Source of the DNA: Limosilactobacillus fermentum
GTDB taxonomy: Bacteria; Bacillota; Bacilli; Lactobacillales; Lactobacillaceae
DNA length: 64,000 bases
Reading direction: 5' to 3'
Assembly (NCBI RefSeq): GCF_013394085.1
Contig: NZ_CP040910.1
Location: 124,001 to 188,000 of the forward strand
The notes under the pieces were generated by a model, which worked only from the letters and a program-made list of their open reading frames with translations, was not told the DNA's origin and did not search any database. Shown in pieces: positions 1-64,000 of the stretch. The position numbers were made by a program, and so were the translations under genes. How positions within the stretch are numbered: the first letter of the stretch is position 1; the number at the start of each line of letters is the position of its first letter.

Positions 1-933
1 ACCCGCTTCTTTTACGACCAGATCGCAAACGACCGGGAGCTGACCGGACCGGGTCCAGTCGGCTGCATCGTCGACCGCTCCTACGAACTGGGCTGGGCGG
101 TTTTGAACATGAAAACCCGCATCTTCCGGGTCCTCCAGTTACATAACGACCACGTTAACAACCCGGCCGACATGCTTCACTCGCCGTTAAACTACAACTA
201 CGATTGGGGCTTGCGCCACTTAAGTGAGTGGGACGGGGTGATCGCCCTGACGCCGTCGCAACAAGTTGACGTCACTGACCGCTTCGGTAAGGTCGCCAAG
301 AAGGTTTACCGGGTGCCGGGGGCGATTGTGCCCGATGAACGCCTGGCCGCCAAGCACATTCCGATGAAAAAGCGCCACCGCCATGAGGTGATCGTGATCG
401 CCCGCCTGTCGCCGGAAAAGCAACAGGACCACCTTTTAGAGGTCTGGCCACAGATTCTAAAGGCGGTGCCCGACGCCCAGTTAAACCTGTGGGGTTATTC
501 CAACGACAACTTCGACCAAAAGCTCAAGCAGATGGTTAAAGACGAGCACTTGGAAAAGTCGGTTCACTTCCGCGGTTACACGACCGACGTGGGTAAGGTT
601 AACGACGAGGCCCAACTAATGGTGCTGCCGTCCAGCGCCGAGGGCTTGCCGCTGTCCTTAGTTGAGGGCCAATCGCACGGGCTGCCAATCGTGGCTAACG
701 ACATTAAATACGGGCCGCGCGACATCATCGTTGACGGCCAGGACGGGATCTTAACCCAAAACGGCGATAAAGCGGGGCTGGCCGCGGCGATCATCGACCT
801 CTTAGAAGATGATGACAAGCGCCAACGGTTCAGCGACCAGGCCTACCAGGACAGCGAGCGCTATTCGGAGGCCAACGTGATGAAGTTGTGGCAAGAAATC
901 ATTGACGACATGAACGAGGGGGCGGCAAAATAA
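1..933 (+). CDS. Glycosyltransferase family 4 (GT-B), 5' end outside window
   Basis: The frame is open from base 1, so the start lies upstream; 310 codons are visible. The C-terminal half is a typical GT4 domain: a nucleotide-sugar-binding stretch beginning VIARLSPEKQ, then the ExxxxxxxE-like region EGLPLSLVEGQSHGLP followed by YGPRDIIVDGQDGIL. Such enzymes transfer a sugar from a nucleotide donor onto teichoic acid, glycolipid or protein in the cytoplasm. The stop overlaps the start of the next glycosyltransferase by one base (TAATG), so the two are translationally coupled and may form a pair. The resemblance is to TagE/GtfA-type enzymes; the acceptor cannot be told from this sequence. Confidence 0.8.
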   Translation, partial: TRFFYDQIANDRELTGPGPVGCIVDRSYELGWAVLNMKTRIFRVLQLHNDHVNNPADMLHSPLNYNYDWGLRHLSEWDGVIALTPSQQVDVTDRFGKVAKKVYRVPGAIVPDERLAAKHIPMKKRHRHEVIVIARLSPEKQQDHLLEVWPQILKAVPDAQLNLWGYSNDNFDQKLKQMVKDEHLEKSVHFRGYTTDVGKVNDEAQLMVLPSSAEGLPLSLVEGQSHGLPIVANDIKYGPRDIIVDGQDGILTQNGDKAGLAAAIIDLLEDDDKRQRFSDQAYQDSERYSEANVMKLWQEIIDDMNEGAAK

Positions 934-2429
934 TGAATTTCTTCGTTAACCAATACCTGGTAACTAAAAACTCGAGCATTGAACACGCCGAACTAAAGCG
1001 GCTGGCCCTCTTCAACGGTCACGAGCCCGGGTCGGCTAAGCTCTTGACCCAGGACTTTGCACCGACTTTGGATCAGACCTTAGAGCGGTTTGGTTTACAG
1101 CGCGACGCCGTTATTAACATGTTCGACTTTTTTGCGGGCACCACCGACTACGTGGGGGCGCCCTTAAAAGTCGACGGCCTGGCCTATGACGGCGACTTGC
1201 AGATGGGGACCGGGAACAACTTTCGCGAGTTAAAGCGCGGGGGCCGGCTGGTCAGCGAGGTTCACTTCATTGGCGGGACGGTCGCCCAGGTGGGTAACGT
1301 CGATTACTTCGACGACGCCGGCAACCTGACCCTGCGCCAAATCTACGACCTGCGCGGTTTCTTGGCGGTTAACCAGTACTACGGCCGGGCGGGCGAACTT
1401 TTTTACGAACGCTATCAGCGCCCGGACGGCACCGTTTACCTGGAGCGCTACTACGTCCAGTCAACCGAAAACACACCGATCAACTCGCTCAACGTCTTAA
1501 AGGACTACCAGGGGCGCGACCGCTTCTTCTATGACCAAGAGGGACTCTTCACCTTCTTCTTGGACGAGGTTAACCGGGCCTTTGGCGAAAACAACCGCTT
1601 CTTTGCCGACCGGCCGGCCGTGGCGATCAACCCAATTTTGAACATGACCAGCAAGGTCAAGCGTTACTTGTGGCTGGCGATGCGGGCGGTGGACGACGGC
1701 CAAGACCTAGCAACCGGTAGCCTAGACACGATGGTCGACGCCGCCTTGCAACACGGCCGCAAGTGGACCGGGGTGGTGGTTGCCACCGCAGCCCAAGCCG
1801 CCGACCTGAAGCCGCGCCTGCCGAAGGGACTCAAGTGCTACGTGGTTAATAACTCCCCGGTTAAAGTCGACCGAACGCCGATCTTGATTCAGGACCGGCC
1901 GGCCCAACGCGTGATTGCCGTCGGGCGGCTGGGCGCCGACAAGCAAACCGACCAGCTAATCGACCTCTTCGCCCGGGTTCACACCGTCCGGCCTAAGGCG
2001 ACCCTGACCTTCTACGGTTACGGCAATCAAGCCGATATGCAGTCCTACCAGGAGCGAGTCAAGGCGGCCAACTTGGAGCAGGTGGTCACCTTCGCCGATT
2101 ACGTGGTCGACCTCGAGCCGGTGTACGACCAGGCCAGCCTGTTGGTGGACGCCAGCCGGGTGGACGCCCAGCCGCTGGCGATGGCCGAGGCCCTAAGTCA
2201 CGGGGTACCGGTGGTCAGTTACGATTACGCCTACGGGCCAAGTGAGCTGGTTATCCCGGGCCAAACCGGAGAACTGGTGCCACTGGGCAACCGCGACGCC
2301 TTTGTGAAGGCCGTGATCGACTTATTGAGCGACCCAACGAAGTTGCAGGACTTCAGCACGGCCGCCTACCAGAATTTAACCCCGTTTAGCGAAGCGACGA
2401 CTTGGCAGCAGTGGCAAGCCCTCAAGTAG
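933..2429 (+). CDS. Glycosyltransferase, TagE/GtfA-like, two-domain
   Basis: 498 aa. The N-terminal ~250 residues form the beta-rich extra domain found in poly(glycerol-phosphate) alpha-glucosyltransferases (DUF1975 type) and GtfA-like enzymes. The C-terminal part, from about residue 320, is a GT4 domain with VIAVGRLGADKQTDQLI and then AQPLAMAEALSHGVPVV and YGPSELVIPGQTGELV. The start ATG overlaps the stop of the upstream glycosyltransferase by one base. The probable role is glucosylation of wall teichoic acid or of a surface protein. There is no secretion signal, so the enzyme should act in the cytoplasm. The family is recognised with reasonable certainty; the acceptor is not. Confidence 0.75.
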   Translation: MNFFVNQYLVTKNSSIEHAELKRLALFNGHEPGSAKLLTQDFAPTLDQTLERFGLQRDAVINMFDFFAGTTDYVGAPLKVDGLAYDGDLQMGTGNNFRELKRGGRLVSEVHFIGGTVAQVGNVDYFDDAGNLTLRQIYDLRGFLAVNQYYGRAGELFYERYQRPDGTVYLERYYVQSTENTPINSLNVLKDYQGRDRFFYDQEGLFTFFLDEVNRAFGENNRFFADRPAVAINPILNMTSKVKRYLWLAMRAVDDGQDLATGSLDTMVDAALQHGRKWTGVVVATAAQAADLKPRLPKGLKCYVVNNSPVKVDRTPILIQDRPAQRVIAVGRLGADKQTDQLIDLFARVHTVRPKATLTFYGYGNQADMQSYQERVKAANLEQVVTFADYVVDLEPVYDQASLLVDASRVDAQPLAMAEALSHGVPVVSYDYAYGPSELVIPGQTGELVPLGNRDAFVKAVIDLLSDPTKLQDFSTAAYQNLTPFSEATTWQQWQALK

Positions 2430-2467
2430 GGGCGCCGGACGGTTAAATAAAAATTATGAGGAAATTG

Positions 2468-2495
2468 TTGACAAAAATGAGAAAGCCCTTATAAT
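2468..2495 (+). promoter_or_regulatory. Promoter of metQNI
   Basis: TTGACA at 2468-2473 and TATAAT at 2490-2495 are separated by 16 bases, giving two perfect hexamers. It lies directly before the T-box leader of metQ. Confidence 0.8.
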
Positions 2496-2504
2496 TAAGC
2501 GTAA

Positions 2505-2786
2505 CAAATTAATCGAACGCTAAAACATATCGAAAAGCAGAGTAATCGTTAGCGGCTAGCAAGAGAGTTTCCGGTTGGTGGAAGGGAACAGCTTAAGGCG
2601 GTGAAGATGGGCTTGGAATGGCACCGGCGATAGTTAGTTGGTGACGGAGTTGCACACGTTATCAGTGCAGGGTAATTCCTTGAGGAGTAACCCGCTAAGG
2701 CTACCAGCCGTGAGGTGGTAGCGAATTAAGGTGGTAACGCGAAGCACTCGCCCTTGATCAATGGATCGGGGCGGGTGCTTTTTTTG
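2505..2786 (+). ncRNA. T-box riboswitch, probably tRNA-Met-sensing
   Basis: The leader has the conserved AGAGTA element near 2540, a Stem I distal region with GGTTGGTGGAAGGG near 2573, and a degenerate T-box AAGGTGGTAACGCGAAGC at about 2729-2746. These are followed by a terminator hairpin at 2743-2779 with a T-run to 2785. The likely specifier is ATG (Met) in the context TTGGAATGGCACC near 2617, next to a Stem I base that can pair ATCG with CGAT. TGGT in the T-box fits the A73 discriminator of tRNA-Met. Uncharged tRNA-Met would permit read-through into metQ. Confidence 0.8.
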
Positions 2787-2838
2787 ATGGTTGACCCGTT
2801 CGAGAGACACAAAGAAAAAACAAAAGGGGAGCATAATT

Positions 2839-3681
2839 ATGAAGAATAAAAATTGGATTATCTGGGTCGTCGTGGCTGTGGTGATTGTCGTGATCGGTTG
2901 GTTCTCATTTGGTCACAGTTCGCAAACCAGTAGCAAGACGGTTACCGTCGGGGTGGTTGGTCAAACCAGTCAGGACGAAGCCATCTGGAAAGAAATTGCC
3001 AAGGTGGCCAAGGACAAGTACGGGGTCACGGTTAAGCTCAAGAACTTCTCCGATTACAACCAACCAAACAAGGCCCTGCAAAACGGGGATGTGGACTTGA
3101 ACGCCTTCCAACACCAGGCCTTCTTAGACGCTTGGAACAAGGCTAACAAGGGGACTTTGGTATCAATTGGGAAGACCTTCATCACCCCAATTCACCTTTA
3201 CTCCAAGAAGGTGACTGACGTTAAGGACCTGCCGGACGGGGCAACGATCGCCGTGCCAAACGACGCCTCCAACGAATCCCGGGCCCTCTTCTTGCTCAAG
3301 AACGCCGGCTTGATTACCTTAAAGACCAGCGCCGGTTCCTTAGCAACGGTTAAAGACATCCAGGACAACCCGAAGAACTTGAAGATCAAAGAAGTCGCCG
3401 CTGAACAAACGGCCCGGACCTTAGACGACGTTGACGCCGCCGTGGTTAACACCAACTACGCCGTGGCCGCTAAGTTACCGGACAGCGAAATCATCTACAC
3501 GGAACCAGTTAACAAGGACTCCGAACAATGGATTAACTTGATCGCCGCTAAGAAGTCTGACGCCAACAAGGAAGCTTACAAGGACGTTGTTAAGGCTTAC
3601 CACACGAGCCAAGTGAAGAAGGTTATCCAAAAGGAATACGGTAACAAGGAAATTCCTGCCTGGGACCTGAAGTTAAAGTAA
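2839..3681 (+). CDS. metQ: Methionine ABC transporter substrate-binding protein
   Basis: 280 aa, NlpA/MetQ family. It binds methionine outside the membrane for delivery to MetNI. Start ATG 2839 is chosen over an upstream in-frame codon because AAAGGGGAG precedes it at the right distance. Residues 4-23 form one hydrophobic segment, then mature sequence begins with [17 protein letters not shown]. No lipobox cysteine is visible near the end of the hydrophobic segment, so it looks membrane-anchored through an uncleaved N-terminal helix and not a classical lipoprotein. It is the first gene of an operon with metN and metI under a T-box leader, which supports methionine as the substrate. Confidence 0.9.
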
Positions 3682-3706
3682 GACCACAGAAAGCGTGAGG
3701 GAGAAT

Positions 3707-4771
3707 ATGGCAGACATTATTTCATTAGACCACATTGATGTAACCTTCCCCCAAAAGAAGGGGGAACCGGTCCGGGCCGTTTCGGACGTCAACTTGCACG
3801 TCGAAAAGGGCGATATTTACGGGGTGGTTGGTTACTCGGGGGCCGGGAAGTCGACCCTAGTTCGAACGATCAACCTCTTGCAAAAGCCCACCGAGGGAAC
3901 GGTGACCGTTGGCGGAACGGTCTTGTTTAAAGACCACGCCCAACAAGTCAGCAATGCCGAATTACAGGCCAAGCGCCGGAATATCGGAATGATTTTTCAG
4001 CACTTCAACCTGTTGAACGAAACGACGGTGGTGGACAATGTCTTGTTTGCCCTCAAACACGCCAAGCTAAAGGACAAGGAGGCCCAAGAAAAGGCCTTGA
4101 ACCTGCTGGAACTGGTTGGCTTAAAGGACAAGGCCCAGGCCTTCCCGGTACAGCTGTCCGGGGGGGAACAGCAACGGGTGGCGATCGCCCGTGCCCTGGC
4201 TAACGACCCGGAAATCCTGATTTCAGACGAAGCGACCAGCGCCCTGGACCCGCGGACGACCAACCAGATCTTGGACCTCTTGCGCGACTTGAACAAGAAG
4301 CTGGGCTTGACGATCGTCTTGATCACCCACGAAATGGAGGCCGTCAAGCGGGTGGCCAACAAGATTGCCGTCATGCAACACGGGGTGATTATCGAACAGG
4401 GCAGCCTGCGCGACATTTACCTGCGGCCAAAGCAGGAACTAACCCGCCAGTTCGTGGGTGGCTCCCTGGCCGCCATCGAAACTTTGAAGGCCTTCAACCT
4501 GGGCACCCTGGCCGCAAACGAGCGCCTCTACCAGCTGGTCTTCTCGGCCAAGACGGTCACTAAGTCGATCATCTTGGAGCTCTACCGGCAAAGCGGGGTC
4601 GACGTTTCGATGCTCTACGGTAACATTGAGGTCTTAGGCGACGAACCGGTCGGGACCCTCTTTGTGATCGTAACCGGTGATGATAATCAACAGGCCGGCG
4701 CCCTTCAGTTCTTGAATGATAATCAGGTGGAAGTAACGCAAATTGATGATCGGGGGATTTGGAATGACTAG
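3707..4771 (+). CDS. metN: Methionine ABC transporter ATP-binding protein
   Basis: 354 aa. ABC ATPase with Walker [10 protein letters not shown], signature [15 protein letters not shown], and Walker [13 protein letters not shown] followed by the H-loop ITHEME. After about residue 265 comes a C-terminal NIL/ACT-like domain, the regulatory methionine-binding domain typical of MetN. The start is ATG 3707 (MADII), preceded by GAGGGAG. Twenty-five bases follow the metQ stop, and the end overlaps metI by eight bases. It powers methionine import through MetI on the cytoplasmic face. Confidence 0.92.
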
Positions 4772-5465
4772 TTTCTTAACGCATTACATGCCCAACGTGG
4801 TTCAACTCGGCTGGACCGGCGATACCGGGTGGGGAACGTCGATCGTCCAGACCCTGTACATGACCTTTTGGCCGGCAATTTTTGGGGGGATCCTGGGGTT
4901 GATCTTCGGGGTCGCCCTGGTGATTACCAAGCCGGGCGGCATCTTAGAAAACGCCTTTTGGTTTGGCCTTTGCGATAAGGTGGTCTCCTTATTCCGGGCG
5001 ATCCCCTTCATTATCTTATTGGCCTTCATTGCACCGTTCACCCAGCTGTTAGTCGGGACCCAAATCGGGATGACGGCGGCCCTGGTGCCACTGTCACTCG
5101 GGGTCTTTCCCTTCTTTGCCCGGCAAGTCCAAGTCGCCCTTGAATCGGTCGACAGCGGGAAGGTGGAAGCGGCCCAGGCCTTGGGTGCTACTAACACCGA
5201 CATCATCTTTGACGTCTACATCCGCGAAGCCCGCTCCGAACTGGTTCGGGTCTCCACGGTGACCCTGATCTCATTGATTGGCCTGACCGCGATGGCCGGG
5301 GCCATCGGGGCCGGGGGACTGGGGAACACCGCCATTTCCTACGGTTACAACCGGTTCAACAATGACGTTACCCTGGTAGCCACCCTCTTGGTCTTGTTGT
5401 TAGTCCTGATCGTGCAGTTGGTCGGGGACTGGTTGGCGCAACGCCTTAATCACCAGGCACGGTAA
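4764..5465 (+). CDS. metI: Methionine ABC transporter permease
   Basis: 233 aa, about five membrane segments. It carries the EAA-type loop [19 protein letters not shown] that contacts the ATPase, and the MetI-like stretch [10 protein letters not shown]. Start ATG 4764 overlaps the end of metN, consistent with translational coupling; in-frame upstream ATGs lie deeper inside metN and are less likely. Last gene of metQNI; the operon terminator is at 5623-5660. Confidence 0.92.
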
Positions 5466-5467
5466 AG

Positions 5468-5590
5468 GGAGTACGACCCAACCTACCAAACAGGCCGTGG
5501 GCTAAGGATAGGTCACAGGTTAGCGCGTCAGCGGTGTTCTGTGGCCAGACTTAGCCACTAGGCCTGTGGCTGGGGAGCACGTTATGGGAG
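5468..5590 (+). repeat. Dispersed intergenic hairpin repeat, copy 1
   Basis: About 120 bases after metI, related in inverted orientation to copies near 7015, 29318 and 60390. Shared blocks include CAGGCCGTGGGCTAAG and CTTAGCCACTAGGCCTG; the two ends can pair into a long imperfect hairpin. It is non-coding. Confidence 0.75.
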
Positions 5591-5622
5591 CATGACATTT
5601 TTCTAATATTTAAAATCGCATC

Positions 5623-5660
5623 GGGGCCGGGAAAAACTAACTTTTCTCGGCCCCTTTTTT
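5623..5660 (+). terminator. Rho-independent terminator of metQNI
   Basis: The hairpin GGGGCCGGGAAAA / TTTTCTCGGCCCC with a five-base loop is followed by a run of six T. Confidence 0.85.
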
Positions 5661-5675
5661 CAATGGAGGAAATTA

Positions 5676-6827
5676 ATGATGGATCAAATCGAACGGACCC
5701 GGGTGCTTAGCGACCTGGTCAAAATTAATAGTATCAACGGCAATGAACTAGAAGTGGCCAATTACTTGCGCCGCCTGTTTGAACAGCACGGGTTGACGGC
5801 CGACGTCCAGCCCTTCGGCGAGCAGCGGGCCAACCTGATTGTAGAGGTGGGCGCCGGTAAACCAATCCTGGGGATCACCGGCCACATGGACACGGTCGCC
5901 CTGGGCGATGAAAAGAAGTGGCACCACGCCCCCCTGAGCGCCACGATTGAAGGGGACCGCCTGTACGGACGAGGGGCCGCCGACATGAAGTCGGGCCTGG
6001 CCGCCCAGGTGATTGCCCTGATTGAATTGGTTGAATCAGGAACCCTGACTGGTCACGTCCGCTTCATCGCTACGGCCGGTGAGGAGTACGGGACCCCGGG
6101 TGCTAACCGCCTGGAAGAAGCGGGGGTGGCTAAGGACCTGAACGCCCTGGTGGTCGGGGAGCCCACCAGCGGGAACGTCATCTACGCCCACTCGGGAAGC
6201 TACAACTACCGGATCGTTTCAACTGGCCGGGCGGTGCACTCTTCGGAACCGGAACGCGGCCAAAATGCCCTGGAGCCCCTGGTCGACTTTGCCCTGGCCG
6301 AACGCGACCTCTTCTTTGACGTTCCGGATGACCCCTGCCTGGGGCCGCTCAAGCACTCGGTGACGATTATTCAAGGGGGCGAGCAGGTCAACACGATCCC
6401 GGACTACGCGGAACTGCGGGGGAACATCCGCCCCACGATGCGCTTTGATAACGACCACGTTACCGCCCGTTTGCAGGCCGCCGTGGACCGTCTTAACCAG
6501 GAGGGTGCTACCCATTTAACCCTGGAAGTGCTCCACTCCTGGCGCCCGGTGGCCTCCGATCCCAACGGTGACTTTGTCAAGCGGGCCCTACAAGCTAGCC
6601 AGGAGGCCTTTGCAAAGTACCCGGGGCACGCGACCCCAGAACTCGGGGTCATCCACGGGGCGACCGACGCTTCGGTTTTCGTCAAGCACCACCACGACCT
6701 GCCGGTGATTTTACTGGGGGCCGACGACTGGAACATTTCCCACCAAGTTAACGAGTACACCACCCTGTCTTCTTTTGAGGCAACGATTGAAGCTTACAAG
6801 CGCTTGATCCCGGCCTTTTTTGAGTAA
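5676..6827 (+). CDS. M20 family metallopeptidase (ArgE/DapE-like deacylase)
   Basis: 383 aa. Zinc-dependent amidohydrolase of the ArgE/DapE/CPG2 group. Metal-ligand and catalytic motifs are present in order: GHMDTV near residue 69, GRGAADMKSGLA near 100, the catalytic glutamate pair in TAGEEYGTPGA, GEPTSG near 160, and HGATDASVF near 328. Two adjacent ATGs occur at 5676 and 5679 behind GGAGGA. Substrates in this family include N-acyl amino acids, succinyl-diaminopimelate and dipeptides; sequence alone does not decide. It is a single-gene unit with its own terminator at 6858. Annotation as succinyl-diaminopimelate desuccinylase is possible but unproven. Confidence 0.85.
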   Translation: MMDQIERTRVLSDLVKINSINGNELEVANYLRRLFEQHGLTADVQPFGEQRANLIVEVGAGKPILGITGHMDTVALGDEKKWHHAPLSATIEGDRLYGRGAADMKSGLAAQVIALIELVESGTLTGHVRFIATAGEEYGTPGANRLEEAGVAKDLNALVVGEPTSGNVIYAHSGSYNYRIVSTGRAVHSSEPERGQNALEPLVDFALAERDLFFDVPDDPCLGPLKHSVTIIQGGEQVNTIPDYAELRGNIRPTMRFDNDHVTARLQAAVDRLNQEGATHLTLEVLHSWRPVASDPNGDFVKRALQASQEAFAKYPGHATPELGVIHGATDASVFVKHHHDLPVILLGADDWNISHQVNEYTTLSSFEATIEAYKRLIPAFFE

Positions 6828-6857
6828 CGGCGAGCGGTTACCAACCTTTAAATCAAC

Positions 6858-6898
6858 AAAATCCGGGTACCACGCAATGTTGTGGGTACCCGGATTTT
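6858..6898 (+). terminator. Strong terminator after the M20 peptidase
   Basis: The near-perfect inverted repeat AAAATCCGGGTACCCAC / GTGGGTACCCGGATTTT works on both strands. Confidence 0.85.
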
Positions 6899-6929
6899 GG
6901 CTTTAGGACGGGGGTCCATCTACTGACTT

Positions 6930-7126
6930 ATTTACTAGTGGCTCAGCACGGTGTGGGATGTGCTGCCTTGCTTAGCCCACGGCCCGTCGAGGAGGTTGAG
7001 TCGCACTTCTAATAACGTACTCCCCAACCGCAGACCTAGTGGCTAAGTCCAGCCACAGAACACCGCTGGCGCGCTAACCTGTGTCTAGGCCTTAGCCCAC
7101 GGCCTGCTGATAGTTGGTCCGCACTT
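6930..7126. repeat. Dispersed intergenic hairpin repeat, copy 2 (tandem pair)
   Basis: Two adjacent units occupy the gap between convergent genes. Recurrent blocks are CTTAGCCCACGGCC, GAGGAGGTTG, CAGACCTAGTGGCTAAG and GCGCTAACCTGTG. Each unit ends in GTCGCACTTCTAAT or TCCGCACTTCTAAT. The second unit is the reverse complement of copy 1 with high similarity. Confidence 0.75.
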
Positions 7127-8551
7127 CTAATCTTCATTCAAGACCAACTTAACCACCGCTTCGCACCGGGGCGTTTGCGGTAGCATGTCGACCGGCTGGA
7201 TGTAAGCAACCCGGTAGGTCGGGACCAGGCGGGCTAGGTTACGGGCCAAGGTGGCCATATTGCAGGAGACGTAGGCAAACTTGGCCGGCTTTTCCTGGAG
7301 GATCGTATCGATCAAGGCGTTGTCCAGCCCGGTCCGCGGCGGGTCAACCACCAGGGCGTCAAAGTGTTGGCCCTGACTGCGCCATTTCGGCAGGAGCTCT
7401 TCGGCCGGGCCGACTTCGTAGCGGGCGTTGGTGACCCCGTTTAAGGTAGCGTTATTGTTGGCGTCTTGGACGGCGTCGGCGATCGTCTCCATCCCGATCA
7501 CTTGCTTGACCCGGTTGGCTAAGGACAGGCCGATCGTCCCGATCCCGGCGTAGGCGTCGATCAGGGTGTCGTCCTTGGACAGGTCCAGGGCCTTAGCCGC
7601 TTCTTCGTATAGAACCTCGGTTTGTTCCGGGTTGAGCTGCAAAAATGACCGTGCCGACAGGCGGAAGTCCAGCCCCATCAGGCTCTCGGTGATGTAGTCT
7701 TGCCCGTACAAGAGGGTGGTCTCGTCGCCCCAAACCAGGGGGGTGTCGCCGGGGTTGACGTTTTGGACCACCGAGGTGACTTCGGGGAGTTGGTCTTCAA
7801 TCGCCACCAAGAGGGCGTGTTTTTTGATCAACTTGGCCGTGTTGGTAATGATGGCCACCTGAATTTGTCCGGTCGCCAGCGATTCGCGGACCGCCAGGGT
7901 CTTGATGATCCCGGACTGGTTGGCTTCGTTATAAACCGGGATCGCCAATTCCTCAATCAGTTTGACCAGGGTGTTGATGACCTTCATCGTCCCCGGCATT
8001 TGAACGGCGCAGGTTTGCATGTCAACGACGGTGTGGCTGTCGGCTTGGTAGAGTCCCGCCACCACGTGCCCATCTTGCATGCGGACCTGGAACTGGGCCT
8101 TGTTACGGTAGCCGTAGGGGTGCGGGGCGGCCAGGGTATCCTTAACCCAGTAGTGGCGGTAACCCAGGGGCTTGAACTTGGCCAGTGCCTCTAAGACTAC
8201 CTGCTTTTTAAAGGCCAGTTGCTTGTCGTAGGCCAGGGTTTCGAGTTCAAAGCCCCCGGCCAGCCCAGCGTAGGCGTCCTTAGGTGTGACCCGGTCCGGG
8301 CTGGGTTGGCGGAGTTGGTGGAGCTTGGCCTCTAAGTAGTTGTCGTGGACGACGGTGACTTCAGCGACGACGACTTCTCCCGGCAGGGCGCCGGGGACAA
8401 AGCAGACTTTGTGTTTGAAGTAGCCGATTCCTTGCCCCTCGACCCCGAGTTTTTTAATTGACAGGGGGAAGCGGTCGCCGACCTTAGCGTCGACCGGGTG
8501 GGCGTAGCGCTTGGGCCGCCGCTTGAAATTACGGTGTGTTGGTTTTTGCAT
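7127..8551 (-). CDS. rlmD: 23S rRNA (uracil-5-)-methyltransferase, RlmD/RumA type
   Basis: 474 aa. N-terminal TRAM domain (about 20-80), then the SAM-dependent methyltransferase with DAYAGIGTIGL (SAM motif), VVDPPRTGLDN and the catalytic cysteine in YVSCNMATLARNL. Start ATG at 8551 (MQKPTHRNF) follows AAGAGGT; an upstream in-frame ATG would add 52 unlikely residues. The family normally has a [4Fe-4S] cluster bound by CX5CGGC plus a later cysteine. Here the corresponding segment reads DAYAGLAGGFELETL with no cysteine, while the later TCAVQ cysteine remains. The product probably methylates uracil in 23S rRNA (RlmCD in Firmicutes). A monocistronic unit. Confidence 0.88.
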   Translation of the reverse strand: MQKPTHRNFKRRPKRYAHPVDAKVGDRFPLSIKKLGVEGQGIGYFKHKVCFVPGALPGEVVVAEVTVVHDNYLEAKLHQLRQPSPDRVTPKDAYAGLAGGFELETLAYDKQLAFKKQVVLEALAKFKPLGYRHYWVKDTLAAPHPYGYRNKAQFQVRMQDGHVVAGLYQADSHTVVDMQTCAVQMPGTMKVINTLVKLIEELAIPVYNEANQSGIIKTLAVRESLATGQIQVAIITNTAKLIKKHALLVAIEDQLPEVTSVVQNVNPGDTPLVWGDETTLLYGQDYITESLMGLDFRLSARSFLQLNPEQTEVLYEEAAKALDLSKDDTLIDAYAGIGTIGLSLANRVKQVIGMETIADAVQDANNNATLNGVTNARYEVGPAEELLPKWRSQGQHFDALVVDPPRTGLDNALIDTILQEKPAKFAYVSCNMATLARNLARLVPTYRVAYIQPVDMLPQTPRCEAVVKLVLNED

Positions 8552-8647
8552 GTTAATACCTCTTAATTTGTAACGGACAGTTTGGTGCTTTCCTATTTTA
8601 GCACACCCGCCGGACGAAAACTTTTTGGGGAAATTATGAGAAAGGGA

Positions 8648-8676
8648 TTGACGAATAATGAGGGCGCCGCTAGAAT
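8648..8676 (+). promoter_or_regulatory. Promoter of the brnQ T-box leader
   Basis: TTGACG at 8648-8653 and TAGAAT at 8671-8676 with 17 bases between. Confidence 0.65.
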
Positions 8677-8689
8677 TATTCACATAAAT

Positions 8690-8960
8690 TGAATCGTCCG
8701 AACGCAATGAGAAAGAAGAGTAGCATGGTGATACCGCAAGCGAGCCCCGGTTGGTGGAAGGGGGCCGGAAGGTTGCCGTGTGAAAATCACTTTCGAGCCT
8801 GAGCCAACCAAGGTTCAGTGGTTACACACCTATTATCGTGTGCGCGTATCGCCTACTGGGCCGTACGCAGTAAGGTTGGCCTAGCGATGGGCCGGCAAAG
8901 ACCAGGGTGGTACCACGCAAAGCGTCCCTTAACCGGAGTTTCCGGTTAGGGGGCGCTTTT
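8690..8960 (+). ncRNA. T-box riboswitch, probably tRNA-Ile-sensing
   Basis: The conserved T-box AGGGTGGTACCACG lies at about 8904-8917 and is followed by a terminator hairpin (AGCGTCCCTTAACCGG / CCGGTTAGGGGGCGCT, then T-run) at 8921-8957. In Stem I the specifier context GTGAAAATCACTTTC (8780-8794) places ATC (Ile) at 8786-8788. The following CTTTC pairs with GAAAG near 8712. TGGT matches the A73 discriminator of tRNA-Ile. The leader looks complete although the gene it controls is not. Confidence 0.85.
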
Positions 8961-8989
8961 TCGTTACTGACTTGCGTTTGGATTAGTTT

Positions 8990-9628
8990 ATGGTCCTCTT
9001 GTTCTTGATGTTTTTGGTGGCCTTCTTGCGGCCGCTGGGTAACCCAATGACGACGACGGCAACCGCCGCTTACGTCCGTGGCTCGGTCGTCAACGGCTTC
9101 TTGCAGGGGTACAACACGATGGACGTCTTGGCCGGCTTGGCCTTTTGGGTGACGGTGGTAACCGCCGTGCGCCAAATGGGGCAAAAGCGTGCCGGCGCCG
9201 TTTCCAAGGTGGTTGCCAAATCCGGGTTCTTGGCGATGGCCGGCGTTGCCTTAATCTACTTGCTCTTAATCGTGGTCGGGGCGATGTCTTTGGGCCGCTT
9301 CAAGCTATCCGCTGACGGTGGGGTCGCCTTCACCCAACTGGTCAACTACTACGGGGGCGCCTTTGGCCAAGCGGTCTTAGCCGTCTTAATCACCGTCACC
9401 TGTTTGACGACGGCGGTTGGCTTAGTGGCCTCCTTTGCCCAGGACTTCCACAAGCACTTCCCGCAGCTTTCCTACCACGCCTGGCTGACCCTGACGACCT
9501 TGGCCTCCTTTGTGATCGCTAACTTCGGCCTCCAACAAATCATCGCCTGGTCAACGCCGATGCTGATGTTCTTGTACCCGCTGGCAATGGTCTTGATCCT
9601 TTTATCGGTCTTTTCGCCCTTCTTTAAT
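8990..9628 (+). pseudogene. brnQ: brnQ branched-chain amino-acid transporter, 5'-deleted, upstream part
   Basis: The 213-residue fragment matches the middle of LIVCS/BrnQ carriers (GFLQGYNTMDVLAGLAFW, TCLTTAVGLVASFAQDF, SNFGLQQI-type segment IANFGLQQIIAWSTPML). BrnQ is normally about 440-450 aa. The first ~190 codons are absent: the T-box terminator ends only about 30 bases before the first ATG, which already lies mid-protein. The reading then runs into an IS605 element after SPFFN. The remaining part resumes at 11633. Not expected to give a working Na+/H+-coupled Ile/Leu/Val importer. Confidence 0.85.
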
Positions 9629-9677
9629 TAATATTAGCCGGAAATCCCGTGACTTTAGTCATGGGATGGATAGGCCA

Positions 9678-10133
9678 CTATTGAGCCCCTTTATGGGGCT
9701 TTTTGTTTGTTTCTGTATATTTTTGGTCATTGATATATTTCTCGACAACTTCTTTGCTCATATTGCCCAATGTACTCATATAGTAACTCGGCGACCAAAG
9801 ATGACCGCCCCAATATTGGCTACATCGTATTTCTGGATGATTCTGTAAAAAAATATAGGCACTACGTCCTTTGAGCGCCTTAATGGCACTAGCCGGAGCT
9901 TTGCTTGGCGGAAAACTGATCAGCATATGAATGTGATCCGGCATGACTTCCATCTTTTCGATTACGATGTCATTGTCATCTGCAACTTGCTGCAAGATAG
10001 CTTTCATTTCGTTAGATAAGACCTCGGTTGTAAAAGTCTGATTGCGATACTTAGTTACCCAGATCAAATGATAATGGAAATTATAGATATAACGACGAGT
10101 ATAAATGGCATCTTTGATTTTTTCTTTAGTCAT
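9678..10133 (-). CDS. tnpA: IS200/IS605 transposase TnpA (Y1 HUH)
   Basis: 151 aa, full length for the family. HUH motif HIH at residues 67-69 in MPDHIHMLISFPPS, and the catalytic tyrosine in VVEKYINDQ (Y133). It cuts and rejoins single-stranded DNA at the hairpin ends of the element. ATG 10133 is preceded by AAAGGAGAGCATATT. A silent base difference separates it from the second copy. It is apparently intact. Confidence 0.93.
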   Translation of the reverse strand: MTKEKIKDAIYTRRYIYNFHYHLIWVTKYRNQTFTTEVLSNEMKAILQQVADDNDIVIEKMEVMPDHIHMLISFPPSKAPASAIKALKGRSAYIFLQNHPEIRCSQYWGGHLWSPSYYMSTLGNMSKEVVEKYINDQKYTETNKKPHKGAQ

Positions 10134-10206
10134 AATATGCTCTCCTTTGTTAATACATTGACATCATGATATAATGTTATCATGTCAATAAAGGAGGTGA
10201 AATCAA

Positions 10207-11457
10207 ATGAAGTCAATGGCAAAAATGAAATATCATTATGGCCTAAAAATGCGCTGCTATCCTAGTGACCAACAAAAGCAGTTGATTAAAATCAACAGTG
10301 ACGCTAGTCGCTTTATCTATAACGAAATGGTTGCGATCAATAAGGAACTGATGCAGCTTCGCAGAGTTAAGCTACCGATTGACATAGTTCAGGATCGTAT
10401 TAAGCAACTAACTATGCGCCAAAACGCTAAGCAAATGTCTAATCACTATCAATTCTTAGAAGATAAACGAATTGATAGTTTGACGAAAGCTAATGCCATT
10501 CAGAACTATCGAAAAGCTTGGAATGCTTTTCGGAAGGTTCACGCCACTGGCGTTCCCAAATTTCATCGAAAGAGTTATCACTGGCGGTATCAAACCAATT
10601 GTCAATACCCGGGGCAAAAAAATGCGTTGCTAACTAACGGTACAGTCTGTTTTCTAGATAATAGTCATGTCAAAGTACCTAAAATAGGACTGTTACGTGT
10701 TGCCGGTTCGCAAGCACGGCTTTTGAAAAGAATATGCGAGACTAGAATTGGTACCGTGACGTTGACTAAAGATTCAGCGGATCGCTTCTTTTTATCAATG
10801 CAGTTAGCTTCAGATGAATCTTTTGTTAAAGTGTCCAAAGCTACTCATGGACATGTTGGAATTGATCTTAATACTGATAACTTCTTAACCGACAGTGAAG
10901 GCAACATAGTTCCTAATCCACGATATTACCGCACTATTAAAGGCAAATTAGCCAAAGAACAGCGCATTTTATCTAGACGGCAACAACGTGCAAAAAAAGA
11001 ACATCGTTCTTTACGAGATAGTAAAAATTATCAAAAACAGCGCTTGTTAGTCGCTAAACTCCATGCCAAGGTAATGAACCAAAGGCATAATTTTCTCCAA
11101 CAAATTTCTACCGCATTAATCAAGAACCACGATTTAGTAGTAGCCGAGGAGTTGCGTAGCAAGAATTTGCTTAAAAATCATGCTTTGGCACTTAGTATTT
11201 CTGACGTTGGCTGGCGAACATTTCTTGGCATGTTGGCTTATAAAGCAAAGCTTTATGGGCGTCAATTTATCACAATCAACCCAAGAAATACTACCCAAAC
11301 ATGTCGCGATTGTGGCTTTGTAATGGGCACTAATGGGACGGACAAACTAACATTAGATGATAGAAACTGGACTTGTCCTAACTGTGGTATTCACCATATT
11401 CGTGACTGGAACGCAGCTAAAAACATTCTTGATAAGGGAATAGCTAAACTAGCCTAG
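10207..11457 (+). CDS. tnpB: RNA-guided nuclease TnpB (IS605 accessory protein)
   Basis: 416 aa, intact. RuvC-like catalytic residues are visible: D in GHVGIDLNTDNF, E in VVAEELRSKNL and D400 in IRDWNAAKNI. The four-cysteine zinc ribbon (C366/C369, C390/C393) lies between the last two. AAAGGAGGTGAAATCAA precedes ATG 10207. Known TnpB proteins use an RNA made from the right end of the element to cleave the empty donor site and favour retention. The base composition is more AT-rich than the surrounding genes. The second copy at 30119 is broken. Confidence 0.93.
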   Translation: MKSMAKMKYHYGLKMRCYPSDQQKQLIKINSDASRFIYNEMVAINKELMQLRRVKLPIDIVQDRIKQLTMRQNAKQMSNHYQFLEDKRIDSLTKANAIQNYRKAWNAFRKVHATGVPKFHRKSYHWRYQTNCQYPGQKNALLTNGTVCFLDNSHVKVPKIGLLRVAGSQARLLKRICETRIGTVTLTKDSADRFFLSMQLASDESFVKVSKATHGHVGIDLNTDNFLTDSEGNIVPNPRYYRTIKGKLAKEQRILSRRQQRAKKEHRSLRDSKNYQKQRLLVAKLHAKVMNQRHNFLQQISTALIKNHDLVVAEELRSKNLLKNHALALSISDVGWRTFLGMLAYKAKLYGRQFITINPRNTTQTCRDCGFVMGTNGTDKLTLDDRNWTCPNCGIHHIRDWNAAKNILDKGIAKLA

Positions 11458-11632
11458 CTTATCTGTCCCTATGGCAACCTGGGGACATAAAAGGCGTTGG
11501 TAATTAGACGACCGCTGTTTGATTACAATTTCAGTTGGTCAAATAAGTTGTCCCTATCTACGCAAATTGTGGTTCGAAATCCGTGATGATATTCGGCTCA
11601 CAAGCCACTGACTTTAGTCAGTGGTGGTTGAC
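11458..11632 (+). ncRNA. Putative omega (reRNA) scaffold of TnpB, copy 1
   Basis: The 175-base segment from the tnpB stop to the right end is conserved with copy 2 and can form several hairpins (for example TGTCCCTATGG...CCTGGGGACA and the terminal CCACTGAC/GTCAGTGG). In characterised IS605 systems this region forms the TnpB guide-RNA scaffold, and the guide is the flanking DNA just outside the right end. Here that is CCGCGATGGGGTCGTC from brnQ. Assignment is by position and family knowledge. Confidence 0.5.
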
Positions 11633-11885
11633 CCGCGATGGGGTCGTCTACGCCTTCGTGGTGGTAATGACGATCGTGCCAGCCCTGGGGGACATGGTGG
11701 TCGCCTTCCCGAGCGTGGTTTCAGCCTCCGCCTTTGGGAAACTGGTCGCCACCTGGCGCGACCTGTTGCCGCTGTCCGGCCTAGGGCTCTCCTGGGTCGT
11801 ACCCGCACTGGTCGGCTTAGTGCTCGGTCTAGGTGTTCACGCCTGGCGGGTTCGCCAAGCCGCTACCTCTGAGGTGGTTGACTAG
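11633..11885 (+). pseudogene. brnQ: brnQ, 3' remnant downstream of the IS605 element
   Basis: The frame reads RDGVVYAFVVVMTIVPALGDMV and continues to WVVPALVGLVLGLGVHAWRVRQ, matching the C-terminal two or three membrane segments of BrnQ. It joins in sense to the upstream fragment that stops at 9628. No start codon or ribosome-binding site of its own is apparent. Confidence 0.8.
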
Positions 11886-11902
11886 CCAATGCCCTTTCCG
11901 AA

Positions 11903-11931
11903 TTGGCGCAAGCGTTTTCAGAGAGTATAAT
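11903..11931 (+). promoter_or_regulatory. Promoter of the aldo/keto reductase gene
   Basis: TTGGCG at 11903-11908 and TATAAT at 11926-11931 with 17 bases between. Confidence 0.65.
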
Positions 11932-11972
11932 GAACTTTGAATTAACGCGAGATTGGAAAGGTGGCGTCACAG

Positions 11973-12917
11973 ATGCAAGCAGAAGTTGAGTTTGGGCACT
12001 CCGGGGTGGTCGCAACGCCCCTCGGTTTAGGGGCTAACGCCGTGGGCGGGTACAACCTCTTTCCCCAGTTGAATGATGAGCAAGGCCTTAGCGTGGCCCG
12101 GGCCGCCCTGGATCACGGGATCCACTTGATCGACACGGCTTACGTCTACGGGCTGGGCCACTCCGAAACCCTAATTGGCGAGGCGATTCAAGACTACGAC
12201 CGTTACTCCTTTGCCCTCGCTAGTAAGGGTGCCCACGATTATTCGACCGGCGACCGGGTCATCAACAACCACCCGGACTTTTTGACCCAGCAGGTCGAAA
12301 AAAGCCTCCAGCGCCTGGGCACCGACTACTTAGACATCTTTTATATCCACTACCCCGACCAAGACACCCCCAAGGCCGAGGCGGTCGGTGCTTTGCAGCG
12401 GCTCAAAGAAGCGGGGAAGATTCGGGCGATTGGCCTGTCGAACTTCTCCTTGGCGCAGGTCAAAGAGGCCAACGCCGATGGTTACGTCGACGTGGTGGAA
12501 GACGAGTTTTCCCTCCTCCACCAGCAAAACGCCCGCGACCTAATGCCCTACTTAAAGGAGCAGGGGATCTCCTTTGTCCCTTACTTCCCGCTAGCTTCGG
12601 GCCTGTTGACCGGTAAGTACAACCAGGCGACCAGCTTCCCGGCCGATGACATCCGCAGCACGATGGCCGATTTTAGGGAGCCCCGCTTTGGGAAAATCCG
12701 CGGCGCCCTAGCGGTGGTCCGGACAATTGCCGCTAGCCACGGGGCCACGGTCAGTCAGGTCGTCTTGGCCTGGTATATGCAAAACCCACTCATCACCGCC
12801 GTCATTCCCGGCGCCAAGCAACCGGACCAGGTCGTCCAAAACGCCGCGGCGCTCCAACTGGAACTGACGTCCAGCGAATACCAAATCATCGAAGAGGCCT
12901 TTGCGGGCTTTAAATAA
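11973..12917 (+). CDS. Aldo/keto reductase
   Basis: 314 aa, (beta/alpha)8 NADPH-dependent oxidoreductase. The catalytic tetrad is visible: D and Y in IDTAYVYGLGHSE, K in FALASKG, H in DIFYIHYPDQD. NADPH-binding residues near the C terminus lie in VIPGAKQPDQVVQNA. Start ATG 11973 is chosen because GGAAAGG sits 11 bases upstream; a GTG at 11961 would overlap that site. It stands alone between the brnQ remnant and a bidirectional terminator. It probably reduces aldehydes or sugars; the substrate is not evident. Confidence 0.88.
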   Translation: MQAEVEFGHSGVVATPLGLGANAVGGYNLFPQLNDEQGLSVARAALDHGIHLIDTAYVYGLGHSETLIGEAIQDYDRYSFALASKGAHDYSTGDRVINNHPDFLTQQVEKSLQRLGTDYLDIFYIHYPDQDTPKAEAVGALQRLKEAGKIRAIGLSNFSLAQVKEANADGYVDVVEDEFSLLHQQNARDLMPYLKEQGISFVPYFPLASGLLTGKYNQATSFPADDIRSTMADFREPRFGKIRGALAVVRTIAASHGATVSQVVLAWYMQNPLITAVIPGAKQPDQVVQNAAALQLELTSSEYQIIEEAFAGFK

Positions 12918-12922
12918 CTAAA

Positions 12923-12963
12923 AAAACGGGACCCAACCGCATGTTGCGGTAGGTCCCGTTTTA
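12923..12963. terminator. Bidirectional terminator between the reductase and dlt operon
   Basis: AAAACGGGACC / GGTCCCGTTTT with an inner ACCGCA/TGCGGT stem; A-run on one side and T-run on the other, so it serves both converging genes. Confidence 0.85.
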
Positions 12964-12971
12964 TGATGCTC

Positions 12972-13036
12972 GACGATAGAAGTAAGTGGGCAAGGCTGAC
13001 TTAGCCCACGGCTTGCTTGATAGGTTGGTCATCCCC
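12972..13036. repeat. Dispersed intergenic repeat, short copy 3
   Basis: Contains GAAGTAAGTGGGCAAGG, ACTTAGCCCACGGCTTGC and TGATAGGTTGGTC, which match the outer arms of the longer copies. The centre is missing. Confidence 0.55.
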
Positions 13037-13040
13037 CACT

Positions 13041-14333
13041 TTACTTCAAGTAATTCTGTTCAAAGTTATCGAGGTTGGTGGTGCTTGGCTTCAAGTTGGC
13101 CCACTTAGTTGATAAGAAGGCGTCGTTTAACTTGTAGTTGGGCGCCGGTTGCTTATTTTCGATGAAGGCCGAAACCTGGTGGTCAAACTTGACCCAGCCG
13201 GCCCAGCCGAGGTGGATCGTATCCTGCATGAAGCCCTTCTTGGCCCCGTCCTTGGAGTAATCCAGGATGTTGTTAAAGCCTTGCGATTGCAACTGGAACT
13301 TGATCTTTTTGACCGTTTGTTCGTACATCTTCATTGACATACCGGTGTACTTTTCCCACTTAGTGTTAACCGGGGTGATCATGAAAATCACGTCGGTGTT
13401 GTTCTTTTGGAACTGCTTTAAGACCACTTCTAGGTCGTTATATTCCGGTGATTGCAGGTAGGTAAAGTTCTTTTGGGCCCCCTTTAAGTTCTTGACGCTC
13501 TTCTTTAGGCGCTTGGAGTAAAAGGGGTTTAGGATCCCAAACTGGTTGTTGGTCGATTGTTCGGCGTGCATTTGCTTGGCCATCGTCATCAACTTTTGGT
13601 AGTTGTACTGGCGTGGCAACTGGGTGATTTGCGGGGCAATCTTATTGCCGTAGTTGTTGTTCAAGAAGAAGCCCGAGAAGAGCTGGTCTTCGTGAGACAA
13701 GAAGGTCAAGCGGACCTTGAGGTTAGCCCGGTCGGCGGCGGATAAGGCTTCTCCGGAGGCAATCTTGTAAGCCAGGCTGGAGACGAAGCCCTGGTCGTTT
13801 AAGAGGATCACTAAGCGGCTGGCCGTGTAGCGATCGTAAGGGGACTTAGGGTTCGCCTGTTCAAGCCACATGTAATCGGCGAAGTTGCCGTTGTAATACT
13901 TAAAGGCCTGGGGGGAGACCCCTTGCTTCACGAACCACTGCGGCGAGATGATGTAAACGGCCTTGCGGTTCTTGAGCTGCTTGTTCATCATTGCCATGTT
14001 AAAGAGTTGGGGCAATGATTGCGTTCCCCGGGAACCAAACAAAAACGGCTTGTAGTCGTGATAACGAGCGGCCATTACCGACGGGTGGAAGAGGTCCATC
14101 CGGGCGAGTTCACTGGAACCAAAGAAGGGCACGTAATTAGCCTTCTTGTCACTTAGGGCCGCCACCTTGAGGTTACGGTTTTTAAAGACCGTGGCGGATA
14201 AGGAATCGGCGGCCTTTTGTTCGATTGCTGGGGTGTTATTAAACTTCCAGGGGAGCAAAAAGACCACCATCACCATTAGGATGGCCACGATCAGCGGGCC
14301 AAAGATTGACCACAGCTTTTTACGGTTGCTCAT
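13041..14333 (-). CDS. dltD: D-alanyl transfer protein DltD
   Basis: 430 aa. One N-terminal membrane helix (about 8-30, IFGPLIVAILMVMVVFLLPW), then an extracellular SGNH-like domain: GSSELARMD near residue 73 (nucleophile serine) and DTIHLGWAGWVKFD near residue 370 (Asp/His pair). DltD completes transfer of D-alanine onto teichoic acids outside the membrane. It is the last gene of dltXABCD, 12 bases after dltC. Length and position are normal. Confidence 0.93.
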   Translation of the reverse strand: MSNRKKLWSIFGPLIVAILMVMVVFLLPWKFNNTPAIEQKAADSLSATVFKNRNLKVAALSDKKANYVPFFGSSELARMDLFHPSVMAARYHDYKPFLFGSRGTQSLPQLFNMAMMNKQLKNRKAVYIISPQWFVKQGVSPQAFKYYNGNFADYMWLEQANPKSPYDRYTASRLVILLNDQGFVSSLAYKIASGEALSAADRANLKVRLTFLSHEDQLFSGFFLNNNYGNKIAPQITQLPRQYNYQKLMTMAKQMHAEQSTNNQFGILNPFYSKRLKKSVKNLKGAQKNFTYLQSPEYNDLEVVLKQFQKNNTDVIFMITPVNTKWEKYTGMSMKMYEQTVKKIKFQLQSQGFNNILDYSKDGAKKGFMQDTIHLGWAGWVKFDHQVSAFIENKQPAPNYKLNDAFLSTKWANLKPSTTNLDNFEQNYLK

Positions 14334-14345
14334 TAGTCAGCTACC

Positions 14346-14582
14346 TTATGCTTGTAATTCCTTGACCCGGTCGGCGATCTTGTTGACCGTGTTCCATTCG
14401 TCACGGTCAAATTCGGACACCGGAACGGTGATGTCGTATTCGTCTTGCAAGGAGAAGAGGAATTGAACGGTGGCCATGGAGTCGATCAAACCGGAGTCAA
14501 AGAGGTTTTCGTCGGCATCGGCGAAGTCAGCGGCGTCACGGCCAGTTGCTTGGGCTAAGAGTTCTTGAATCTTTTCAATCAT
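14346..14582 (-). CDS. dltC: D-alanyl carrier protein DltC
   Basis: 78 aa acyl-carrier-like protein. The phosphopantetheine serine lies in FDSGLIDSMATVQFL. DltA loads D-alanine onto it and DltB/DltD receive it. Start ATG 14582 (MIEKIQELL) has GGAGG correctly spaced; an in-frame ATG 15 bases upstream overlaps that site and is rejected. Confidence 0.94.
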   Translation of the reverse strand: MIEKIQELLAQATGRDAADFADADENLFDSGLIDSMATVQFLFSLQDEYDITVPVSEFDRDEWNTVNKIADRVKELQA

Positions 14583-14611
14583 GGTAAATACCTCCAAATG
14601 TTAAGTCGCGG

Positions 14612-15838
14612 CTACATCCCGAACGGGTGGAACCAGAGTTTGTCTAAGAAACCACAGAAGATCAACAGTGTGAAAACAACAAAGTTAAAGGTGATAAAGG
14701 TCGCAACGCCCTTAGTAAAGGCGTTGGTCTTGATCTTGAAGTGCTTGCGCTTGTACCGCAGCCACCAGTCGTTGACGACCAGGGCCAACCCGTGCAAGAA
14801 CCCGTAGAGGATGTAATACCAGGTGACCCCGTGCCAGAACCCCATGATCATCATGTTGAGCATGTAGGCTGTCGACGAGAGGACGTTACGGTTTTTAAAC
14901 CAGCGTTTCTTGGTGGCCAAGAAAACGAAGCGCATGAAAATGTAATCACGGAACCAAAACGACAGGGTCATGTGCCAACGGTTCCAGAATTCCTTGATGT
15001 TGGGCGATTTGAACGGCTGGTTAAAGTTCATCGGCGTTTCGACCCCCATCAAATAGGAGATCCCGACGGCAAACAGCGAGTAACCGGCGAAGTCAAAGAA
15101 GAGGTTCCCGGTGTACATGTAGGCGACCCCGACCGTCCACCAGGAGAGGTGGGGAGCGTGTTGCATCGCCATCCGTTCAAAGAAGGGCTGCCACTGTTCG
15201 GCAAAGAAGTAGTCGATGACGAACTTGTATAAGAACCCGATGAACAGGTACTTAACGGCCTTGCCCAGCATTTCGAGGTACTTTTCGCGGCTCGGCACCT
15301 TCTTGTAATCCTTGGCAAAGCGCCGGTAGCGGTCGATCGGTCCCGAGGTCAGGGTTGGCATGAAGAGCATGAAGCGGATGAATTCCCACCACTTGAGCTC
15401 CTTAACCACCCCGTCACGGGTTTCAATGATCGTACCGGCCGCCCGGAAGGTTAGGTAAGAAATCCCTAGGAAACCGAGCAGGGAGTTATGACCAACGAAG
15501 GCCGGGGTGAACTTGACGATCACGATCGGCAATAACGACAGGGCGACGGTCACGTAAAAGACCAGGCTGCTGTTTTTTTGCTGGCGGTAGTGGAAGTACC
15601 AGATCACCAAGATGGTCTGGTAAATCAGGTAACCAATTAGGGAAAGGCCCTGCTTATAACTGGTCCCGTCAAACATCAAGAAGATGAAGATAAAGGAGAT
15701 CAGGGCTTCGTACCAGGAGAAACGCTTGCCGAAGTAAAGTCCGATCGACAGGGGCAGGATCGCCACGATCAGGTAGATGAAGTAAAGCGGCGTTCCGTAC
15801 GCGGTGTAATTAGGAAGGGTTTGAATCCAGGTTAACAT
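14612..15838 (-). CDS. dltB: D-alanyl-lipoteichoic acid acyltransferase DltB (MBOAT)
   Basis: 408 aa polytopic membrane protein of the MBOAT family, with the invariant histidine in MGFWHGVTWYY and the conserved segment EFWNRWHMTLSFWFRDYIF. It passes D-alanine from DltC across the membrane. Its ATG overlaps the dltA stop by one base (TAATG). Confidence 0.94.
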   Translation of the reverse strand: MLTWIQTLPNYTAYGTPLYFIYLIVAILPLSIGLYFGKRFSWYEALISFIFIFLMFDGTSYKQGLSLIGYLIYQTILVIWYFHYRQQKNSSLVFYVTVALSLLPIVIVKFTPAFVGHNSLLGFLGISYLTFRAAGTIIETRDGVVKELKWWEFIRFMLFMPTLTSGPIDRYRRFAKDYKKVPSREKYLEMLGKAVKYLFIGFLYKFVIDYFFAEQWQPFFERMAMQHAPHLSWWTVGVAYMYTGNLFFDFAGYSLFAVGISYLMGVETPMNFNQPFKSPNIKEFWNRWHMTLSFWFRDYIFMRFVFLATKKRWFKNRNVLSSTAYMLNMMIMGFWHGVTWYYILYGFLHGLALVVNDWWLRYKRKHFKIKTNAFTKGVATFITFNFVVFTLLIFCGFLDKLWFHPFGM

Positions 15839-17367
15839 TACTCGTTAGCCTCCGCGATCATTTGCTTAACCGCAATCTTACCGTTGGCCGAGGTCGGGAA
15901 GGAATCCACGTAGACGAACTGGGTCGGCATCATGTAGTCCATGATCTGATCCTTTAAGTCGGCCCGGATCGCCTTGGTCAGCGCCTTGTCGTCTGCAAAG
16001 TCGTTATCCTTGGCGATGATGTAGGCGATCAGGTGGGAAACCTTGCCGTCCTTAGCGTACTTTGGTACGGCGACGGCTTGCTTAACGTACTGGCTAAGCT
16101 CAAGGCTGGAGCGAACCTCGTCTAGTTCGATCCGGAAACCGTGGAGCTTGATTTGGAAGTCCATCCGCCCGATGATGTGGCGCATCCCGTCTTCATCGAT
16201 GTAGCCGGCGTCCCCAGTCCGGTAAGCTTGGACCCCGTTGAGCTTGAAGAAGTTAGCCGCTGTTTTTTCCGGGTTGTTCATGTAGCCGGGGGCTACCGAC
16301 TCGCCGGCGATGATGATTTCACCGTGAACGTTTGGCTCGGTCACTTCCTTGCCATCGTCCCAGATGGAAGTGGTGACGTTGGGCTTGTCGTAGCCGATCG
16401 GCAGGCGCTTGGCCGTAGCAACCATTTCCTTGGTGATTTCCACGCTGGTAATGGCGACGGCCGCTTCGGTTGGCCCGTAAGTGTTAAAGATATGGGCGTC
16501 CGGGAAGTTTGTAAACAAGCGCTTGGCCGTCGAAACGGTCAGTTCTTCCCCGCAGAAGAGGAAGTACTTGAGTTCCGGCATCTTCTCTTGGTTGAAGTCC
16601 GGGGACAACAAGAGCATGTCGACAAAGGACGGGGTCGAAACGTAAACCGAAACGCCTAACTTTGGCACGACCGTAAAGAGTTGGCCAAAGTTTTGGACCA
16701 CCGTCCGTGGCAGGGCCTTGATCGTTGACCCGGTCAACAGCGCTGGTAGCCAGTACATGTTCGACAGGTCAAAGGAAAACGGCGGCTGGCCGAGGAAGGT
16801 TTGGTTGTGGGGGAGGTTGAAGGCGTCAGACACCATCCAACTGGCAAAGGAGCAGATGTTGGTGTGGGTGATTTCAACCCCCTTGGGTGACCCGGTCGTC
16901 CCGGACGTGAAGAGGATGTAAAACAGGTCGTCGCCGTCAACGAAGTGATCCAGTTGGTAGTCGACTTCTTGGTGGAGCAGGTCGACTAACTGGTCGTGGT
17001 TGACCACGGTGCCAGCAAAGTCAAGTTCGTCAGCCGGGAAGTCATCGACGGCCAGCACCATTTGCGGTGCGGCGGTCGTTAAGATGGACTTGACCCGCGG
17101 CAGGGCCGAATCGGTTTCCACCGGGATGTAGGCGTGACCGGCCTTTAAGCAACCGATGAAGGAAGCCATCATTTCAAACTGGTGGTCACCGTAAATCAAA
17201 ATTGGGCTGTTAGCGGGTAAGTTTTGTTGGTCTAACCACGCCGCTAGCGCATTAGAGTAGTGGTAAAGATCGCCGTAGGAGTGGATAGTCCCCAGCTCAT
17301 CGAAGGCGGGGAAGTCCGGTTGCGCTTGGGCGATCCGGTCAATTTCTTGAATAATGTTTTGTACCAA
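15838..17367 (-). CDS. dltA: D-alanine--D-alanyl carrier protein ligase DltA
   Basis: 509 aa adenylating enzyme. P-loop-like core ILFTSGTTGSPKGVEITH near residue 150, FNTYGPTEAAVA near 290, YRTGDAGYIDEDG near 380 and the late catalytic lysine in SANGKIAVKQM. It activates D-alanine with ATP and loads DltC. The start is TTG (17367) behind AAAGGAG; no ATG is as well placed. It is 14 bases after dltX. Confidence 0.94.
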   Translation of the reverse strand: MVQNIIQEIDRIAQAQPDFPAFDELGTIHSYGDLYHYSNALAAWLDQQNLPANSPILIYGDHQFEMMASFIGCLKAGHAYIPVETDSALPRVKSILTTAAPQMVLAVDDFPADELDFAGTVVNHDQLVDLLHQEVDYQLDHFVDGDDLFYILFTSGTTGSPKGVEITHTNICSFASWMVSDAFNLPHNQTFLGQPPFSFDLSNMYWLPALLTGSTIKALPRTVVQNFGQLFTVVPKLGVSVYVSTPSFVDMLLLSPDFNQEKMPELKYFLFCGEELTVSTAKRLFTNFPDAHIFNTYGPTEAAVAITSVEITKEMVATAKRLPIGYDKPNVTTSIWDDGKEVTEPNVHGEIIIAGESVAPGYMNNPEKTAANFFKLNGVQAYRTGDAGYIDEDGMRHIIGRMDFQIKLHGFRIELDEVRSSLELSQYVKQAVAVPKYAKDGKVSHLIAYIIAKDNDFADDKALTKAIRADLKDQIMDYMMPTQFVYVDSFPTSANGKIAVKQMIAEANE

Positions 17368-17381
17368 TGTAATTACTCCTT

Positions 17382-17513
17382 TTAGAACTCATTGTAGATA
17401 AACGGAGCTTGTCCGGCCCCAAAGTAGCCGTACATGTAGATCAGCACCATCAAGACAGCAAAATAAAAAAGCGTTCGCAAACAAAACGCCACCGCAGGAT
17501 GATCCTTCAGCAT
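17382..17513 (-). CDS. dltX: Small membrane protein DltX
   Basis: 43 aa: MLKDHPAVAF..., one hydrophobic helix (about 14-28), ending in GYFGAGQAPFIYNEF, the conserved C-terminal motif of DltX. The start ATG 17513 has AGGAGC ten bases upstream. It is the first gene of dltXABCD. DltX is a small partner in the D-alanylation machinery whose C-terminal motif is important in other species. Confidence 0.88.
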   Translation of the reverse strand: MLKDHPAVAFCLRTLFYFAVLMVLIYMYGYFGAGQAPFIYNEF

Positions 17514-17738
17514 GGTCAGCGGTGCTCCTTTCTGGGTATTGTTCTGGGTTAACCAAGGCTTAATTTTACTCTTTTTTTGAATAAAAAATACTTAAATTGT
17601 GGTTAAAATATAAACTTGACTCAATTTTAGAGTGATGAGTAAAGATTGTAAACTAAGACCAAGCTACCAAGCGTTGACCAGCCCCGGAAGGAAGTTTAAA
17701 ATAATTAAACAAACACATGTTCAGAGGAGGGGGAACGG

Positions 17739-18872
17739 ATGAGGTTTCTACACACTGCCGATTGGCACGTTGGTAAAAAGTTGAATGGGTTCGATTTACT
17801 GGCCGAACAGCACGACGCCTTCTTAAAAATTAATCAATTAGCAAAGGATTATAAAGTTGATGCTGTGGTGGTCGCCGGGGACCTTTACGACCGCTCAGTT
17901 CCAAGCGAAGAGGCGGTCGAAGAGTTAAATAAAGACTTAATTCAAATGAATCTTAAGGAAGGTTGGCCACTCTTGGCGGTCTCGGGCAACCACGATTCGG
18001 CGGTCCGTTTAGCCACCGGGGGGGACTGGTTTAAGGCGACCAACTTCTTTATGCACACCACGGTCGCCCAGGCCATCGAAGAGCCGGTCACCCTGGGCGA
18101 CACCCAGTTCTTCTTGCTGCCCTTTTTTGGCCTCCAGGAGGTACGTAATTACTTTGGTGACCCGGAGATCAGGGATTTGAAAACGGCAATGGCCCGGATC
18201 GTGACTAAGATGGAAGAAGAATTTGACCCGGACCGCGCCCACGTCTTGGTGGCCCACTTCTTTGCGGCCGGATCCAGCCACACCGATTCGGAAACCCAAA
18301 CCGAGGTGGGGGGCCTCGATGCGGTACCGGTTGACCTGATGGCACCCTTTGATTACGTGGCGTTGGGCCACTTGCACAATAAAAACGCCCTTCAAGCACC
18401 GCGGGTTAAGTACGCCGGATCACCGCTCAAGTTTTCGGCGAGCGAGGTCAACCTCGATAAGGGCGTCTGGATCGTTGACACCCAGCCCTTTAACCTTCAG
18501 TGGGTCCCCTTAGAGCCGCTCCACGACCTAGTGAAGCTAACCGGCTCCTTTGACGAACTGGCAACGGTGGAGTACGCCAGCCACTACCAGGAGGACGACT
18601 TTTTTGTAATTGAGTTGACCGATACGGCGCCGATCCCGGATTTGATGAACAAGCTGCGCCACTACTACCCTAAAATCATTGCCCTTAGCCGGGTGAACAA
18701 GGCCGCTGACCAGAGTGATCTAGCGGCGCCCGCGCAGGACTTGGAAAACAAGGATCCGCTGGCCCTGTTGAGTGACTTTTACCACCAGGTAACCGGCGAA
18801 GAGTTAAGCGATAACCAGCGCCAGTGGGCCAAAGACGCCCTGCTAGCAGCCCAAAAGGAGGAGGAAGGATGA
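17739..18872 (+). CDS. sbcD: Nuclease SbcCD subunit D
   Basis: 377 aa Mre11-type phosphoesterase. Metal-binding motifs: HTADWHVGK at the N terminus, VVAGDLYDRSVPS, AVSGNHDSAVRL, LVAHFFAAG and ALGHLHN. With SbcC it cleaves hairpins and blocked DNA ends, relevant to the many palindromic repeats here. GGAGGGGGAACGG precedes ATG 17739. The stop overlaps the sbcC start by four bases (ATGA). Confidence 0.94.
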   Translation: MRFLHTADWHVGKKLNGFDLLAEQHDAFLKINQLAKDYKVDAVVVAGDLYDRSVPSEEAVEELNKDLIQMNLKEGWPLLAVSGNHDSAVRLATGGDWFKATNFFMHTTVAQAIEEPVTLGDTQFFLLPFFGLQEVRNYFGDPEIRDLKTAMARIVTKMEEEFDPDRAHVLVAHFFAAGSSHTDSETQTEVGGLDAVPVDLMAPFDYVALGHLHNKNALQAPRVKYAGSPLKFSASEVNLDKGVWIVDTQPFNLQWVPLEPLHDLVKLTGSFDELATVEYASHYQEDDFFVIELTDTAPIPDLMNKLRHYYPKIIALSRVNKAADQSDLAAPAQDLENKDPLALLSDFYHQVTGEELSDNQRQWAKDALLAAQKEEEG

Positions 18873-21800
18873 AACCACTCAAGTTAACGATGCACTACTT
18901 TGGGCCGTACGAAGACACCACGATTGACTTCACCAGGTTTGACGCTAGCCCGTTATACCTGATTGCCGGCGACACCGGGAGCGGGAAGACGACCATCTTT
19001 GACGCCATGTGCGTGGCCCTGTACGGCAACGCCTCCAACGAGCGCCGGTCGGCCGAAATGTTTCGCTCCGACTTTGCGACCCCCAAGCAGGTGACCGAGG
19101 TAACCTTCCTATTTGAACATAAGGGGGTCACCTACCAAGTCTACCGGCGGCCACGGCAAGTCCTGACGATGACCCGGGGCAAGGGGGAAAAGCAATACGA
19201 CCCAAAGGTTTCGCTAGTGTACCCAGTTGGCGCTGAAAACCCCCGTGAGTTGACGAAGATCACCGAGGTCAATCAGTTCGTTCAGGACCTTTTGGGGGTC
19301 AACGCCAGTCAGTTCCGCCAGCTGATCATCCTGCCCCAGGGCGAGGTGCAACGCTTTTTAATGGCGGATTCCAAGACCAAAGAAGAGATCCTCACCACCC
19401 TCTTTCAAACCCAGCTCTACACCAACTGGGTCACGAAGCTGGATGAGCGCGCCAAAAGTATGCGTGATCAAACCCAAGACATCACCAGTCAGCTCAAGGT
19501 CCTGATGGGCCAAGTTGACGGGGTTAGCGACCAGCTAGAGCTCGACCAGTGGCAAGTGGCGGTCGGGGACCTGCTGACCGAAAAAAAGGCGGAGCTAAGG
19601 GCGGTTACCGAACAAGTAACCACGGCACAAAAAGCGGCCGACCAGTTGCAAGCCCAGTTGACCGCGGAACGGCGCTTGGCCGAGGACCACGCTGCGTTAG
19701 TTTCCTGTGAAACGCAACAAGTGGAGCTTAAAGAACGGGCGCCGCAAATTAAACGCTTGGCCGACGAAAACGAAGAAACGGCGTGGGCCCAACAACACCA
19801 AACGGCATACCACGAGTGGCAAGCCGGGACGACCAAACTGGCGGACCTCACCAAGCAGCAAGCGGCGTGTGAACAAAAACAAGCCGCGGTTAAGGTGCGG
19901 GTGCAAGAATTGACCCAAGTGGCCGAACGGTTAAAGGAACAAGAACCGGCCGTCCAAGAACGCCAACGCCAAGTGGCCAACATTCGAGAGAAGCTCCCCC
20001 TCTTTGAAGAGGTGGCCGCCCTAAGTAAGCGGCTGGAAAAAGAGCGCCGGGCCCAAGTTGAACAAGAACGGACGGTTAGTGACCAAACGAGCGCCCTGAC
20101 TAAGTTACAGGCCGAGTTAGACCGGGTGGATCAGGAACTCCAAGCCGCTCCCGACCTGACCCAAGCGGCGGTTACGATTGCCACCAGGGTCCAACAAGTA
20201 GTCCGCTGGCAACAGGCAGTGACCGCCCTCGGGGAGCAAGCCAAGGAGCTGGCCAACCAGGAGCAAGCCCTGCGTGACCTAAACGCTCAGCTTGCCGAGG
20301 CTAAAAAAACCGCCCAAGCCGCTCAAGCGGACCTTAAAGAAAAGAAGAAGGCCCACCTCGCCGCCATGATTGCAACCCTGGCTAGCGAGCTGGAGGAAGG
20401 GGAGGCCTGCCCGATTTGCGGGAGTACCACCCACCCCCACGTCGCCACGGCGGTGCAAACGGGCCAGGAAGTAACCGAGGTAACGCTAGATGCGGCCCAG
20501 GCGAAAGTGACCAAGGCGGAAACGACCCTGGCGACTTTAACCACGCGGCAAGCGAACCAAGACAGCCAGCTAGAAAAGGGACGGGCAACTTTCCAAGACG
20601 AATTGGCAACGCTTTGCCAAGCCGTGACAAGCCCAGCGGGTGACCTGGAGGCAGCCACGGCGGCCGTGGCCGAAGCCGTCGCGGCGCTGGACCACGACCG
20701 CCAGGAATTGCAAAACGCCCAAGCTAAGGAAACGGAAAACCAGCAACGCCAGGTAAGCCTGACCAAGCAGATCCAGGCGGGGCAAGCAAAGTACCAGGAA
20801 CTGCAAGCAGCGGTCAATGAAGGGCGCCTGAACGTCAACCAAACCCAAACCGAGTTAGTTAACAAGCAGGGCCAGTTGCCCGCCGAACTGCCGGACCTGG
20901 CGAGTGCCGAGCGGTGGCTAAAGGAAGAGGAACAGGCGTTAGCGGACTTTGCCAGCCAGCAAACGCAAAACCAGGACGCCCTTAGTCGGGCCCAAACCCA
21001 ATTAACCCAACTGACCACCACGAGCCAGCAGCTAGCGGACAGCGCCAAAGCGACCGCAGCCGAAGTGGACCAACGCAAGCGGGAACTAACGGCGGCCCTA
21101 GCAGAACGCCAAGCAGCGTGGGAGGTCTTTGAACGGGCCCTGGCCCGCGTTCCGGAACTGGCGGCCCGCCAAAGGGAGGTCAACGACTACCGTCAACGGC
21201 TGGCGAGCCTGGCCGACCAGCGCCAACGGTTGGTGGAACAAATCGCCGGCCGGCCCAAGCCGGACGTGGAAAAGACGGCGGGGCAGTTGAAGAAAGCCCA
21301 GGTGAAGTTGGACCAGCTCAAAGGGGCGGTGATTGAACAAGGCAACGCCCTGACGCGGATCAAGGAAATTAAACAACAAGTCGAAAAAAAGGCGGCTAAG
21401 CAGGGCGACACCGAGCGCCAACTGCGGGAACTTTCCAGCCTGTGCGCCCTACTCAAGGGGCAGGGCGGGACCCAGTTAGGCTTGCAGCGGTATGTCCAAC
21501 GCCACTACTTTACCGAGGTCTTGGCGGTCGCTAACCAGTGGCTAGCTAAGTTAACCCACGGTCGCTACCAAATGCACCTGGATGGGGAAGCCGACTTTAA
21601 GGGGCGGCAGAACAAAAACGGGTTGGAAATTTACGCCGACGATGACTACGCCGGCAAAGCGCGCAAGGTGCAAAGCCTGTCGGGGGGTGAGAGCTTCTTG
21701 ACCGCCCTGGCGCTGGCGTTGGCCCTCGGGGAAGTCGTTCAGCGCCACCATGGGGGCGTTGAAATCGAAGCCCTCTTCGTTGACGAAGGGTTCGGCTCCC

Positions 21801-21973
21801 TAGATCAAGACGCCCTGGGTGAAGCCCTGGATACCTTGCAAAGCCTTGACGGCAACCGAATGATTGGGATCATCAGCCACGTGACCGAGCTGGAGGAGCA
21901 GATCCCCGATCAGTTACAGGTGATCGCGGAGAATGGGCGCAGCAAGGTTAAATATCACCTGGCAACGGACTAA
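18869..21973 (+). CDS. sbcC: Nuclease SbcCD subunit C
   Basis: 1034 aa Rad50-type ATPase. Walker A GDTGSGKTTIFDAM near residue 35; long coiled coils rich in Q, A, E and K; zinc hook CPIC near the middle (EGEACPICGSTTHP, about residue 515); signature SLSGGESFLTALALALALG and Walker B ALFVDEGFGSLD near the C terminus. Start ATG 18869 overlaps the sbcD stop and has AAAGGAGGAGG upstream. The stop codon directly touches a Noc-binding palindrome. Confidence 0.94.
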   Translation: MKPLKLTMHYFGPYEDTTIDFTRFDASPLYLIAGDTGSGKTTIFDAMCVALYGNASNERRSAEMFRSDFATPKQVTEVTFLFEHKGVTYQVYRRPRQVLTMTRGKGEKQYDPKVSLVYPVGAENPRELTKITEVNQFVQDLLGVNASQFRQLIILPQGEVQRFLMADSKTKEEILTTLFQTQLYTNWVTKLDERAKSMRDQTQDITSQLKVLMGQVDGVSDQLELDQWQVAVGDLLTEKKAELRAVTEQVTTAQKAADQLQAQLTAERRLAEDHAALVSCETQQVELKERAPQIKRLADENEETAWAQQHQTAYHEWQAGTTKLADLTKQQAACEQKQAAVKVRVQELTQVAERLKEQEPAVQERQRQVANIREKLPLFEEVAALSKRLEKERRAQVEQERTVSDQTSALTKLQAELDRVDQELQAAPDLTQAAVTIATRVQQVVRWQQAVTALGEQAKELANQEQALRDLNAQLAEAKKTAQAAQADLKEKKKAHLAAMIATLASELEEGEACPICGSTTHPHVATAVQTGQEVTEVTLDAAQAKVTKAETTLATLTTRQANQDSQLEKGRATFQDELATLCQAVTSPAGDLEAATAAVAEAVAALDHDRQELQNAQAKETENQQRQVSLTKQIQAGQAKYQELQAAVNEGRLNVNQTQTELVNKQGQLPAELPDLASAERWLKEEEQALADFASQQTQNQDALSRAQTQLTQLTTTSQQLADSAKATAAEVDQRKRELTAALAERQAAWEVFERALARVPELAARQREVNDYRQRLASLADQRQRLVEQIAGRPKPDVEKTAGQLKKAQVKLDQLKGAVIEQGNALTRIKEIKQQVEKKAAKQGDTERQLRELSSLCALLKGQGGTQLGLQRYVQRHYFTEVLAVANQWLAKLTHGRYQMHLDGEADFKGRQNKNGLEIYADDDYAGKARKVQSLSGGESFLTALALALALGEVVQRHHGGVEIEALFVDEGFGSLDQDALGEALDTLQSLDGNRMIGIISHVTELEEQIPDQLQVIAENGRSKVKYHLATD

Positions 21974-21986
21974 TTTCCCGGGAAAT
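21973..21986. promoter_or_regulatory. Noc-binding site (NBS), perfect
   Basis: ATTTCCCGGGAAAT is identical to the 14-bp palindrome known as the Noc-binding sequence in Bacillus subtilis. It starts on the last base of the sbcC stop codon and ends three bases before the -35 element of serS. The noc gene itself is at 37316. Confidence 0.8.
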
Positions 21987-21988
21987 AG

Positions 21989-22017
21989 TTGCCAAGGACG
22001 AGCGACTATATTAAAAT
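21989..22017 (+). promoter_or_regulatory. Promoter of serS
   Basis: TTGCCA at 21989-21994, 17-base spacer, TAAAAT at 22012-22017. Confidence 0.65.
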
Positions 22018-22024
22018 GGCTGTA

Positions 22025-22240
22025 ATTTCAAAACACGGGGTGCTTCAAGTAGGAACCAAGAGAGCTGGCGGGTGGTGGAAGCCAGCTTCCGAAACTCCGG
22101 CACCATCAATGTGGGCGGGTAATGCCGCACGGTCTGGTGGCCGTTATTCACCATAGAGCGTGCTGATTTCAGCAAACTTGGGTGGTACCGCGGAACAAGA
22201 GCCATTTCGTCCCAACTGTGGAACGGGTGGCTCTTTTGCA
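22025..22240 (+). ncRNA. T-box riboswitch, tRNA-Ser-sensing, upstream of serS
   Basis: T-box GGGTGGTACCGCGG at 22180-22193, then a terminator/antiterminator hairpin (AAGAGCCATTTCGTCCC / GGAACGGGTGGCTCTT) at about 22198-22236. In Stem I the specifier TCC (Ser) is at 22096-22098 in GAAACTCCGGCACC. The adjoining GCACC pairs with GGTGC near 22038. Confidence 0.9.
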
Positions 22241-22259
22241 TTCATAAGGAGGAATTTCA

Positions 22260-23558
22260 ATGTTAGACATCAAGCAAATTCGCCAACAACCGGACTGGTT
22301 CAAAGAAAAGCTGGCCACCCGGGGCGTTCAACCAGAAGAAATCGACGCCGTGCTGGAACTGGACGCCAAGCGGCGCGAACTCCTGCAACAAACCGAAACC
22401 CTGAAGGCCAAGCGTAACGAAGCCTCCAAGAAGATCGGGGAAGCTAAGCGGGCCAAGCAATCCGCTGACGAAGCAATTGCCGAGATGCGCCAAGTCGGCG
22501 AAGACATCAAGGCCTTAGACGAACAGGTGGAAGCAAACGACAAGGACCTCTTTGACAAGCTAGCCCACCTGCCGAACGTCCCTCACGAAGGGGTGCCGGT
22601 TAGCCTGACCGAAGATGGGGCCGAAGAACTGCGTAAGGTAGGTCAAGCCCGTCAATTCGACTTTGAACCAAAGCACCACTGGGAAATCGGCGAAAACCTC
22701 GGGATTTTGGACTTTGAACGGGCCGGTAAGGTTTCTGGCTCCCGCTTCGTCTACTACGTCGGCCTCGGGGCTCAATTAGAACGGGCGCTGTACAACTTCA
22801 TGCTCGATGAACACATGAAGGAAGGCTACACCGAAGTCTTGCCGCCGTACATCGTCAATGCTCACGCGATGTACGGGACCGGTCAATTCCCGAAGTTTAA
22901 GCAGGACGTTTACCAAGTGAACGGCGAAGACATGACCCTGATCCCGACCGCCGAAGTTCCGTTGACCAACTACTTTGCCGGCGAAGTGATCCCCGCAGAA
23001 AAGCTGCCGGTTTACGTGACGGCCTTGACGCCTAGCTTCCGTTCCGAAGCTGGGTCAGCTGGTCGCGATACCCGCGGGTTGATCCGGATGCACCAATTCA
23101 ACAAGGTCGAAATGGTTAAGTACACCAAGCAAGATCAATCCTGGGAAGAACTCGACAAGATGACGGCCAACGCCGAAAACATCCTCCAAAAGCTCGGCCT
23201 GCCGTACCACGTCATCACCCTGACGACTTCGGACATGAGCTTCACGGCCTCCGAAACCCACGACCTGGAACTGTGGATGCCGGCCCAAAATAAGTACCGG
23301 GAAGTTTCCTCTTGCTCCAACTGCTTGGACTTCCAAGCCCGGCGCCTGCACATGCAATACCGGGACGAAAACGGTAAGCTCCAATACGTGCACACCCTGA
23401 ACGGTTCTGGTTTAGCCGTTGGGCGGACGTTGGCGGCCATCTTAGAAAACTACCAAAACGAAGACGGCTCCGTGACGATTCCAGAAGTGCTGGTACCGTA
23501 CTTCCACGGCATCACCAAGATCACCAAGGAAAACGCCGTGCCGTTTAACAACAAGTAA
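22260..23558 (+). CDS. serS: Seryl-tRNA synthetase
   Basis: 432 aa class II synthetase. The N-terminal coiled-coil arm that grips tRNA-Ser spans about residues 30-100. The catalytic domain follows: [30 protein letters not shown] covers motif 2, and [18 protein letters not shown] is motif 3. The start ATG 22260 follows AAGGAGGAATTTCA. It is controlled by the upstream Ser T-box. Confidence 0.96.
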
Positions 23559-23561
23559 AAA

Positions 23562-23598
23562 GAGAGTGGCAAACAACCGCAGGCCTGCTGGTTGTTTA
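23562..23598. repeat. Partial copy of the dispersed intergenic repeat
   Basis: GTGGCAAACAACCGCAGGCC followed by TGCTGGTTGTTT: only the outer arms of the repeat, forming a short hairpin. Confidence 0.5.
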
Positions 23599-23601
23599 CA
23601 A

Positions 23602-23641
23602 AAAAGCGGGAACGTAACCATCAGGAAACGTCCCCGCTTTG
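23602..23641 (+). terminator. Terminator of serS
   Basis: Hairpin AAAGCGGGAACGT / ACGTCCCCGCTTT preceded by A-run and followed by T-rich sequence. Confidence 0.75.
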
Positions 23642-23661
23642 GATTTTAAAAGGGTAGCTAG

Positions 23662-23800
23662 TTGACCGCCCCGATCGCCGTGCCATAATGACAATATAAA
23701 AAGGAGGCTGTGAAGGGCCTCCCGAGTAGCGCCGTCAAAAACGGTGGCATGCAATTTGGTTAAATAACCGCTAGCTTTGCCGGGCTAAGGCGGTTATTTT
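23662..23800 (+). ncRNA. Candidate small RNA with its own promoter and terminator
   Basis: TTGACC (23662-23667), 16 bases, CATAAT (23684-23689), then about 100 bases with hairpins GGAGGC...GCCTCC (23703-23722) and GCCGT...ACGGTGGC (23731-23748). It ends in a terminator AATAACCG / CGGTTATT with six T at 23763-23801. No coding frame with a ribosome-binding site is evident. The next feature is a tRNA gene, so it is not an evident riboswitch for a protein gene. I do not recognise the family. Confidence 0.45.
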
Positions 23801-23869
23801 TTAGATTAATTCGACCATTTTACTTGCCTTTTGGGCGAATAGTTGATAAGATCATATCCGTCCTTAAAT

Positions 23870-23941
23870 GACCCGTTGGTCAAGTGGTTAAGACACCACC
23901 CTTTCACGGTGGTATCATGGGTTCGAATCCCGTACGGGTCA
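23870..23941 (+). tRNA. tRNA-Glu (TTC)
   Basis: Cloverleaf: acceptor GACCCGT/ACGGGTC, anticodon arm CCACC-CTTTCAC-GGTGG with anticodon TTC, T arm GGGTTCGAATCCC. No encoded CCA. It is a single gene without integrase or att-like duplication nearby. Confidence 0.93.
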
Positions 23942-23985
23942 CTTTTCAAAGCCATTCGCAGTTTGCGGGTGGTTTTTTTCGTATT

Positions 23986-24027
23986 AAAAAGCTCCAGCAC
24001 CGCCTTACAGCAGTGCCGGAGCTTTAT
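23986..24027. terminator. Bidirectional terminator between tRNA-Glu and trpS
   Basis: AAAAAGCTCCAGCAC / GTGCCGGAGCTTTATTTT forms a strong stem. A smaller hairpin with seven T (CCATTCGC/GCGGGTGG) at 23951-23978 immediately precedes it and may end the tRNA transcript. Confidence 0.75.
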
Positions 24028-24041
24028 TTTGATTTACCCAT

Positions 24042-24055
24042 ATTTCCCGGGCAAT
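24042..24055. promoter_or_regulatory. Noc-binding site, one mismatch
   Basis: ATTTCCCGGGCAAT differs from the Noc-binding consensus ATTTCCCGGGAAAT by one base. It lies in the gap just after the trpS stop. Confidence 0.55.
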
Positions 24056-24060
24056 AAATC

Positions 24061-25310
<1,250 letters not shown>

Positions 25311-25331
25311 TGCTTAGGTTCTTGAAAAGAC

Positions 25332-26585
25332 CTAGGCGTGGACTTTTGCCAGGGTGTAGTTCTTCTTACCGCGCCGGATGACCACGTACTTACCGTCAAA
25401 CTTAGCGGTGGGGTCAAGGGTGGCCTCAAGGTCAGTCACCTTCTCGCCGTTAACGCGAATGGCGCCGTTCTTGACGTCTTCGCGGGCCTGGCGCTTGGAA
25501 GGTTCGATCTTAGTGTCGACCAGCCAGTCGACGATGTTGGCCGGTTCGGCACTGACCTCGACGCTCGGGGTGCCGGCAAAGGCCTGTTCAACTTCGGCCG
25601 TCGTCAGGTCTTGGATGTTACCGGAGAAGAGGATGGCCGAGATCTTTTCGGCCTGATCGGTAGCGGCTTGGCCGTGAACGAAGGTGGTCACTTCCTGGGC
25701 TAAGCGGCGTTGTGCTTCACGCTTCCACGGTTCGGTCTGGACCTTTTCTTCTAAGCCGGCGATTTCTTCTTGGGATAAGAAGGTGAAGTACTTGAGGTAC
25801 TTCACAACGTCGCGGTCATCTTGGTTCAACCAGAATTGGTAGAATTCGTACGGCGAGGTCTTTTCGGGATCAAGCCAAACGGCTCCCCCGGCGGTCTTAC
25901 CGAACTTGGTCCCGTCGGCCTTGAGCATCAGCGGAATCGTTACCCCGAAGACCTTGGTGTCGCTGCCTTCAACCTTGTGAATCAGGTCGATCCCCGACGT
26001 AATGTTCCCCCACTGGTCGGACCCCCCGATTTGGAGTTGGACGTCGTTGTGGCGGTAGAGGTGCAAGAAGTCGATCGCTTGTAGGATTTGGTAGGTAAAT
26101 TCGGTAAAGGAGATCCCGGCGTCCAGGCGGGAGGCGACAACTTCCTTGTTGAGCATCGTGTTTAAGTTGAAGAGCTTCCCGTAGTCGCGCAAGAAGTCGA
26201 TCATGGTGAACTTGGACAGCCAGTCGTAGTTGTTAACGATCGTAAAGTTTTCGGTCCCGAACAAGCGGATCATTTGCTTGGTCAGGGATTGGACGTTTTG
26301 TTCTAGTTTGGACCTCGTTTCCAGGTCCCGTTCCGTCTTGCGCCCGGAGGGATCCCCGATGGCCCCGGTCCCTCCCCCAATCAGGATCACCGGCTTGTGA
26401 CCGGCTAATTGGAACCGCTTGAGCATCATGAAGGGAATTAAATGGCCGATGTGTAGACTGTCACCGGACGGGTCGGTCCCACAGTACAGGGCAATCTTCT
26501 TTTCTTCGGTCAGTTCCCGTAAGCCTTCTTCGTCGGTGGCTTGGTTTAAGGCCCCGCGCCACTTCAATTCATCGATAATGTTCAT
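25332..26585 (-). CDS. tyrS: Tyrosyl-tRNA synthetase
   Basis: 417 aa class I synthetase. HIGH motif in DSLHIGHLIPFMML near residue 45; KMSKS-equivalent KFGKT near residue 230; C-terminal S4-like RNA-binding domain from about 350 (KPSKRQAREDVKNGAIRVNG-type region). Start ATG 26585 (MNIIDELKWRG) follows TTGGAGGACC. A longer in-frame reading would enter the T-box terminator and is rejected. Confidence 0.96.
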   Translation of the reverse strand: MNIIDELKWRGALNQATDEEGLRELTEEKKIALYCGTDPSGDSLHIGHLIPFMMLKRFQLAGHKPVILIGGGTGAIGDPSGRKTERDLETRSKLEQNVQSLTKQMIRLFGTENFTIVNNYDWLSKFTMIDFLRDYGKLFNLNTMLNKEVVASRLDAGISFTEFTYQILQAIDFLHLYRHNDVQLQIGGSDQWGNITSGIDLIHKVEGSDTKVFGVTIPLMLKADGTKFGKTAGGAVWLDPEKTSPYEFYQFWLNQDDRDVVKYLKYFTFLSQEEIAGLEEKVQTEPWKREAQRRLAQEVTTFVHGQAATDQAEKISAILFSGNIQDLTTAEVEQAFAGTPSVEVSAEPANIVDWLVDTKIEPSKRQAREDVKNGAIRVNGEKVTDLEATLDPTAKFDGKYVVIRRGKKNYTLAKVHA

Positions 26586-26627
26586 AATGGTCCTCCAAAG
26601 TAATGGCGTTTCCGTTTTAAATGAAAA

Positions 26628-26830
26628 AAGAGCGCCTCTATGCCTTAGCACAGGGACGACTCAGCCGTGGTACCACCCATTTTTATGCGTAAAAACGCAC
26701 CTCATTTAACGCGGATTAGATTAAAAATTGATGGGAGTGTAATTCGAAGACCGCCCGTGCGCTAATTTCCAACCACCATTAGCTCCCTTGGCCAGCGGGA
26801 CGGCTTCTACTGGGTTCCCATCACAATGTA
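26628..26830 (-). ncRNA. T-box riboswitch, tRNA-Tyr-sensing, upstream of tyrS
   Basis: On the minus strand: T-box GGGTGGTACCACGG at about 26665-26679 and a terminator stem GAGTCGTCC/AGGCGCTC with T-run at 26628-26660. The specifier TAC (Tyr) is at 26739-26741 within GAATTACACTCCCATC, whose CTCCCATC pairs with GATGGGAA near 26815. TGGT fits A73 of tRNA-Tyr. Confidence 0.92.
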
Positions 26831-26840
26831 ACTATTGGTG

Positions 26841-26869
26841 AATTTACCACGGGAACTAACCGGTGTCAA
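26841..26869 (-). promoter_or_regulatory. Promoter of tyrS
   Basis: On the minus strand TTGACA (26864-26869), 17 bases, TAAATT (26841-26846). Confidence 0.75.
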
Positions 26870-27052
26870 CCAGATTTAGACTTTACAAAATTAAGTTTTT
26901 AGCGGAGTTGAGCTTAATATTTATTCTAAGGAAATGATTACAACCTTTTAATTGACGGTTTTGGGCAACTTTACTTTTCGTTAAGGTTTACAAGTGATAA
27001 AGTAATAAATAGTAACTTTAAAATCTAATGATATTGTAAGGGAGTGGTAAGG
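26870..27052. other. Intergenic region between divergent tyrS and the amino-acid ABC operon
   Basis: AT-rich leader of about 180 bases before the ABC operon. Candidate -35 sequences (TTTACA near 26988, TTGACG near 26953) lack a convincing -10 partner, so I do not call a promoter. No T-box or other leader structure is seen. Confidence 0.4.
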
Positions 27053-28507
27053 ATGAAGCATTGGCTCAAACGTGGGCTAACTAGTCTGGCCGTAGTCGCC
27101 GGAGTCATACTCGGATTGATGGTGGTCGGCAGTGAACCTGCACACGCCGAAAAGACCTACACGATCGGGACGGTCGACACATTCGAACCCTTCGAAATTC
27201 AAGATAAAAACGGGACCTACAACGGGAAAAACCCCGGGATTGAAATTGAGATGCTGCGCGAAATCGCCAAGCACGAAGGATTTAAGTACAACTTAAAGAT
27301 CATGTCTTTTAACGCCACCTTAACGGCGTTGGAAGCTGGTCAAATCGATGCTAGCATGGGTGGGATGTCGGTTACCGACGAACGGAAGGCCAAGATCGAC
27401 TTCTCCAAGTCCTACTACACTGACGGGGTCGTAATGGCGGTGCCGGAAAACAGTAAGATCACCAAGCTCAGCCAGTTAAAGGGTAAGACCGTCGACGTTA
27501 AGTCCGGGACCGCCAGCGCCATTTACGCTAACTCGGTTAAGGACAAGTACGGCTTTAAGGTGAAGTACTTCAACACCTCCAACACGATGTGGAACGACGT
27601 GATGAACGGCAACGCCGCGGCCACCTTCGATGATGGCCCGGTTCTGCAATACGGGATCCGAAACGGGATCAAGCTTAAGATCGTCACCAAGGAAATTAAC
27701 TCGACGCCAGTGGCCATGGGGGTTAAGAAGGGGCAAAACCAAGAACTGCTCAACAAGTTAAACGACGGGATCACCTGGCTCAAGGAAACGGGTCGGATGC
27801 AAAAGATCATCAACAAGTACACTAAGGGTGACGCTGCCAAGACCGAAACGGACAGCGACCGGAGCGTTTGGGGTCTGATCAAGTCCAACAAGGACGCCCT
27901 CTTAAGCGGGCTGGGTGAAACCCTGCTCCTGACCGTCGTCGGGGTAGCCTTAGCCATCTTGTTCGGGGGCATCCTCGGGGTGATGGGGATCTCCGACAGG
28001 AAGATCTTCTCGTCGATTTCTTCTGTCATCATCTACATCTTCCGGGGGATGCCAATGATCGTCTTGGCCTTCTTCATTTACATCGGGATGCCGTCCGTAA
28101 TCGGCCACAAGATTCCGCTCTTTACCGCCGGAATTTTGACCCTGATGCTTGACGAAGGGGCCTACGTCGGGGCGATCGTTAAGGGTGGTTTCCAAGCCGT
28201 TGACCGCGGGCAGTGGGAAGCCGCTCGTTCACTGGGGCTACCGTACTACAAGACCTTAGTGAAGGTGATCATGCCACAAGGGATCAAGATCATGGTGCCG
28301 TCCTTGGTTAACCAATTGATCATCACCTTAAAGGACACGTCAATCCTTTCGGCAATCGGGGTCATGGAACTGACCCAAACCGGGACGGTCATCATCGCCC
28401 GGAACATGGAAGGGTTCAAGATATGGTTAATCATTGGGGTGATCTACATCATCATCATCACCCTGTTGACTTGGCTTTCAAACTACGTACAAAGAAAGAT
28501 GGCTTAA
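27053..28507 (+). CDS. Amino-acid ABC transporter, substrate-binding/permease fusion
   Basis: 484 aa. Signal peptide (about 1-33, ending EPAHA) is followed by a periplasmic-type solute-binding domain family 3 (TIGTVDTFEPFEI, then GGMSVTDERKAKIDFSKSYY) to about residue 265. A permease domain with the HisM/GlnP fold follows: LSGLGETLLLTVVGVALA, RGMPMIVLAFFIYIG, and the EAA loop GQWEAARSLGLPYYKTLVKVIMPQ. Fused GlnPH-like proteins are common in lactobacilli. ATG 27053 follows AAGGGAGTGG; a GTG nine bases upstream overlaps that site. The likely substrates are polar amino acids (Gln, Glu, Asn or His); no closer call is possible. Confidence 0.88.
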   Translation: MKHWLKRGLTSLAVVAGVILGLMVVGSEPAHAEKTYTIGTVDTFEPFEIQDKNGTYNGKNPGIEIEMLREIAKHEGFKYNLKIMSFNATLTALEAGQIDASMGGMSVTDERKAKIDFSKSYYTDGVVMAVPENSKITKLSQLKGKTVDVKSGTASAIYANSVKDKYGFKVKYFNTSNTMWNDVMNGNAAATFDDGPVLQYGIRNGIKLKIVTKEINSTPVAMGVKKGQNQELLNKLNDGITWLKETGRMQKIINKYTKGDAAKTETDSDRSVWGLIKSNKDALLSGLGETLLLTVVGVALAILFGGILGVMGISDRKIFSSISSVIIYIFRGMPMIVLAFFIYIGMPSVIGHKIPLFTAGILTLMLDEGAYVGAIVKGGFQAVDRGQWEAARSLGLPYYKTLVKVIMPQGIKIMVPSLVNQLIITLKDTSILSAIGVMELTQTGTVIIARNMEGFKIWLIIGVIYIIIITLLTWLSNYVQRKMA

Positions 28508-28510
28508 ATT

Positions 28511-29254
28511 ATGGATAAGAAATACAAAGTTCAAGTAGTGGACCTCCATAAGAGCTATGGCAATAACGAGGTCTTAAAGGGCATTAGCCTCAACGTGTTA
28601 CCAAACGAAGTGGTCTGCATGATCGGGCCGTCCGGGTCGGGGAAGAGTACCTTCTTGCGGTGCTTGAACCGGTTGGAAGAAACCAACTCCGGCCACGTTT
28701 ACATCGATGGTTACGACATTGCCGACAAGCACACCAATATCGACTTGGTGCGCCAAAACATCGGGATGGTGTTCCAACAATTTAACCTTTTCCCGAACAT
28801 GACCGTTAAGCAAAACATCACGCTGGCCCCTACCCAGCTCAAGAAGATGACCAAAGAAGAGGCGGACGAAGCCGCCCTCAAGTCCTTGGACGTCGTGGGC
28901 TTAAAGGACAAGGCCGATGTTTATCCGACGACGCTGTCCGGGGGAGAAAAGCAGCGGGTGGCAATTGCCCGGGCCCTGGCGATGAAGCCGGACGTGATGC
29001 TCTTTGACGAGCCAACCAGTGCGCTGGACCCAGAAATGGTGGGGGACGTGCTGGAGGTTATGCAAACCTTGGCTAAGCAGGGGATGACGATGATCGTCGT
29101 GACCCACGAAATGGGCTTTGCCAAGCGGGTGGCCGATCGCGTGGTCTTCTTCCATGATGGTGTGATCCGCGAACAAGGGACGCCGGAAGAGATCTTTGAT
29201 CACCCGCAACACCCTGACACCAAGAGCTTCTTGGACAAGGTCTTAAATGTGTAA
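28511..29254 (+). CDS. Polar amino-acid ABC transporter ATP-binding protein
   Basis: 247 aa, GlnQ/HisP-like ATPase. Walker [17 protein letters not shown]-loop VFQQFNLFP, signature [15 protein letters not shown], Walker [17 protein letters not shown] and H-loop VVTHEMGFA. It starts three bases after the fusion permease stop, in the same operon. Confidence 0.92.
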
Positions 29255-29261
29255 TTAAGGA

Positions 29262-29300
29262 AGTGGCTGGGAGAAAATTTTCTTCCGGTCACTTTTATTT
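29262..29300 (+). terminator. Terminator of the amino-acid ABC operon
   Basis: Hairpin AGTGGCTGGGAGAAAA / TTTTCTTCCGGTCACT followed by TTTTATTT. Confidence 0.75.
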
Positions 29301-29317
29301 CACTGACTGTTACACTG

Positions 29318-29442
29318 CTAACGTGGAAAACAACCGCAGACCTAGTACCTAAGTACGGGCGAAGAACGGTGCGTGTCGCACCAACCGTTCGCTCTAGCTT
29401 AGTCATACGGTCTGCCAAGGAGGTTGTTTTCCACTTCCCTTT
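29318..29442. repeat. Dispersed intergenic hairpin repeat, copy 4
   Basis: A full-length copy of about 125 bases. The ends GTGGAAAACAACC and GGTTGTTTTCCACTT are complementary. Inner blocks include CAGACCTAGTACCTAAGTACGG, GAACGGTGCGTGTCGCACCAAC and CTAGCTTAGTCATACGGTCTGC. The whole can fold as one long hairpin. Confidence 0.8.
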
Positions 29443-29495
29443 TTGTTCCCAGAAGCTCGGTCATTTATGGCCGAGTAGTTCACAATGTATATCGG

Positions 29496-29523
29496 TTGAC
29501 ATTTAGTCAGCGACGGTTATAAT
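29496..29523 (+). promoter_or_regulatory. Promoter originally serving the Gly T-box permease
   Basis: TTGACA (29496-29501), 16 bases, TATAAT (29518-29523): both hexamers perfect. The IS605 element begins about 17 bases after the -10. It therefore now drives into the element, and its former leader resumes at 31542. Confidence 0.75.
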
Positions 29524-29589
29524 AGAAATTAAATTTTAATTAATATTAGCCGGAAATCCCGTGACTTTAGTCATGGGATGGATAGGCCA

Positions 29590-30045
29590 CTATTGAGCCC
29601 CTTTATGGGGCTTTTTGTTTGTTTCTGTATATTTTTGGTCATTGATATATTTCTCGACAACTTCTTTGCTCATATTGCCCAATGTACTCATATAGTAACT
29701 CGGAGACCAAAGATGACCGCCCCAATATTGGCTACATCGTATTTCTGGATGATTCTGTAAAAAAATATAGGCACTACGTCCTTTGAGCGCCTTAATGGCA
29801 CTAGCCGGAGCTTTGCTTGGCGGAAAACTGATCAGCATATGAATGTGATCCGGCATGACTTCCATCTTTTCGATTACGATGTCATTGTCATCTGCAACTT
29901 GCTGCAAGATAGCTTTCATTTCGTTAGATAAGACCTCGGTTGTAAAAGTCTGATTGCGATACTTAGTTACCCAGATCAAATGATAATGGAAATTATAGAT
30001 ATAACGACGAGTATAAATGGCATCTTTGATTTTTTCTTTAGTCAT
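29590..30045 (-). CDS. tnpA: IS200/IS605 transposase TnpA, copy 2
   Basis: 151 aa, same protein sequence as the first copy (HIH at 67-69, Y133 in VVEKYINDQ); one silent base change. Intact, so it could mobilise both copies in trans. Confidence 0.93.
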   Translation of the reverse strand: MTKEKIKDAIYTRRYIYNFHYHLIWVTKYRNQTFTTEVLSNEMKAILQQVADDNDIVIEKMEVMPDHIHMLISFPPSKAPASAIKALKGRSAYIFLQNHPEIRCSQYWGGHLWSPSYYMSTLGNMSKEVVEKYINDQKYTETNKKPHKGAQ

Positions 30046-30118
30046 AATATGCTCTCCTTTGTTAATACATTGACATCATGATATAATGTTATTATATCAA
30101 TAAAGGAGGTGAAATCAA

Positions 30119-31366
30119 ATGAAGTCAATGGCAAAAATGAAATATCATTATGGCCTAAAAATGCGCTGCTATCCTAGTGACCAACAAAAGCAGTTGATTA
30201 AAATCAACAGTGACGCTAGTCGCTTTATCTATAACGAAATGGTTGCGATCAATAAGGAACTGATGCAGCTTCGCAGAGTTAAGCTACCGATTGACATAGT
30301 TCAGGATCGTATTAAGCAACTAACTATGCGCCAAAACGCTAAGCAAATGTCTAATCACTATCAATTCTTAGAAGATAAACGAATTGATAGTTTGACGAAA
30401 GCTAATGCCATTCAGAACTATCGAAAAGCTTGGAATGCTTTTCGGAAGGTTCACGCCACTGGCGTTCCCAAATTTCATCGAAAGAGTTATCACTGGCGGT
30501 ATCAAACCAATTGTCAATACCCGGGGCAAAAAAATGCTGCGCTAACTAACGGTACAGTCTGTTTTTAGATAATAGTCATGTCAAAGTACCTAAAATAGGA
30601 CTGTTACGTGTTGCCGGTTCCAAGCACGGCTTTGAAAAGAATATGCGAGACTAGAATTGGTACCGTGACGTTGACTAAAGATTCAGCGGATCGCTTCTTT
30701 TTATCAATGCAGTTAGCTTCAGATGAATCTTTTGTTAAAGTGTCCAAAGCTACTCATGGACATGTTGGAATTGATCTTAATACTGATAACTTCTTAACCG
30801 ACAGTGAAGGCAACATAGTTCCTAATCCACGATATTACCGCACTATTAAAGGCAAATTAGCCAAAGAACAGCGCATTTTATCTAGACGGCAACAACGTGC
30901 AAAAAAAGAACATCGTTCTTTACGAGATAGTAAAAATTATCAAAAACAGCGCTTGTTAGTCGCTAAACTCCATGCCAAGGTAATGAACCAAAGGCATAAT
31001 TTTCTCCAACAAATTTCTACCGCATTAATCAAGAACCACGATTTAGTAGTAGCCGAGGAGTTGCGTAGCAAGAATTTGCTTAAAAATCATGCTTTGGCAC
31101 TTAGTATTTCTGACGTTGGCTGGCGAACATTTCTTGGCATGTTGGCTTATAAAGCAAAGCTTTATGGGCGTCAATTTATCACAATCAACCCAAGAAATAC
31201 TACCCAAACATGTCGCGATTGTGGCTTTGTAATGGGCACTAATGGGACGGACAAACTAACATTAGATGATAGAAACTGGACTTGTCCTAATTGTGGTATT
31301 CACCATATTCGTGACTGGAACGCAGCTAAAAACATTCTTGATAAGGGAATAGCTAAACTAGCCTAG
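30119..31366 (+). pseudogene. tnpB: TnpB, copy 2, broken by clustered single-base deletions
   Basis: Nearly identical to the intact tnpB at 10207. One base is missing near 30563 (TTTTCTAG became TTTTTAG), producing a stop at 30566. Two more bases are missing near 30620 and 30632, after which the original frame returns. The C-terminal part with the RuvC residues and zinc ribbon is unbroken but has no proper start. The block at 30535-30541 also differs (AATGCTGCGC for AATGCGTTGC). Confidence 0.85.
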
Positions 31367-31541
31367 CTTATCTGTCCCTATGGCAACCTGGGGACATAAA
31401 AGGCGTTGGTAATTAGACGACCGCTGTTTGATTACAATTTCAGTTGGTCAAATAAGTTGTCCCTATCTACGCAAATTGTGGTTCGAAATCCGTGATGATA
31501 TTCGGCTCACAAGCCACTGACTTTAGTCAGTGGTGGTTGAC
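31367..31541 (+). ncRNA. Putative omega RNA scaffold, copy 2
   Basis: Conserved with 11458-11632. The guide portion next to the right end would be TTAGAGGTTAGCAAAG from the permease leader, different from copy 1. The linked TnpB is broken, so any use would need TnpB from copy 1. Confidence 0.4.
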
Positions 31542-31716
31542 TTAGAGGTTAGCAAAGAGAGCCGGTGGGAGCTGCAAAGCCGGTCAAACCGAATGGCATG
31601 TGCGCGTACAAAAAGGGTGGTTCCTTTATTGACCGAGAGGTAGACGACAAGTCTATGAAGATGGGTGGAACCGCGTGTGATGACGTCCCTGGTATTAATT
31701 ACCAGGGGCGTCTTAT
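31542..31716 (+). ncRNA. T-box riboswitch, probably tRNA-Gly-sensing, 5' end displaced by IS605
   Basis: T-box GATGGGTGGAACCGCGTG at 31660-31677, then terminator GACGTCCCTGGTA / TACCAGGGGCGTC with T-rich tail at 31681-31716. The specifier context GAATGGCATGTGCGC places GGC (Gly) at 31595-31597. TGGA in the T-box would pair with a U73 discriminator, as in tRNA-Gly. The 5' strand of the Stem I base, expected to complement TGTGCGCG, is not found between the promoter and the element, so a short deletion probably accompanied the insertion. Confidence 0.8.
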
Positions 31717-31762
31717 TTTATCACCAGGTTTCCCAAAAATCACACGCAGGAGGATAGAGAGA

Positions 31763-33136
31763 ATGGATAAGCAAACTGAAACGCAACCAAAGCTGTCACG
31801 CTCGTTAAAGAGCCGCCACATTACGATGATCGCCATTGGGGGCGCCATCGGGACCGGGCTATTCCTCGGTTCCGGGAGTGCCATTCGGGCCGCGGGGCCG
31901 GCGATTATTTTGACCTACCTGATCGTGGGGATCTTTTGTTTCTTCATGATGCGGGCGCTCGGGGAATTGCTCTTGGCCGACCCGTCCAAGCACTCCTTTA
32001 TCGATTCGGTCAAGGAGTACTTGGGTGACCGGATGGAATTTATCGCCGGGTGGACGTACTGGTCTTGCTGGTTATCGCTGGCAATGGCCGATTTAACGGC
32101 GACCGGGATTTACCTCAAATACTGGTTCCCCAACCTGCCACAATGGGTGGGGCCGCTGGTAATCGTCGCCTTATTGATGCTGGTTAATATGGTCAACGTC
32201 GGGTTATTCGGCGAGTTAGAAAGCTGGTTTTCGACGATTAAAGTCGTCGCCATTATTGCCTTGATCGTCGTCGGCTTAGCCATGGTCCTCTTCCACACTA
32301 AGACCCACACCGGCTACGCCTCCTTTGCCAACCTGGTTAACCACGGGGGGCTGTTCCCAACCGGGGCGTACGGTTTCTTGATGTCCTTTCAAATGGTGGT
32401 CTTTGCCTTCGTGGGGATCGAAATGGTGGGGCTGACCGCTGGGGAAACCCGCGATCCCAACACCGACATCCCCAAGGCGATTAACACCTTGCCAATCCGG
32501 ATCGGGCTCTTTTACATCGGGTCAATGATCGCCATCATGGCCGTCTACCCATGGAACAAGATCACCACGACTTCGAGCCCCTTCGTTCAGGTCTTCACCG
32601 GGATTGGGGTGACGTCGGCGGCCGCCATCTTAAACTTCGTGGTTTTAACCGCCGCCATGTCAGCCACCAACTCCGCCATCTTCTCCACCAGCCGCTCCCT
32701 GTACGCACTAGCAACCGGTGGTAACGCTCCGGAGAAGTTTGCCGACCTGTCCAACAAGGCGGTGCCCAACAAGGCCCTGACCTTCTCGTCTTTAATCCTG
32801 TTTGTGGTCGTGATCTTAAACTACGTCATGCCCGCCGGGATCTTTAACATCATTTCCGGGGTTTCGACGATCAACTTCGTCTTCGTTTGGCTGATTATCT
32901 TGTGGTGCCACATTGCCTACCGTAAGCAGCACCCAGAGGGAATCGCCGGCTTTTCGATGCCTGGTTACCCAATCACTAGCTGGGTGACGATTATCTTCTT
33001 TATCTTTGTTTTAATTGTCCTCTTCATCGTGCCAGCAACCCGGGTTTCCTTGATCATTTCAATGGTCTTCTTTGCCTGCCTTTTCGTTGGCTACTACTTC
33101 TTAGCGGGGCGCAAAAAGGAGACCGAAAAAAATTAG
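31763..33136 (+). CDS. AAT-family amino-acid permease (CycA-like)
   Basis: 457 aa, 12 membrane segments, APC superfamily. N-terminal signature SRHITMIAIGGAIGTGLFLGSG and GETRDPNTDIPKAI are typical of the AAT family (CycA, LysP, GabP, AnsP). The start ATG 31763 has AGGAGG nine bases upstream; a longer reading would run into the T-box. The Gly specifier in the leader suggests glycine, perhaps with D-alanine/D-serine as for CycA; this is inference from regulation. Its promoter is 2 kb upstream on the far side of an IS605 copy, so expression may be altered. Confidence 0.88.
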   Translation: MDKQTETQPKLSRSLKSRHITMIAIGGAIGTGLFLGSGSAIRAAGPAIILTYLIVGIFCFFMMRALGELLLADPSKHSFIDSVKEYLGDRMEFIAGWTYWSCWLSLAMADLTATGIYLKYWFPNLPQWVGPLVIVALLMLVNMVNVGLFGELESWFSTIKVVAIIALIVVGLAMVLFHTKTHTGYASFANLVNHGGLFPTGAYGFLMSFQMVVFAFVGIEMVGLTAGETRDPNTDIPKAINTLPIRIGLFYIGSMIAIMAVYPWNKITTTSSPFVQVFTGIGVTSAAAILNFVVLTAAMSATNSAIFSTSRSLYALATGGNAPEKFADLSNKAVPNKALTFSSLILFVVVILNYVMPAGIFNIISGVSTINFVFVWLIILWCHIAYRKQHPEGIAGFSMPGYPITSWVTIIFFIFVLIVLFIVPATRVSLIISMVFFACLFVGYYFLAGRKKETEKN

Positions 33137-33143
33137 TTGTCGC

Positions 33144-33172
33144 TTGAACTTAGAAAGCGCTTTCATTATAAT
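33144..33172 (+). promoter_or_regulatory. Promoter with an embedded cre (CcpA) site
   Basis: TTGAAC (33144-33149), 17 bases, TATAAT (33167-33172). The spacer contains AGAAAGCGCTTTCA (33152-33165), a perfect palindromic core matching the catabolite-responsive element TGNAANCGNTNNCA except for its first two bases. CcpA bound there would block the promoter. Confidence 0.65.
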
Positions 33173-33178
33173 AAAGGT

Positions 33179-33454
33179 GTGGAAGGATTCAAGTACCGTT
33201 GCCTAATTAATCGAGAAGAATCACTCGTCAACGTTTGTTATCAACAATTTGTAGTAACAATACTCACCCCACATCACATCAACCCATTAAATTTCCTAAA
33301 GACTAGTTGTCGGTTTAGCAATGGCGCTTTGCCATCTCCTTGGTACACGAAAGTAATTCGTCAGGTAAACAAAATTAGCTTAACTGTCCAAACGCAACGG
33401 CAGACAGTCTTTCCATTACTTCACTAGCCACCTCACCCCGGTGGCTAGTTTTTT
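33179..33454 (+). ncRNA. Candidate CcpA-controlled non-coding transcript
   Basis: From the cre promoter to the terminator CTAGCCACC / GGTGGCTAG plus seven T (33425-33451) there is about 270 bases with no convincing gene: the frames lack ribosome-binding sites. One 96-codon reading begins upstream of the predicted +1 and resembles nothing. A C-rich single-stranded stretch (CTCACCCCACATCACATC near 33263) could pair with Shine-Dalgarno sequences. Confidence 0.5.
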
Positions 33455-33456
33455 TA

Positions 33457-34016
33457 TTTTGAGGGCACAAAAAAAGGGTGCCTGGATGGGCACCCGGGAC
33501 CGGTCTAGTTGGCTAGTAAGCACCAACTGCACACGGCCTAATCTGCATCTTATCTACATTATACCAGGTACCCAGCCTTTCTTGTGCAAATCAGTCTTTC
33601 TAACACCGGTTTTGCGATCTTATGTGCAAATGTGCAATCCGAACGATGACCTCAAATGGTCGGTTTAGCGATTAACCAAGTAAAACGATTGATTTAGTGA
33701 AAACGGGTGCACAAAATTAGGGGATACCAGAAAGGGGCTTGTTAAATCACGCTTAACAGGCTCCGGTTAGAAAATTTAAAAAATTAGTTTGTGAAATTTT
33801 GGAACCGTTTCCGAACGCCGGAATGTTGATGTAAAACGATGTACTGACGAACGTTAGGGAAAACGCTGTCATTTTTCACAAAGATCGCCAAGGGAGGCGC
33901 TTTACTTTTCCTTAATCAATGTTATTCTTGCTTTAAGAAATGATTCCCCCCACTGGTTTGCTAGCGGAGGGATCTTTGTTGCTATTATTCATTAAATTAA
34001 GGAAAGGTGTTTTCCC
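33457..34016. other. Long leader/intergenic region before the nucleoside transporter
   Basis: No gene seen. Contents: the hairpin GGGTGCC/GGGCACCC at 33477-33496, preceded by seven A, could terminate a minus-strand transcript, with a minus-strand TATAAT at about 33558-33563. Repeated GTGCAAAT words occur at 33595, 33623 and 33630. A cre-like site is at 33800-33813. A weak promoter candidate TTTACT...TATTCT lies near 33901-33928. Confidence 0.4.
33800..33813. promoter_or_regulatory. Putative cre (CcpA) site upstream of the nucleoside transporter
   Basis: TGGAACCGTTTCCG fits TGNAANCGNTNNCA at all defined positions except the last base. It lies about 200 bases before the transporter start, consistent with carbon-catabolite control of nucleoside uptake. 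Confidence 0.45.
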
Positions 34017-35216
34017 ATGTATCTTGCAATCAATATTCTTGGGATAATTGTCTTCTTGGCAATTGGATTCCTCTTCTCCAAGAACAAGAAAGCGATCAAC
34101 TGGAAGGCCATCGCCATCATGGTGGTCCTCAACTTGGCCTTGGCTTGGTTCTTGACCGGTTCTGCTGCCGGACGTGCCGGGGTTAAGGCTGCCGCTGACG
34201 GCTTTGCCTGGATTGTTGATATTTCCTCTACCGGGACGATCTTCGCCCTTGGTGGTTGGTATGACGCAAAGAACTTAAACTTCATCTGTTCGGCACTGAT
34301 GCCAATCCTGATGATTGTTCCAATGTTTGATATCCTGACTTACATCGGGGTCTTACCTTGGATCATCAAGTGGATCGGACGGGGCCTGTCCTTTATCACC
34401 GGCCAACCGAAGTTTGAATCCTTCTTCGCCGTTGAAATGATGTTCTTAGGGAACACGGAAGTTCTGGCCATCTCCGGGATGCAATTACGGAAGATGAGTC
34501 GCGAACGGAACCTGACGATCGCCATGATGTCAATGTCATGTGTGACGGCGTCGATCTTAGGGGCCTACATCGAAATGATGCCGGGGCAATTTATCCTAAC
34601 GGCGGTGCCGATTAACATTGTCAACGCCCTGATTGCGACTGCGTTAATGAACCCAATCGTTGTACCAGAAGAAGAAGACACGATTGAAACCATCAAGCAA
34701 GAAGGCGAAAAGCGTGAACCATTCTTCTCCTTCTTAGGGGATTCTATTTTGGGCGCCGGTCGGTTAATCCTGATCATCGTCGCAAACGTTGTAGCCTTTG
34801 TTGCCTTGGCCGCCTTGATTGACAAGCTCTTGGCCTTGATCTGGAAGCCACTCTCCTTGGAAGCCATCCTTGGGGTCATCATGTTCCCATTCTCCTGGTT
34901 AATGGGGCTGCCAGTGCACCAAGCCTGGATGCTTTCCCAAGACATGGGGATGAAGCTGGTTACCAACGAATTCGTTGTTATGGGTAAGGTGACCGGTGTC
35001 ATCAACCAATACCCAGAACACTTAAAGGCCGTTTTGACCACCTTCGTAACGTCCTTTGCCAACTTCGGGACGCTCGGGATGGTCATCGGGGCCTTCAAGG
35101 GTCTGGTTGGTAAGGAAGATAACGACTACATTGCCACTAACATTGGCTACCTGTTGTTATCCGGGATCTTAGTATCCCTGCTGTCCGCCGCAATTGTTGG
35201 TTTGTTTGTTTGGTAG
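34017..35216 (+). CDS. nupC: Concentrative nucleoside transporter (NupC/CNT family)
   Basis: 399 aa polytopic protein. N-terminal, core and C-terminal CNT segments are recognisable: FAWIVDISSTGTIFALGGW-like gate region, FFAVEMMFLGNTEVLAISGMQLRKMSRERNLTIAMMSMSCVTASILGAY with the ion/nucleoside-binding GNTE, and SFANFGTLGMVIGAFKGL. It imports nucleosides with a proton or sodium ion. ATG 34017 follows AAGGAAAGGTG. A nucleoside hydrolase gene follows at 35451, after a terminator and a repeat. Confidence 0.9.
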   Translation: MYLAINILGIIVFLAIGFLFSKNKKAINWKAIAIMVVLNLALAWFLTGSAAGRAGVKAAADGFAWIVDISSTGTIFALGGWYDAKNLNFICSALMPILMIVPMFDILTYIGVLPWIIKWIGRGLSFITGQPKFESFFAVEMMFLGNTEVLAISGMQLRKMSRERNLTIAMMSMSCVTASILGAYIEMMPGQFILTAVPINIVNALIATALMNPIVVPEEEDTIETIKQEGEKREPFFSFLGDSILGAGRLILIIVANVVAFVALAALIDKLLALIWKPLSLEAILGVIMFPFSWLMGLPVHQAWMLSQDMGMKLVTNEFVVMGKVTGVINQYPEHLKAVLTTFVTSFANFGTLGMVIGAFKGLVGKEDNDYIATNIGYLLLSGILVSLLSAAIVGLFVW

Positions 35217-35218
35217 AA

Positions 35219-35345
35219 CTAGGAGTGGGAACCAACTCGTTCGGCAGGCCGTTTGGCTAAGCTAGGGCAAAGGTTGGTGCCATCAGCAGCGTTCTTTGTC
35301 CGTACTTAGACACTAGGCCTGCGGTTGGTTGCCACGTTATCTGTG
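35219..35345. repeat. Dispersed intergenic hairpin repeat, copy 5
   Basis: Full copy in the opposite orientation to copy 4: GGCAGGCCGTTTGGCTAAGC, AAAGGTTGGTGCCATCAGCA and GTACTTAGACACTAGGCCTG. Adjacent to the transporter stop. Confidence 0.8.
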
Positions 35346-35365
35346 TAACAGCCAAGAAATTAGAC

Positions 35366-35406
35366 AAGAGGTTAGGAGAAAACGAGTTTTTTCCCAACCT
35401 CTTTTC
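35366..35406 (+). terminator. Terminator after the nucleoside transporter
   Basis: AAGAGGTTAGGAGAAAA / TTTTTTCCCAACCTCTT with flanking A and T runs. Confidence 0.75.
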
Positions 35407-35450
35407 TTCCCGCTAAAATAAAAGCGTTTTCTTAAATTGGAGGAATGAAA

Positions 35451-36371
35451 ATGACGACTAAAATTATTATGGATACTGACCCAGGAATTGATGACGCAGC
35501 CGCACTGACGATGGCGATCAACGACCCGAGCCTAGACCTGAAGCTGATCACTACGGTGGCTGGGAACGTAACCGTTGATAAGACGACCGCCAACGCCTTA
35601 AAGATCGTTAACTTCTTTGGCAAAAACGACCAAATCCCGGTGGCCGGCGGGGCGGTGGCGCCGTTAATCAAGCCGTTTGAAGACGCGGCCCGCATTCACG
35701 GGGAATCCGGGATGCCGGGTTACGACTTCGGCGATGACTTTGGTCAACCGCTAGCAAAGACGGCCGTCGAAGCCTTGCGCGACGCCATCATGGCAGAAGA
35801 TGAGGTGACCCTGGTGCCAACCGGCTCCTACACCAACATCGCCCTGCTCTTCTCCCAGTACCCAGAGGTGAAGTCCCACATCAAGCAAATCGTGGCGATG
35901 GGTGGTTCCATCTCCGGTGGGAACATGACCTCGGCCGCTGAGTTCAACGTCTTTACCGACCCGGACGCCGCTAAGATCATGTACAACGCCGGCGTACCGA
36001 TTGTGATGGTCGGCCTGGACGTGACCTTAAAGGCCCTCCTAACCCCAGCCAGCCAAGAGAAGCTCCTGGAGATGGGCGAAGCCGGCAAGATGCTTCACGA
36101 CCTGGTGACCCACTACAACGACGGGGACGACCAGGACGGGCACCCGATGCACGACGTTAACACGATCTTCTACCTCCTCCACCCGGAGGCCTTCACGACC
36201 AAGGAAATGTGGATCGACGTGGTAACGGATGGCCCGGCCATTGGGGCTACGGTTGGTGACGTTCGTGGCGCCTACCACGACGGCAAGGTCAACGCTAAGG
36301 TCTGCGTTGACATCGACGCCGCGGCCTTCAACAAGTGGTTCTTAGAAGAAGTGGCGGCAATGAATAAGTAA
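35451..36371 (+). CDS. rihC: Ribonucleoside hydrolase (inosine-uridine preferring family)
   Basis: 306 aa. The calcium-binding signature DTDPGIDDA is near the N terminus, with VPTGSYTNIALL and NVFTDPDAAKIMYNAGVP in the middle. It splits nucleosides to base and ribose, fitting the transporter next door. ATG 35451 is preferred: GGAGGA ends six bases before it, whereas ATG 35445 abuts that site. RihC versus RihA/B preference cannot be judged; the symbol is by family. Confidence 0.85.
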   Translation: MTTKIIMDTDPGIDDAAALTMAINDPSLDLKLITTVAGNVTVDKTTANALKIVNFFGKNDQIPVAGGAVAPLIKPFEDAARIHGESGMPGYDFGDDFGQPLAKTAVEALRDAIMAEDEVTLVPTGSYTNIALLFSQYPEVKSHIKQIVAMGGSISGGNMTSAAEFNVFTDPDAAKIMYNAGVPIVMVGLDVTLKALLTPASQEKLLEMGEAGKMLHDLVTHYNDGDDQDGHPMHDVNTIFYLLHPEAFTTKEMWIDVVTDGPAIGATVGDVRGAYHDGKVNAKVCVDIDAAAFNKWFLEEVAAMNK

Positions 36372-36396
36372 TAGAGTGGGAAATTCAGAGAATGAA

Positions 36397-36440
36397 TAAA
36401 AAGCTGGGAGAAAAGCACGCTTTTCTCCCAGCTTTTTTGG
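36397..36440 (+). terminator. Terminator after the nucleoside hydrolase
   Basis: AAAAAGCTGGGAGAAAAGC / GCTTTTCTCCCAGCTTTTTT: near-perfect stem with T-run. Confidence 0.88.
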
Positions 36441-36441
36441 C

Positions 36442-36461
36442 ATCATTTCCCGGGAAATGAT
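36442..36461. promoter_or_regulatory. Noc-binding site, perfect, upstream of rsmG-noc
   Basis: ATCATTTCCCGGGAAATGAT is a perfect 20-bp palindrome with the Noc-binding core ATTTCCCGGGAAAT at 36445-36458. It lies about 100 bases before rsmG, the gene immediately ahead of noc. Confidence 0.85.
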
Positions 36462-36559
36462 TCCCGCCAGAAAGCCGGAGATCGCTTGAAACAACGGGCT
36501 TATTAAGGTAAAGTGGTAGGGTAACGTGGAACAAGATGTTTCACGGAAAGGAAAAAGAT

Positions 36560-37297
36560 ATGAACCCAGAAGAATTTCGTCAAGCCCTCCTTGACCACGG
36601 CATTGCGCTGACGGACGCCCAGATGGCGCAGTTTGCGCGTTACTATCAGCTGCTGGTTCAAACCAACGAACACTTAAACCTAACGGCGATTACGGCCGAA
36701 ACAGAAGTTTACCTGAAACACTTTTACGATTCTTTGACCGGGGCCTTCGCCTACCCTAAGCTCCAAAGCCAAGCCCTGACTTTGTGCGACATTGGGGCCG
36801 GGGCGGGTTTCCCGTCCTTGCCGCTGAAGATCGCCTTTCCCCAGTTGGAAGTCACGATCGTTGATTCCTTAAACAAGCGGATCAACTTCTTGGCCGACCT
36901 GTGTGATGACCTCGGCTTGACCGGGGTGCACCTGGTTCACGACCGGGCCGAAACCTTTGCGGCCAAGGGAAGCCCGTACCGCGAACAGTTCGACTTAGTA
37001 ACTGCCCGGGCGGTGGCCCGCTTGGTGGTGCTCGGCGAGTTGTGCCTGCCAGCGGCCAAGGTCGGTGGGGCCTTTTTGGCTTACAAGGCCAGCGCCGTTA
37101 ATGATGAGTTAAAATTGGCGACCGGAGCGATTAACAAGCTGGGTGGCCAGGTGGCGGGGACGACCAAGTTGACCCTGCCAACCAAGCCGGAAGCAGAGGA
37201 GCGCAACCTGGTGGTGATCGATAAGGTCGCTAAGACGCCGGGGAAGTATCCGCGGCGCCCCGGGGTACCCGCTAAGAAGCCACTGATTAACGTCTAG
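36560..37297 (+). CDS. rsmG: 16S rRNA (guanine-N7)-methyltransferase RsmG (GidB)
   Basis: 245 aa SAM-dependent methyltransferase. Motifs include [39 protein letters not shown] (SAM site), [13 protein letters not shown] and ARAVARL. It methylates G527 of 16S rRNA. Start ATG 36560 follows GGAAAGGAAAAAG; an earlier ATG adds eight residues and lacks a site. The gene order rsmG-noc-parB is the classic origin-proximal arrangement of Firmicutes. Confidence 0.94.
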
Positions 37298-37315
37298 CAA
37301 TTGAGGAGTAGTAAA

Positions 37316-38251
37316 ATGGCATTTTCATTGTTTAACATTGGGAAGAGCAAGGAGCCGGTTAAAAACCAAGTCGTGGAGGTTCCGCTGGCGCAGATCGTGC
37401 CCAATCGCTACCAACCCCGCCAGGTTTTTGACCAAACGGCGATCCAAGAATTAGCCCAAACGATAGATGAACACGGGCTCTTGCAACCGATCATCTTACG
37501 CGAATACGAAACTGGTAAGTACGAAATCATTGCCGGGGAACGGCGCTTCCGGGCGATGAGCCTGTTGAATTGGACCAAGGCCCCGGCGATCGTCGAAAAG
37601 ATGAACGACCAGGAAACGGCCTCCTTGGCCCTGATCGAAAACCTGCAACGTTCGCAGTTAAGCCCGGTCGAAGAGGCCCAGGCTTATCAACAGTTGATGG
37701 AACTCAACAAGCTGACCCAGTCGGCCCTGGCCAAGGGGATGGGGAAGAGCCAGTCCTTTGTCGCTAACAAGTTGCGGCTCTTACAACTGATTACGCCGGT
37801 GCAAAACGCAATCATGGACCACAAGATTTCCGAGCGCCACGGGCGGGCCATGCTCAGCCTTAGCGAGGACCAACAACGCGACATCTTAATGAAGATCGTT
37901 AATAACGACTGGACGGTCCGCCAGACCGAAGACGAGATCGCCCGGATGCAGGGTAAGCCGGTGCCAAGCGAAGTGGAGGCCCAAAAGCAACGCGAACTCT
38001 TTGGCCTCGACGAAGAGTTAACGGTCAAAAAAGACGACGCGCAGGATCAACCGGCTAAAAAGAAGAAGGCGCCGAAGAAAACCAAGAAGGTGGCCGGCCG
38101 GGTCAAGGTATCCGACCCACGGATTGCCGTCAACACGATCAAGGAATCCTTGAAGTTAGTTAACGATAACGGCTTTGAGACCAAGGTCAAGGAAACCAAG
38201 ACCGCTAACGGGGTGGAGTTGACGATCACGATCGTTGCCCCGACGGACTAG
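37316..38251 (+). CDS. noc: Nucleoid occlusion protein Noc
   Basis: 311 aa ParB-family CTPase. N-terminal amphipathic stretch MAFSLFNIGKSK (membrane targeting in Noc), ParB N-domain with PNRYQPRQVF and the CTP motif GERRFRA at 74-80, then a helix-turn-helix of the Noc type (ALAKGMGKSQSFVANKLRLL), unlike the RPYIANYLRLL of the neighbouring ParB. The C-terminal linker is lysine-rich. Noc binds ATTTCCCGGGAAAT sites, spreads, tethers DNA to the membrane and blocks division over the nucleoid. Four such sites are in this window. Start ATG 37316 follows GAGGAG. Confidence 0.88.
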   Translation: MAFSLFNIGKSKEPVKNQVVEVPLAQIVPNRYQPRQVFDQTAIQELAQTIDEHGLLQPIILREYETGKYEIIAGERRFRAMSLLNWTKAPAIVEKMNDQETASLALIENLQRSQLSPVEEAQAYQQLMELNKLTQSALAKGMGKSQSFVANKLRLLQLITPVQNAIMDHKISERHGRAMLSLSEDQQRDILMKIVNNDWTVRQTEDEIARMQGKPVPSEVEAQKQRELFGLDEELTVKKDDAQDQPAKKKKAPKKTKKVAGRVKVSDPRIAVNTIKESLKLVNDNGFETKVKETKTANGVELTITIVAPTD

Positions 38252-38264
38252 TGGGGGCGATGCA

Positions 38265-39098
38265 ATGAGTGATGCAAGGCAACTGACCGCCCCGCCCGGC
38301 CCGGGGGAAGTGGTTAGGGAGTTGGCGGTGGATTCAATCCGCCCCAACCCCTACCAGCCCCGGCGCACCTTTGACCAGGAGGGCTTAGCGGAGTTGGCCC
38401 GGTCAATCGAAGCGGCGGGGGTCTTTCAGCCAATCATTGTCCGGCGCCCGGACCCCAATTTGAACCGCTACGAATTAATTGCCGGAGAACGGCGCCTGCG
38501 GGCGACCAGGATGACCGAACGCAAGACGATTCCGGCGATTGTCCGGGTCTTAGACGACCAGACGATGATGGAAGTGGCGGTCCTAGAGAACTTGCAACGC
38601 GAGGACCTGAGCCCCTTAGAAGAGGCCCAGGCCTACCAGACCTTGATTGAACGCTTGAACCTGACCCAGGCTCAGGTGGCGGCCCGCTTAGGCAAGAGCC
38701 GCCCCTACATCGCGAACTACCTGCGCTTGTTAGGCTTGCCCGAAGAGGTTAAGCAGATGCTGGCCAGTGGCGAGCTATCGATGGGCCAGGCCCGGACCCT
38801 CCTGGGGGTCAAGGACGAACGACGGCTAGTTGAACTAGCCAAGCGGGTCGCAAACGAGGGGCTGACCGTCCGTCAGCTAGAAGAGATCGTGGCCGGGATT
38901 AACAAGAAGGGGCGCCAAAAGCCAGTGGTTAAAAGTGCCAACCCTTACTTACGAGAGGCTGAGAGTCAACTAGCGGGTAAGTTGGGCACTAAGGTCAGCT
39001 TTCAGGCCAAGCGCCGCGGCGGCAAGATCGTGATCCCCTATGGTTCCAATCAGGATTTAAACCGAATTTTGGAACTGCTAGGGGTGCACTTTGATTAG
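38265..39098 (+). CDS. parB: Chromosome partitioning protein ParB (Spo0J)
   Basis: 277 aa. ParB N-domain (IRPNPYQPRRTFDQ, GERRLRA at 74-80), canonical helix-turn-helix VAARLGKSRPYIANYLRLLGLP, and C-terminal dimer domain. It loads at parS and spreads as a CTP clamp to organise the origin. ATG 38265 follows GGGGGCG; a TTG 30 bases upstream lies inside noc. Usually a parA (soj) gene lies between noc and parB; here only 13 bases separate them. Confidence 0.93.
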   Translation: MSDARQLTAPPGPGEVVRELAVDSIRPNPYQPRRTFDQEGLAELARSIEAAGVFQPIIVRRPDPNLNRYELIAGERRLRATRMTERKTIPAIVRVLDDQTMMEVAVLENLQREDLSPLEEAQAYQTLIERLNLTQAQVAARLGKSRPYIANYLRLLGLPEEVKQMLASGELSMGQARTLLGVKDERRLVELAKRVANEGLTVRQLEEIVAGINKKGRQKPVVKSANPYLREAESQLAGKLGTKVSFQAKRRGGKIVIPYGSNQDLNRILELLGVHFD

Positions 39099-39110
39099 GG
39101 GGTAGTAAAG

Positions 39111-39311
39111 ATGGAAGAATACGCATTAAACGACATTGTCGAAATGAAAAAGCCCCACCCGTGCGGGGTAAACCGGTGGCAGATTATCCGGGTCGGCGCC
39201 GACATCAAAATTGAGTGCACCGGCTGTAGCCACATTGTCATGATGAGCCGCTACGACTTTAACAAGCGGCTCAAGAAGGTCTTAGAACGGGCCGAACAAG
39301 AAGAGGATTAA
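39111..39311 (+). CDS. DUF951 family protein (YyzM-like)
   Basis: 66 aa. DUF951 signature: LNDIVEMKKPHPCGVNRWQI, ECTGCSHIVMMSRYDFNKRLKKV. Three cysteines and a compact beta fold suggest a small nucleic-acid-binding protein; the function is unknown. It is 12 bases after parB and 15 before ychF, a conserved linkage in Firmicutes. Confidence 0.88.
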   Translation: MEEYALNDIVEMKKPHPCGVNRWQIIRVGADIKIECTGCSHIVMMSRYDFNKRLKKVLERAEQEED

Positions 39312-39326
39312 AGGAGTTTTTAAACC

Positions 39327-40424
39327 ATGTCATTAACTGCAGGGATCGTGGGGTTGCCCAACGTCGGGAAGTCAACCCTCTTTAACGCAATTACCAAGGC
39401 GGGCGCCGAAATGGCTAACTACCCGTTCGCAACGATTGACCCCAACGTCGGGATGGTCGAAGTGCCGGATAGCCGCCTGGCCCGGATCGATGAACTGATC
39501 CCGGCCAAAAAGATCGTGCCAACCACCTTTGAATTTACCGACATCGCCGGGATCGTCAAGGGGGCGTCCAAGGGGGAAGGGCTTGGGAACAAGTTCTTGG
39601 AAAACATTCGCCAAACCGACGCCATTGTTCACGTGGTGCGGGCCTTTGATGACGATGACATCACCCACGTCACTGGGAAGGTCGATCCGGTCGACGACAT
39701 CGACACGATCAACCTGGAACTGATCATGGCCGACCTCGACTCCGTGAACAACCGCTTGGCCAAGGTGCAACGGGCGGCCAAGGGGCGCGACAAGGACGCC
39801 CTGGCCGAACTGGCGGTCCTAGAAAAGCTTAAGCCGGTCTTAGAGGCGGGCAAGCCGGCCCGGTCGGTGGAATTCAGCGCCGAAGAAATGCCGATCGTCA
39901 AGGGGCTCTTCTTATTAACCATTAAGCCGGTCCTGTACGTGGCTAACGTGTCCGAAGACGATATGGCCAACCCGGAGGCTTCCAAGTACATGGACGTGAT
40001 CAAAGAACACGTGGCGGGCGATGGTGAAGTGATTGGGATCGCCGCCGCCGCCGAAGAACAGATCGCCGAAATGGACGAAGAAGAAAAGGCCGACTTCCTG
40101 GAAATGGAAGGGGTAGAAGAACCAGGCTTAAACCGCCTGATTCGGGCCGCTTACCAGCTCTTGGGCCTGGAAACCTTCTTCACCGCCGGGGGCAAGGAAA
40201 CGCGCGCCTGGACCTTCCGGAAGGGCACTAAGGCCCCGCAGGCCGCCGGGATTATCCACTCCGACTTTGAACGGGGCTTTATCCGCGCTGAGGTCATGTC
40301 GTTTGAAGACCTTGACCAGTACGGGAGCCACGCCGCCGTTAAGGAAGCCGGCAAGCTGCGCCTGGAAGGTAAAGACTACGTGATGCAAGACGGCGACATT
40401 GTTGAATTCCGCTTCAACGTCTAG
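39327..40424 (+). CDS. ychF: Redox-regulated ATPase YchF (Obg family)
   Basis: 365 aa. G1 GLPNVGKSTLFNAI, G3 DIAGIVKGAS, a NxxE-type G4 variant in VLYVANVSEDD, a coiled-coil insert, and the C-terminal TGS domain (RAEVMSFEDL, DGDIVEFRFNV). YchF prefers ATP and associates with ribosomes. AAAGGAG precedes ATG 39327. Confidence 0.95.
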   Translation: MSLTAGIVGLPNVGKSTLFNAITKAGAEMANYPFATIDPNVGMVEVPDSRLARIDELIPAKKIVPTTFEFTDIAGIVKGASKGEGLGNKFLENIRQTDAIVHVVRAFDDDDITHVTGKVDPVDDIDTINLELIMADLDSVNNRLAKVQRAAKGRDKDALAELAVLEKLKPVLEAGKPARSVEFSAEEMPIVKGLFLLTIKPVLYVANVSEDDMANPEASKYMDVIKEHVAGDGEVIGIAAAAEEQIAEMDEEEKADFLEMEGVEEPGLNRLIRAAYQLLGLETFFTAGGKETRAWTFRKGTKAPQAAGIIHSDFERGFIRAEVMSFEDLDQYGSHAAVKEAGKLRLEGKDYVMQDGDIVEFRFNV

Positions 40425-40457
40425 TCAGGATAGAGAATCGATTGAGAGGACACCACC

Positions 40458-41231
40458 GTGAGTGAACAGGAACAAAAAAACGCCGCTGCCGGACAACGCC
40501 AGCGCCAACACCTAAAAGAAGACCGGCAAAAGACCGGGATGATGTTTGAAAACGCCGGGTTGACCCGTAAGAATGAAGACTTCATGTACCAGTTAAATAA
40601 GCAACTGGACGCCCAGGGAGCGACGGCCGAAGCCAAGACGGCCCTGCTAGAAGAAACCATGACCGCCCTGTTGGAAGGCCAAAAGACGGGGCAAACCGCG
40701 AAGGGACTGTTTGGAACGCCCACCAAGTACGCCGATGAACTTCTGCACCCGAAGAAGACGCCAGCCGAACAACAACAAACCTCGACCGTCTTAATGTCGG
40801 TAGATAACGGGCTGATGTTTTTCGCCATCTTCACCTTCATGTTTGGGCTGATAGGGTTGATGCAACCGTCAACCCTGAAGCTGGCCCAACACGGGAGCGC
40901 CGGGCTGGTCGCAATCATCTTGGTCGCCGTGGCCGGTGGGGCGGCCTTCGGGTTCGTCAACAAGATTTTGTTGCCAACGGTCGATGAAAACGGGAAACAA
41001 CACCGCCGGCCGTTATGGCTCCGGATTGTCCTGGTGTTAGGGGCGTTGATCGCCTGGATCCTGGTCTACATGCTAGTGGCCTTCTTGCCAAACGCCATCA
41101 ACCCAGTCTTAAACGCCTGGGCTTACCTGATCCTTGGGGTAGCGACCTTCTTCGGCGACGTCTACTTCCGCCAACGCTACCACATTGTCGGGGGCTTCTG
41201 GGGCTCGTCGGCCAACCGGCGGCGCCGTTAA
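40458..41231 (+). CDS. DUF1129 family membrane protein
   Basis: 257 aa. A hydrophilic helical N-terminal half (about 1-110, KNEDFMYQLNKQLDAQG and TPTKYADELLHP) is followed by four hydrophobic segments (about 117-255). The start is GTG 40458 with GAGAGGAC upstream. The DUF1129 half resembles small integral-membrane helper proteins; the function is unknown. Linked to ychF, 33 bases away. Confidence 0.8.
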   Translation: MSEQEQKNAAAGQRQRQHLKEDRQKTGMMFENAGLTRKNEDFMYQLNKQLDAQGATAEAKTALLEETMTALLEGQKTGQTAKGLFGTPTKYADELLHPKKTPAEQQQTSTVLMSVDNGLMFFAIFTFMFGLIGLMQPSTLKLAQHGSAGLVAIILVAVAGGAAFGFVNKILLPTVDENGKQHRRPLWLRIVLVLGALIAWILVYMLVAFLPNAINPVLNAWAYLILGVATFFGDVYFRQRYHIVGGFWGSSANRRRR

Positions 41232-41235
41232 GGAA

Positions 41236-41285
41236 GAAAGTGGCAAATAACCTGCTCGCTGGGGCGCCACGTTTTCTGTCTAACA
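41236..41285. repeat. Partial copy of the dispersed intergenic repeat
   Basis: AAGTGGCAAATAACCTGCTCG followed by GCGCCACGTTTTCTGT: outer-arm fragments of the same repeat. Confidence 0.4.
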
Positions 41286-41298
41286 TTTAAAAATACGC

Positions 41299-41336
41299 TA
41301 GAGGCTGGGAAAAGTTCTGTTTTCCCAGCCTCTTTT
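41299..41336 (+). terminator. Terminator after the DUF1129 gene
   Basis: AGAGGCTGGGAAAA / TTTTCCCAGCCTCT with five T. Confidence 0.85.
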
Positions 41337-41433
41337 TGCGTTCTAAAACCGAACGTTATTCGGGGAGCTTCGGCAGGGAGTTCCAGAATTTGGGCAAAAA
41401 AGATGAGAATCAGGTTAGAAATGCCGGAAATGA

Positions 41434-41462
41434 TTGACCAAAGCCGATATATCGAGTAAAGT
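41434..41462 (+). promoter_or_regulatory. Promoter of guaB
   Basis: TTGACC (41434-41439), 17 bases, TAAAGT (41457-41462). Confidence 0.6.
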
Positions 41463-41475
41463 ACTAACAATATAA

Positions 41476-42645
<1,170 letters not shown>

Positions 42646-42661
42646 GGCGGTTGAAAAGGGA

Positions 42662-42699
42662 AATGCGTCGCCCCCAGGTGTGGGGGTGGCGCATTTTTA
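42662..42699 (+). terminator. Terminator of guaB
   Basis: AATGCGTCGCCCCC / GGGGGTGGCGCATT with five T. Confidence 0.85.
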
Positions 42700-42993
42700 G
42701 TTGACGAAAAAACCATAAAAACTCCAATTTTATCAAATGATAAAAAGTAGTCACGTTACCATTTACTTATTAATATATTATCTATACACATAGTAAAATG
42801 TTGTCATTTTAATAAGGTGAAACTCATAATGAAACGGCTTTCGGTTGATGTAACCAAGTAATTATTTTTATTTAAAATAACACTTGTAATCGAAATGTGA
42901 CTAAATTCTAATTGAATATAAAATCAAAACGTAGCAAAATAGGTTAAAGATTGATTAATATTGCCCATAGAAGGGCAAAAAAGGAAGGTCAGC
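42700..42993. other. AT-rich leader of the exopolysaccharide cluster
   Basis: About 290 bases with no gene. A possible promoter is TTGTAA (about 42888) with TCTAAT 17 bases later. A ten-codon reading beginning ATGAAACGGCTTTC at about 42829 has an AAGGTG upstream and could be a leader peptide, but support is thin. A short TGCCC/GGGCA hairpin precedes the first gene. Confidence 0.35.
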
Positions 42994-44001
42994 ATGGACT
43001 CTGAAGAATTACAACACCGTTCTTCTCAGCACCAGCACCACCATCATCACCACCATCACCGGCGTCGCTGGTTGCGGTGGTTATGGATTCTCGTGGGGCT
43101 AGTTGTTGTCGTAGCGCTCTTCTTTGCTGGAATGGCTTGGCGAAACGTTCGCGTTGCCACTAACAGTATGTATTCCCCGAGCGGGGCTGTTAAGAGCCGG
43201 AACTTAAGTAAGTTATTAGCTGCTAAGAAACCAATTAACATTCTCTTACTCGGGACCGATACCGGAGCCCTGGGGCGGAGTTATAAGGGACGGACCGACA
43301 CGATCATGATGATGTCGGTCAACCCGCAAACTAAGAAGACGACGATTGTCAGCATTCCCCGTGATATGGAAGTGACCCTGCCTGATTACAGCGATGAGTC
43401 ACCGGCCAAGCTCAACGCCGCCTACACTTACGGCGGGGTCAAGGAAACGATCAAGACCCTCAAGGAATACTACAACGTACCGATTGATGGTTACGTGCTC
43501 GTGAATATGGGGGGGCTAGAAAAGGCGATCAACCAAGTGGGCGGGGTAACCGTTAAGTCACCACTGACCTTTAGCTACGAAGGTTATTCCTTTGAAAAGG
43601 GGAAGACCTACACGATGAAGGGAGCCCAGGCACTGGCCTTCTCGCGGATGCGTCACGAAGATCCTAACGGCGATTACGGCCGTCAGGAACGTCAACGGCT
43701 CGTAATTATGGCCCTCTTAAAGAAGTCGGCTTCCTATAAGTCAATCTTAAACCAGTCGTTCTTAAACGACATTGCGGACGAAACGCAAACCGACTTCACC
43801 CTGAATAATATGATGAGTGTCGCCCTCCACTACCGGAGCGCCGGCCAAAGCGTCACTTCCGACCACGCTCAGGGAACTTCCCAGACCGTTAGTGGGGAGG
43901 ATTTTGAAGTAGTCTCGACGACCGAACGCCAACGGGTAAGCAACGAACTACGGACCACCCTGGGCCTCAAACAAGTAACAGTTAAGACGGAGAGTAATTA
44001 A
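42994..44001 (+). CDS. LytR-CpsA-Psr (LCP) family protein
   Basis: 335 aa. A histidine-rich cytoplasmic N terminus (ten histidines within residues 9-20), one membrane helix (about 26-47), then the extracellular LCP domain: LLLGTDTGALGRSYKGRTDTIMM, VSIPRDMEV, YVLVNMGGLEKAINQVGGV and FSRMRHEDPNGDYGRQERQR. LCP enzymes attach undecaprenyl-linked polymers to peptidoglycan. AAGGAAGGTCAGC precedes ATG 42994. First gene of the polysaccharide cluster; its stop overlaps the next start. Confidence 0.9.
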   Translation: MDSEELQHRSSQHQHHHHHHHHRRRWLRWLWILVGLVVVVALFFAGMAWRNVRVATNSMYSPSGAVKSRNLSKLLAAKKPINILLLGTDTGALGRSYKGRTDTIMMMSVNPQTKKTTIVSIPRDMEVTLPDYSDESPAKLNAAYTYGGVKETIKTLKEYYNVPIDGYVLVNMGGLEKAINQVGGVTVKSPLTFSYEGYSFEKGKTYTMKGAQALAFSRMRHEDPNGDYGRQERQRLVIMALLKKSASYKSILNQSFLNDIADETQTDFTLNNMMSVALHYRSAGQSVTSDHAQGTSQTVSGEDFEVVSTTERQRVSNELRTTLGLKQVTVKTESN

Positions 44002-44771
44002 TGGAAAGCGAAAAGAATACCAACGCAATTGACTTGCAGCACCTCTGGAAGCTGTTTGTTCAACACGTGCGCATGATTTTGATCTGGACGGTGGGCCTCG
44101 GCGTCATCGCTTGGGGGATAGCTACCTTTGTGATCCCGGCTAAGTACACCGCCACCACCCAAATCCTGGTTAACCAACGCAATAGCAATGACAATAACGG
44201 TCAAGCTTACACTAATCAGCAGGCCGACATTCAGATGATCAACACTTATAAGGACATCATCACCAATCAAGTGATCCTGAAGAGTGCTTCCAAGCAGTTG
44301 GCCAACCCGAGCGGGAGCCAACGGGCCTACGCATTAAGCGTGGCTAAGCTGAAGGGTTTACTGACGGTAAGCACCCAAAACAATTCTCAAGTCTTCTCCC
44401 TAAGTGCGGAGGCGGGCAACCCGACGGAGGCAAAGGTGATCGCTAACACGGTGGCCAAGGTCTTTAAGAAGCAGATTCGTTCGATGATGAACGTTAACAA
44501 CGTGACGATCGTCTCAGAGGCAACGACGCCAACCAGCCAGTCCTTCCCGAACAAGAAGCTCTTTGCCTTAGCTGGGCTAGTGCTCGGGTTCTTGATCAGC
44601 TACGTTTACGTACTGATTCGTGACTTAACCGACACGACGGTTCGTGACAACGACTTTATGACCAACGAACTGGGCTTAACTAACTTGGGCCAAGTTGGTG
44701 AAATTCACATGCCAGCCGACTTTGAATTTAAGCCGTTCGATGACCAGGCTGCTGGTCACCGCCGGGTCTAG
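44001..44771 (+). CDS. Chain-length regulator / BY-kinase modulator (Wzz, CpsC/EpsB type)
   Basis: 256 aa. Two membrane helices (about 27-48 and 188-207) flank an extracellular Wzz domain with PAKYTATTQILVN; a proline-rich SEATTPTSQSFPN region precedes the second helix. It controls polymer length and activates the cognate tyrosine kinase encoded next. Its ATG overlaps the LCP stop by one base. Confidence 0.9.
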   Translation: MESEKNTNAIDLQHLWKLFVQHVRMILIWTVGLGVIAWGIATFVIPAKYTATTQILVNQRNSNDNNGQAYTNQQADIQMINTYKDIITNQVILKSASKQLANPSGSQRAYALSVAKLKGLLTVSTQNNSQVFSLSAEAGNPTEAKVIANTVAKVFKKQIRSMMNVNNVTIVSEATTPTSQSFPNKKLFALAGLVLGFLISYVYVLIRDLTDTTVRDNDFMTNELGLTNLGQVGEIHMPADFEFKPFDDQAAGHRRV

Positions 44772-44786
44772 CAGGGAGGTTTTCAA

Positions 44787-45524
44787 ATGGGACTATTTAA
44801 ACATCATTATACTGAATCCATCGACACGATGGATAACGGGGCCATGTTAATCACGCTGGCCGACCCGAAGAGCGGCCCGGCCGAACAGTTCCGGACGATC
44901 CGGACCAACATTCACTTCATGAGCGTTGACCGGCCGCTAAAGACGGTTGCCTTTACCTCCTCGGGAATCTCGGAAGGGAAGTCCACGGTAATGGCCAACG
45001 TGGCAATCGCCTGGGCCCAAGAAGGTAAGCAGGTCCTCTTGATCGACGCCGACTTGCGCCGGTCGACTCTACACGCGACCTTTGGCCTAAGCAACCAAAA
45101 GGGGTTAACCACCGTTTTGACTGGGGACAGTAACGAAGTCGACCTTAGCAACGTGGTGCAAAAGAGTGGGGTTGAAAACCTGGAGGTCTTAACGGCCGGT
45201 CCAGTACCACCGAACCCATCGGAGCTGTTGGGTTCTCAGCGGATGCAGTCCTTTATTAATGGGGTGCGGGAAGCCTACGACATAGTGGTCTTAGACGTGC
45301 CGCCGATGCTGCAAGTAACCGATACCCAAGTGCTATCCAGCAACCTGGACGGGGTGATCTTAGTGGTTCGCCAGGGGGTGACCCAAAAGGCAGCCATTCG
45401 CCGGGCGGTGGAAATGTTGAAGATTTCCCAGGCCAACGTCTTAGGGTACGTGATGAACGACGTTTACGATGACGACGCTGGTTACGGTTATGGTTATGGC
45501 TATGGCTACGAGGACGAAAGGTAA
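44787..45524 (+). CDS. Tyrosine-protein kinase (BY-kinase, CpsD/EpsC type)
   Basis: 245 aa. Walker A SSGISEGKSTVMANVA, Walker A' LLIDADLRRSTLHATFG, Walker B YDIVVLDVPP. The C-terminal autophosphorylation cluster is a regular YG repeat (GYGYGYGYGYEDER). Works with the Wzz-like protein and the PHP phosphatase in a phosphorylation cycle. AGGGAGG precedes ATG 44787. Confidence 0.93.
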   Translation: MGLFKHHYTESIDTMDNGAMLITLADPKSGPAEQFRTIRTNIHFMSVDRPLKTVAFTSSGISEGKSTVMANVAIAWAQEGKQVLLIDADLRRSTLHATFGLSNQKGLTTVLTGDSNEVDLSNVVQKSGVENLEVLTAGPVPPNPSELLGSQRMQSFINGVREAYDIVVLDVPPMLQVTDTQVLSSNLDGVILVVRQGVTQKAAIRRAVEMLKISQANVLGYVMNDVYDDDAGYGYGYGYGYEDER

Positions 45525-45544
45525 CCCGGAAAGGAGAGGTAGTT

Positions 45545-46315
45545 ATGGGTCTAGTTGACCTGCACTGCCACTTGCTACCAGAAGTAGATGACGGGTCGCC
45601 GAGCATGGCGACGTCGCTAAAATTAGCCGAGCAGGCGGTTGCTGATGGGGTTAGCCACTGCTTGTTGACGCCGCACCATTTAAATGGTCACTACGTCAAC
45701 CACAAGCAAGACGTGATTAGGGCAACGGTAGCCTTTCAAGAAGCCCTTGAAGAAGCTCAGATTCCCCTGACCGTTTTTCCGGGCCAAGAAGTGCGGGTGA
45801 GCGATCGGGTTTTGCCGGCACTAGAAGCCGACGACTTGTTGTACGTGGACGAAGATGACCACTACCTCTTGTTAGAAATGCCAAGTGGTGGGGTGCCGAC
45901 CTTTGCCCGACAGTTGGTCTTTGAACTCTTACAACACGGGGTGACGCCGGTAATTGTCCACCCGGAACGCAACGCCGCCATTTTGGATGATCCAAGTATT
46001 CTGGAGGCGTTTTTGGAACAGGGCTGTTTAACCCAGCTAACGGCGGCTTCTTACATGGGCACCTTTGGGAAGAAGATTGAAGATTTAACGACCCGGCTAA
46101 TTGAAGCAGGGCAGGGGACGATCTTCGCATCGGACGCCCACGCCCTAGCCCGGCGCGACTATGAGTTAAATGAAGGACTAGCAAAAATGGCCCGTGAGTT
46201 TGACCCGCGCCTAGCTGAGCATTACCGCCGCAATGCCAAGCGGTTAATTAACGGTGAGCCAGTTCGGATGAAGTGGCAACCACTGAAGAAGAAACGTAGG
46301 TTTTGGTTGTTCTAG
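45545..46315 (+). CDS. PHP-type tyrosine phosphatase (CpsB/Wzh)
   Basis: 256 aa. PHP-domain metal ligands: DLHCHLLPEVDDG at the N terminus, LTPHHLNGHYVN, FPGQEVRV, PVIVHPERN and FASDAHALARR. It dephosphorylates the BY-kinase tail. Twenty bases after the kinase gene, behind GGAAAGGAGAGG. Confidence 0.92.
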   Translation: MGLVDLHCHLLPEVDDGSPSMATSLKLAEQAVADGVSHCLLTPHHLNGHYVNHKQDVIRATVAFQEALEEAQIPLTVFPGQEVRVSDRVLPALEADDLLYVDEDDHYLLLEMPSGGVPTFARQLVFELLQHGVTPVIVHPERNAAILDDPSILEAFLEQGCLTQLTAASYMGTFGKKIEDLTTRLIEAGQGTIFASDAHALARRDYELNEGLAKMAREFDPRLAEHYRRNAKRLINGEPVRMKWQPLKKKRRFWLF

Positions 46316-46344
46316 GTTATGAAAAGCAGGGAGGAGGAACCAAG

Positions 46345-46971
46345 ATGCAATTACCAACCAGTGATGGGGGAGTACGGATTAATCAGATATACCGAACGAC
46401 AATCAAACGAATTTTTGATGCCTTTTTCGGCGTGCTCTTATTAATCTGTCTTTCGCCGCTCATGTTGGTGTTGGCAATTTGGATTAAGCTAGACTCAAAG
46501 GGACCAGTGCTGTTTAAGCAGGAACGGGTCGGCCGCAATGGGAAACGGTTTACGATTTATAAGTTCCGTTCCATGAGTGATGATGCACCCCACCAAATGG
46601 CAACATCGGAATTTGACACCGCACTGAGCTACATCACGCGGAGCGGTCAGTTAATGCGAAAAACCAGTTTGGATGAATTGCCGCAGTTGGTGAACGTGGT
46701 GAAGGGTGAAATGTCCTTTATTGGGCCACGACCGCTGATTCCAAAGGAAGAAAAGGTCTTGCGGCTTCGTCACGCCAATGGAGCTGAAAGCTTGGCACCT
46801 GGAATAACGGGCTTGGCTCAGGTCCGGGGTCGCGATGAAGTAACGGATACCCAAAAAGCTAATTATGACGGTGAATACGCTGGTAACGTAACCTTGCGGG
46901 GAGATTTTTCAATTTTAGTTGAAACTGTGTTAGCTGTTTTGGCAAGACGCGGCGTGCATGATGGAAAATAG
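46345..46971 (+). CDS. Priming undecaprenyl-phosphate sugar phosphotransferase (EpsE type)
   Basis: 208 aa. One N-terminal membrane hairpin (about 24-46), then the PGT domain: VLFKQERVGRNGKRFTIYKFRSM, RKTSLDELPQLVNV, MSFIGPRPLIP, PGITGLAQVRGR. It puts the first sugar phosphate (Gal, Glc or GlcNAc) on the lipid carrier to start each repeat unit. ATG 46345 follows GGAGGAGGAACCAAG; a GTG earlier in frame is rejected. GC content begins to drop in this gene. Confidence 0.92.
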   Translation: MQLPTSDGGVRINQIYRTTIKRIFDAFFGVLLLICLSPLMLVLAIWIKLDSKGPVLFKQERVGRNGKRFTIYKFRSMSDDAPHQMATSEFDTALSYITRSGQLMRKTSLDELPQLVNVVKGEMSFIGPRPLIPKEEKVLRLRHANGAESLAPGITGLAQVRGRDEVTDTQKANYDGEYAGNVTLRGDFSILVETVLAVLARRGVHDGK

Positions 46972-46984
46972 AATCAAGGGCTAA

Positions 46985-47024
46985 AACAGGAAGCATGCTA
47001 TGATGGTAGGGGATTTCCTGCTTT
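46985..47024 (+). terminator. Possible weak terminator in the eps cluster
   Basis: ACAGGAA / TTTCCTG stem with a long loop and six T after it. It could reduce transcription into the glycosyltransferase genes. Confidence 0.35.
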
Positions 47025-47049
47025 TTTGGTTAAAAAATGGAGTAATTTT

Positions 47050-47883
47050 ATGTGTAACGACGAACTACCGGATTTTTCAGTCTTAATGTCGGTTTACCAG
47101 AAAGAAAAACCGGTATTTTTAGATCAAGCGCTAATGAGTATTGAAGAACAGACGGTGATCCCAGACCAAATTGTTTTGGTAGAAGATGGCCCCTTAACAG
47201 CCGAACTGGACAAAGTAATCGAAGAACATCAAAAGCGTTTTTCAAACAAATATGAACTCTTAAAATTGACCTCCAATCGGGGATTAGGCGTCGCATTACA
47301 AAAAGGGGTAGAACGGTGCCGCTACGATTGGATTGCTCGAATGGATTCGGATGATGTTTCTGTGCCAAATCGATTTGAATTACAATTAAAGGCAGTTGTT
47401 AATAATCCACAGTTAGCAATTGTGGGTGGTCAAATTGATGAATTCACGGGTGAAGTTAATCATATTACTGGTAAAAGATTGGTACCAACGGGTCAAGAAG
47501 ACATCTACCAATTTGTAAAATGGAGAAGCCCATTTAACCACCCCTCGGTAATGTTAAATAAGAAAGCTATCCTTGATGTTGGTAACTATCAAGCGAATGG
47601 GAAGCTAGAGGACTACTTCTTATGGTCTAAAGTTATTATTGAAAAGTATCCAGTATTAAACTTATCGGAAGTATTAGTTCATATGCGTGTTGATACAGGA
47701 ATGTACGGACGACGCGGGGAGTGGGCTAACTTAAAGCAAATTTTTAAATTACGTCGAATGTTGTACAAAGGAAAGCTTGTTTCTAGGCGCGAAGAGTTAA
47801 CGGGGGACTTTGTAATGGTGGCAAATGTTATCGTGCCAGCAAAGTTACGGGAGTTAATTTATAAAAAGGTACTACACAATTAG
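47050..47883 (+). CDS. Glycosyltransferase family 2
   Basis: 277 aa. GT-A fold: SVLMSVYQKEKPVFLDQALMS, VLVEDGPL, WIARMDSDDVSVPNRF (DxD). Adds one sugar to the polysaccharide repeat. ATG 47050 has GGAG eight bases upstream; a TTG start 24 bases earlier is less likely. AT-rich relative to housekeeping genes. Confidence 0.88.
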   Translation: MCNDELPDFSVLMSVYQKEKPVFLDQALMSIEEQTVIPDQIVLVEDGPLTAELDKVIEEHQKRFSNKYELLKLTSNRGLGVALQKGVERCRYDWIARMDSDDVSVPNRFELQLKAVVNNPQLAIVGGQIDEFTGEVNHITGKRLVPTGQEDIYQFVKWRSPFNHPSVMLNKKAILDVGNYQANGKLEDYFLWSKVIIEKYPVLNLSEVLVHMRVDTGMYGRRGEWANLKQIFKLRRMLYKGKLVSRREELTGDFVMVANVIVPAKLRELIYKKVLHN

Positions 47884-47978
47884 CCGAATCATTAGAATGG
47901 ATGTAAGCTAATTCCTGAGACAACTTTTAAGAGAGGGTATAATGAATAAATCGTCTCTCAAAAGGAAGGAATTTTTAC

Positions 47979-48226
47979 ATGCCAACTCGTTACGACAAAG
48001 AATTCAAACAAAACATCATCAACCTATATAAACAAGGCGAATCAGCCGCCCAACTGGCCAGAGAATATGGCATTGGCTATTCAACCGTTCATAAGTGGAT
48101 CCAGGGCCAAGCCAAAACTCAATCCGGTAAATCGCCAGACGAATTAAAGCGATGGAAAAGCGGCTGGCTTCCCTGTCTGAGGAGAACGAAATCCTAAAAA
48201 AAGCCCTGGGCTTCCTTGCGCAGAAG
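47979..48226 (+). pseudogene. IS3 OrfA, frameshifted
   Basis: The N-terminal part MPTRYDKEFKQNIINLYKQG with helix-turn-helix is intact. At about 48147 one base seems lost (AAAGCGATGG where AAGGCGATGG-type reading would continue), so the native frame ends early at 48197. The expected leucine-zipper end (SLSEENEILKKALGFLAQK) is readable in the +1 frame down to 48226. Confidence 0.75.
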
Positions 48227-49125
48227 TAACCAATATTTTTGATTACATTCACCAAGAAAGCCATCACCACCAGGTAACCAAGATGTGCCGAATCCTCGGT
48301 GTTTCCAGAGCTCAGTATTATCGTTATCGATCCCCCAAACCTTCAAAACGCCGGGCCGAAGATGCGGACTTGAAACAACGGATTCTGCGGATCTTTGCGG
48401 AATTTAAGCAGCGATACGGTGTTATGAAGATCCACCATGAATTGAATCTGGAACTTCAACCACTGCAGCGTCGGTGCAGCCCAAGACGGATTTCCCGGCT
48501 CATGAAGGAACTGGATATCCACTCCGTTACCGTCAATAAATGGAAAGCGGCTTCGGCTTCCAAAACCAAGGTTGAACAGCGTCCCAACTTGCTTAAGCAG
48601 GATTTCTCGACCACTGGTTTAAATCAAAAATGGACCGCTGATATGACCTATATTCAAACGAAGCGTAATGGCTGGTGTTACTTATCAACCATCATGGATC
48701 TGCACTCAAGACGAATTATCGGCTATTCGTTCTCAAAAAAGATGGATACTGATTTAGTCTTAAAGACCCTGGAAAGCGCGGTTAAAAATCGAACCATTAC
48801 TGGGGACCTGATTATCCACACAGACTTAGGATCACAGTACACCAGCGATGATTACAACCAACGATTAACAGAACTACATATCCGCCACTCTTACAGCCGT
48901 AAGGGGTGTCCATACGATAATGCACCAATGGAATCTTTTCATGCTTCCCTCAAAAAGGAATGTGTTTATCCAGTGCCGGTCTTTGAGAATTATGAAACTG
49001 CCGCTGCTGTCCTTTTTGAATATGTGCATGCTTTCTACAATAGGAAGAGAATTCATAGTTCACTGGGCTACCAGACCCCCTTACAAGTTGAAGTCGCAAC
49101 ACTTACGAGCCAAATGGCCGCCTGA
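48196..49125 (+). CDS. IS3-family transposase OrfB (DDE integrase core)
   Basis: The frame opens at the AAAAAAAG slippery run and includes IHQESHHHQVTKMCRILGVS before the first internal ATG (48283). DDE residues: D in WTADMTYIQTKRNG, D in LIIHTDLGSQYTS, E in NAPMESFHASLKKE. Normally made as an OrfAB fusion by -1 frameshifting. Because orfA carries a frameshift, a functional fusion is doubtful. Confidence 0.85.
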   Translation, partial: KKSPGLPCAEVTNIFDYIHQESHHHQVTKMCRILGVSRAQYYRYRSPKPSKRRAEDADLKQRILRIFAEFKQRYGVMKIHHELNLELQPLQRRCSPRRISRLMKELDIHSVTVNKWKAASASKTKVEQRPNLLKQDFSTTGLNQKWTADMTYIQTKRNGWCYLSTIMDLHSRRIIGYSFSKKMDTDLVLKTLESAVKNRTITGDLIIHTDLGSQYTSDDYNQRLTELHIRHSYSRKGCPYDNAPMESFHASLKKECVYPVPVFENYETAAAVLFEYVHAFYNRKRIHSSLGYQTPLQVEVATLTSQMAA

Positions 49126-49243
49126 TTTAATGCTTTCCATGGTTCAAATAAGTTATTAATCACGATTAATGATTTATTTGAGCTGTGTAAGGTAAACGCG
49201 GTTCTGAATGTCTCTTAAAACCTGTCTCAAATATTGACTTCAA

Positions 49244-49795
49244 TCCAAGAGCCACGATGGTCGTGGTCAGTACACACGTGGGGCGAAGTTTATCGACCAA
49301 CGTCCGGACGAGGCTAACCTGCGTCAAGAGATTGGTCATTTTGAAGTCGATACCATCCTATCAGGAAAAACCAGGGGCGAGGTCCTAGCTACCTTTACTG
49401 ATCGTAAGTCCCGACTAATGATTATTCGTCGTTTACCGGGACGTGATAGTAAAGCTATGACTAAGGCAATCCTAGAGCTTAACGAGGAGTTGCGCGGCTT
49501 GATCAAGTCAATCACCAGCGATCACGGTAAGGAATTCGCAGGCTTCAAGGAAATTGAAGCCTGCGGAATTGCCCATTATTTTGCCCACCCGTATGCGCCA
49601 CATGAACGCGGAACCAACGAACGGTTGAACCGCGAGCTTCGGCTACACATTCCAAAGAACCAGCCAATTGAGAGCGTTACGGACGAAGAGCTGACCATGA
49701 TCTCAAAGTACTTAAATTGGCGTCCCCGGAAATGTTTGGGGTGGAAAACGCCACTCCAAGTCTTCTTTGGTGACTTGTCCGAAAAATTCGATTAA
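49244..49795 (+). pseudogene. IS30-family transposase, 5'-truncated remnant
   Basis: About 184 codons of the C-terminal half: SHDGRGQYTRGAKF, GHFEVDTILSGKTRGEV, SITSDHGKEFAGF, HERGTNERLNREL and RPRKCLGWKTPLQVF, covering the DDE residues. The helix-turn-helix half is missing because the IS3 element abuts it. The end TTGTTGCAATCTACC (about 49797-49811) resembles a terminal inverted repeat. Confidence 0.85.
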
Positions 49796-49842
49796 TTGTT
49801 GCAATCTACCATATGTTAAAAGTATTGTATACAGGTAAAAAA

Positions 49843-51054
49843 ATGTATCAAAAAAATAATGTAATAAATATCTTGTTAGTAATGTTGTTTGTAATAGGAT
49901 CTGTGCTGAACTATACACAATGGAGTGGAATTGGCTCCGGCTTAAGACTTGTTTCAGAATTTTTAATAATTATTTGTAATATTTGGAATGTTAATTTTAA
50001 AAATTACACTATTATATTGCCATTGGTAGGTATTTTTTGTATATATCCTATTTTAATGATAAGTGTGGGTGTATATGGAGAATTCTCTAAACAAGTGATA
50101 TTATATAGCGTTTACTATGCATTTTACTCGTTGTTTTTGATTTGTTCTATAAATGCATTTCGAGATAACCCGATGAGTTTAGTCACTACTATATTTTGGA
50201 CTCTAACTACTATGCTTTTTTTGATGATGTTTATCTTTAAAGGTGTTTCTTATAACGTTTTAGAGTTAATTAATAGTATGTTATATAATCAAAGATATGG
50301 TAATAATATTCTTACACAACGTATATCTATGGGATTCAATAATGTGAATACTTTGGGTATGTTTGCAGGTTTTTTGGTTCTAATTGCTGTTATTACTCAT
50401 AAAAATAGAAGTAATTTAAAGAATATATTAATAGTGTTATTTAGTATTTTTATAATTTTAAATTCTGGTAGTCGAACACCCGTATTAGCGGTAGGTATCT
50501 CACTAGTGGTCTATTTAGTTCACAGTTTAGGATCAAAAAAAATAAAGTTTATTGTTAGTACTATAACAGGCTTTTTTTTAACAACTATTTGGGCAGTATT
50601 TTTATATTTTGTTTATTTTTCAAATTCTTTGAATACTCATTTTATGCAATTAGATGAGTTTTTAAGTTATCGGTTAAACTATAGTCAAATGGCATTGAGT
50701 TTAGCAGGAAGTGACTTACATAAATGGTTGGGTATAGGGTCAATGAGTACGAGCTTTATTCAACAAAAATTAACTGGAGGACGTTTCGCAATTGATAGTT
50801 CTTTAGCTTACTTTTTATTAACAATAGGTATTGTAGGATTTAGTTTTCTCTTAATTTATATATTGTATTTATATTGTATGATAGTAAAAAAACAGAGCTC
50901 GATAGTACTTACACTTTTTGTATTCTATTTAGTTTATCTAGTTATGGAAAACATTCTTTTTATTCCTAATTCGGCTGTATCCACATTTATTTTGACTATA
51001 ATTTTTGCTTATATGTTATCAAACAAGAGAGTTGAGGAATATAATGATAGATAA
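49843..51054 (+). CDS. Polysaccharide polymerase, Wzy-like
   Basis: 403 aa from ATG 49843; an in-frame ATG at 49813 would add ten residues but has no ribosome-binding site. At least ten hydrophobic segments, a large extracellular loop with FLSYRLNYSQMALSLAGS and WLGIGSMSTSF, and NSGSRTPVLAV, the NxGSR-type motif of O-antigen/EPS polymerases. It would join lipid-linked repeats outside the membrane. Very AT-rich. Its original 5' leader has been replaced by the IS30 remnant. Confidence 0.75.
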   Translation: MYQKNNVINILLVMLFVIGSVLNYTQWSGIGSGLRLVSEFLIIICNIWNVNFKNYTIILPLVGIFCIYPILMISVGVYGEFSKQVILYSVYYAFYSLFLICSINAFRDNPMSLVTTIFWTLTTMLFLMMFIFKGVSYNVLELINSMLYNQRYGNNILTQRISMGFNNVNTLGMFAGFLVLIAVITHKNRSNLKNILIVLFSIFIILNSGSRTPVLAVGISLVVYLVHSLGSKKIKFIVSTITGFFLTTIWAVFLYFVYFSNSLNTHFMQLDEFLSYRLNYSQMALSLAGSDLHKWLGIGSMSTSFIQQKLTGGRFAIDSSLAYFLLTIGIVGFSFLLIYILYLYCMIVKKQSSIVLTLFVFYLVYLVMENILFIPNSAVSTFILTIIFAYMLSNKRVEEYNDR

Positions 51055-51943
51055 AAATGCACGTATAACTATTTTAACTAGTACGTACAACCGTCCAGAA
51101 AGCCTAAAAAAATTATATAAATCTTTATGTCAGCAAACTGATAAGAGAATGGTTTGGTGGATCGTGGATGATGGAAGTACTGTTGCTGTGTCGCCGACTG
51201 TAAATCAACTAATTTCGAATAATAATGATTTTGAAATAAAATATACAGTTTTAAAAAATGGTGGAAAACATAGGGCGTTGAATGCTATTATTCCAAAAAT
51301 AGTGACAGATTTAACAGTTATAGTGGATGATGATGATGTGTTAGTTGACGATGCAATAGAAACAATTTTAAAAGACTACGAAGTTGCTAAACAAGAGAAC
51401 ATTGGGTCACTTATATATGAACGTGGGAAGATGCAGAACGTACCAGTACAACCATTACCAAACAAAATAGATTTTGGTAGGCGGTATTGGTACTTACTAA
51501 ATCATCATATTTCTGGAGATTTTACGGATGTTTTTGTAACAAAGTGTTTACAGAAATTTAGGCTACCAGAATTTAAAAATGAAAAATTTATTAGTGAGGG
51601 TCCTTTGTATGTCGAGTTTAGTAAAGTTTTTAGATCAAAATTTATAAAGAAAATCATTCAGGTAGGGGCTTATCAGCCAAATGGATTAACAAACAGTATC
51701 AGAAAATTGGAAATAGAGAACCCAAATGGGGCTATCTATGAGCAGATGTTATACTTAGCACAAGGAAACACGCCGTTATTTTATCGCATAAAAAAGAGTG
51801 TCTTGGTAGGGAGAATTTCTGCATTTATAAAGAAATCTCCTTTAAAAAATAATATTATTAGAAACAAAAAGGAAATTAATCTATTAATTATGATGAGTTA
51901 TTATATGTATGGATTTCTTCTAAAATTAAAGGAAGTGTTGTAA
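51044..51943 (+). CDS. Glycosyltransferase family 2
   Basis: 299 aa. GT-A features: ARITILTSTYNRPESLKKLY, WWIVDDGST, LKNGGKHRALNAII, and DxD in VIVDDDDVL. Start ATG 51044 overlaps the wzy stop and follows GTTGAGGAATATA; an earlier in-frame ATG is inside wzy. Adds a sugar to the repeat unit; donor unknown. Confidence 0.87.
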   Translation: MIDKNARITILTSTYNRPESLKKLYKSLCQQTDKRMVWWIVDDGSTVAVSPTVNQLISNNNDFEIKYTVLKNGGKHRALNAIIPKIVTDLTVIVDDDDVLVDDAIETILKDYEVAKQENIGSLIYERGKMQNVPVQPLPNKIDFGRRYWYLLNHHISGDFTDVFVTKCLQKFRLPEFKNEKFISEGPLYVEFSKVFRSKFIKKIIQVGAYQPNGLTNSIRKLEIENPNGAIYEQMLYLAQGNTPLFYRIKKSVLVGRISAFIKKSPLKNNIIRNKKEINLLIMMSYYMYGFLLKLKEVL

Positions 51944-52930
51944 ATGTTAGACGAAGATATTGATGTTGTTATTCCATGGGTGGATAATACTGATCCAATT
52001 TGGCGCGATAAGGCTAAACAGTATATTGATTTGACTGATTTGGATGGTGAACGTTTTAGAGATTATGATACTATTAAGTATACTATTAGATCAGTTGAAT
52101 ATAATATGCCGTGGGTTCATCAAATTTTTTTGGTAACAGCCGGTCAAAAGCCAAGTTGGTTTGTGGAGTCACCAAAAATTAAAATTATTAATCATGATGA
52201 ATTTATACCTCATGAATTTTTACCAACGTTTAGTTCTATCGTCATAACGATGTTTATGCATTTAATTCCTGAAATTAGTGAAAAATTTATAGTTTTAAAT
52301 GATGATGTGTTTGTTGTTAATTCCACAAAGGTAAGTGATTATTTTAGAGACGGGTTGCCAAATGATTTTTATATTGAACGGCCAACTTATCCACTATCTC
52401 TAAATGATTATTATGTTTTTAATTCTTTGTATGCGATTAATCAGGCTTTTTCGAAACGTGATAATTTAACAAAAAATTTGACAAAAAAATTTAATTTTAA
52501 ATATGGCTTAATTAATAATACAATTTCATTATTTTTATCTGTGTTTAGACCTTATTTAGGATTTTATAGTGCGCACAGTGCACAGCCATATTTAAAAACA
52601 AGTTTTGAGGAATGTTGGCGTCTATTCTATGATGAGTTGCATCAGGCAGCAAGCCATCCAACTAGGAATAGACTTGACGTAACGGATTGGTTAATAAGAT
52701 ACTATCAATTAGCTAGTTCTAAATTCCAAGCAAGTAATCCTCGAAAGCATAAATATTTTGAATTAGGATTAATGGATGATAATTCTTTTAAAGATGCATT
52801 ATATAATAAAAAATATTTGGACATATGTATTAACGATGCATCCATCAAGGATGATTCTTTAGATTTGCCAGATAAAATGATAGATGCTTTATCAAAAAAG
52901 TTTAATCAACCATCGACTTGTGAACTGTAA
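51944..52930 (+). CDS. Stealth-family sugar-phosphate transferase
   Basis: 328 aa. The Stealth conserved regions are recognisable: CR1 IDVVIPWVDNTDPIW; CR2 FRDYDTIKYTIRSVEYNMPWVHQIFLVT, NHDEFIP, LPTFSS and VLNDDVFVV; CR3-like HSAQPYLKTSFEECW. Stealth enzymes (for example meningococcal SacB) transfer hexose-1-phosphate, creating phosphodiester bonds in capsules. This suggests a phosphate-containing polysaccharide. The start follows the previous stop directly, behind AAAGGAAGTG. Confidence 0.88.
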   Translation: MLDEDIDVVIPWVDNTDPIWRDKAKQYIDLTDLDGERFRDYDTIKYTIRSVEYNMPWVHQIFLVTAGQKPSWFVESPKIKIINHDEFIPHEFLPTFSSIVITMFMHLIPEISEKFIVLNDDVFVVNSTKVSDYFRDGLPNDFYIERPTYPLSLNDYYVFNSLYAINQAFSKRDNLTKNLTKKFNFKYGLINNTISLFLSVFRPYLGFYSAHSAQPYLKTSFEECWRLFYDELHQAASHPTRNRLDVTDWLIRYYQLASSKFQASNPRKHKYFELGLMDDNSFKDALYNKKYLDICINDASIKDDSLDLPDKMIDALSKKFNQPSTCEL

Positions 52931-52951
52931 AAATTCCCAAATGGAAAATCC

Positions 52952-54282
52952 GGTTATGTCCGTATAATTGGTGTAAATTCTAAATAGGACTTTGTGAAAT
53001 CTGAAAGGAACTTCATTATGCCAAAAGTTGAATTAAATTTAGAGGATGACGAATTAAAGGAGCTATTACTAGGTGATCGGGATAAGGCCATGCAATCAAT
53101 TAGGGCCAAGATCCTTGATGAAATTCTTAAGTCCGAAGCGACTGAGCAGATTAAAGCTAAGGCTTATGAACGTTCGGATGAGCGAACCAATTCACGGAAT
53201 GGTTATCGGGTTCGTCAGCTTACCACACGAGTAGGAACACTTGAACTACACGTTCCTAAACTCCGTCATGGTAATTTTTCAACACAGCTGTTCAAGCGCT
53301 ACCAGCGTAGTGAGCAGGCCTTTGATTTGGCATTAATGGAAATGGTAATCCAAGGTGTTTCAACACGTAAAGTAGCTGAGATTACTAAGAAGTTATGTGG
53401 GACAACCTTTTCTAAAAGTACGGTCTCGGCTTTATGCAATAATTTGGACGACCAAGTGCTGGATTTTAACCGACGTCCCCTTACGCAAAAGTATGCTTTT
53501 GTGTATGCCGATGCAATTTTATTTAAGGTACACCGTGGTCACGTTGTGACAAGTAATAGCTTACTCGTTGCGATTGGAATCGACCCTAGCGGTCGTCGAG
53601 AAGTGCTCGGTTTTGATATCGGTGATAGTGAATCAAAAGCTGCATGGATGGACTTCTTTAGTGAACTTAAACAGCGGGGCCTTACCAACGTTGATATGTT
53701 TGTTTCAGACGCTCATTGTGGCTTAAAGGATGCAATCACTACGCAATTTCAGGGTAGCCTTTGGCAGAGATGTCAATTTCATTTTAGTAATGACTGTACA
53801 AGTATTCTGGCACTCAAGGATCGTAAAGAAGTTGCTAACCGACTCAAAGATTTATTTAATGCTCCAACGTACGACCAAGCGGTTGAACGGCGTGACCAAT
53901 TGGTTAAAGATTGGCAGACCGAGTTCCCTAAGGTGGTGAAGAAATTAGAAAATAGTTTTGACGAATTAATGGTGATTTACCAGCTCCCAGAGGAGCTAAG
54001 GAAGCGTCTCCGGACGAATAATACAATTGAGCGGGTTAATCAAGAAATCCGTCGTCGTGACCGTGTAATCCGGATATTCCCGAATGCTCTAAGCGTCTTG
54101 CGACTAATGGGAGCACTACTGATTGAACAGAATGAAAAATGGGCTGCTGGTCCACGGTACTTAAACATGACCGTTTACCACGGGATTGAAAAAGATGACA
54201 ATTCAGAAGAAGCCGGTATGCTTAAGCTTGTGAAATGATAAATTCGCGGAATTTAATTTACACCAACATTTTGGACTTGACC
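52952..54282 (+). mobile_element. IS256-family element A
   Basis: 1331 bp. Ends: GGTTATGTCC...TTGGTGTAAATT at the left and the complement of AATTTACACCAACATTTTGGACTTGACC at the right. Flanks GAAAATCC and GAAAATAC agree at seven of eight bases, so a slightly mutated 8-bp target duplication is plausible. The same element, broken, occurs inverted at 55987-58593. Confidence 0.85.
53018..54238 (+). CDS. IS256-family (mutator) transposase, element A
   Basis: 406 aa. DDE-type core: KYAFVYADAILFKV (D), VDMFVSDAHCGLKDAI (D), WQRCQFHF, and the E region NNTIERVNQEIRRR. Start ATG 53018 (MPKVELNLEDD) follows GAAAGGAAC. Length and motifs look intact. Confidence 0.9.
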   Translation: MPKVELNLEDDELKELLLGDRDKAMQSIRAKILDEILKSEATEQIKAKAYERSDERTNSRNGYRVRQLTTRVGTLELHVPKLRHGNFSTQLFKRYQRSEQAFDLALMEMVIQGVSTRKVAEITKKLCGTTFSKSTVSALCNNLDDQVLDFNRRPLTQKYAFVYADAILFKVHRGHVVTSNSLLVAIGIDPSGRREVLGFDIGDSESKAAWMDFFSELKQRGLTNVDMFVSDAHCGLKDAITTQFQGSLWQRCQFHFSNDCTSILALKDRKEVANRLKDLFNAPTYDQAVERRDQLVKDWQTEFPKVVKKLENSFDELMVIYQLPEELRKRLRTNNTIERVNQEIRRRDRVIRIFPNALSVLRLMGALLIEQNEKWAAGPRYLNMTVYHGIEKDDNSEEAGMLKLVK

Positions 54283-54296
54283 GAAAATACTTTATT

Positions 54297-55721
54297 ATGA
54301 AAAACAAAATAATTAATTTTATAAGCTTTGCGATGGGGCCAATCTTAGGAGGAGTATTAACAGCTTTAATTATTCCATTGACAACATATTTTTTGTCGCC
54401 GGTAGAATATGGTAAAGCAAGTATGTTTACTATATTGCAGGGTCTAGTTGCTTCTTTTGCGTATTTTGGATTTGATCAGGCATTTACCAGGGAATATAAC
54501 GAACAAGATGATAAGAGTAAACTTTTCATGAATTGCATAATAGTTCCATTGATGTTTTTTAATGTTTTACTATTAATTTCGTTATTTTATTTGCATCAAA
54601 TTTCTAATTTAATTTATCCTAGTAAGAATTATGTTCTTCTAGTAATAGCATTTGAAGTGCTAGTTATGTTTACAATTTTTGAAAGATTTATTTTAATGTA
54701 CTTGCGTATGTCGGAGAATGGTAAAGCATATTCTTTCTTTACAACATCAATAAAATTATGTATGTTGATTGCTACATGTATTTTACTATATTTTGGAAAT
54801 AGATCGTTTACCGTTGTTGTTTGGTCAACAATTATTGGACAAATTTCGGCTGACTGCATTTTAATCTTTAAGTATAGGCGATTATTTAATTTTAAGATTA
54901 ACCAATGGATTGATTCAAAATTGATTAATCGGATGTTTATATTTGGTTTCCCAATTGTTATATCAGTTTCGTTAACAAATTTTCTACAAATGTCAGATAG
55001 AATTTTTTTAAAGATATATAGTACTTATCAAGAGTTAGGTGTTTATTCAGTTGGATTAAAAGTAATGGCAATTATGACAATTATTCAAACTATATTTGTT
55101 AATTATTGGGTCCCTGTATCATATAGATGGATGAATGAGCATAAAGACATAATTGTATTCCAAAAGGTTAGTGAATTTGTTAATCTCATTTTATCTAATA
55201 TAGTTTTCTTAATGACAGTTATTGGGCCAATTATTGTGCTTTTTGTGTCGAATAAGTATAGAGATGTTCAATATTATTTTCCACTAATGATCATTCCAGT
55301 ATATCTTAGTTGTATTAGTGAAACTACCAATATTGGAATCGTTTTTTCGAGAAAAACTTACCTAAATATCTATATATCAGGAATTACATTGCTTGCTAAT
55401 ATCGGGTTGTCATTTTTATTAATACCGAAATTTGGTAGTCGGGGTGCAGCGTTGGCAAATGCATTATCGTATATTGTTTTCTTTGTATTAAGGACAATCT
55501 TTTCTGCAAAAAATGGATTTAAAATCAAAATCATAAGTCATATTTTAATATTAATAGTGTTATTGATAGTATGTATAACTAAAGCTTTTTTTAATATAGA
55601 ATGGTATTATTGTTTGATTATGTATATTGTTTTCTTTATCTATTCAATTGTGCGTTTGAAAGCATTTAATTTTAAAGGTTTTATGTCATCGAACAATATG
55701 AAAAATAATGAAATTGAATAA
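54297..55721 (+). CDS. Polysaccharide flippase, Wzx-like
   Basis: 474 aa, 12-14 hydrophobic segments, MOP/PST superfamily (PLTTYFLSPVEYGKASMF, SDRIFLKIYSTYQELGVYSVGLK, IPKFGSRGAALANALSY). It flips lipid-linked repeat units for the Wzy polymerase. ATG 54297 lies 14 bases after IS256 element A and no Shine-Dalgarno is seen before it; the insertion probably removed the native one. Very AT-rich. Confidence 0.85.
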   Translation: MKNKIINFISFAMGPILGGVLTALIIPLTTYFLSPVEYGKASMFTILQGLVASFAYFGFDQAFTREYNEQDDKSKLFMNCIIVPLMFFNVLLLISLFYLHQISNLIYPSKNYVLLVIAFEVLVMFTIFERFILMYLRMSENGKAYSFFTTSIKLCMLIATCILLYFGNRSFTVVVWSTIIGQISADCILIFKYRRLFNFKINQWIDSKLINRMFIFGFPIVISVSLTNFLQMSDRIFLKIYSTYQELGVYSVGLKVMAIMTIIQTIFVNYWVPVSYRWMNEHKDIIVFQKVSEFVNLILSNIVFLMTVIGPIIVLFVSNKYRDVQYYFPLMIIPVYLSCISETTNIGIVFSRKTYLNIYISGITLLANIGLSFLLIPKFGSRGAALANALSYIVFFVLRTIFSAKNGFKIKIISHILILIVLLIVCITKAFFNIEWYYCLIMYIVFFIYSIVRLKAFNFKGFMSSNNMKNNEIE

Positions 55722-55884
55722 TATAAAGCTTGTGAATCTGATGATTGAACTGAACTCCAAAAATTGGAGTGAAGTTTGGCTGTTCGTCAAATGGTACTGA
55801 TAGCAGAATTATTTAATTGAATAGCTTGACATTAAGCAGCTGAATTTTTTATAAATTTGGCTGCTTTTTGTGTATAGTTTTGTG
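55722..55884. other. AT-rich gap after wzx
   Basis: No gene is seen. AGCAGCTGAATTTTTTATAAATTTGGCTGCT at 55836-55866 could form a weak hairpin followed by four T, a possible end of the eps transcript. Confidence 0.35.
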
Positions 55885-55986
55885 GGTTCTGTTGCAAAGT
55901 TTTCCAAAAAATCTATTTTAGTGTAAAATTGAGAAAAAAGACAGAGAGGACAGAGTAATGAATCATTTTAAAGGCAAACAATTCAA
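55885..55986 (+). mobile_element. IS6-family element, left-end remnant
   Basis: Starts GGTTCTGTTGCAAAGTTTT, the IS6/IS1216-type terminal repeat, and includes the first codons of a transposase (MNHFKGKQF at 55958). It is cut by the IS256 copy at 55987. The rest of the element is absent on the far side, so this is a fragment. Confidence 0.75.
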
Positions 55987-56423
55987 GGTCAAGTCCAAAA
56001 TGTTGGTGTAAATTAAATTCCGCGAATTTATCATTTCACAAGCTTAAGCATACCGGCTTCTTCTGAATTGTCATCTTTTTCAATCCCGTGGTAAACGGTC
56101 ATGTTTAAGTACCGTGGACCAGCAGCCCATTTTTCATTCTGTTCAATCAGTAGTGCTCCCATTAGTCGCAAGACGCTTAGAGCATTCGGGAATATCCGGA
56201 TTACACGGTCACGACGACGGATTTCTTGATTAACCCGCTCAATTGTATTATTCGTCCGGAGACGCTTCCTTAGCTCCTCTGGGAGCTGGTAAATCACCAT
56301 TAATTCGTCAAAACTATTTTCTAATTTCTTCACCACCTTAGGGAACTCGGTCTGCCAATCTTTAACCAATTGGTCACGCCGTTCAACCGCTTGGTCGTAC
56401 GTTGGAGCATTAAATAAATCTTT

Positions 56424-57782
56424 GGAGAGTGTCAAGAATGTTGTGTAAAAAAGGAAACTTCGCCCGCGTGAATTGGCAATTCTAAAACATCGAATCAAGC
56501 GTGTCGTGACAGTCCTTGAATCCCCGATGTGCTCGATTCTCAAATTTATCGTTGTACTCCATCACTTGCGTCATGATAAAGCGATCGAGGGCTCCTTCGT
56601 TTGGGAACTGCTCTTTACGTCGGACCATCTTCTTCAGGCTCTTATTGAACGACTCAATTAGGTTCGTCGAGTAGATGGTCTGACGGATCGCAGTTGGAAA
56701 ACTGAAGAACGTGAATAGCTCCTCCATTTGGACTAGATTCTTGATTCGACGCTTATAACTGGACTCCCACTTAGCACTGAAAGCCGCCAATCGTTCTTGG
56801 GCGGCTTGTAGGTTCTCTGCTTGCCGAATAGCCTTAAAGTCGGTGATAATCTCCCTGCGATCGTTTTTGCGAACGTACCCTAAAAGGTTGCGCTCTGCGT
56901 GGACCCAGCACCGTTGAAACTTCGCCTGCGGGTAGTTAGCCTCAATCGCAGATTGAAGTCCAACTAAACCGTCGGCGATGAACAACTGAATATCTTTAAT
57001 CCCCCGTGCGCGTAATCCCTGGAGTAGTTCAGACCAAGCGGCTCCGTTCTCGGTCGGTGCGATACTGTAGTCAAGAACTTCCTTACCGCCGTCACTTCGA
57101 ATTCCGATCGCTACGTTAACGGCTTCTCGTTCAACGGTACCACGGCGTAACGGAATGTAAGTAGCATCGAGGAACACACAGACGTACTGTGAGTACTTGA
57201 ATTTGCGCTCGTGGAACTCTTCAACCAGGTGTTCCGTCCGCTTAGTGATGTTTGAAACCGTGGTTGGTGAGTAGTAGTGGCCGTACATTCTCTCAACCAT
57301 ATCAGCGATTTCACGAGTTGTGACGCCCTTGGAGTACATCTTGATGACCATTTCCTCCAGTCCATCAGTCCGACGCACGTAAGGAGGGAAGAGGGCGTTT
57401 TGAAACTTGTTTAACCGGTCCCGTGGGATCGTCAGATTAATTTCACCGTACTCAGTGTCGATCGTGCGGGTGTACGTCCCGTTCCGGTAGTTCACGTCGT
57501 CTTTTGATCGGTCGATCCGAGTATGTGGTTCGTAGCCTAGCACCGCAGTCAGTTCATTTTGAAGGAACTGATTAGCGGCCACTTCAATTTGACGACGTAA
57601 GACTTCATTCAGGGTAATATCTTTGTCTGAAGATAGCGCTGCGATAATATCTTTGTTAAACTGGTTCATGGGGAAAGCCTCCGTATTCTGATTGGTTTTT
57701 AGCGATTTCAATCATACGGGGAAGGCTTTCCCTTTTTCAATACCCTCAAGGTATCAATTTACACAAAATATTTTACACTCCC
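56424..57782 (-). mobile_element. IS256-family element C inserted in element A
   Basis: About 1359 bp. Terminal repeats GGAGAGTGTCAAGAATGTTG at the 56424 end and GGGAGTGTAAAATATTTTGTG (complement) at the 57782 end. Position fixed by comparison with the uninterrupted copy of element A. Confidence 0.85.
56482..57669 (-). CDS. IS256-family transposase, element C
   Basis: 395 aa. VCVFLDATYIPLRRG (D), IQLFIADGLVGLQSAI (D), FQRCWVHAERN, and STNLIESFNKSLKK (E): full mutator-type catalytic set. Start ATG 57669 (MNQFNKDII) lies behind GGAGGCTTTCCCC; a longer reading adds 14 residues. Distinct from element A. Confidence 0.92.
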   Translation of the reverse strand: MNQFNKDIIAALSSDKDITLNEVLRRQIEVAANQFLQNELTAVLGYEPHTRIDRSKDDVNYRNGTYTRTIDTEYGEINLTIPRDRLNKFQNALFPPYVRRTDGLEEMVIKMYSKGVTTREIADMVERMYGHYYSPTTVSNITKRTEHLVEEFHERKFKYSQYVCVFLDATYIPLRRGTVEREAVNVAIGIRSDGGKEVLDYSIAPTENGAAWSELLQGLRARGIKDIQLFIADGLVGLQSAIEANYPQAKFQRCWVHAERNLLGYVRKNDRREIITDFKAIRQAENLQAAQERLAAFSAKWESSYKRRIKNLVQMEELFTFFSFPTAIRQTIYSTNLIESFNKSLKKMVRRKEQFPNEGALDRFIMTQVMEYNDKFENRAHRGFKDCHDTLDSMF

Positions 57783-58621
57783 AAGGCTACCCTGAAATTG
57801 CGTAGTGATTGCATCCTTTAAGCCACAATGAGCGTCTGAAACAAACATATCAACGTTGGTAAGGCCCCGCTGTTTAAGTTCACTAAAGAAGTCCATCCAT
57901 GCAGCTTTTGATTCACTATCACCGATATCAAAACCGAGCACTTCTCGACGACCGCTAGGGTCGATTCCAATCGCAACGAGTAAGCTATTACTTGTCACAA
58001 CGTGACCACGGTGTACCTTAAATAAAATTGCATCGGCATACACAAAAGCATACTTTTGCGTAAGGGGACGTCGGTTAAAATCCAGCACTTGGTCGTCCAA
58101 ATTACCTGCATAAAGCCGAGACCGTACTTTTAGAAAAGGTTGTCCCACATAACTTCTTAGTAATCTCAGCTACTTTACGTGTTGAAACACCTTGGATTAC
58201 CATTTCCATTAATGCCAAATCAAAGGCCTGCTCACTACGCTGGTAGCGTTTGAACAGCTGTGTTGAAAAATTGCCATGACGGAGTTTAGGAACGTGTAGT
58301 TCTAGAGACCCTACGCGGGTGGTAAGCTGACGAACCCGATAACCATTCCGTGAATTGGTTCGTTCATCCGAACGAACATAAGCCCTAGCTTTAATCTGCT
58401 CAGTCGCTTCGGACTTAAGAATTTCATCAAGGATCTTGGCCCTAATTGATTGCATGGCCTTATCCCGATCACCTAGTAATAGCTCCTTTAATTCGTCATC
58501 CTCTAAATTTAATTCAACTTTTGGCATAATGAAGTTCCTTTCAGATTTTACAAAGTCCTATTTAGAATTTACACCAATTATACGGACATAACCTGAAAGG
58601 AGGATTCATCACCTTCGATAG

Positions 58622-58926
58622 CTAAAAGGTTTCCTCTTCTATTAAATTAATGTTGAATTGGCGGAGGATCTTGCTTAATTTCTTCTTGCGGTGCATTGGT
58701 AGTTCAGTTCCCATAAAGCTAAGGTTACTGATGGCATAGCCGTCATCACTCAGTCGAAGTTGACCATTTGCTAGGTGTTCGACGTAGATTGAAATTTGGT
58801 CGTTAATGTCATCGACAAAGGGAGTCACGACTTCATCGGTTTTTTCATCTAGGGGGACTACTTTTGATGACTTACAGAGTCAGTGATAGTAATCATCAAG
58901 TAGATCCTTGGTAGTCAGAGAGACAT
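58622..58926 (-). pseudogene. DUF1828 protein remnant
   Basis: The intact-looking part reads TPFVDDINDQISIYVEH and LRLSDDGYAISNLSFMG, then KLSKILRQFNINL, matching the DUF1828 domain. Upstream, the frame reads DLLDDYYH-stop-LCKSSKVVPLDEK, where a conserved tryptophan codon appears as TGA, and the ATG at 58926 is out of frame by one base. The C terminus is also cut: the frame ends at 58622, close to IS256 element A (58593). Confidence 0.6.
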
Positions 58927-58941
58927 TTTAATCCCCTTCCG

Positions 58942-59448
58942 TTAAAAATCCGGTAGTTTCTCGTAAGCGAGGCGCTTGATGACCGCTTTTTGGTCCGGGT
59001 ACTTAGCTAAGAGGTCGGCTTGGGTGAGCAGTTCGAAGTCGTGGTAATCAAAGCCGGGGGCCACGGCGCAAGAGACCAGGCCAAAGGAAGCGGGATCGGC
59101 AACTTCGGAACCAAAGATCGTGCCGGCCGGGACCCGGAACTGGAGGACTTCGCCAGCAGCGATATCGCGGCCAAGCTTAACCACCTCGTAAAAGCCGTTG
59201 GGGTAAAAGCAGTGGACCAAGATCGGCGCCCCGTCGTGGAAGTACCAAATCTCATCGTGCAAGAGGCGGTGGAGGTGGGAAGGTGAGCTACCGTCTAACA
59301 AGAAGTAGATCGAGGTGTATTCGTAGCGGCTAGCCAAGGACGTTTGGTCGTAAGTGGTCTTGGCGCTGTGGTACACCTGGCGGTACCACCCACCCTCGGG
59401 ATGGGGCGTCAAGTTGAGCTGGGTAACGTAGTCGGTTTTGGTTGGCAT
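58942..59448 (-). CDS. Cupin family protein (DUF985)
   Basis: 168 aa. Cupin_5/DUF985 signatures: LNLTPHPEGGWYRQVYHS, SIYFLLDGSSPSHLHRLLHDEIWYFHDG, GEVLQFRVPAGTIFGSEV and GLVSCAVAPGFDYHDFEL. It folds as a small beta-barrel that may bind a sugar or metal; the role is unknown. Start ATG 59448 follows GGAGGGATTTTG. GC-rich again, so the IS-laden AT-rich segment ends before it. Confidence 0.85.
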   Translation of the reverse strand: MPTKTDYVTQLNLTPHPEGGWYRQVYHSAKTTYDQTSLASRYEYTSIYFLLDGSSPSHLHRLLHDEIWYFHDGAPILVHCFYPNGFYEVVKLGRDIAAGEVLQFRVPAGTIFGSEVADPASFGLVSCAVAPGFDYHDFELLTQADLLAKYPDQKAVIKRLAYEKLPDF

Positions 59449-59568
59449 CAAAATCCCTCCTTTGATTGGCAGGCAATCGTTAGGCTGATTGTAGCACAGA
59501 CTAGTTGTCTTGTTCCCCTTCACACCGTTATCAAAATCGTAAAACATTTTCTAAACTACCGTGAATCG

Positions 59569-59597
59569 TTGGGCGAACACCCGCTAGATCGGTATAA
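59569..59597 (+). promoter_or_regulatory. Promoter of the two-component operon
   Basis: TATAAT at about 59592-59597 and TTGGGC about 18 bases upstream. Confidence 0.45.
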
Positions 59598-59635
59598 TGG
59601 ATTTAACAATTGCAAGTGAAATGGGGGAAGCCATT

Positions 59636-60334
59636 ATGGATCAAGTGAAGATATTAATCGTTGATGACGATAAAGAAATTGTTCAGCTATTAGAAATTTA
59701 CGCCCGCAACGAAGGGTACGAACCAGTGACGGCTTACAATGGTAGGGACGCCATCACCAAGCTCAACACGATGCCAGACATTAGTTTGGTAATCCTGGAT
59801 TTGATGATGCCGGAAATGAACGGGATGGACGTAATTCGCCAGGTGCGCAAGGACTCCTCGATTCCGATCCTGGTCCTGTCCGCCAAGACGGCCGACATGG
59901 ACAAGATTCAGGGGCTGGTGACCGGGGCCGACGACTACGTTACCAAGCCCTTCAACCCGCTGGAAGTGATGGCGCGGGTCAAGTCCTTATTGCGGCGTAG
60001 CGAAAACCAGGTCACTAACGACAAGCCCGACGTCTTAAACGTGGGGCCGCTAGTGATTAACAAGGATTCCCACGAGGTTAAGACCTTAAAGGGGGACCAA
60101 ATTCAGTTGACCGCGCTGGAATTTGGGATTCTCTACCTCTTGGCTAGCCACCCCAACCGGGTCTTTAGCGCCGACGACATCTTCGAACGGGTTTGGCAAC
60201 AAGAATCGGTCGTCTCCGCCAAGACGGTCATGGTTCACGTTTCCCACCTGCGCGATAAGATCGAAGCCGCCACGGGGGGCGAAAAGGTGATTGAAACCGT
60301 GTGGGGTGTCGGATACAAGGTCGAAAATCACTAA
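59636..60334 (+). CDS. Response regulator, OmpR/VanR-like
   Basis: 232 aa. Receiver domain: acidic pocket VDDDKE, phospho-acceptor Asp in VILDLMMPEMNG, Lys in DDYVTKPFNPLEV. A winged-helix DNA-binding domain follows (LTALEFGILYLLASHPNRVFSADDIFERVW, VSHLRDKIE, VETVWGVGYKV-like end). ATG 59636 follows GGGGGAAG. Probably controls wall genes with the kinase and carboxypeptidase downstream. Confidence 0.92.
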   Translation: MDQVKILIVDDDKEIVQLLEIYARNEGYEPVTAYNGRDAITKLNTMPDISLVILDLMMPEMNGMDVIRQVRKDSSIPILVLSAKTADMDKIQGLVTGADDYVTKPFNPLEVMARVKSLLRRSENQVTNDKPDVLNVGPLVINKDSHEVKTLKGDQIQLTALEFGILYLLASHPNRVFSADDIFERVWQQESVVSAKTVMVHVSHLRDKIEAATGGEKVIETVWGVGYKVENH

Positions 60335-60389
60335 TAAAGGGGAGTGCTCACCAACCGCCTCAGTCTGCGTTTGTGGTTTTTAGGTGTTA

Positions 60390-60512
60390 CACAGAAAATG
60401 TGGAAAGTAACCACAGGCCTAGTGTCTAAGTATGGACAAGGAACGATGCGTGCCGCATCAACCCTTGCCCTAGCTTAGTCATACGGCCTGCCGAGGAGGT
60501 TATTTTCCACTC
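60390..60512. repeat. Dispersed intergenic hairpin repeat, copy 6
   Basis: Full copy: ATGTGGAAAGTAACCACAGG, CCTAGTGTCTAAGTATGG, GCGTGCCGCATCAACCCTTG, CTTAGTCATACGGCCTGC and GAGGAGGTTATTTTCCACT. It sits between a response regulator and its histidine kinase. Confidence 0.8.
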
Positions 60513-60531
60513 TTTTTAATGGGGGAAAAGG

Positions 60532-61674
60532 ATGTTAAAGTTAACCGGGCGGGAGAAGAGTTCCCTGTTTTTTGAAGGCTTACTAACGATCATTTTGCTG
60601 GGGTTGATCAATATCGCTTTGATTACGATCATTCAAACGATGATTCAAAGTAACCCCGGGGTCCAAAGCGGGATCTTCATCATCAAACAGTCGTTGGTGA
60701 TTGGGCCCTTTCACGCCCAAATCTGGTCCTACCAACGGATCGTGATGGCCTTGTTGGTGCTAATTGACATTGGGGTTTTGTGGTGGCGGCTCTTGCGGCG
60801 CTACCACCTCTACCAGCTGGATCACATAATTGGTGAACTTCATTACATCGCCCAGGGTCACCTGGAACACCGGATTCCCTTCCGTGTTAACGGTAACCAA
60901 CAGCACGTGATTACCTCAGTTAACGCGCTGGTTGACACGATTACCCAGGCCATGCAAGAGGAACGGGCGTCGGAAAAGTCCAAGGACGAGTTGATCACCA
61001 ACGTTTCCCACGACCTGCGGACCCCGCTGACCTCGATCATCGGCTACCTGGGCTTGATTGAAGACCACCAGTACCAGTCCGAAGAAGACATCGTCAAGTA
61101 CTCCCACATCGCCTACGACAAGGCCAAGCAGATGAAGAACCTGGTTGAGGACCTGTTTGAATACACCAAGGTTCAACAGCACGGCGCCCCGGTTAACTTA
61201 ATGACCGTCGACCTGGGGCAGTTACTCGAACAAGTCGGGGCCTCCTTTGAACTGGAGGCCGACAAGAAGGGGATGGCGATCAACGTAACTTGTGAGCCCA
61301 GCCCGCTGTCGATTACGGCCGACCCCGAAAAGTTGGGCCGCCTCTTCTCCAACCTGGTCGCTAACGCCCTGAAATACGGTCACGGCGCCAGCTACATCCA
61401 CCTGACGGCCAAGCAGCTGGGCGAAAAGGTGGTCATCACGGTCGCCGATGACGGGGAGAAGATCCCCGCCGAATCAGTTAAGCACCTCTTTGAGCGCTTC
61501 TACCGGGTCGAGTCGTCGCGTAACAAGGCCACCGGGGGAACCGGGTTGGGACTGGCGATCGTTCAATCAATCGTGGAACTCCACCACGGCTCGGTAACCG
61601 CCCGCTCCGACGATCAGGAAACGGCCTTTGTGGTAACGTTGCCAGTTAAACAAGTACAGAAAGAAGTTAGGTAA
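60532..61674 (+). CDS. Sensor histidine kinase, VanS-like
   Basis: 380 aa. Two membrane helices (about 14-36 and 68-88) around a short extracellular loop, HAMP-like linker, H box NVSHDLRTPLTSIIGYLGLIED, N box LFSNLVANALKYG, G boxes VADDGEKIP and GGTGLGLAIVQSIV. It phosphorylates the upstream regulator. ATG 60532 follows GGGGGAAAAGG. The stop overlaps the carboxypeptidase start (TAATG). Confidence 0.92.
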   Translation: MLKLTGREKSSLFFEGLLTIILLGLINIALITIIQTMIQSNPGVQSGIFIIKQSLVIGPFHAQIWSYQRIVMALLVLIDIGVLWWRLLRRYHLYQLDHIIGELHYIAQGHLEHRIPFRVNGNQQHVITSVNALVDTITQAMQEERASEKSKDELITNVSHDLRTPLTSIIGYLGLIEDHQYQSEEDIVKYSHIAYDKAKQMKNLVEDLFEYTKVQQHGAPVNLMTVDLGQLLEQVGASFELEADKKGMAINVTCEPSPLSITADPEKLGRLFSNLVANALKYGHGASYIHLTAKQLGEKVVITVADDGEKIPAESVKHLFERFYRVESSRNKATGGTGLGLAIVQSIVELHHGSVTARSDDQETAFVVTLPVKQVQKEVR

Positions 61675-62969
61675 TGAATAAGCAAGTTAAACGATGGTTG
61701 TACCGCACCGGGGCCTTCTTGGCCAGTTTAACCATGACGGCCGGCAGCCTGACGGCGGTTCCAGCGGCGGTCCACGCTGATACCACGACCAGTTCGACTA
61801 GTTCCAGCTCATCCACGAATTCGACGACCGACTACACGGTCAACGCCAAGGCGGCAATCGCCATTGACGCCACGACCGGCCAGGTCCTCTACGCCAAAAA
61901 TGCCAACACCAAGCTGGCGATCGCTTCGATCTCTAAGATCATTACGGTAGGGGTGATTGAACAAGAAATCAAGGCGGGAAAGCTATCTTGGAACACCAAG
62001 GTCAAGGTCACTAAAGAAGAGGCCAAGTTATCGGAAAACACCGAGTACTCCAATATCACCCTAACGGCGGGTAAGAGTTACACGGTCAAGGAGTTGACCG
62101 AAGCGGCGATGATCAAGTCGGCCGATGCCGCCGCCATCACCCTGTCGCGGGCGACCGGCGATTCCACGGCGAGCTTCGTCAAGAAGATGCAAGCCTTCGT
62201 CAAAAAGGCCGGGGTCACCGACGCCAAGCTGTACAACCAAGTCGGGTTGACCAACAGCCAAATGGGGAGCTACGGCCTCAAGGGGGTCGCCAAAAACGCC
62301 GAAAACGAAATGACGGCAACCGACGTGGCCAAGATCGCCCAGTACTTGATCAAGAACTACCCGAGCCTGTTAAACATCACCAAGTTGACTTCGACCACGA
62401 TTGATGGCACCACCGTTACCACCATCAATAAGATGCTCCCCGGGCAAAGCGACGCCCCGAGTCAGGTTAAGATCGACGGCTTAAAGACCGGGACTTCGGA
62501 CAAGGCGGGCGCCTGCTTTGTTTCCACCGGGACCTACCAGGGGCACCGGATCATCACCGTGGTCCTCCACGCTACTGGTGGGGGTGATGAACGGTTCACC
62601 CAAACCGCCAACCTCTACCACTTAATCGCCAACGAATACACGGCCTACACGGTTCAACCAAGCGTGGTCGCCACCGTACCGAACGGGAAGGTCACCACCA
62701 CGACCTTGACCACCCAGGGCAAGATCACCCTCTGGAAGAAGGACGGCACCCTGCTGTCGCCGAGCCTAGCCATCAACAGCAAGGCCGCCGACAAGAACGG
62801 TAAGCTGACCGCCCCGGTTAAAAAGGGCCAGGTGGTCGGTGAGCTGACTTACGCCGGTTTGACCGGTTTGGACGGCAATAAGCTGACCGTCGACGTGGTA
62901 CCAACCACCAACGTTGACAAGGCCAACGTCTTCGTGCGCATAGGCCGCTGGGTAAAGAGCCATATCTAA
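61674..62969 (+). CDS. D-alanyl-D-alanine carboxypeptidase (penicillin-binding protein, DacA-like)
   Basis: 431 aa. Signal peptide ending AVHA-D (about residue 36), a Ser/Thr linker, then the S11 peptidase domain: SxxK as SISK in LAIASISKIITV; the SxN position reads SAD in MIKSADAAAITLS; KTG as DGLKTGTSDKAG. A C-terminal beta-rich domain follows (from about 325). It trims the terminal D-Ala of stem peptides outside the membrane. Co-transcribed with the two-component genes, a VanRS/VanY-like layout, though resistance should not be assumed. Confidence 0.9.
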   Translation: MNKQVKRWLYRTGAFLASLTMTAGSLTAVPAAVHADTTTSSTSSSSSTNSTTDYTVNAKAAIAIDATTGQVLYAKNANTKLAIASISKIITVGVIEQEIKAGKLSWNTKVKVTKEEAKLSENTEYSNITLTAGKSYTVKELTEAAMIKSADAAAITLSRATGDSTASFVKKMQAFVKKAGVTDAKLYNQVGLTNSQMGSYGLKGVAKNAENEMTATDVAKIAQYLIKNYPSLLNITKLTSTTIDGTTVTTINKMLPGQSDAPSQVKIDGLKTGTSDKAGACFVSTGTYQGHRIITVVLHATGGGDERFTQTANLYHLIANEYTAYTVQPSVVATVPNGKVTTTTLTTQGKITLWKKDGTLLSPSLAINSKAADKNGKLTAPVKKGQVVGELTYAGLTGLDGNKLTVDVVPTTNVDKANVFVRIGRWVKSHI

Positions 62970-62974
62970 AGAAA

Positions 62975-63163
62975 AGAAGTGCGAACCAACCATTTACCCT
63001 AGCTTAGCCATACGGCTCGTCGAGGAGGTTAGTCGCACTTCCGATAACGTGCTCCTAACCACGAGCCTAGTGGCTAAGTACGGGTAAAGAACGGTGCTGG
63101 CGCACCAACCATTTGCCCTAGCTTAGCCATACGGCTCGTCAAGGAGGTTAGTCGCACTTCCAA
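62975..63163. repeat. Dispersed intergenic hairpin repeat, copy 7 (tandem pair)
   Basis: Two units sharing CAACCATTTACCCTAGCTTAG or CAACCATTTGCCCTAGCTTAG, GCCATACGGCTCGTC and GAGGTTAGTCGCACTTCC. The first unit is short, the second complete. Located after the carboxypeptidase gene and directly before a Noc-binding site. Confidence 0.8.
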
Positions 63164-63164
63164 T

Positions 63165-63178
63165 ATTTCCCGGGAAAT
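63165..63178. promoter_or_regulatory. Noc-binding site, perfect
   Basis: ATTTCCCGGGAAAT, identical to the sites at 21973 and 36445, between the repeat and azlC. Confidence 0.8.
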
Positions 63179-63303
63179 TACCACCGAAGAAAAGAGATGG
63201 CTGCTCACGTCCGGTTAGATATGGTAAACTATTCTTTAGCCGGGTCAAAAACCCGTCCGAAAGAAAGCGAAATAGACAACTCATTATTTGTGGAGGAATT
63301 GCT

Positions 63304-64000
63304 TTGGCAAAAGCACATCAAATCAACCCGGAACGCGCCCGCTGGTTGGAGGTCCTGGGGGTTTCCATGCCCCTTTGTCTGTCCTACCTGCCGATCGGGA
63401 TTGCGTGTGGGATCCTTTTGAACGCTGCGGGGATGAACTTCGTCTTAACCTTCTTGGTTTCGATCATGGTCTTCTCCGGGGGGGCCCAGTTTACCCTGGC
63501 GTCCCTATTGGTCAGTGATGCGCCGATCACCTCGATTTTTATGACCCTCTTCTTCTTGGAACTGCGTTACGCCCTCTTGGGGTCGAGCCTTTCTCGCTAC
63601 ATGCGCAGCGAAAGCCAGAAGTTGGTCCTGATTTTTTCGGCCTCAATGAACGACGAAAACTACGCCATCAACTACCTGAAGTTTGTGACCGACAAGAACT
63701 GGTCGGCCAAAGACGCCCTCTTAGTTGAGTACTACTCCCTGGCTTCTTGGGCCACCGGGAACCTGCTCGGGGGTCTGATCGGGTCCGCCGTGCAAATCGA
63801 CTTAGTGATCGTGGACTTCGCCTTGACGGCCCTCTTTATCTACATGATCGTGATGCAAGTGCACCAGCGCCTGACCCTTTTCATCGGGATCCTGTCCGCC
63901 GGGCTGTCAATCTACTTCTTGACCCTGGTTAAGTCGACCTTGGGGATTATCTTGGCCACCGTTTTGGCTTCCTTTGTCGGCTTTATCATTGAAAACCGGG
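63304..64000 (+). CDS. azlC: AzlC family branched-chain amino-acid exporter subunit, 3' end outside window
   Basis: At least 232 codons, running off the right edge. The start is TTG 63304 behind GGAGGAATTGCT, giving MAKAHQINPERARWLEVLG. Typical AzlC segments: SMPLCLSYLPIGIACGILL, VFSGGAQFTLASLLV, FFLELRYALLGSSLSRYM and FSASMNDENYAINYL. With its small partner AzlD (expected just beyond the edge) AzlC exports branched-chain amino acids. Notable as brnQ, the importer in this window, is decayed. Confidence 0.88.
   Translation, partial: MAKAHQINPERARWLEVLGVSMPLCLSYLPIGIACGILLNAAGMNFVLTFLVSIMVFSGGAQFTLASLLVSDAPITSIFMTLFFLELRYALLGSSLSRYMRSESQKLVLIFSASMNDENYAINYLKFVTDKNWSAKDALLVEYYSLASWATGNLLGGLIGSAVQIDLVIVDFALTALFIYMIVMQVHQRLTLFIGILSAGLSIYFLTLVKSTLGIILATVLASFVGFIIENR

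Follow-up and report, generated by a model that had tools for sequence, protein, structure and literature searches.

Noc-binding sites and paired, everted parS half-sites at the rsmG-noc-parB promoter of Limosilactobacillus fermentum: likely docking sites for Noc and ParB

In Limosilactobacillus fermentum, the operon that encodes the nucleoid occlusion protein Noc is preceded by a copy of the Noc-binding sequence (NBS), which raises the question of whether this copy serves nucleoid occlusion alone or also lets Noc act on its own genes. We analysed a 64-kb stretch of DNA (the window), namely bases 124001-188000 of a single-contig genome of 1,887,974 bp in which dnaA lies at genome position 59768; coordinates are window positions unless marked as genome positions. 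The original prediction placed perfect copies of the 14-mer ATTTCCCGGGAAAT at 21973-21986, 36445-36458 and 63165-63178 and a copy with one mismatch at 24042-24055, and all four were found there. At up to two mismatches, the window holds four matches against 0.41 expected, a number that none of 100 shuffles reached. The perfect 20-bp palindrome around the 36445 copy (36442-36461) was also recovered, with the rsmG start (36560) 98 bp downstream. It had been claimed that all of the sites are intergenic. This holds for the copies at 36445, at 24042 (5 bp beyond the trpS stop) and at 63165 (downstream of a D-Ala-D-Ala carboxypeptidase-like gene, whose best family match falls under its cut-off), but the copy at 21973, between an sbcC-like gene and serS, is not fully intergenic because its first base also belongs to the TAA stop codon of that sbcC-like ORF. 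This last copy, which is kept in Limosilactobacillus gorillae, does lie near a likely serS -35 box (TTGCCA) as proposed, at a distance of two bases and not three. We predict that the palindromes of the window are very probably genuine docking sites for Noc.

The window was also said to encode Noc, and the 311-aa product of the gene at 37316-38251 (forward strand) matches TIGR04285 at 323.3 bits against a cut-off of 315, in two stretches. The nearest solved structures are Noc chains (7nfu, 7ng0 and 7ol9), and the nearest named relative by Noc is L. gorillae, at 89.6% identity. Jalal et al. 2020 describe four positions at which Q-K-K-R selects NBS and R-T-A-G selects parS (PMC7383237). The residues here, at positions read from alignments, are Q146, K152, Q157 and R174, three of the four being as in the published set. 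At the third position, Q is found in this protein and in that of L. gorillae; the remaining seven of nine aligned proteins carry K or R. At the N-terminus, where the family has an amphipathic membrane helix, MAFSLF is invariant in 9/9 proteins of the genus, and the hydrophobic moment of residues 1-10 is 0.35 for Noc and 0.29 for ParB, a measure that barely separates the two.

Across the whole genome, we found 17 perfect copies of ATTTCCCGGGAAAT and none of the reversed control pattern, while at up to one mismatch there were 36 copies against one for the reversed pattern, above chance. The spread is not even. Perfect copies lean to the origin (KS p 0.008), with a mean relative origin-to-terminus distance of 0.33 where 0.5 is expected, 14 of the 17 in the origin half and one in the terminus quarter. 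The largest gap spans 462 kb, with its midpoint 12 kb from the position diametrically opposite the origin; as a lone test this gap was not significant (p 0.19), and the single-mismatch copies alone gave no significant origin bias (p 0.12). Nor do the perfect copies lie mostly inside genes: 12 of the 17 are intergenic, a thirteenth is the single-base stop overlap, and four fall within ORFs called by a simple gene caller, walK and uppS among them. The intergenic excess has a binomial p of 0.004 against the caller's coverage of 64%, although the count is rough, as the caller covers only that share of the window. Among the 19 single-mismatch copies, seven carried an identical central change (CCCAGG/CCTGGG), and seven others were altered at the fourth base from an end. 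The NBS may tolerate both kinds of change.

The perfect 14-mer was present in all 50 Limosilactobacillus genomes searched, at 1-27 copies each, and the reversed control in none. Eight of the 17 copies of the L. fermentum genome have a counterpart at the corresponding position in L. gorillae. Around five of these, the 120 bp of flanking sequence are only 45-60% identical, whereas the 14-mer itself is perfect. When NBS loci were clustered across nine genomes of the genus, ten positions recurred in at least three of them, three positions in four genomes and seven in three. It appears that NBS positions are under selection yet turning over. The copy at the noc promoter is one of the seven positions found in three genomes. 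We rejected the idea that it is the sole NBS conserved in the genus, since nine other positions are kept in three or four of the nine genomes; other positions are conserved equally or better.

A survey of 201 Lactobacillaceae genomes tied the 14-mer to the protein. Genomes whose best TIGR04285 E-value was no worse than 1e-84 were counted as Noc-positive, a threshold set after inspection of the E-values. The 14-mer was found in 82 of 109 Noc-positive and 1 of 92 Noc-negative genomes, with the reversed control in 0 of 201, in counts that ignore kinship. The single Noc-negative genome with the 14-mer is an 87%-complete assembly, and 27 of the 109 Noc-positive genomes have no perfect copy, perfect copies alone being counted. 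Contrasts within genera agree with the family-wide association: genus g20 has five Noc-positive genomes with 1-4 sites and two Noc-negative genomes with none, and genus g33 has two Noc-positive genomes with 3 and 4 sites and five Noc-negative genomes with none.

As read from its sequence, this is a standard Noc/NBS system, because there are 17 perfect copies, they are biased to the origin, the 14-mer tracks Noc and the residues that select NBS are kept. The proposal that nucleoid occlusion operates here with the DNA code of B. subtilis is supported by site counts, origin lean, co-occurrence and specificity residues alike. The result was expected and is now demonstrated genome-wide: the Noc code would extend to lactobacilli and follow the Noc protein genome by genome. 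Noc would load at the ~17 or more mostly origin-side sites and slide as a CTP clamp, the sliding Noc would tether site-bearing DNA to the membrane, and division would be blocked until the site-poor terminus arrives at midcell.

We then come to the copy in front of the operon. The probable promoter of rsmG-noc-parB (36486-36514, forward strand) consists of TTGAAA (36486-36491), a 17-bp spacer and TAAAGT (36509-36514), which match the consensus and are conserved in relatives. It precedes rsmG (36560-37297, forward strand), the first gene of the operon, which encodes a 16S rRNA methyltransferase (TIGR00138). From the end of the 14-mer to the -35 box there are 27 bp. In 32 Limosilactobacillus leaders, two of which (L115 and L116) are identical over the bases covered, an NBS lies 112-120 bp before rsmG, perfect in 12 and with a single mismatch in two. 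The remaining 18 of 32 leaders have four or more mismatches and the promoter NBS is absent from them. None of 6400 shuffled leaders came within two mismatches. No NBS within one mismatch was found upstream of rsmG in the loci of other genera, of which 420 bp to ~4 kb were examined. Wherever the leader has the NBS (14/14), the gap to the -35 box is 25-28 bp and the promoter spacer is 17 bp, and this fixed spacing favours the suggestion that Noc may act on its own operon. Noc loaded at this NBS would lower transcription of the operon when it is plentiful.

The alternative is that all of these copies are plain nucleoid-occlusion sites, in which case the one before rsmG-noc would have no regulatory role and the half-site pair described below would be unrelated to ParB. 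The absence of the promoter NBS from more than half of the congeneric leaders is what this account would lead one to expect, as is the existence of other NBS positions at least as well conserved. It sits poorly with a spacing that stays within 25-28 bp in every leader concerned, though the flanks of the promoter NBS are merely 45% identical even to L. gorillae. We regard this alternative as unlikely, and prefer a regulatory role for the promoter copy.

The leader holds a second element just past the -10 box. It has the form GTGAAACA-N-TGTTTCAC, that is, two parS half-sites in the reverse of their order in parS. The pair, which we propose as a ParB operator, spans 36526-36544 and begins 11 bp after the -10 box, with GTGGAACA (36526-36533), AGA and TGTTTCAC (36537-36544); the left arm is the GTTCCAC form of the parS half read on the opposite strand. 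The pattern GTGRAACA-N2-9-TGTTYCAC was present in 47 of 50 genomes of the genus, exactly once in 42 of them, against 0 of 50 for the control. Among same-genus genomes at least 90% complete and little contaminated, it was found in 40 of 41, and the complete genus genome G227 gave no match. Copies fetched by pattern match lay directly before rsmG in 12 of 12 cases. A looser 14-letter pattern for the family had a high control and was left out of the counts.

Allowing up to two mismatches in each arm and a total of three, we found the half-site pair in 140 of 183 rsmG leaders and in 29 of 3660 shuffled ones. A further count used only distinct leaders, none of them fetched through the element. In this set it occurs in 33/33 Limosilactobacillus leaders, 54/57 leaders of other Noc-positive Lactobacillaceae, 8/19 leaders of Noc-negative Lactobacillaceae (L301 being doubtful; absent in 11/19) and 1/30 outgroup leaders (Bacillus, Listeria, Staphylococcus and others). 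The Noc-free relative behind L301 (G137) carries TGTTTCACGTGGAACA, which resembles parS, upstream of rsmG. The spacing between the 7-base halves is 3-9 bp in 68 of 73 distinct elements. Substitutions among 78 distinct elements fall mostly at two positions of the arm, the fourth (T or C, as in GTTYCAC) and the inner eighth. From the end of the -10-like hexamer to the left arm there are 10 or 11 bp in 39 of the 78, while the distance from the element to the rsmG start ranges over 9-86. The distance to the -10, kept in half of the elements, and the variable distance to rsmG together favour a DNA element linked to the start of transcription. Among the matches listed in the open-licence literature, covered as titles and abstract openings, there was no account of this operator or of NBS in lactobacilli.

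An inverted repeat at this position could also act through the mRNA, as a 5'-terminal hairpin controlling stability or translation, with its resemblance to parS being secondary. The L. fermentum leader does fold well (-10.4 kcal/mol, z -4.4), loop length varies among elements, and the L. gorillae element has a compensatory G-C pair. These points are outweighed by the pattern of change across the 78 distinct elements, where 29 changes break a pair, five give G-U and one is compensatory. Reshuffled arms gave 31.0 ± 1.6 breaks (p 0.17); the arms vary independently, with no RNA covariation. In addition, complementarity of the inner and spacer ends was no higher than chance, the distance that is kept in half of the elements is the one to the -10 and not the one to the rsmG start, and Rfam gave no family at gathering level over the leader. 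Rfam matches over the promoter region all fell under their gathering scores and were dropped as chance; elsewhere in the window, Rfam identified a T-box leader (RF00230) at 2521-2758. We therefore disfavour the hairpin as the main reading for lack of covariation, despite the good fold here, and consider it quite unlikely.

If the pair is a DNA element, its arms suggest the reader. The arms are parS halves and stand within an operon that encodes ParB, which counts against treating the pair as unrelated to that protein, and the T and C variants at arm position 4 are both half-site forms reported for ParB. The parB (spo0J) gene (38265-39098, forward strand) directly follows noc, the two being adjacent at 37316-39098; parA is present at this place in most relatives and missing here. 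The parB product carries R146, Y152, G157 and G174, of which R146 and G174 are parS-type residues (R-Y-G-G set, read from the alignment). The element precedes rsmG-parA with no intervening noc in Noc-negative genera. It also precedes rsmG-noc-parB with no parA in the operon, in L. fermentum, L. gorillae, L. caccae, L. gastricus and L. equigenerosi as well as in G130, G197 and Ligilactobacillus agilis. Its presence with or without noc or parA points to ParB, the DNA-binding product in common, as the candidate reader. Against ParB stand the 11 of 19 Noc-negative leaders that lack the element and one further genome: G050 (leader L085) has ParB with parS-type residues, Noc and NBS, lacks ParA, and showed neither a parS within one mismatch nor the half-site element in its leader. 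A regulator encoded elsewhere could in principle read the GTGAAAC/GTTTCAC pair. The single copy in 42 of 50 genus genomes suggests an operon-specific reader instead, and the variable spacing is ill-suited to a rigid dimer site; we hold this alternative to be distinctly improbable and keep ParB as the candidate.

Published work bears on how ParB might behave at such a pair. Kawalek et al. 2020 found Pseudomonas aeruginosa ParB in narrow peaks at single half-sites of both forms, GTTCCAC and GTTTCAC; when expressed in a heterologous host, five other ParBs also bound half-sites, and B. subtilis ParB showed no such binding in ChIP-seq (PMC7022226). Half-site binding is described as persisting in ParB variants likely impaired in CTP use (PMC10419367). 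Antar et al. 2021 report that parS halves set 1-8 bp apart bind ParB and do not stimulate CTP hydrolysis, which 2-5 bp spacers inhibit; the authors took hydrolysis as an indirect measure of gate closure (PMC8494293). Their spacer data concern halves in normal order, not everted ones. Since the half-sites of the element are both everted and set apart, we infer that ParB would be held there as a static repressor and would not close into a sliding clamp. Held 11 bp downstream of the -10, it would lower transcription of the operon when plentiful.

Canonical parS is nearly absent from the genome. We found no perfect parS, and the one single-mismatch copy, at genome position 303774, lies 244 kb from dnaA within a terminator-like hairpin. 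A degenerate palindrome with three mismatches to parS, GTTTCATATGAAAC, occurs at genome position 45081, 14.7 kb from dnaA. An alternative parS for the genus was considered and rejected, as this palindrome was the one found near the origin here and 298 kb of noc-locus DNA gave one relaxed match. A Soj-like ParA had no match in the whole genome at E 1e-20; the AAA_31 matches were a 250-aa frame with an EPS tyrosine kinase match and a 578-aa frame. The gene at 44787-45524 is of the EPS/capsule tyrosine kinase type and is among the few ParA-fold matches in the genome. CpsD, a kinase of this type, has been linked to ParB in Streptococcus pneumoniae (PMC7022226).

Loss of ParA is repeated in the family. 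Whole-genome absence was assessed in 201 genomes, including those of L. fermentum and L. gorillae as well as G130 and G197, and 17 had no ParA match better than 1e-60; eight g5 genomes lack ParA. The median number of parS copies within one mismatch was 1 in ParA-less genomes and 3 in the rest (Mann-Whitney p 1e-7, ignoring kinship). The five parA-bearing genus members of the 201-genome draw had 0, 0, 2, 1 and 2 copies. They too are parS-poor, so parA loss is not the sole factor. Between L. fermentum and L. gorillae, ParB has diverged more than Noc (81.0% against 89.6% identity). In 35 pairs of parA-bearing genomes whose Noc proteins are at least 85% alike, pairs that are not independent, ParB was never more than 0.3 points below Noc; it was below Noc in four pairs of the parA-less L. 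caccae with parA-bearing species, and not in the parA-less pair G130/G197.

The best reading of the locus, as far as sequence can tell, is that Noc and ParB, two paralogous CTP clamps, both have predicted docking sites at their own promoter. We lean towards the joint reading, in which nucleoid occlusion works through the NBS and the operon is wired to its own products through the NBS and the inside-out parS, and consider it fairly probable. The fuller claim is tentative and, in our estimate, falls somewhat short of an even chance: that the everted parS is a dedicated and widely kept ParB operator of the Lactobacillaceae which uncouples binding from CTP-clamp loading, with dual autoregulation by Noc in part of Limosilactobacillus. 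If it is true, one protein would combine two roles, that of a centromere clamp where it meets parS and that of a static autorepressor at the promoter of its own operon, and in parA-less, nearly parS-free species the everted operator may be the principal ParB site still conserved. The element is a natural experiment on parS geometry and its effect on ParB, with the same half-sites inside-out and spaced at a repressor-like position. Should ParB bind without loading, the setting of chromosomal par and noc levels could be tested with a 19-bp element, and lineages that have repeatedly lost parA while retaining parB and the element provide material on ParB acting alone. The finding on the 14-mer is right and was largely expected; a promoter at which Noc and ParB each have a likely docking site is the new arrangement of known parts.

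Compared with the Noc-NBS systems of B. subtilis and Geobacillus, the one described here has the same Noc above the curated cut-off, 14-mer core, Q/K/R residues and sparse sites on the terminus side, the last as described for those systems (PMC7383237, PMC8429893). It differs in that Q157 replaces K at the third specificity residue, an NBS keeps a constant spacing to the promoter of the noc operon, and parA is missing. S. pneumoniae likewise retained ParB after losing parA (PMC7022226); it has four parS, whereas here there is no perfect parS and one single-mismatch match. In plasmid par autoregulation and KorB repressors, as here, partition proteins act on their own or other promoters (PMC7022226), but this operon is chromosomal, the proposed operator is an everted parS, and the missing ParA cannot repress. 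With P. aeruginosa, the locus shares the GTTTCAC and GTTCCAC half-sites, which are bound there without wide spreading (PMC7022226, PMC10419367). While half-sites are scattered by the hundreds in that genome, here a single promoter carries two of them in inside-out order, in most genomes as one copy.
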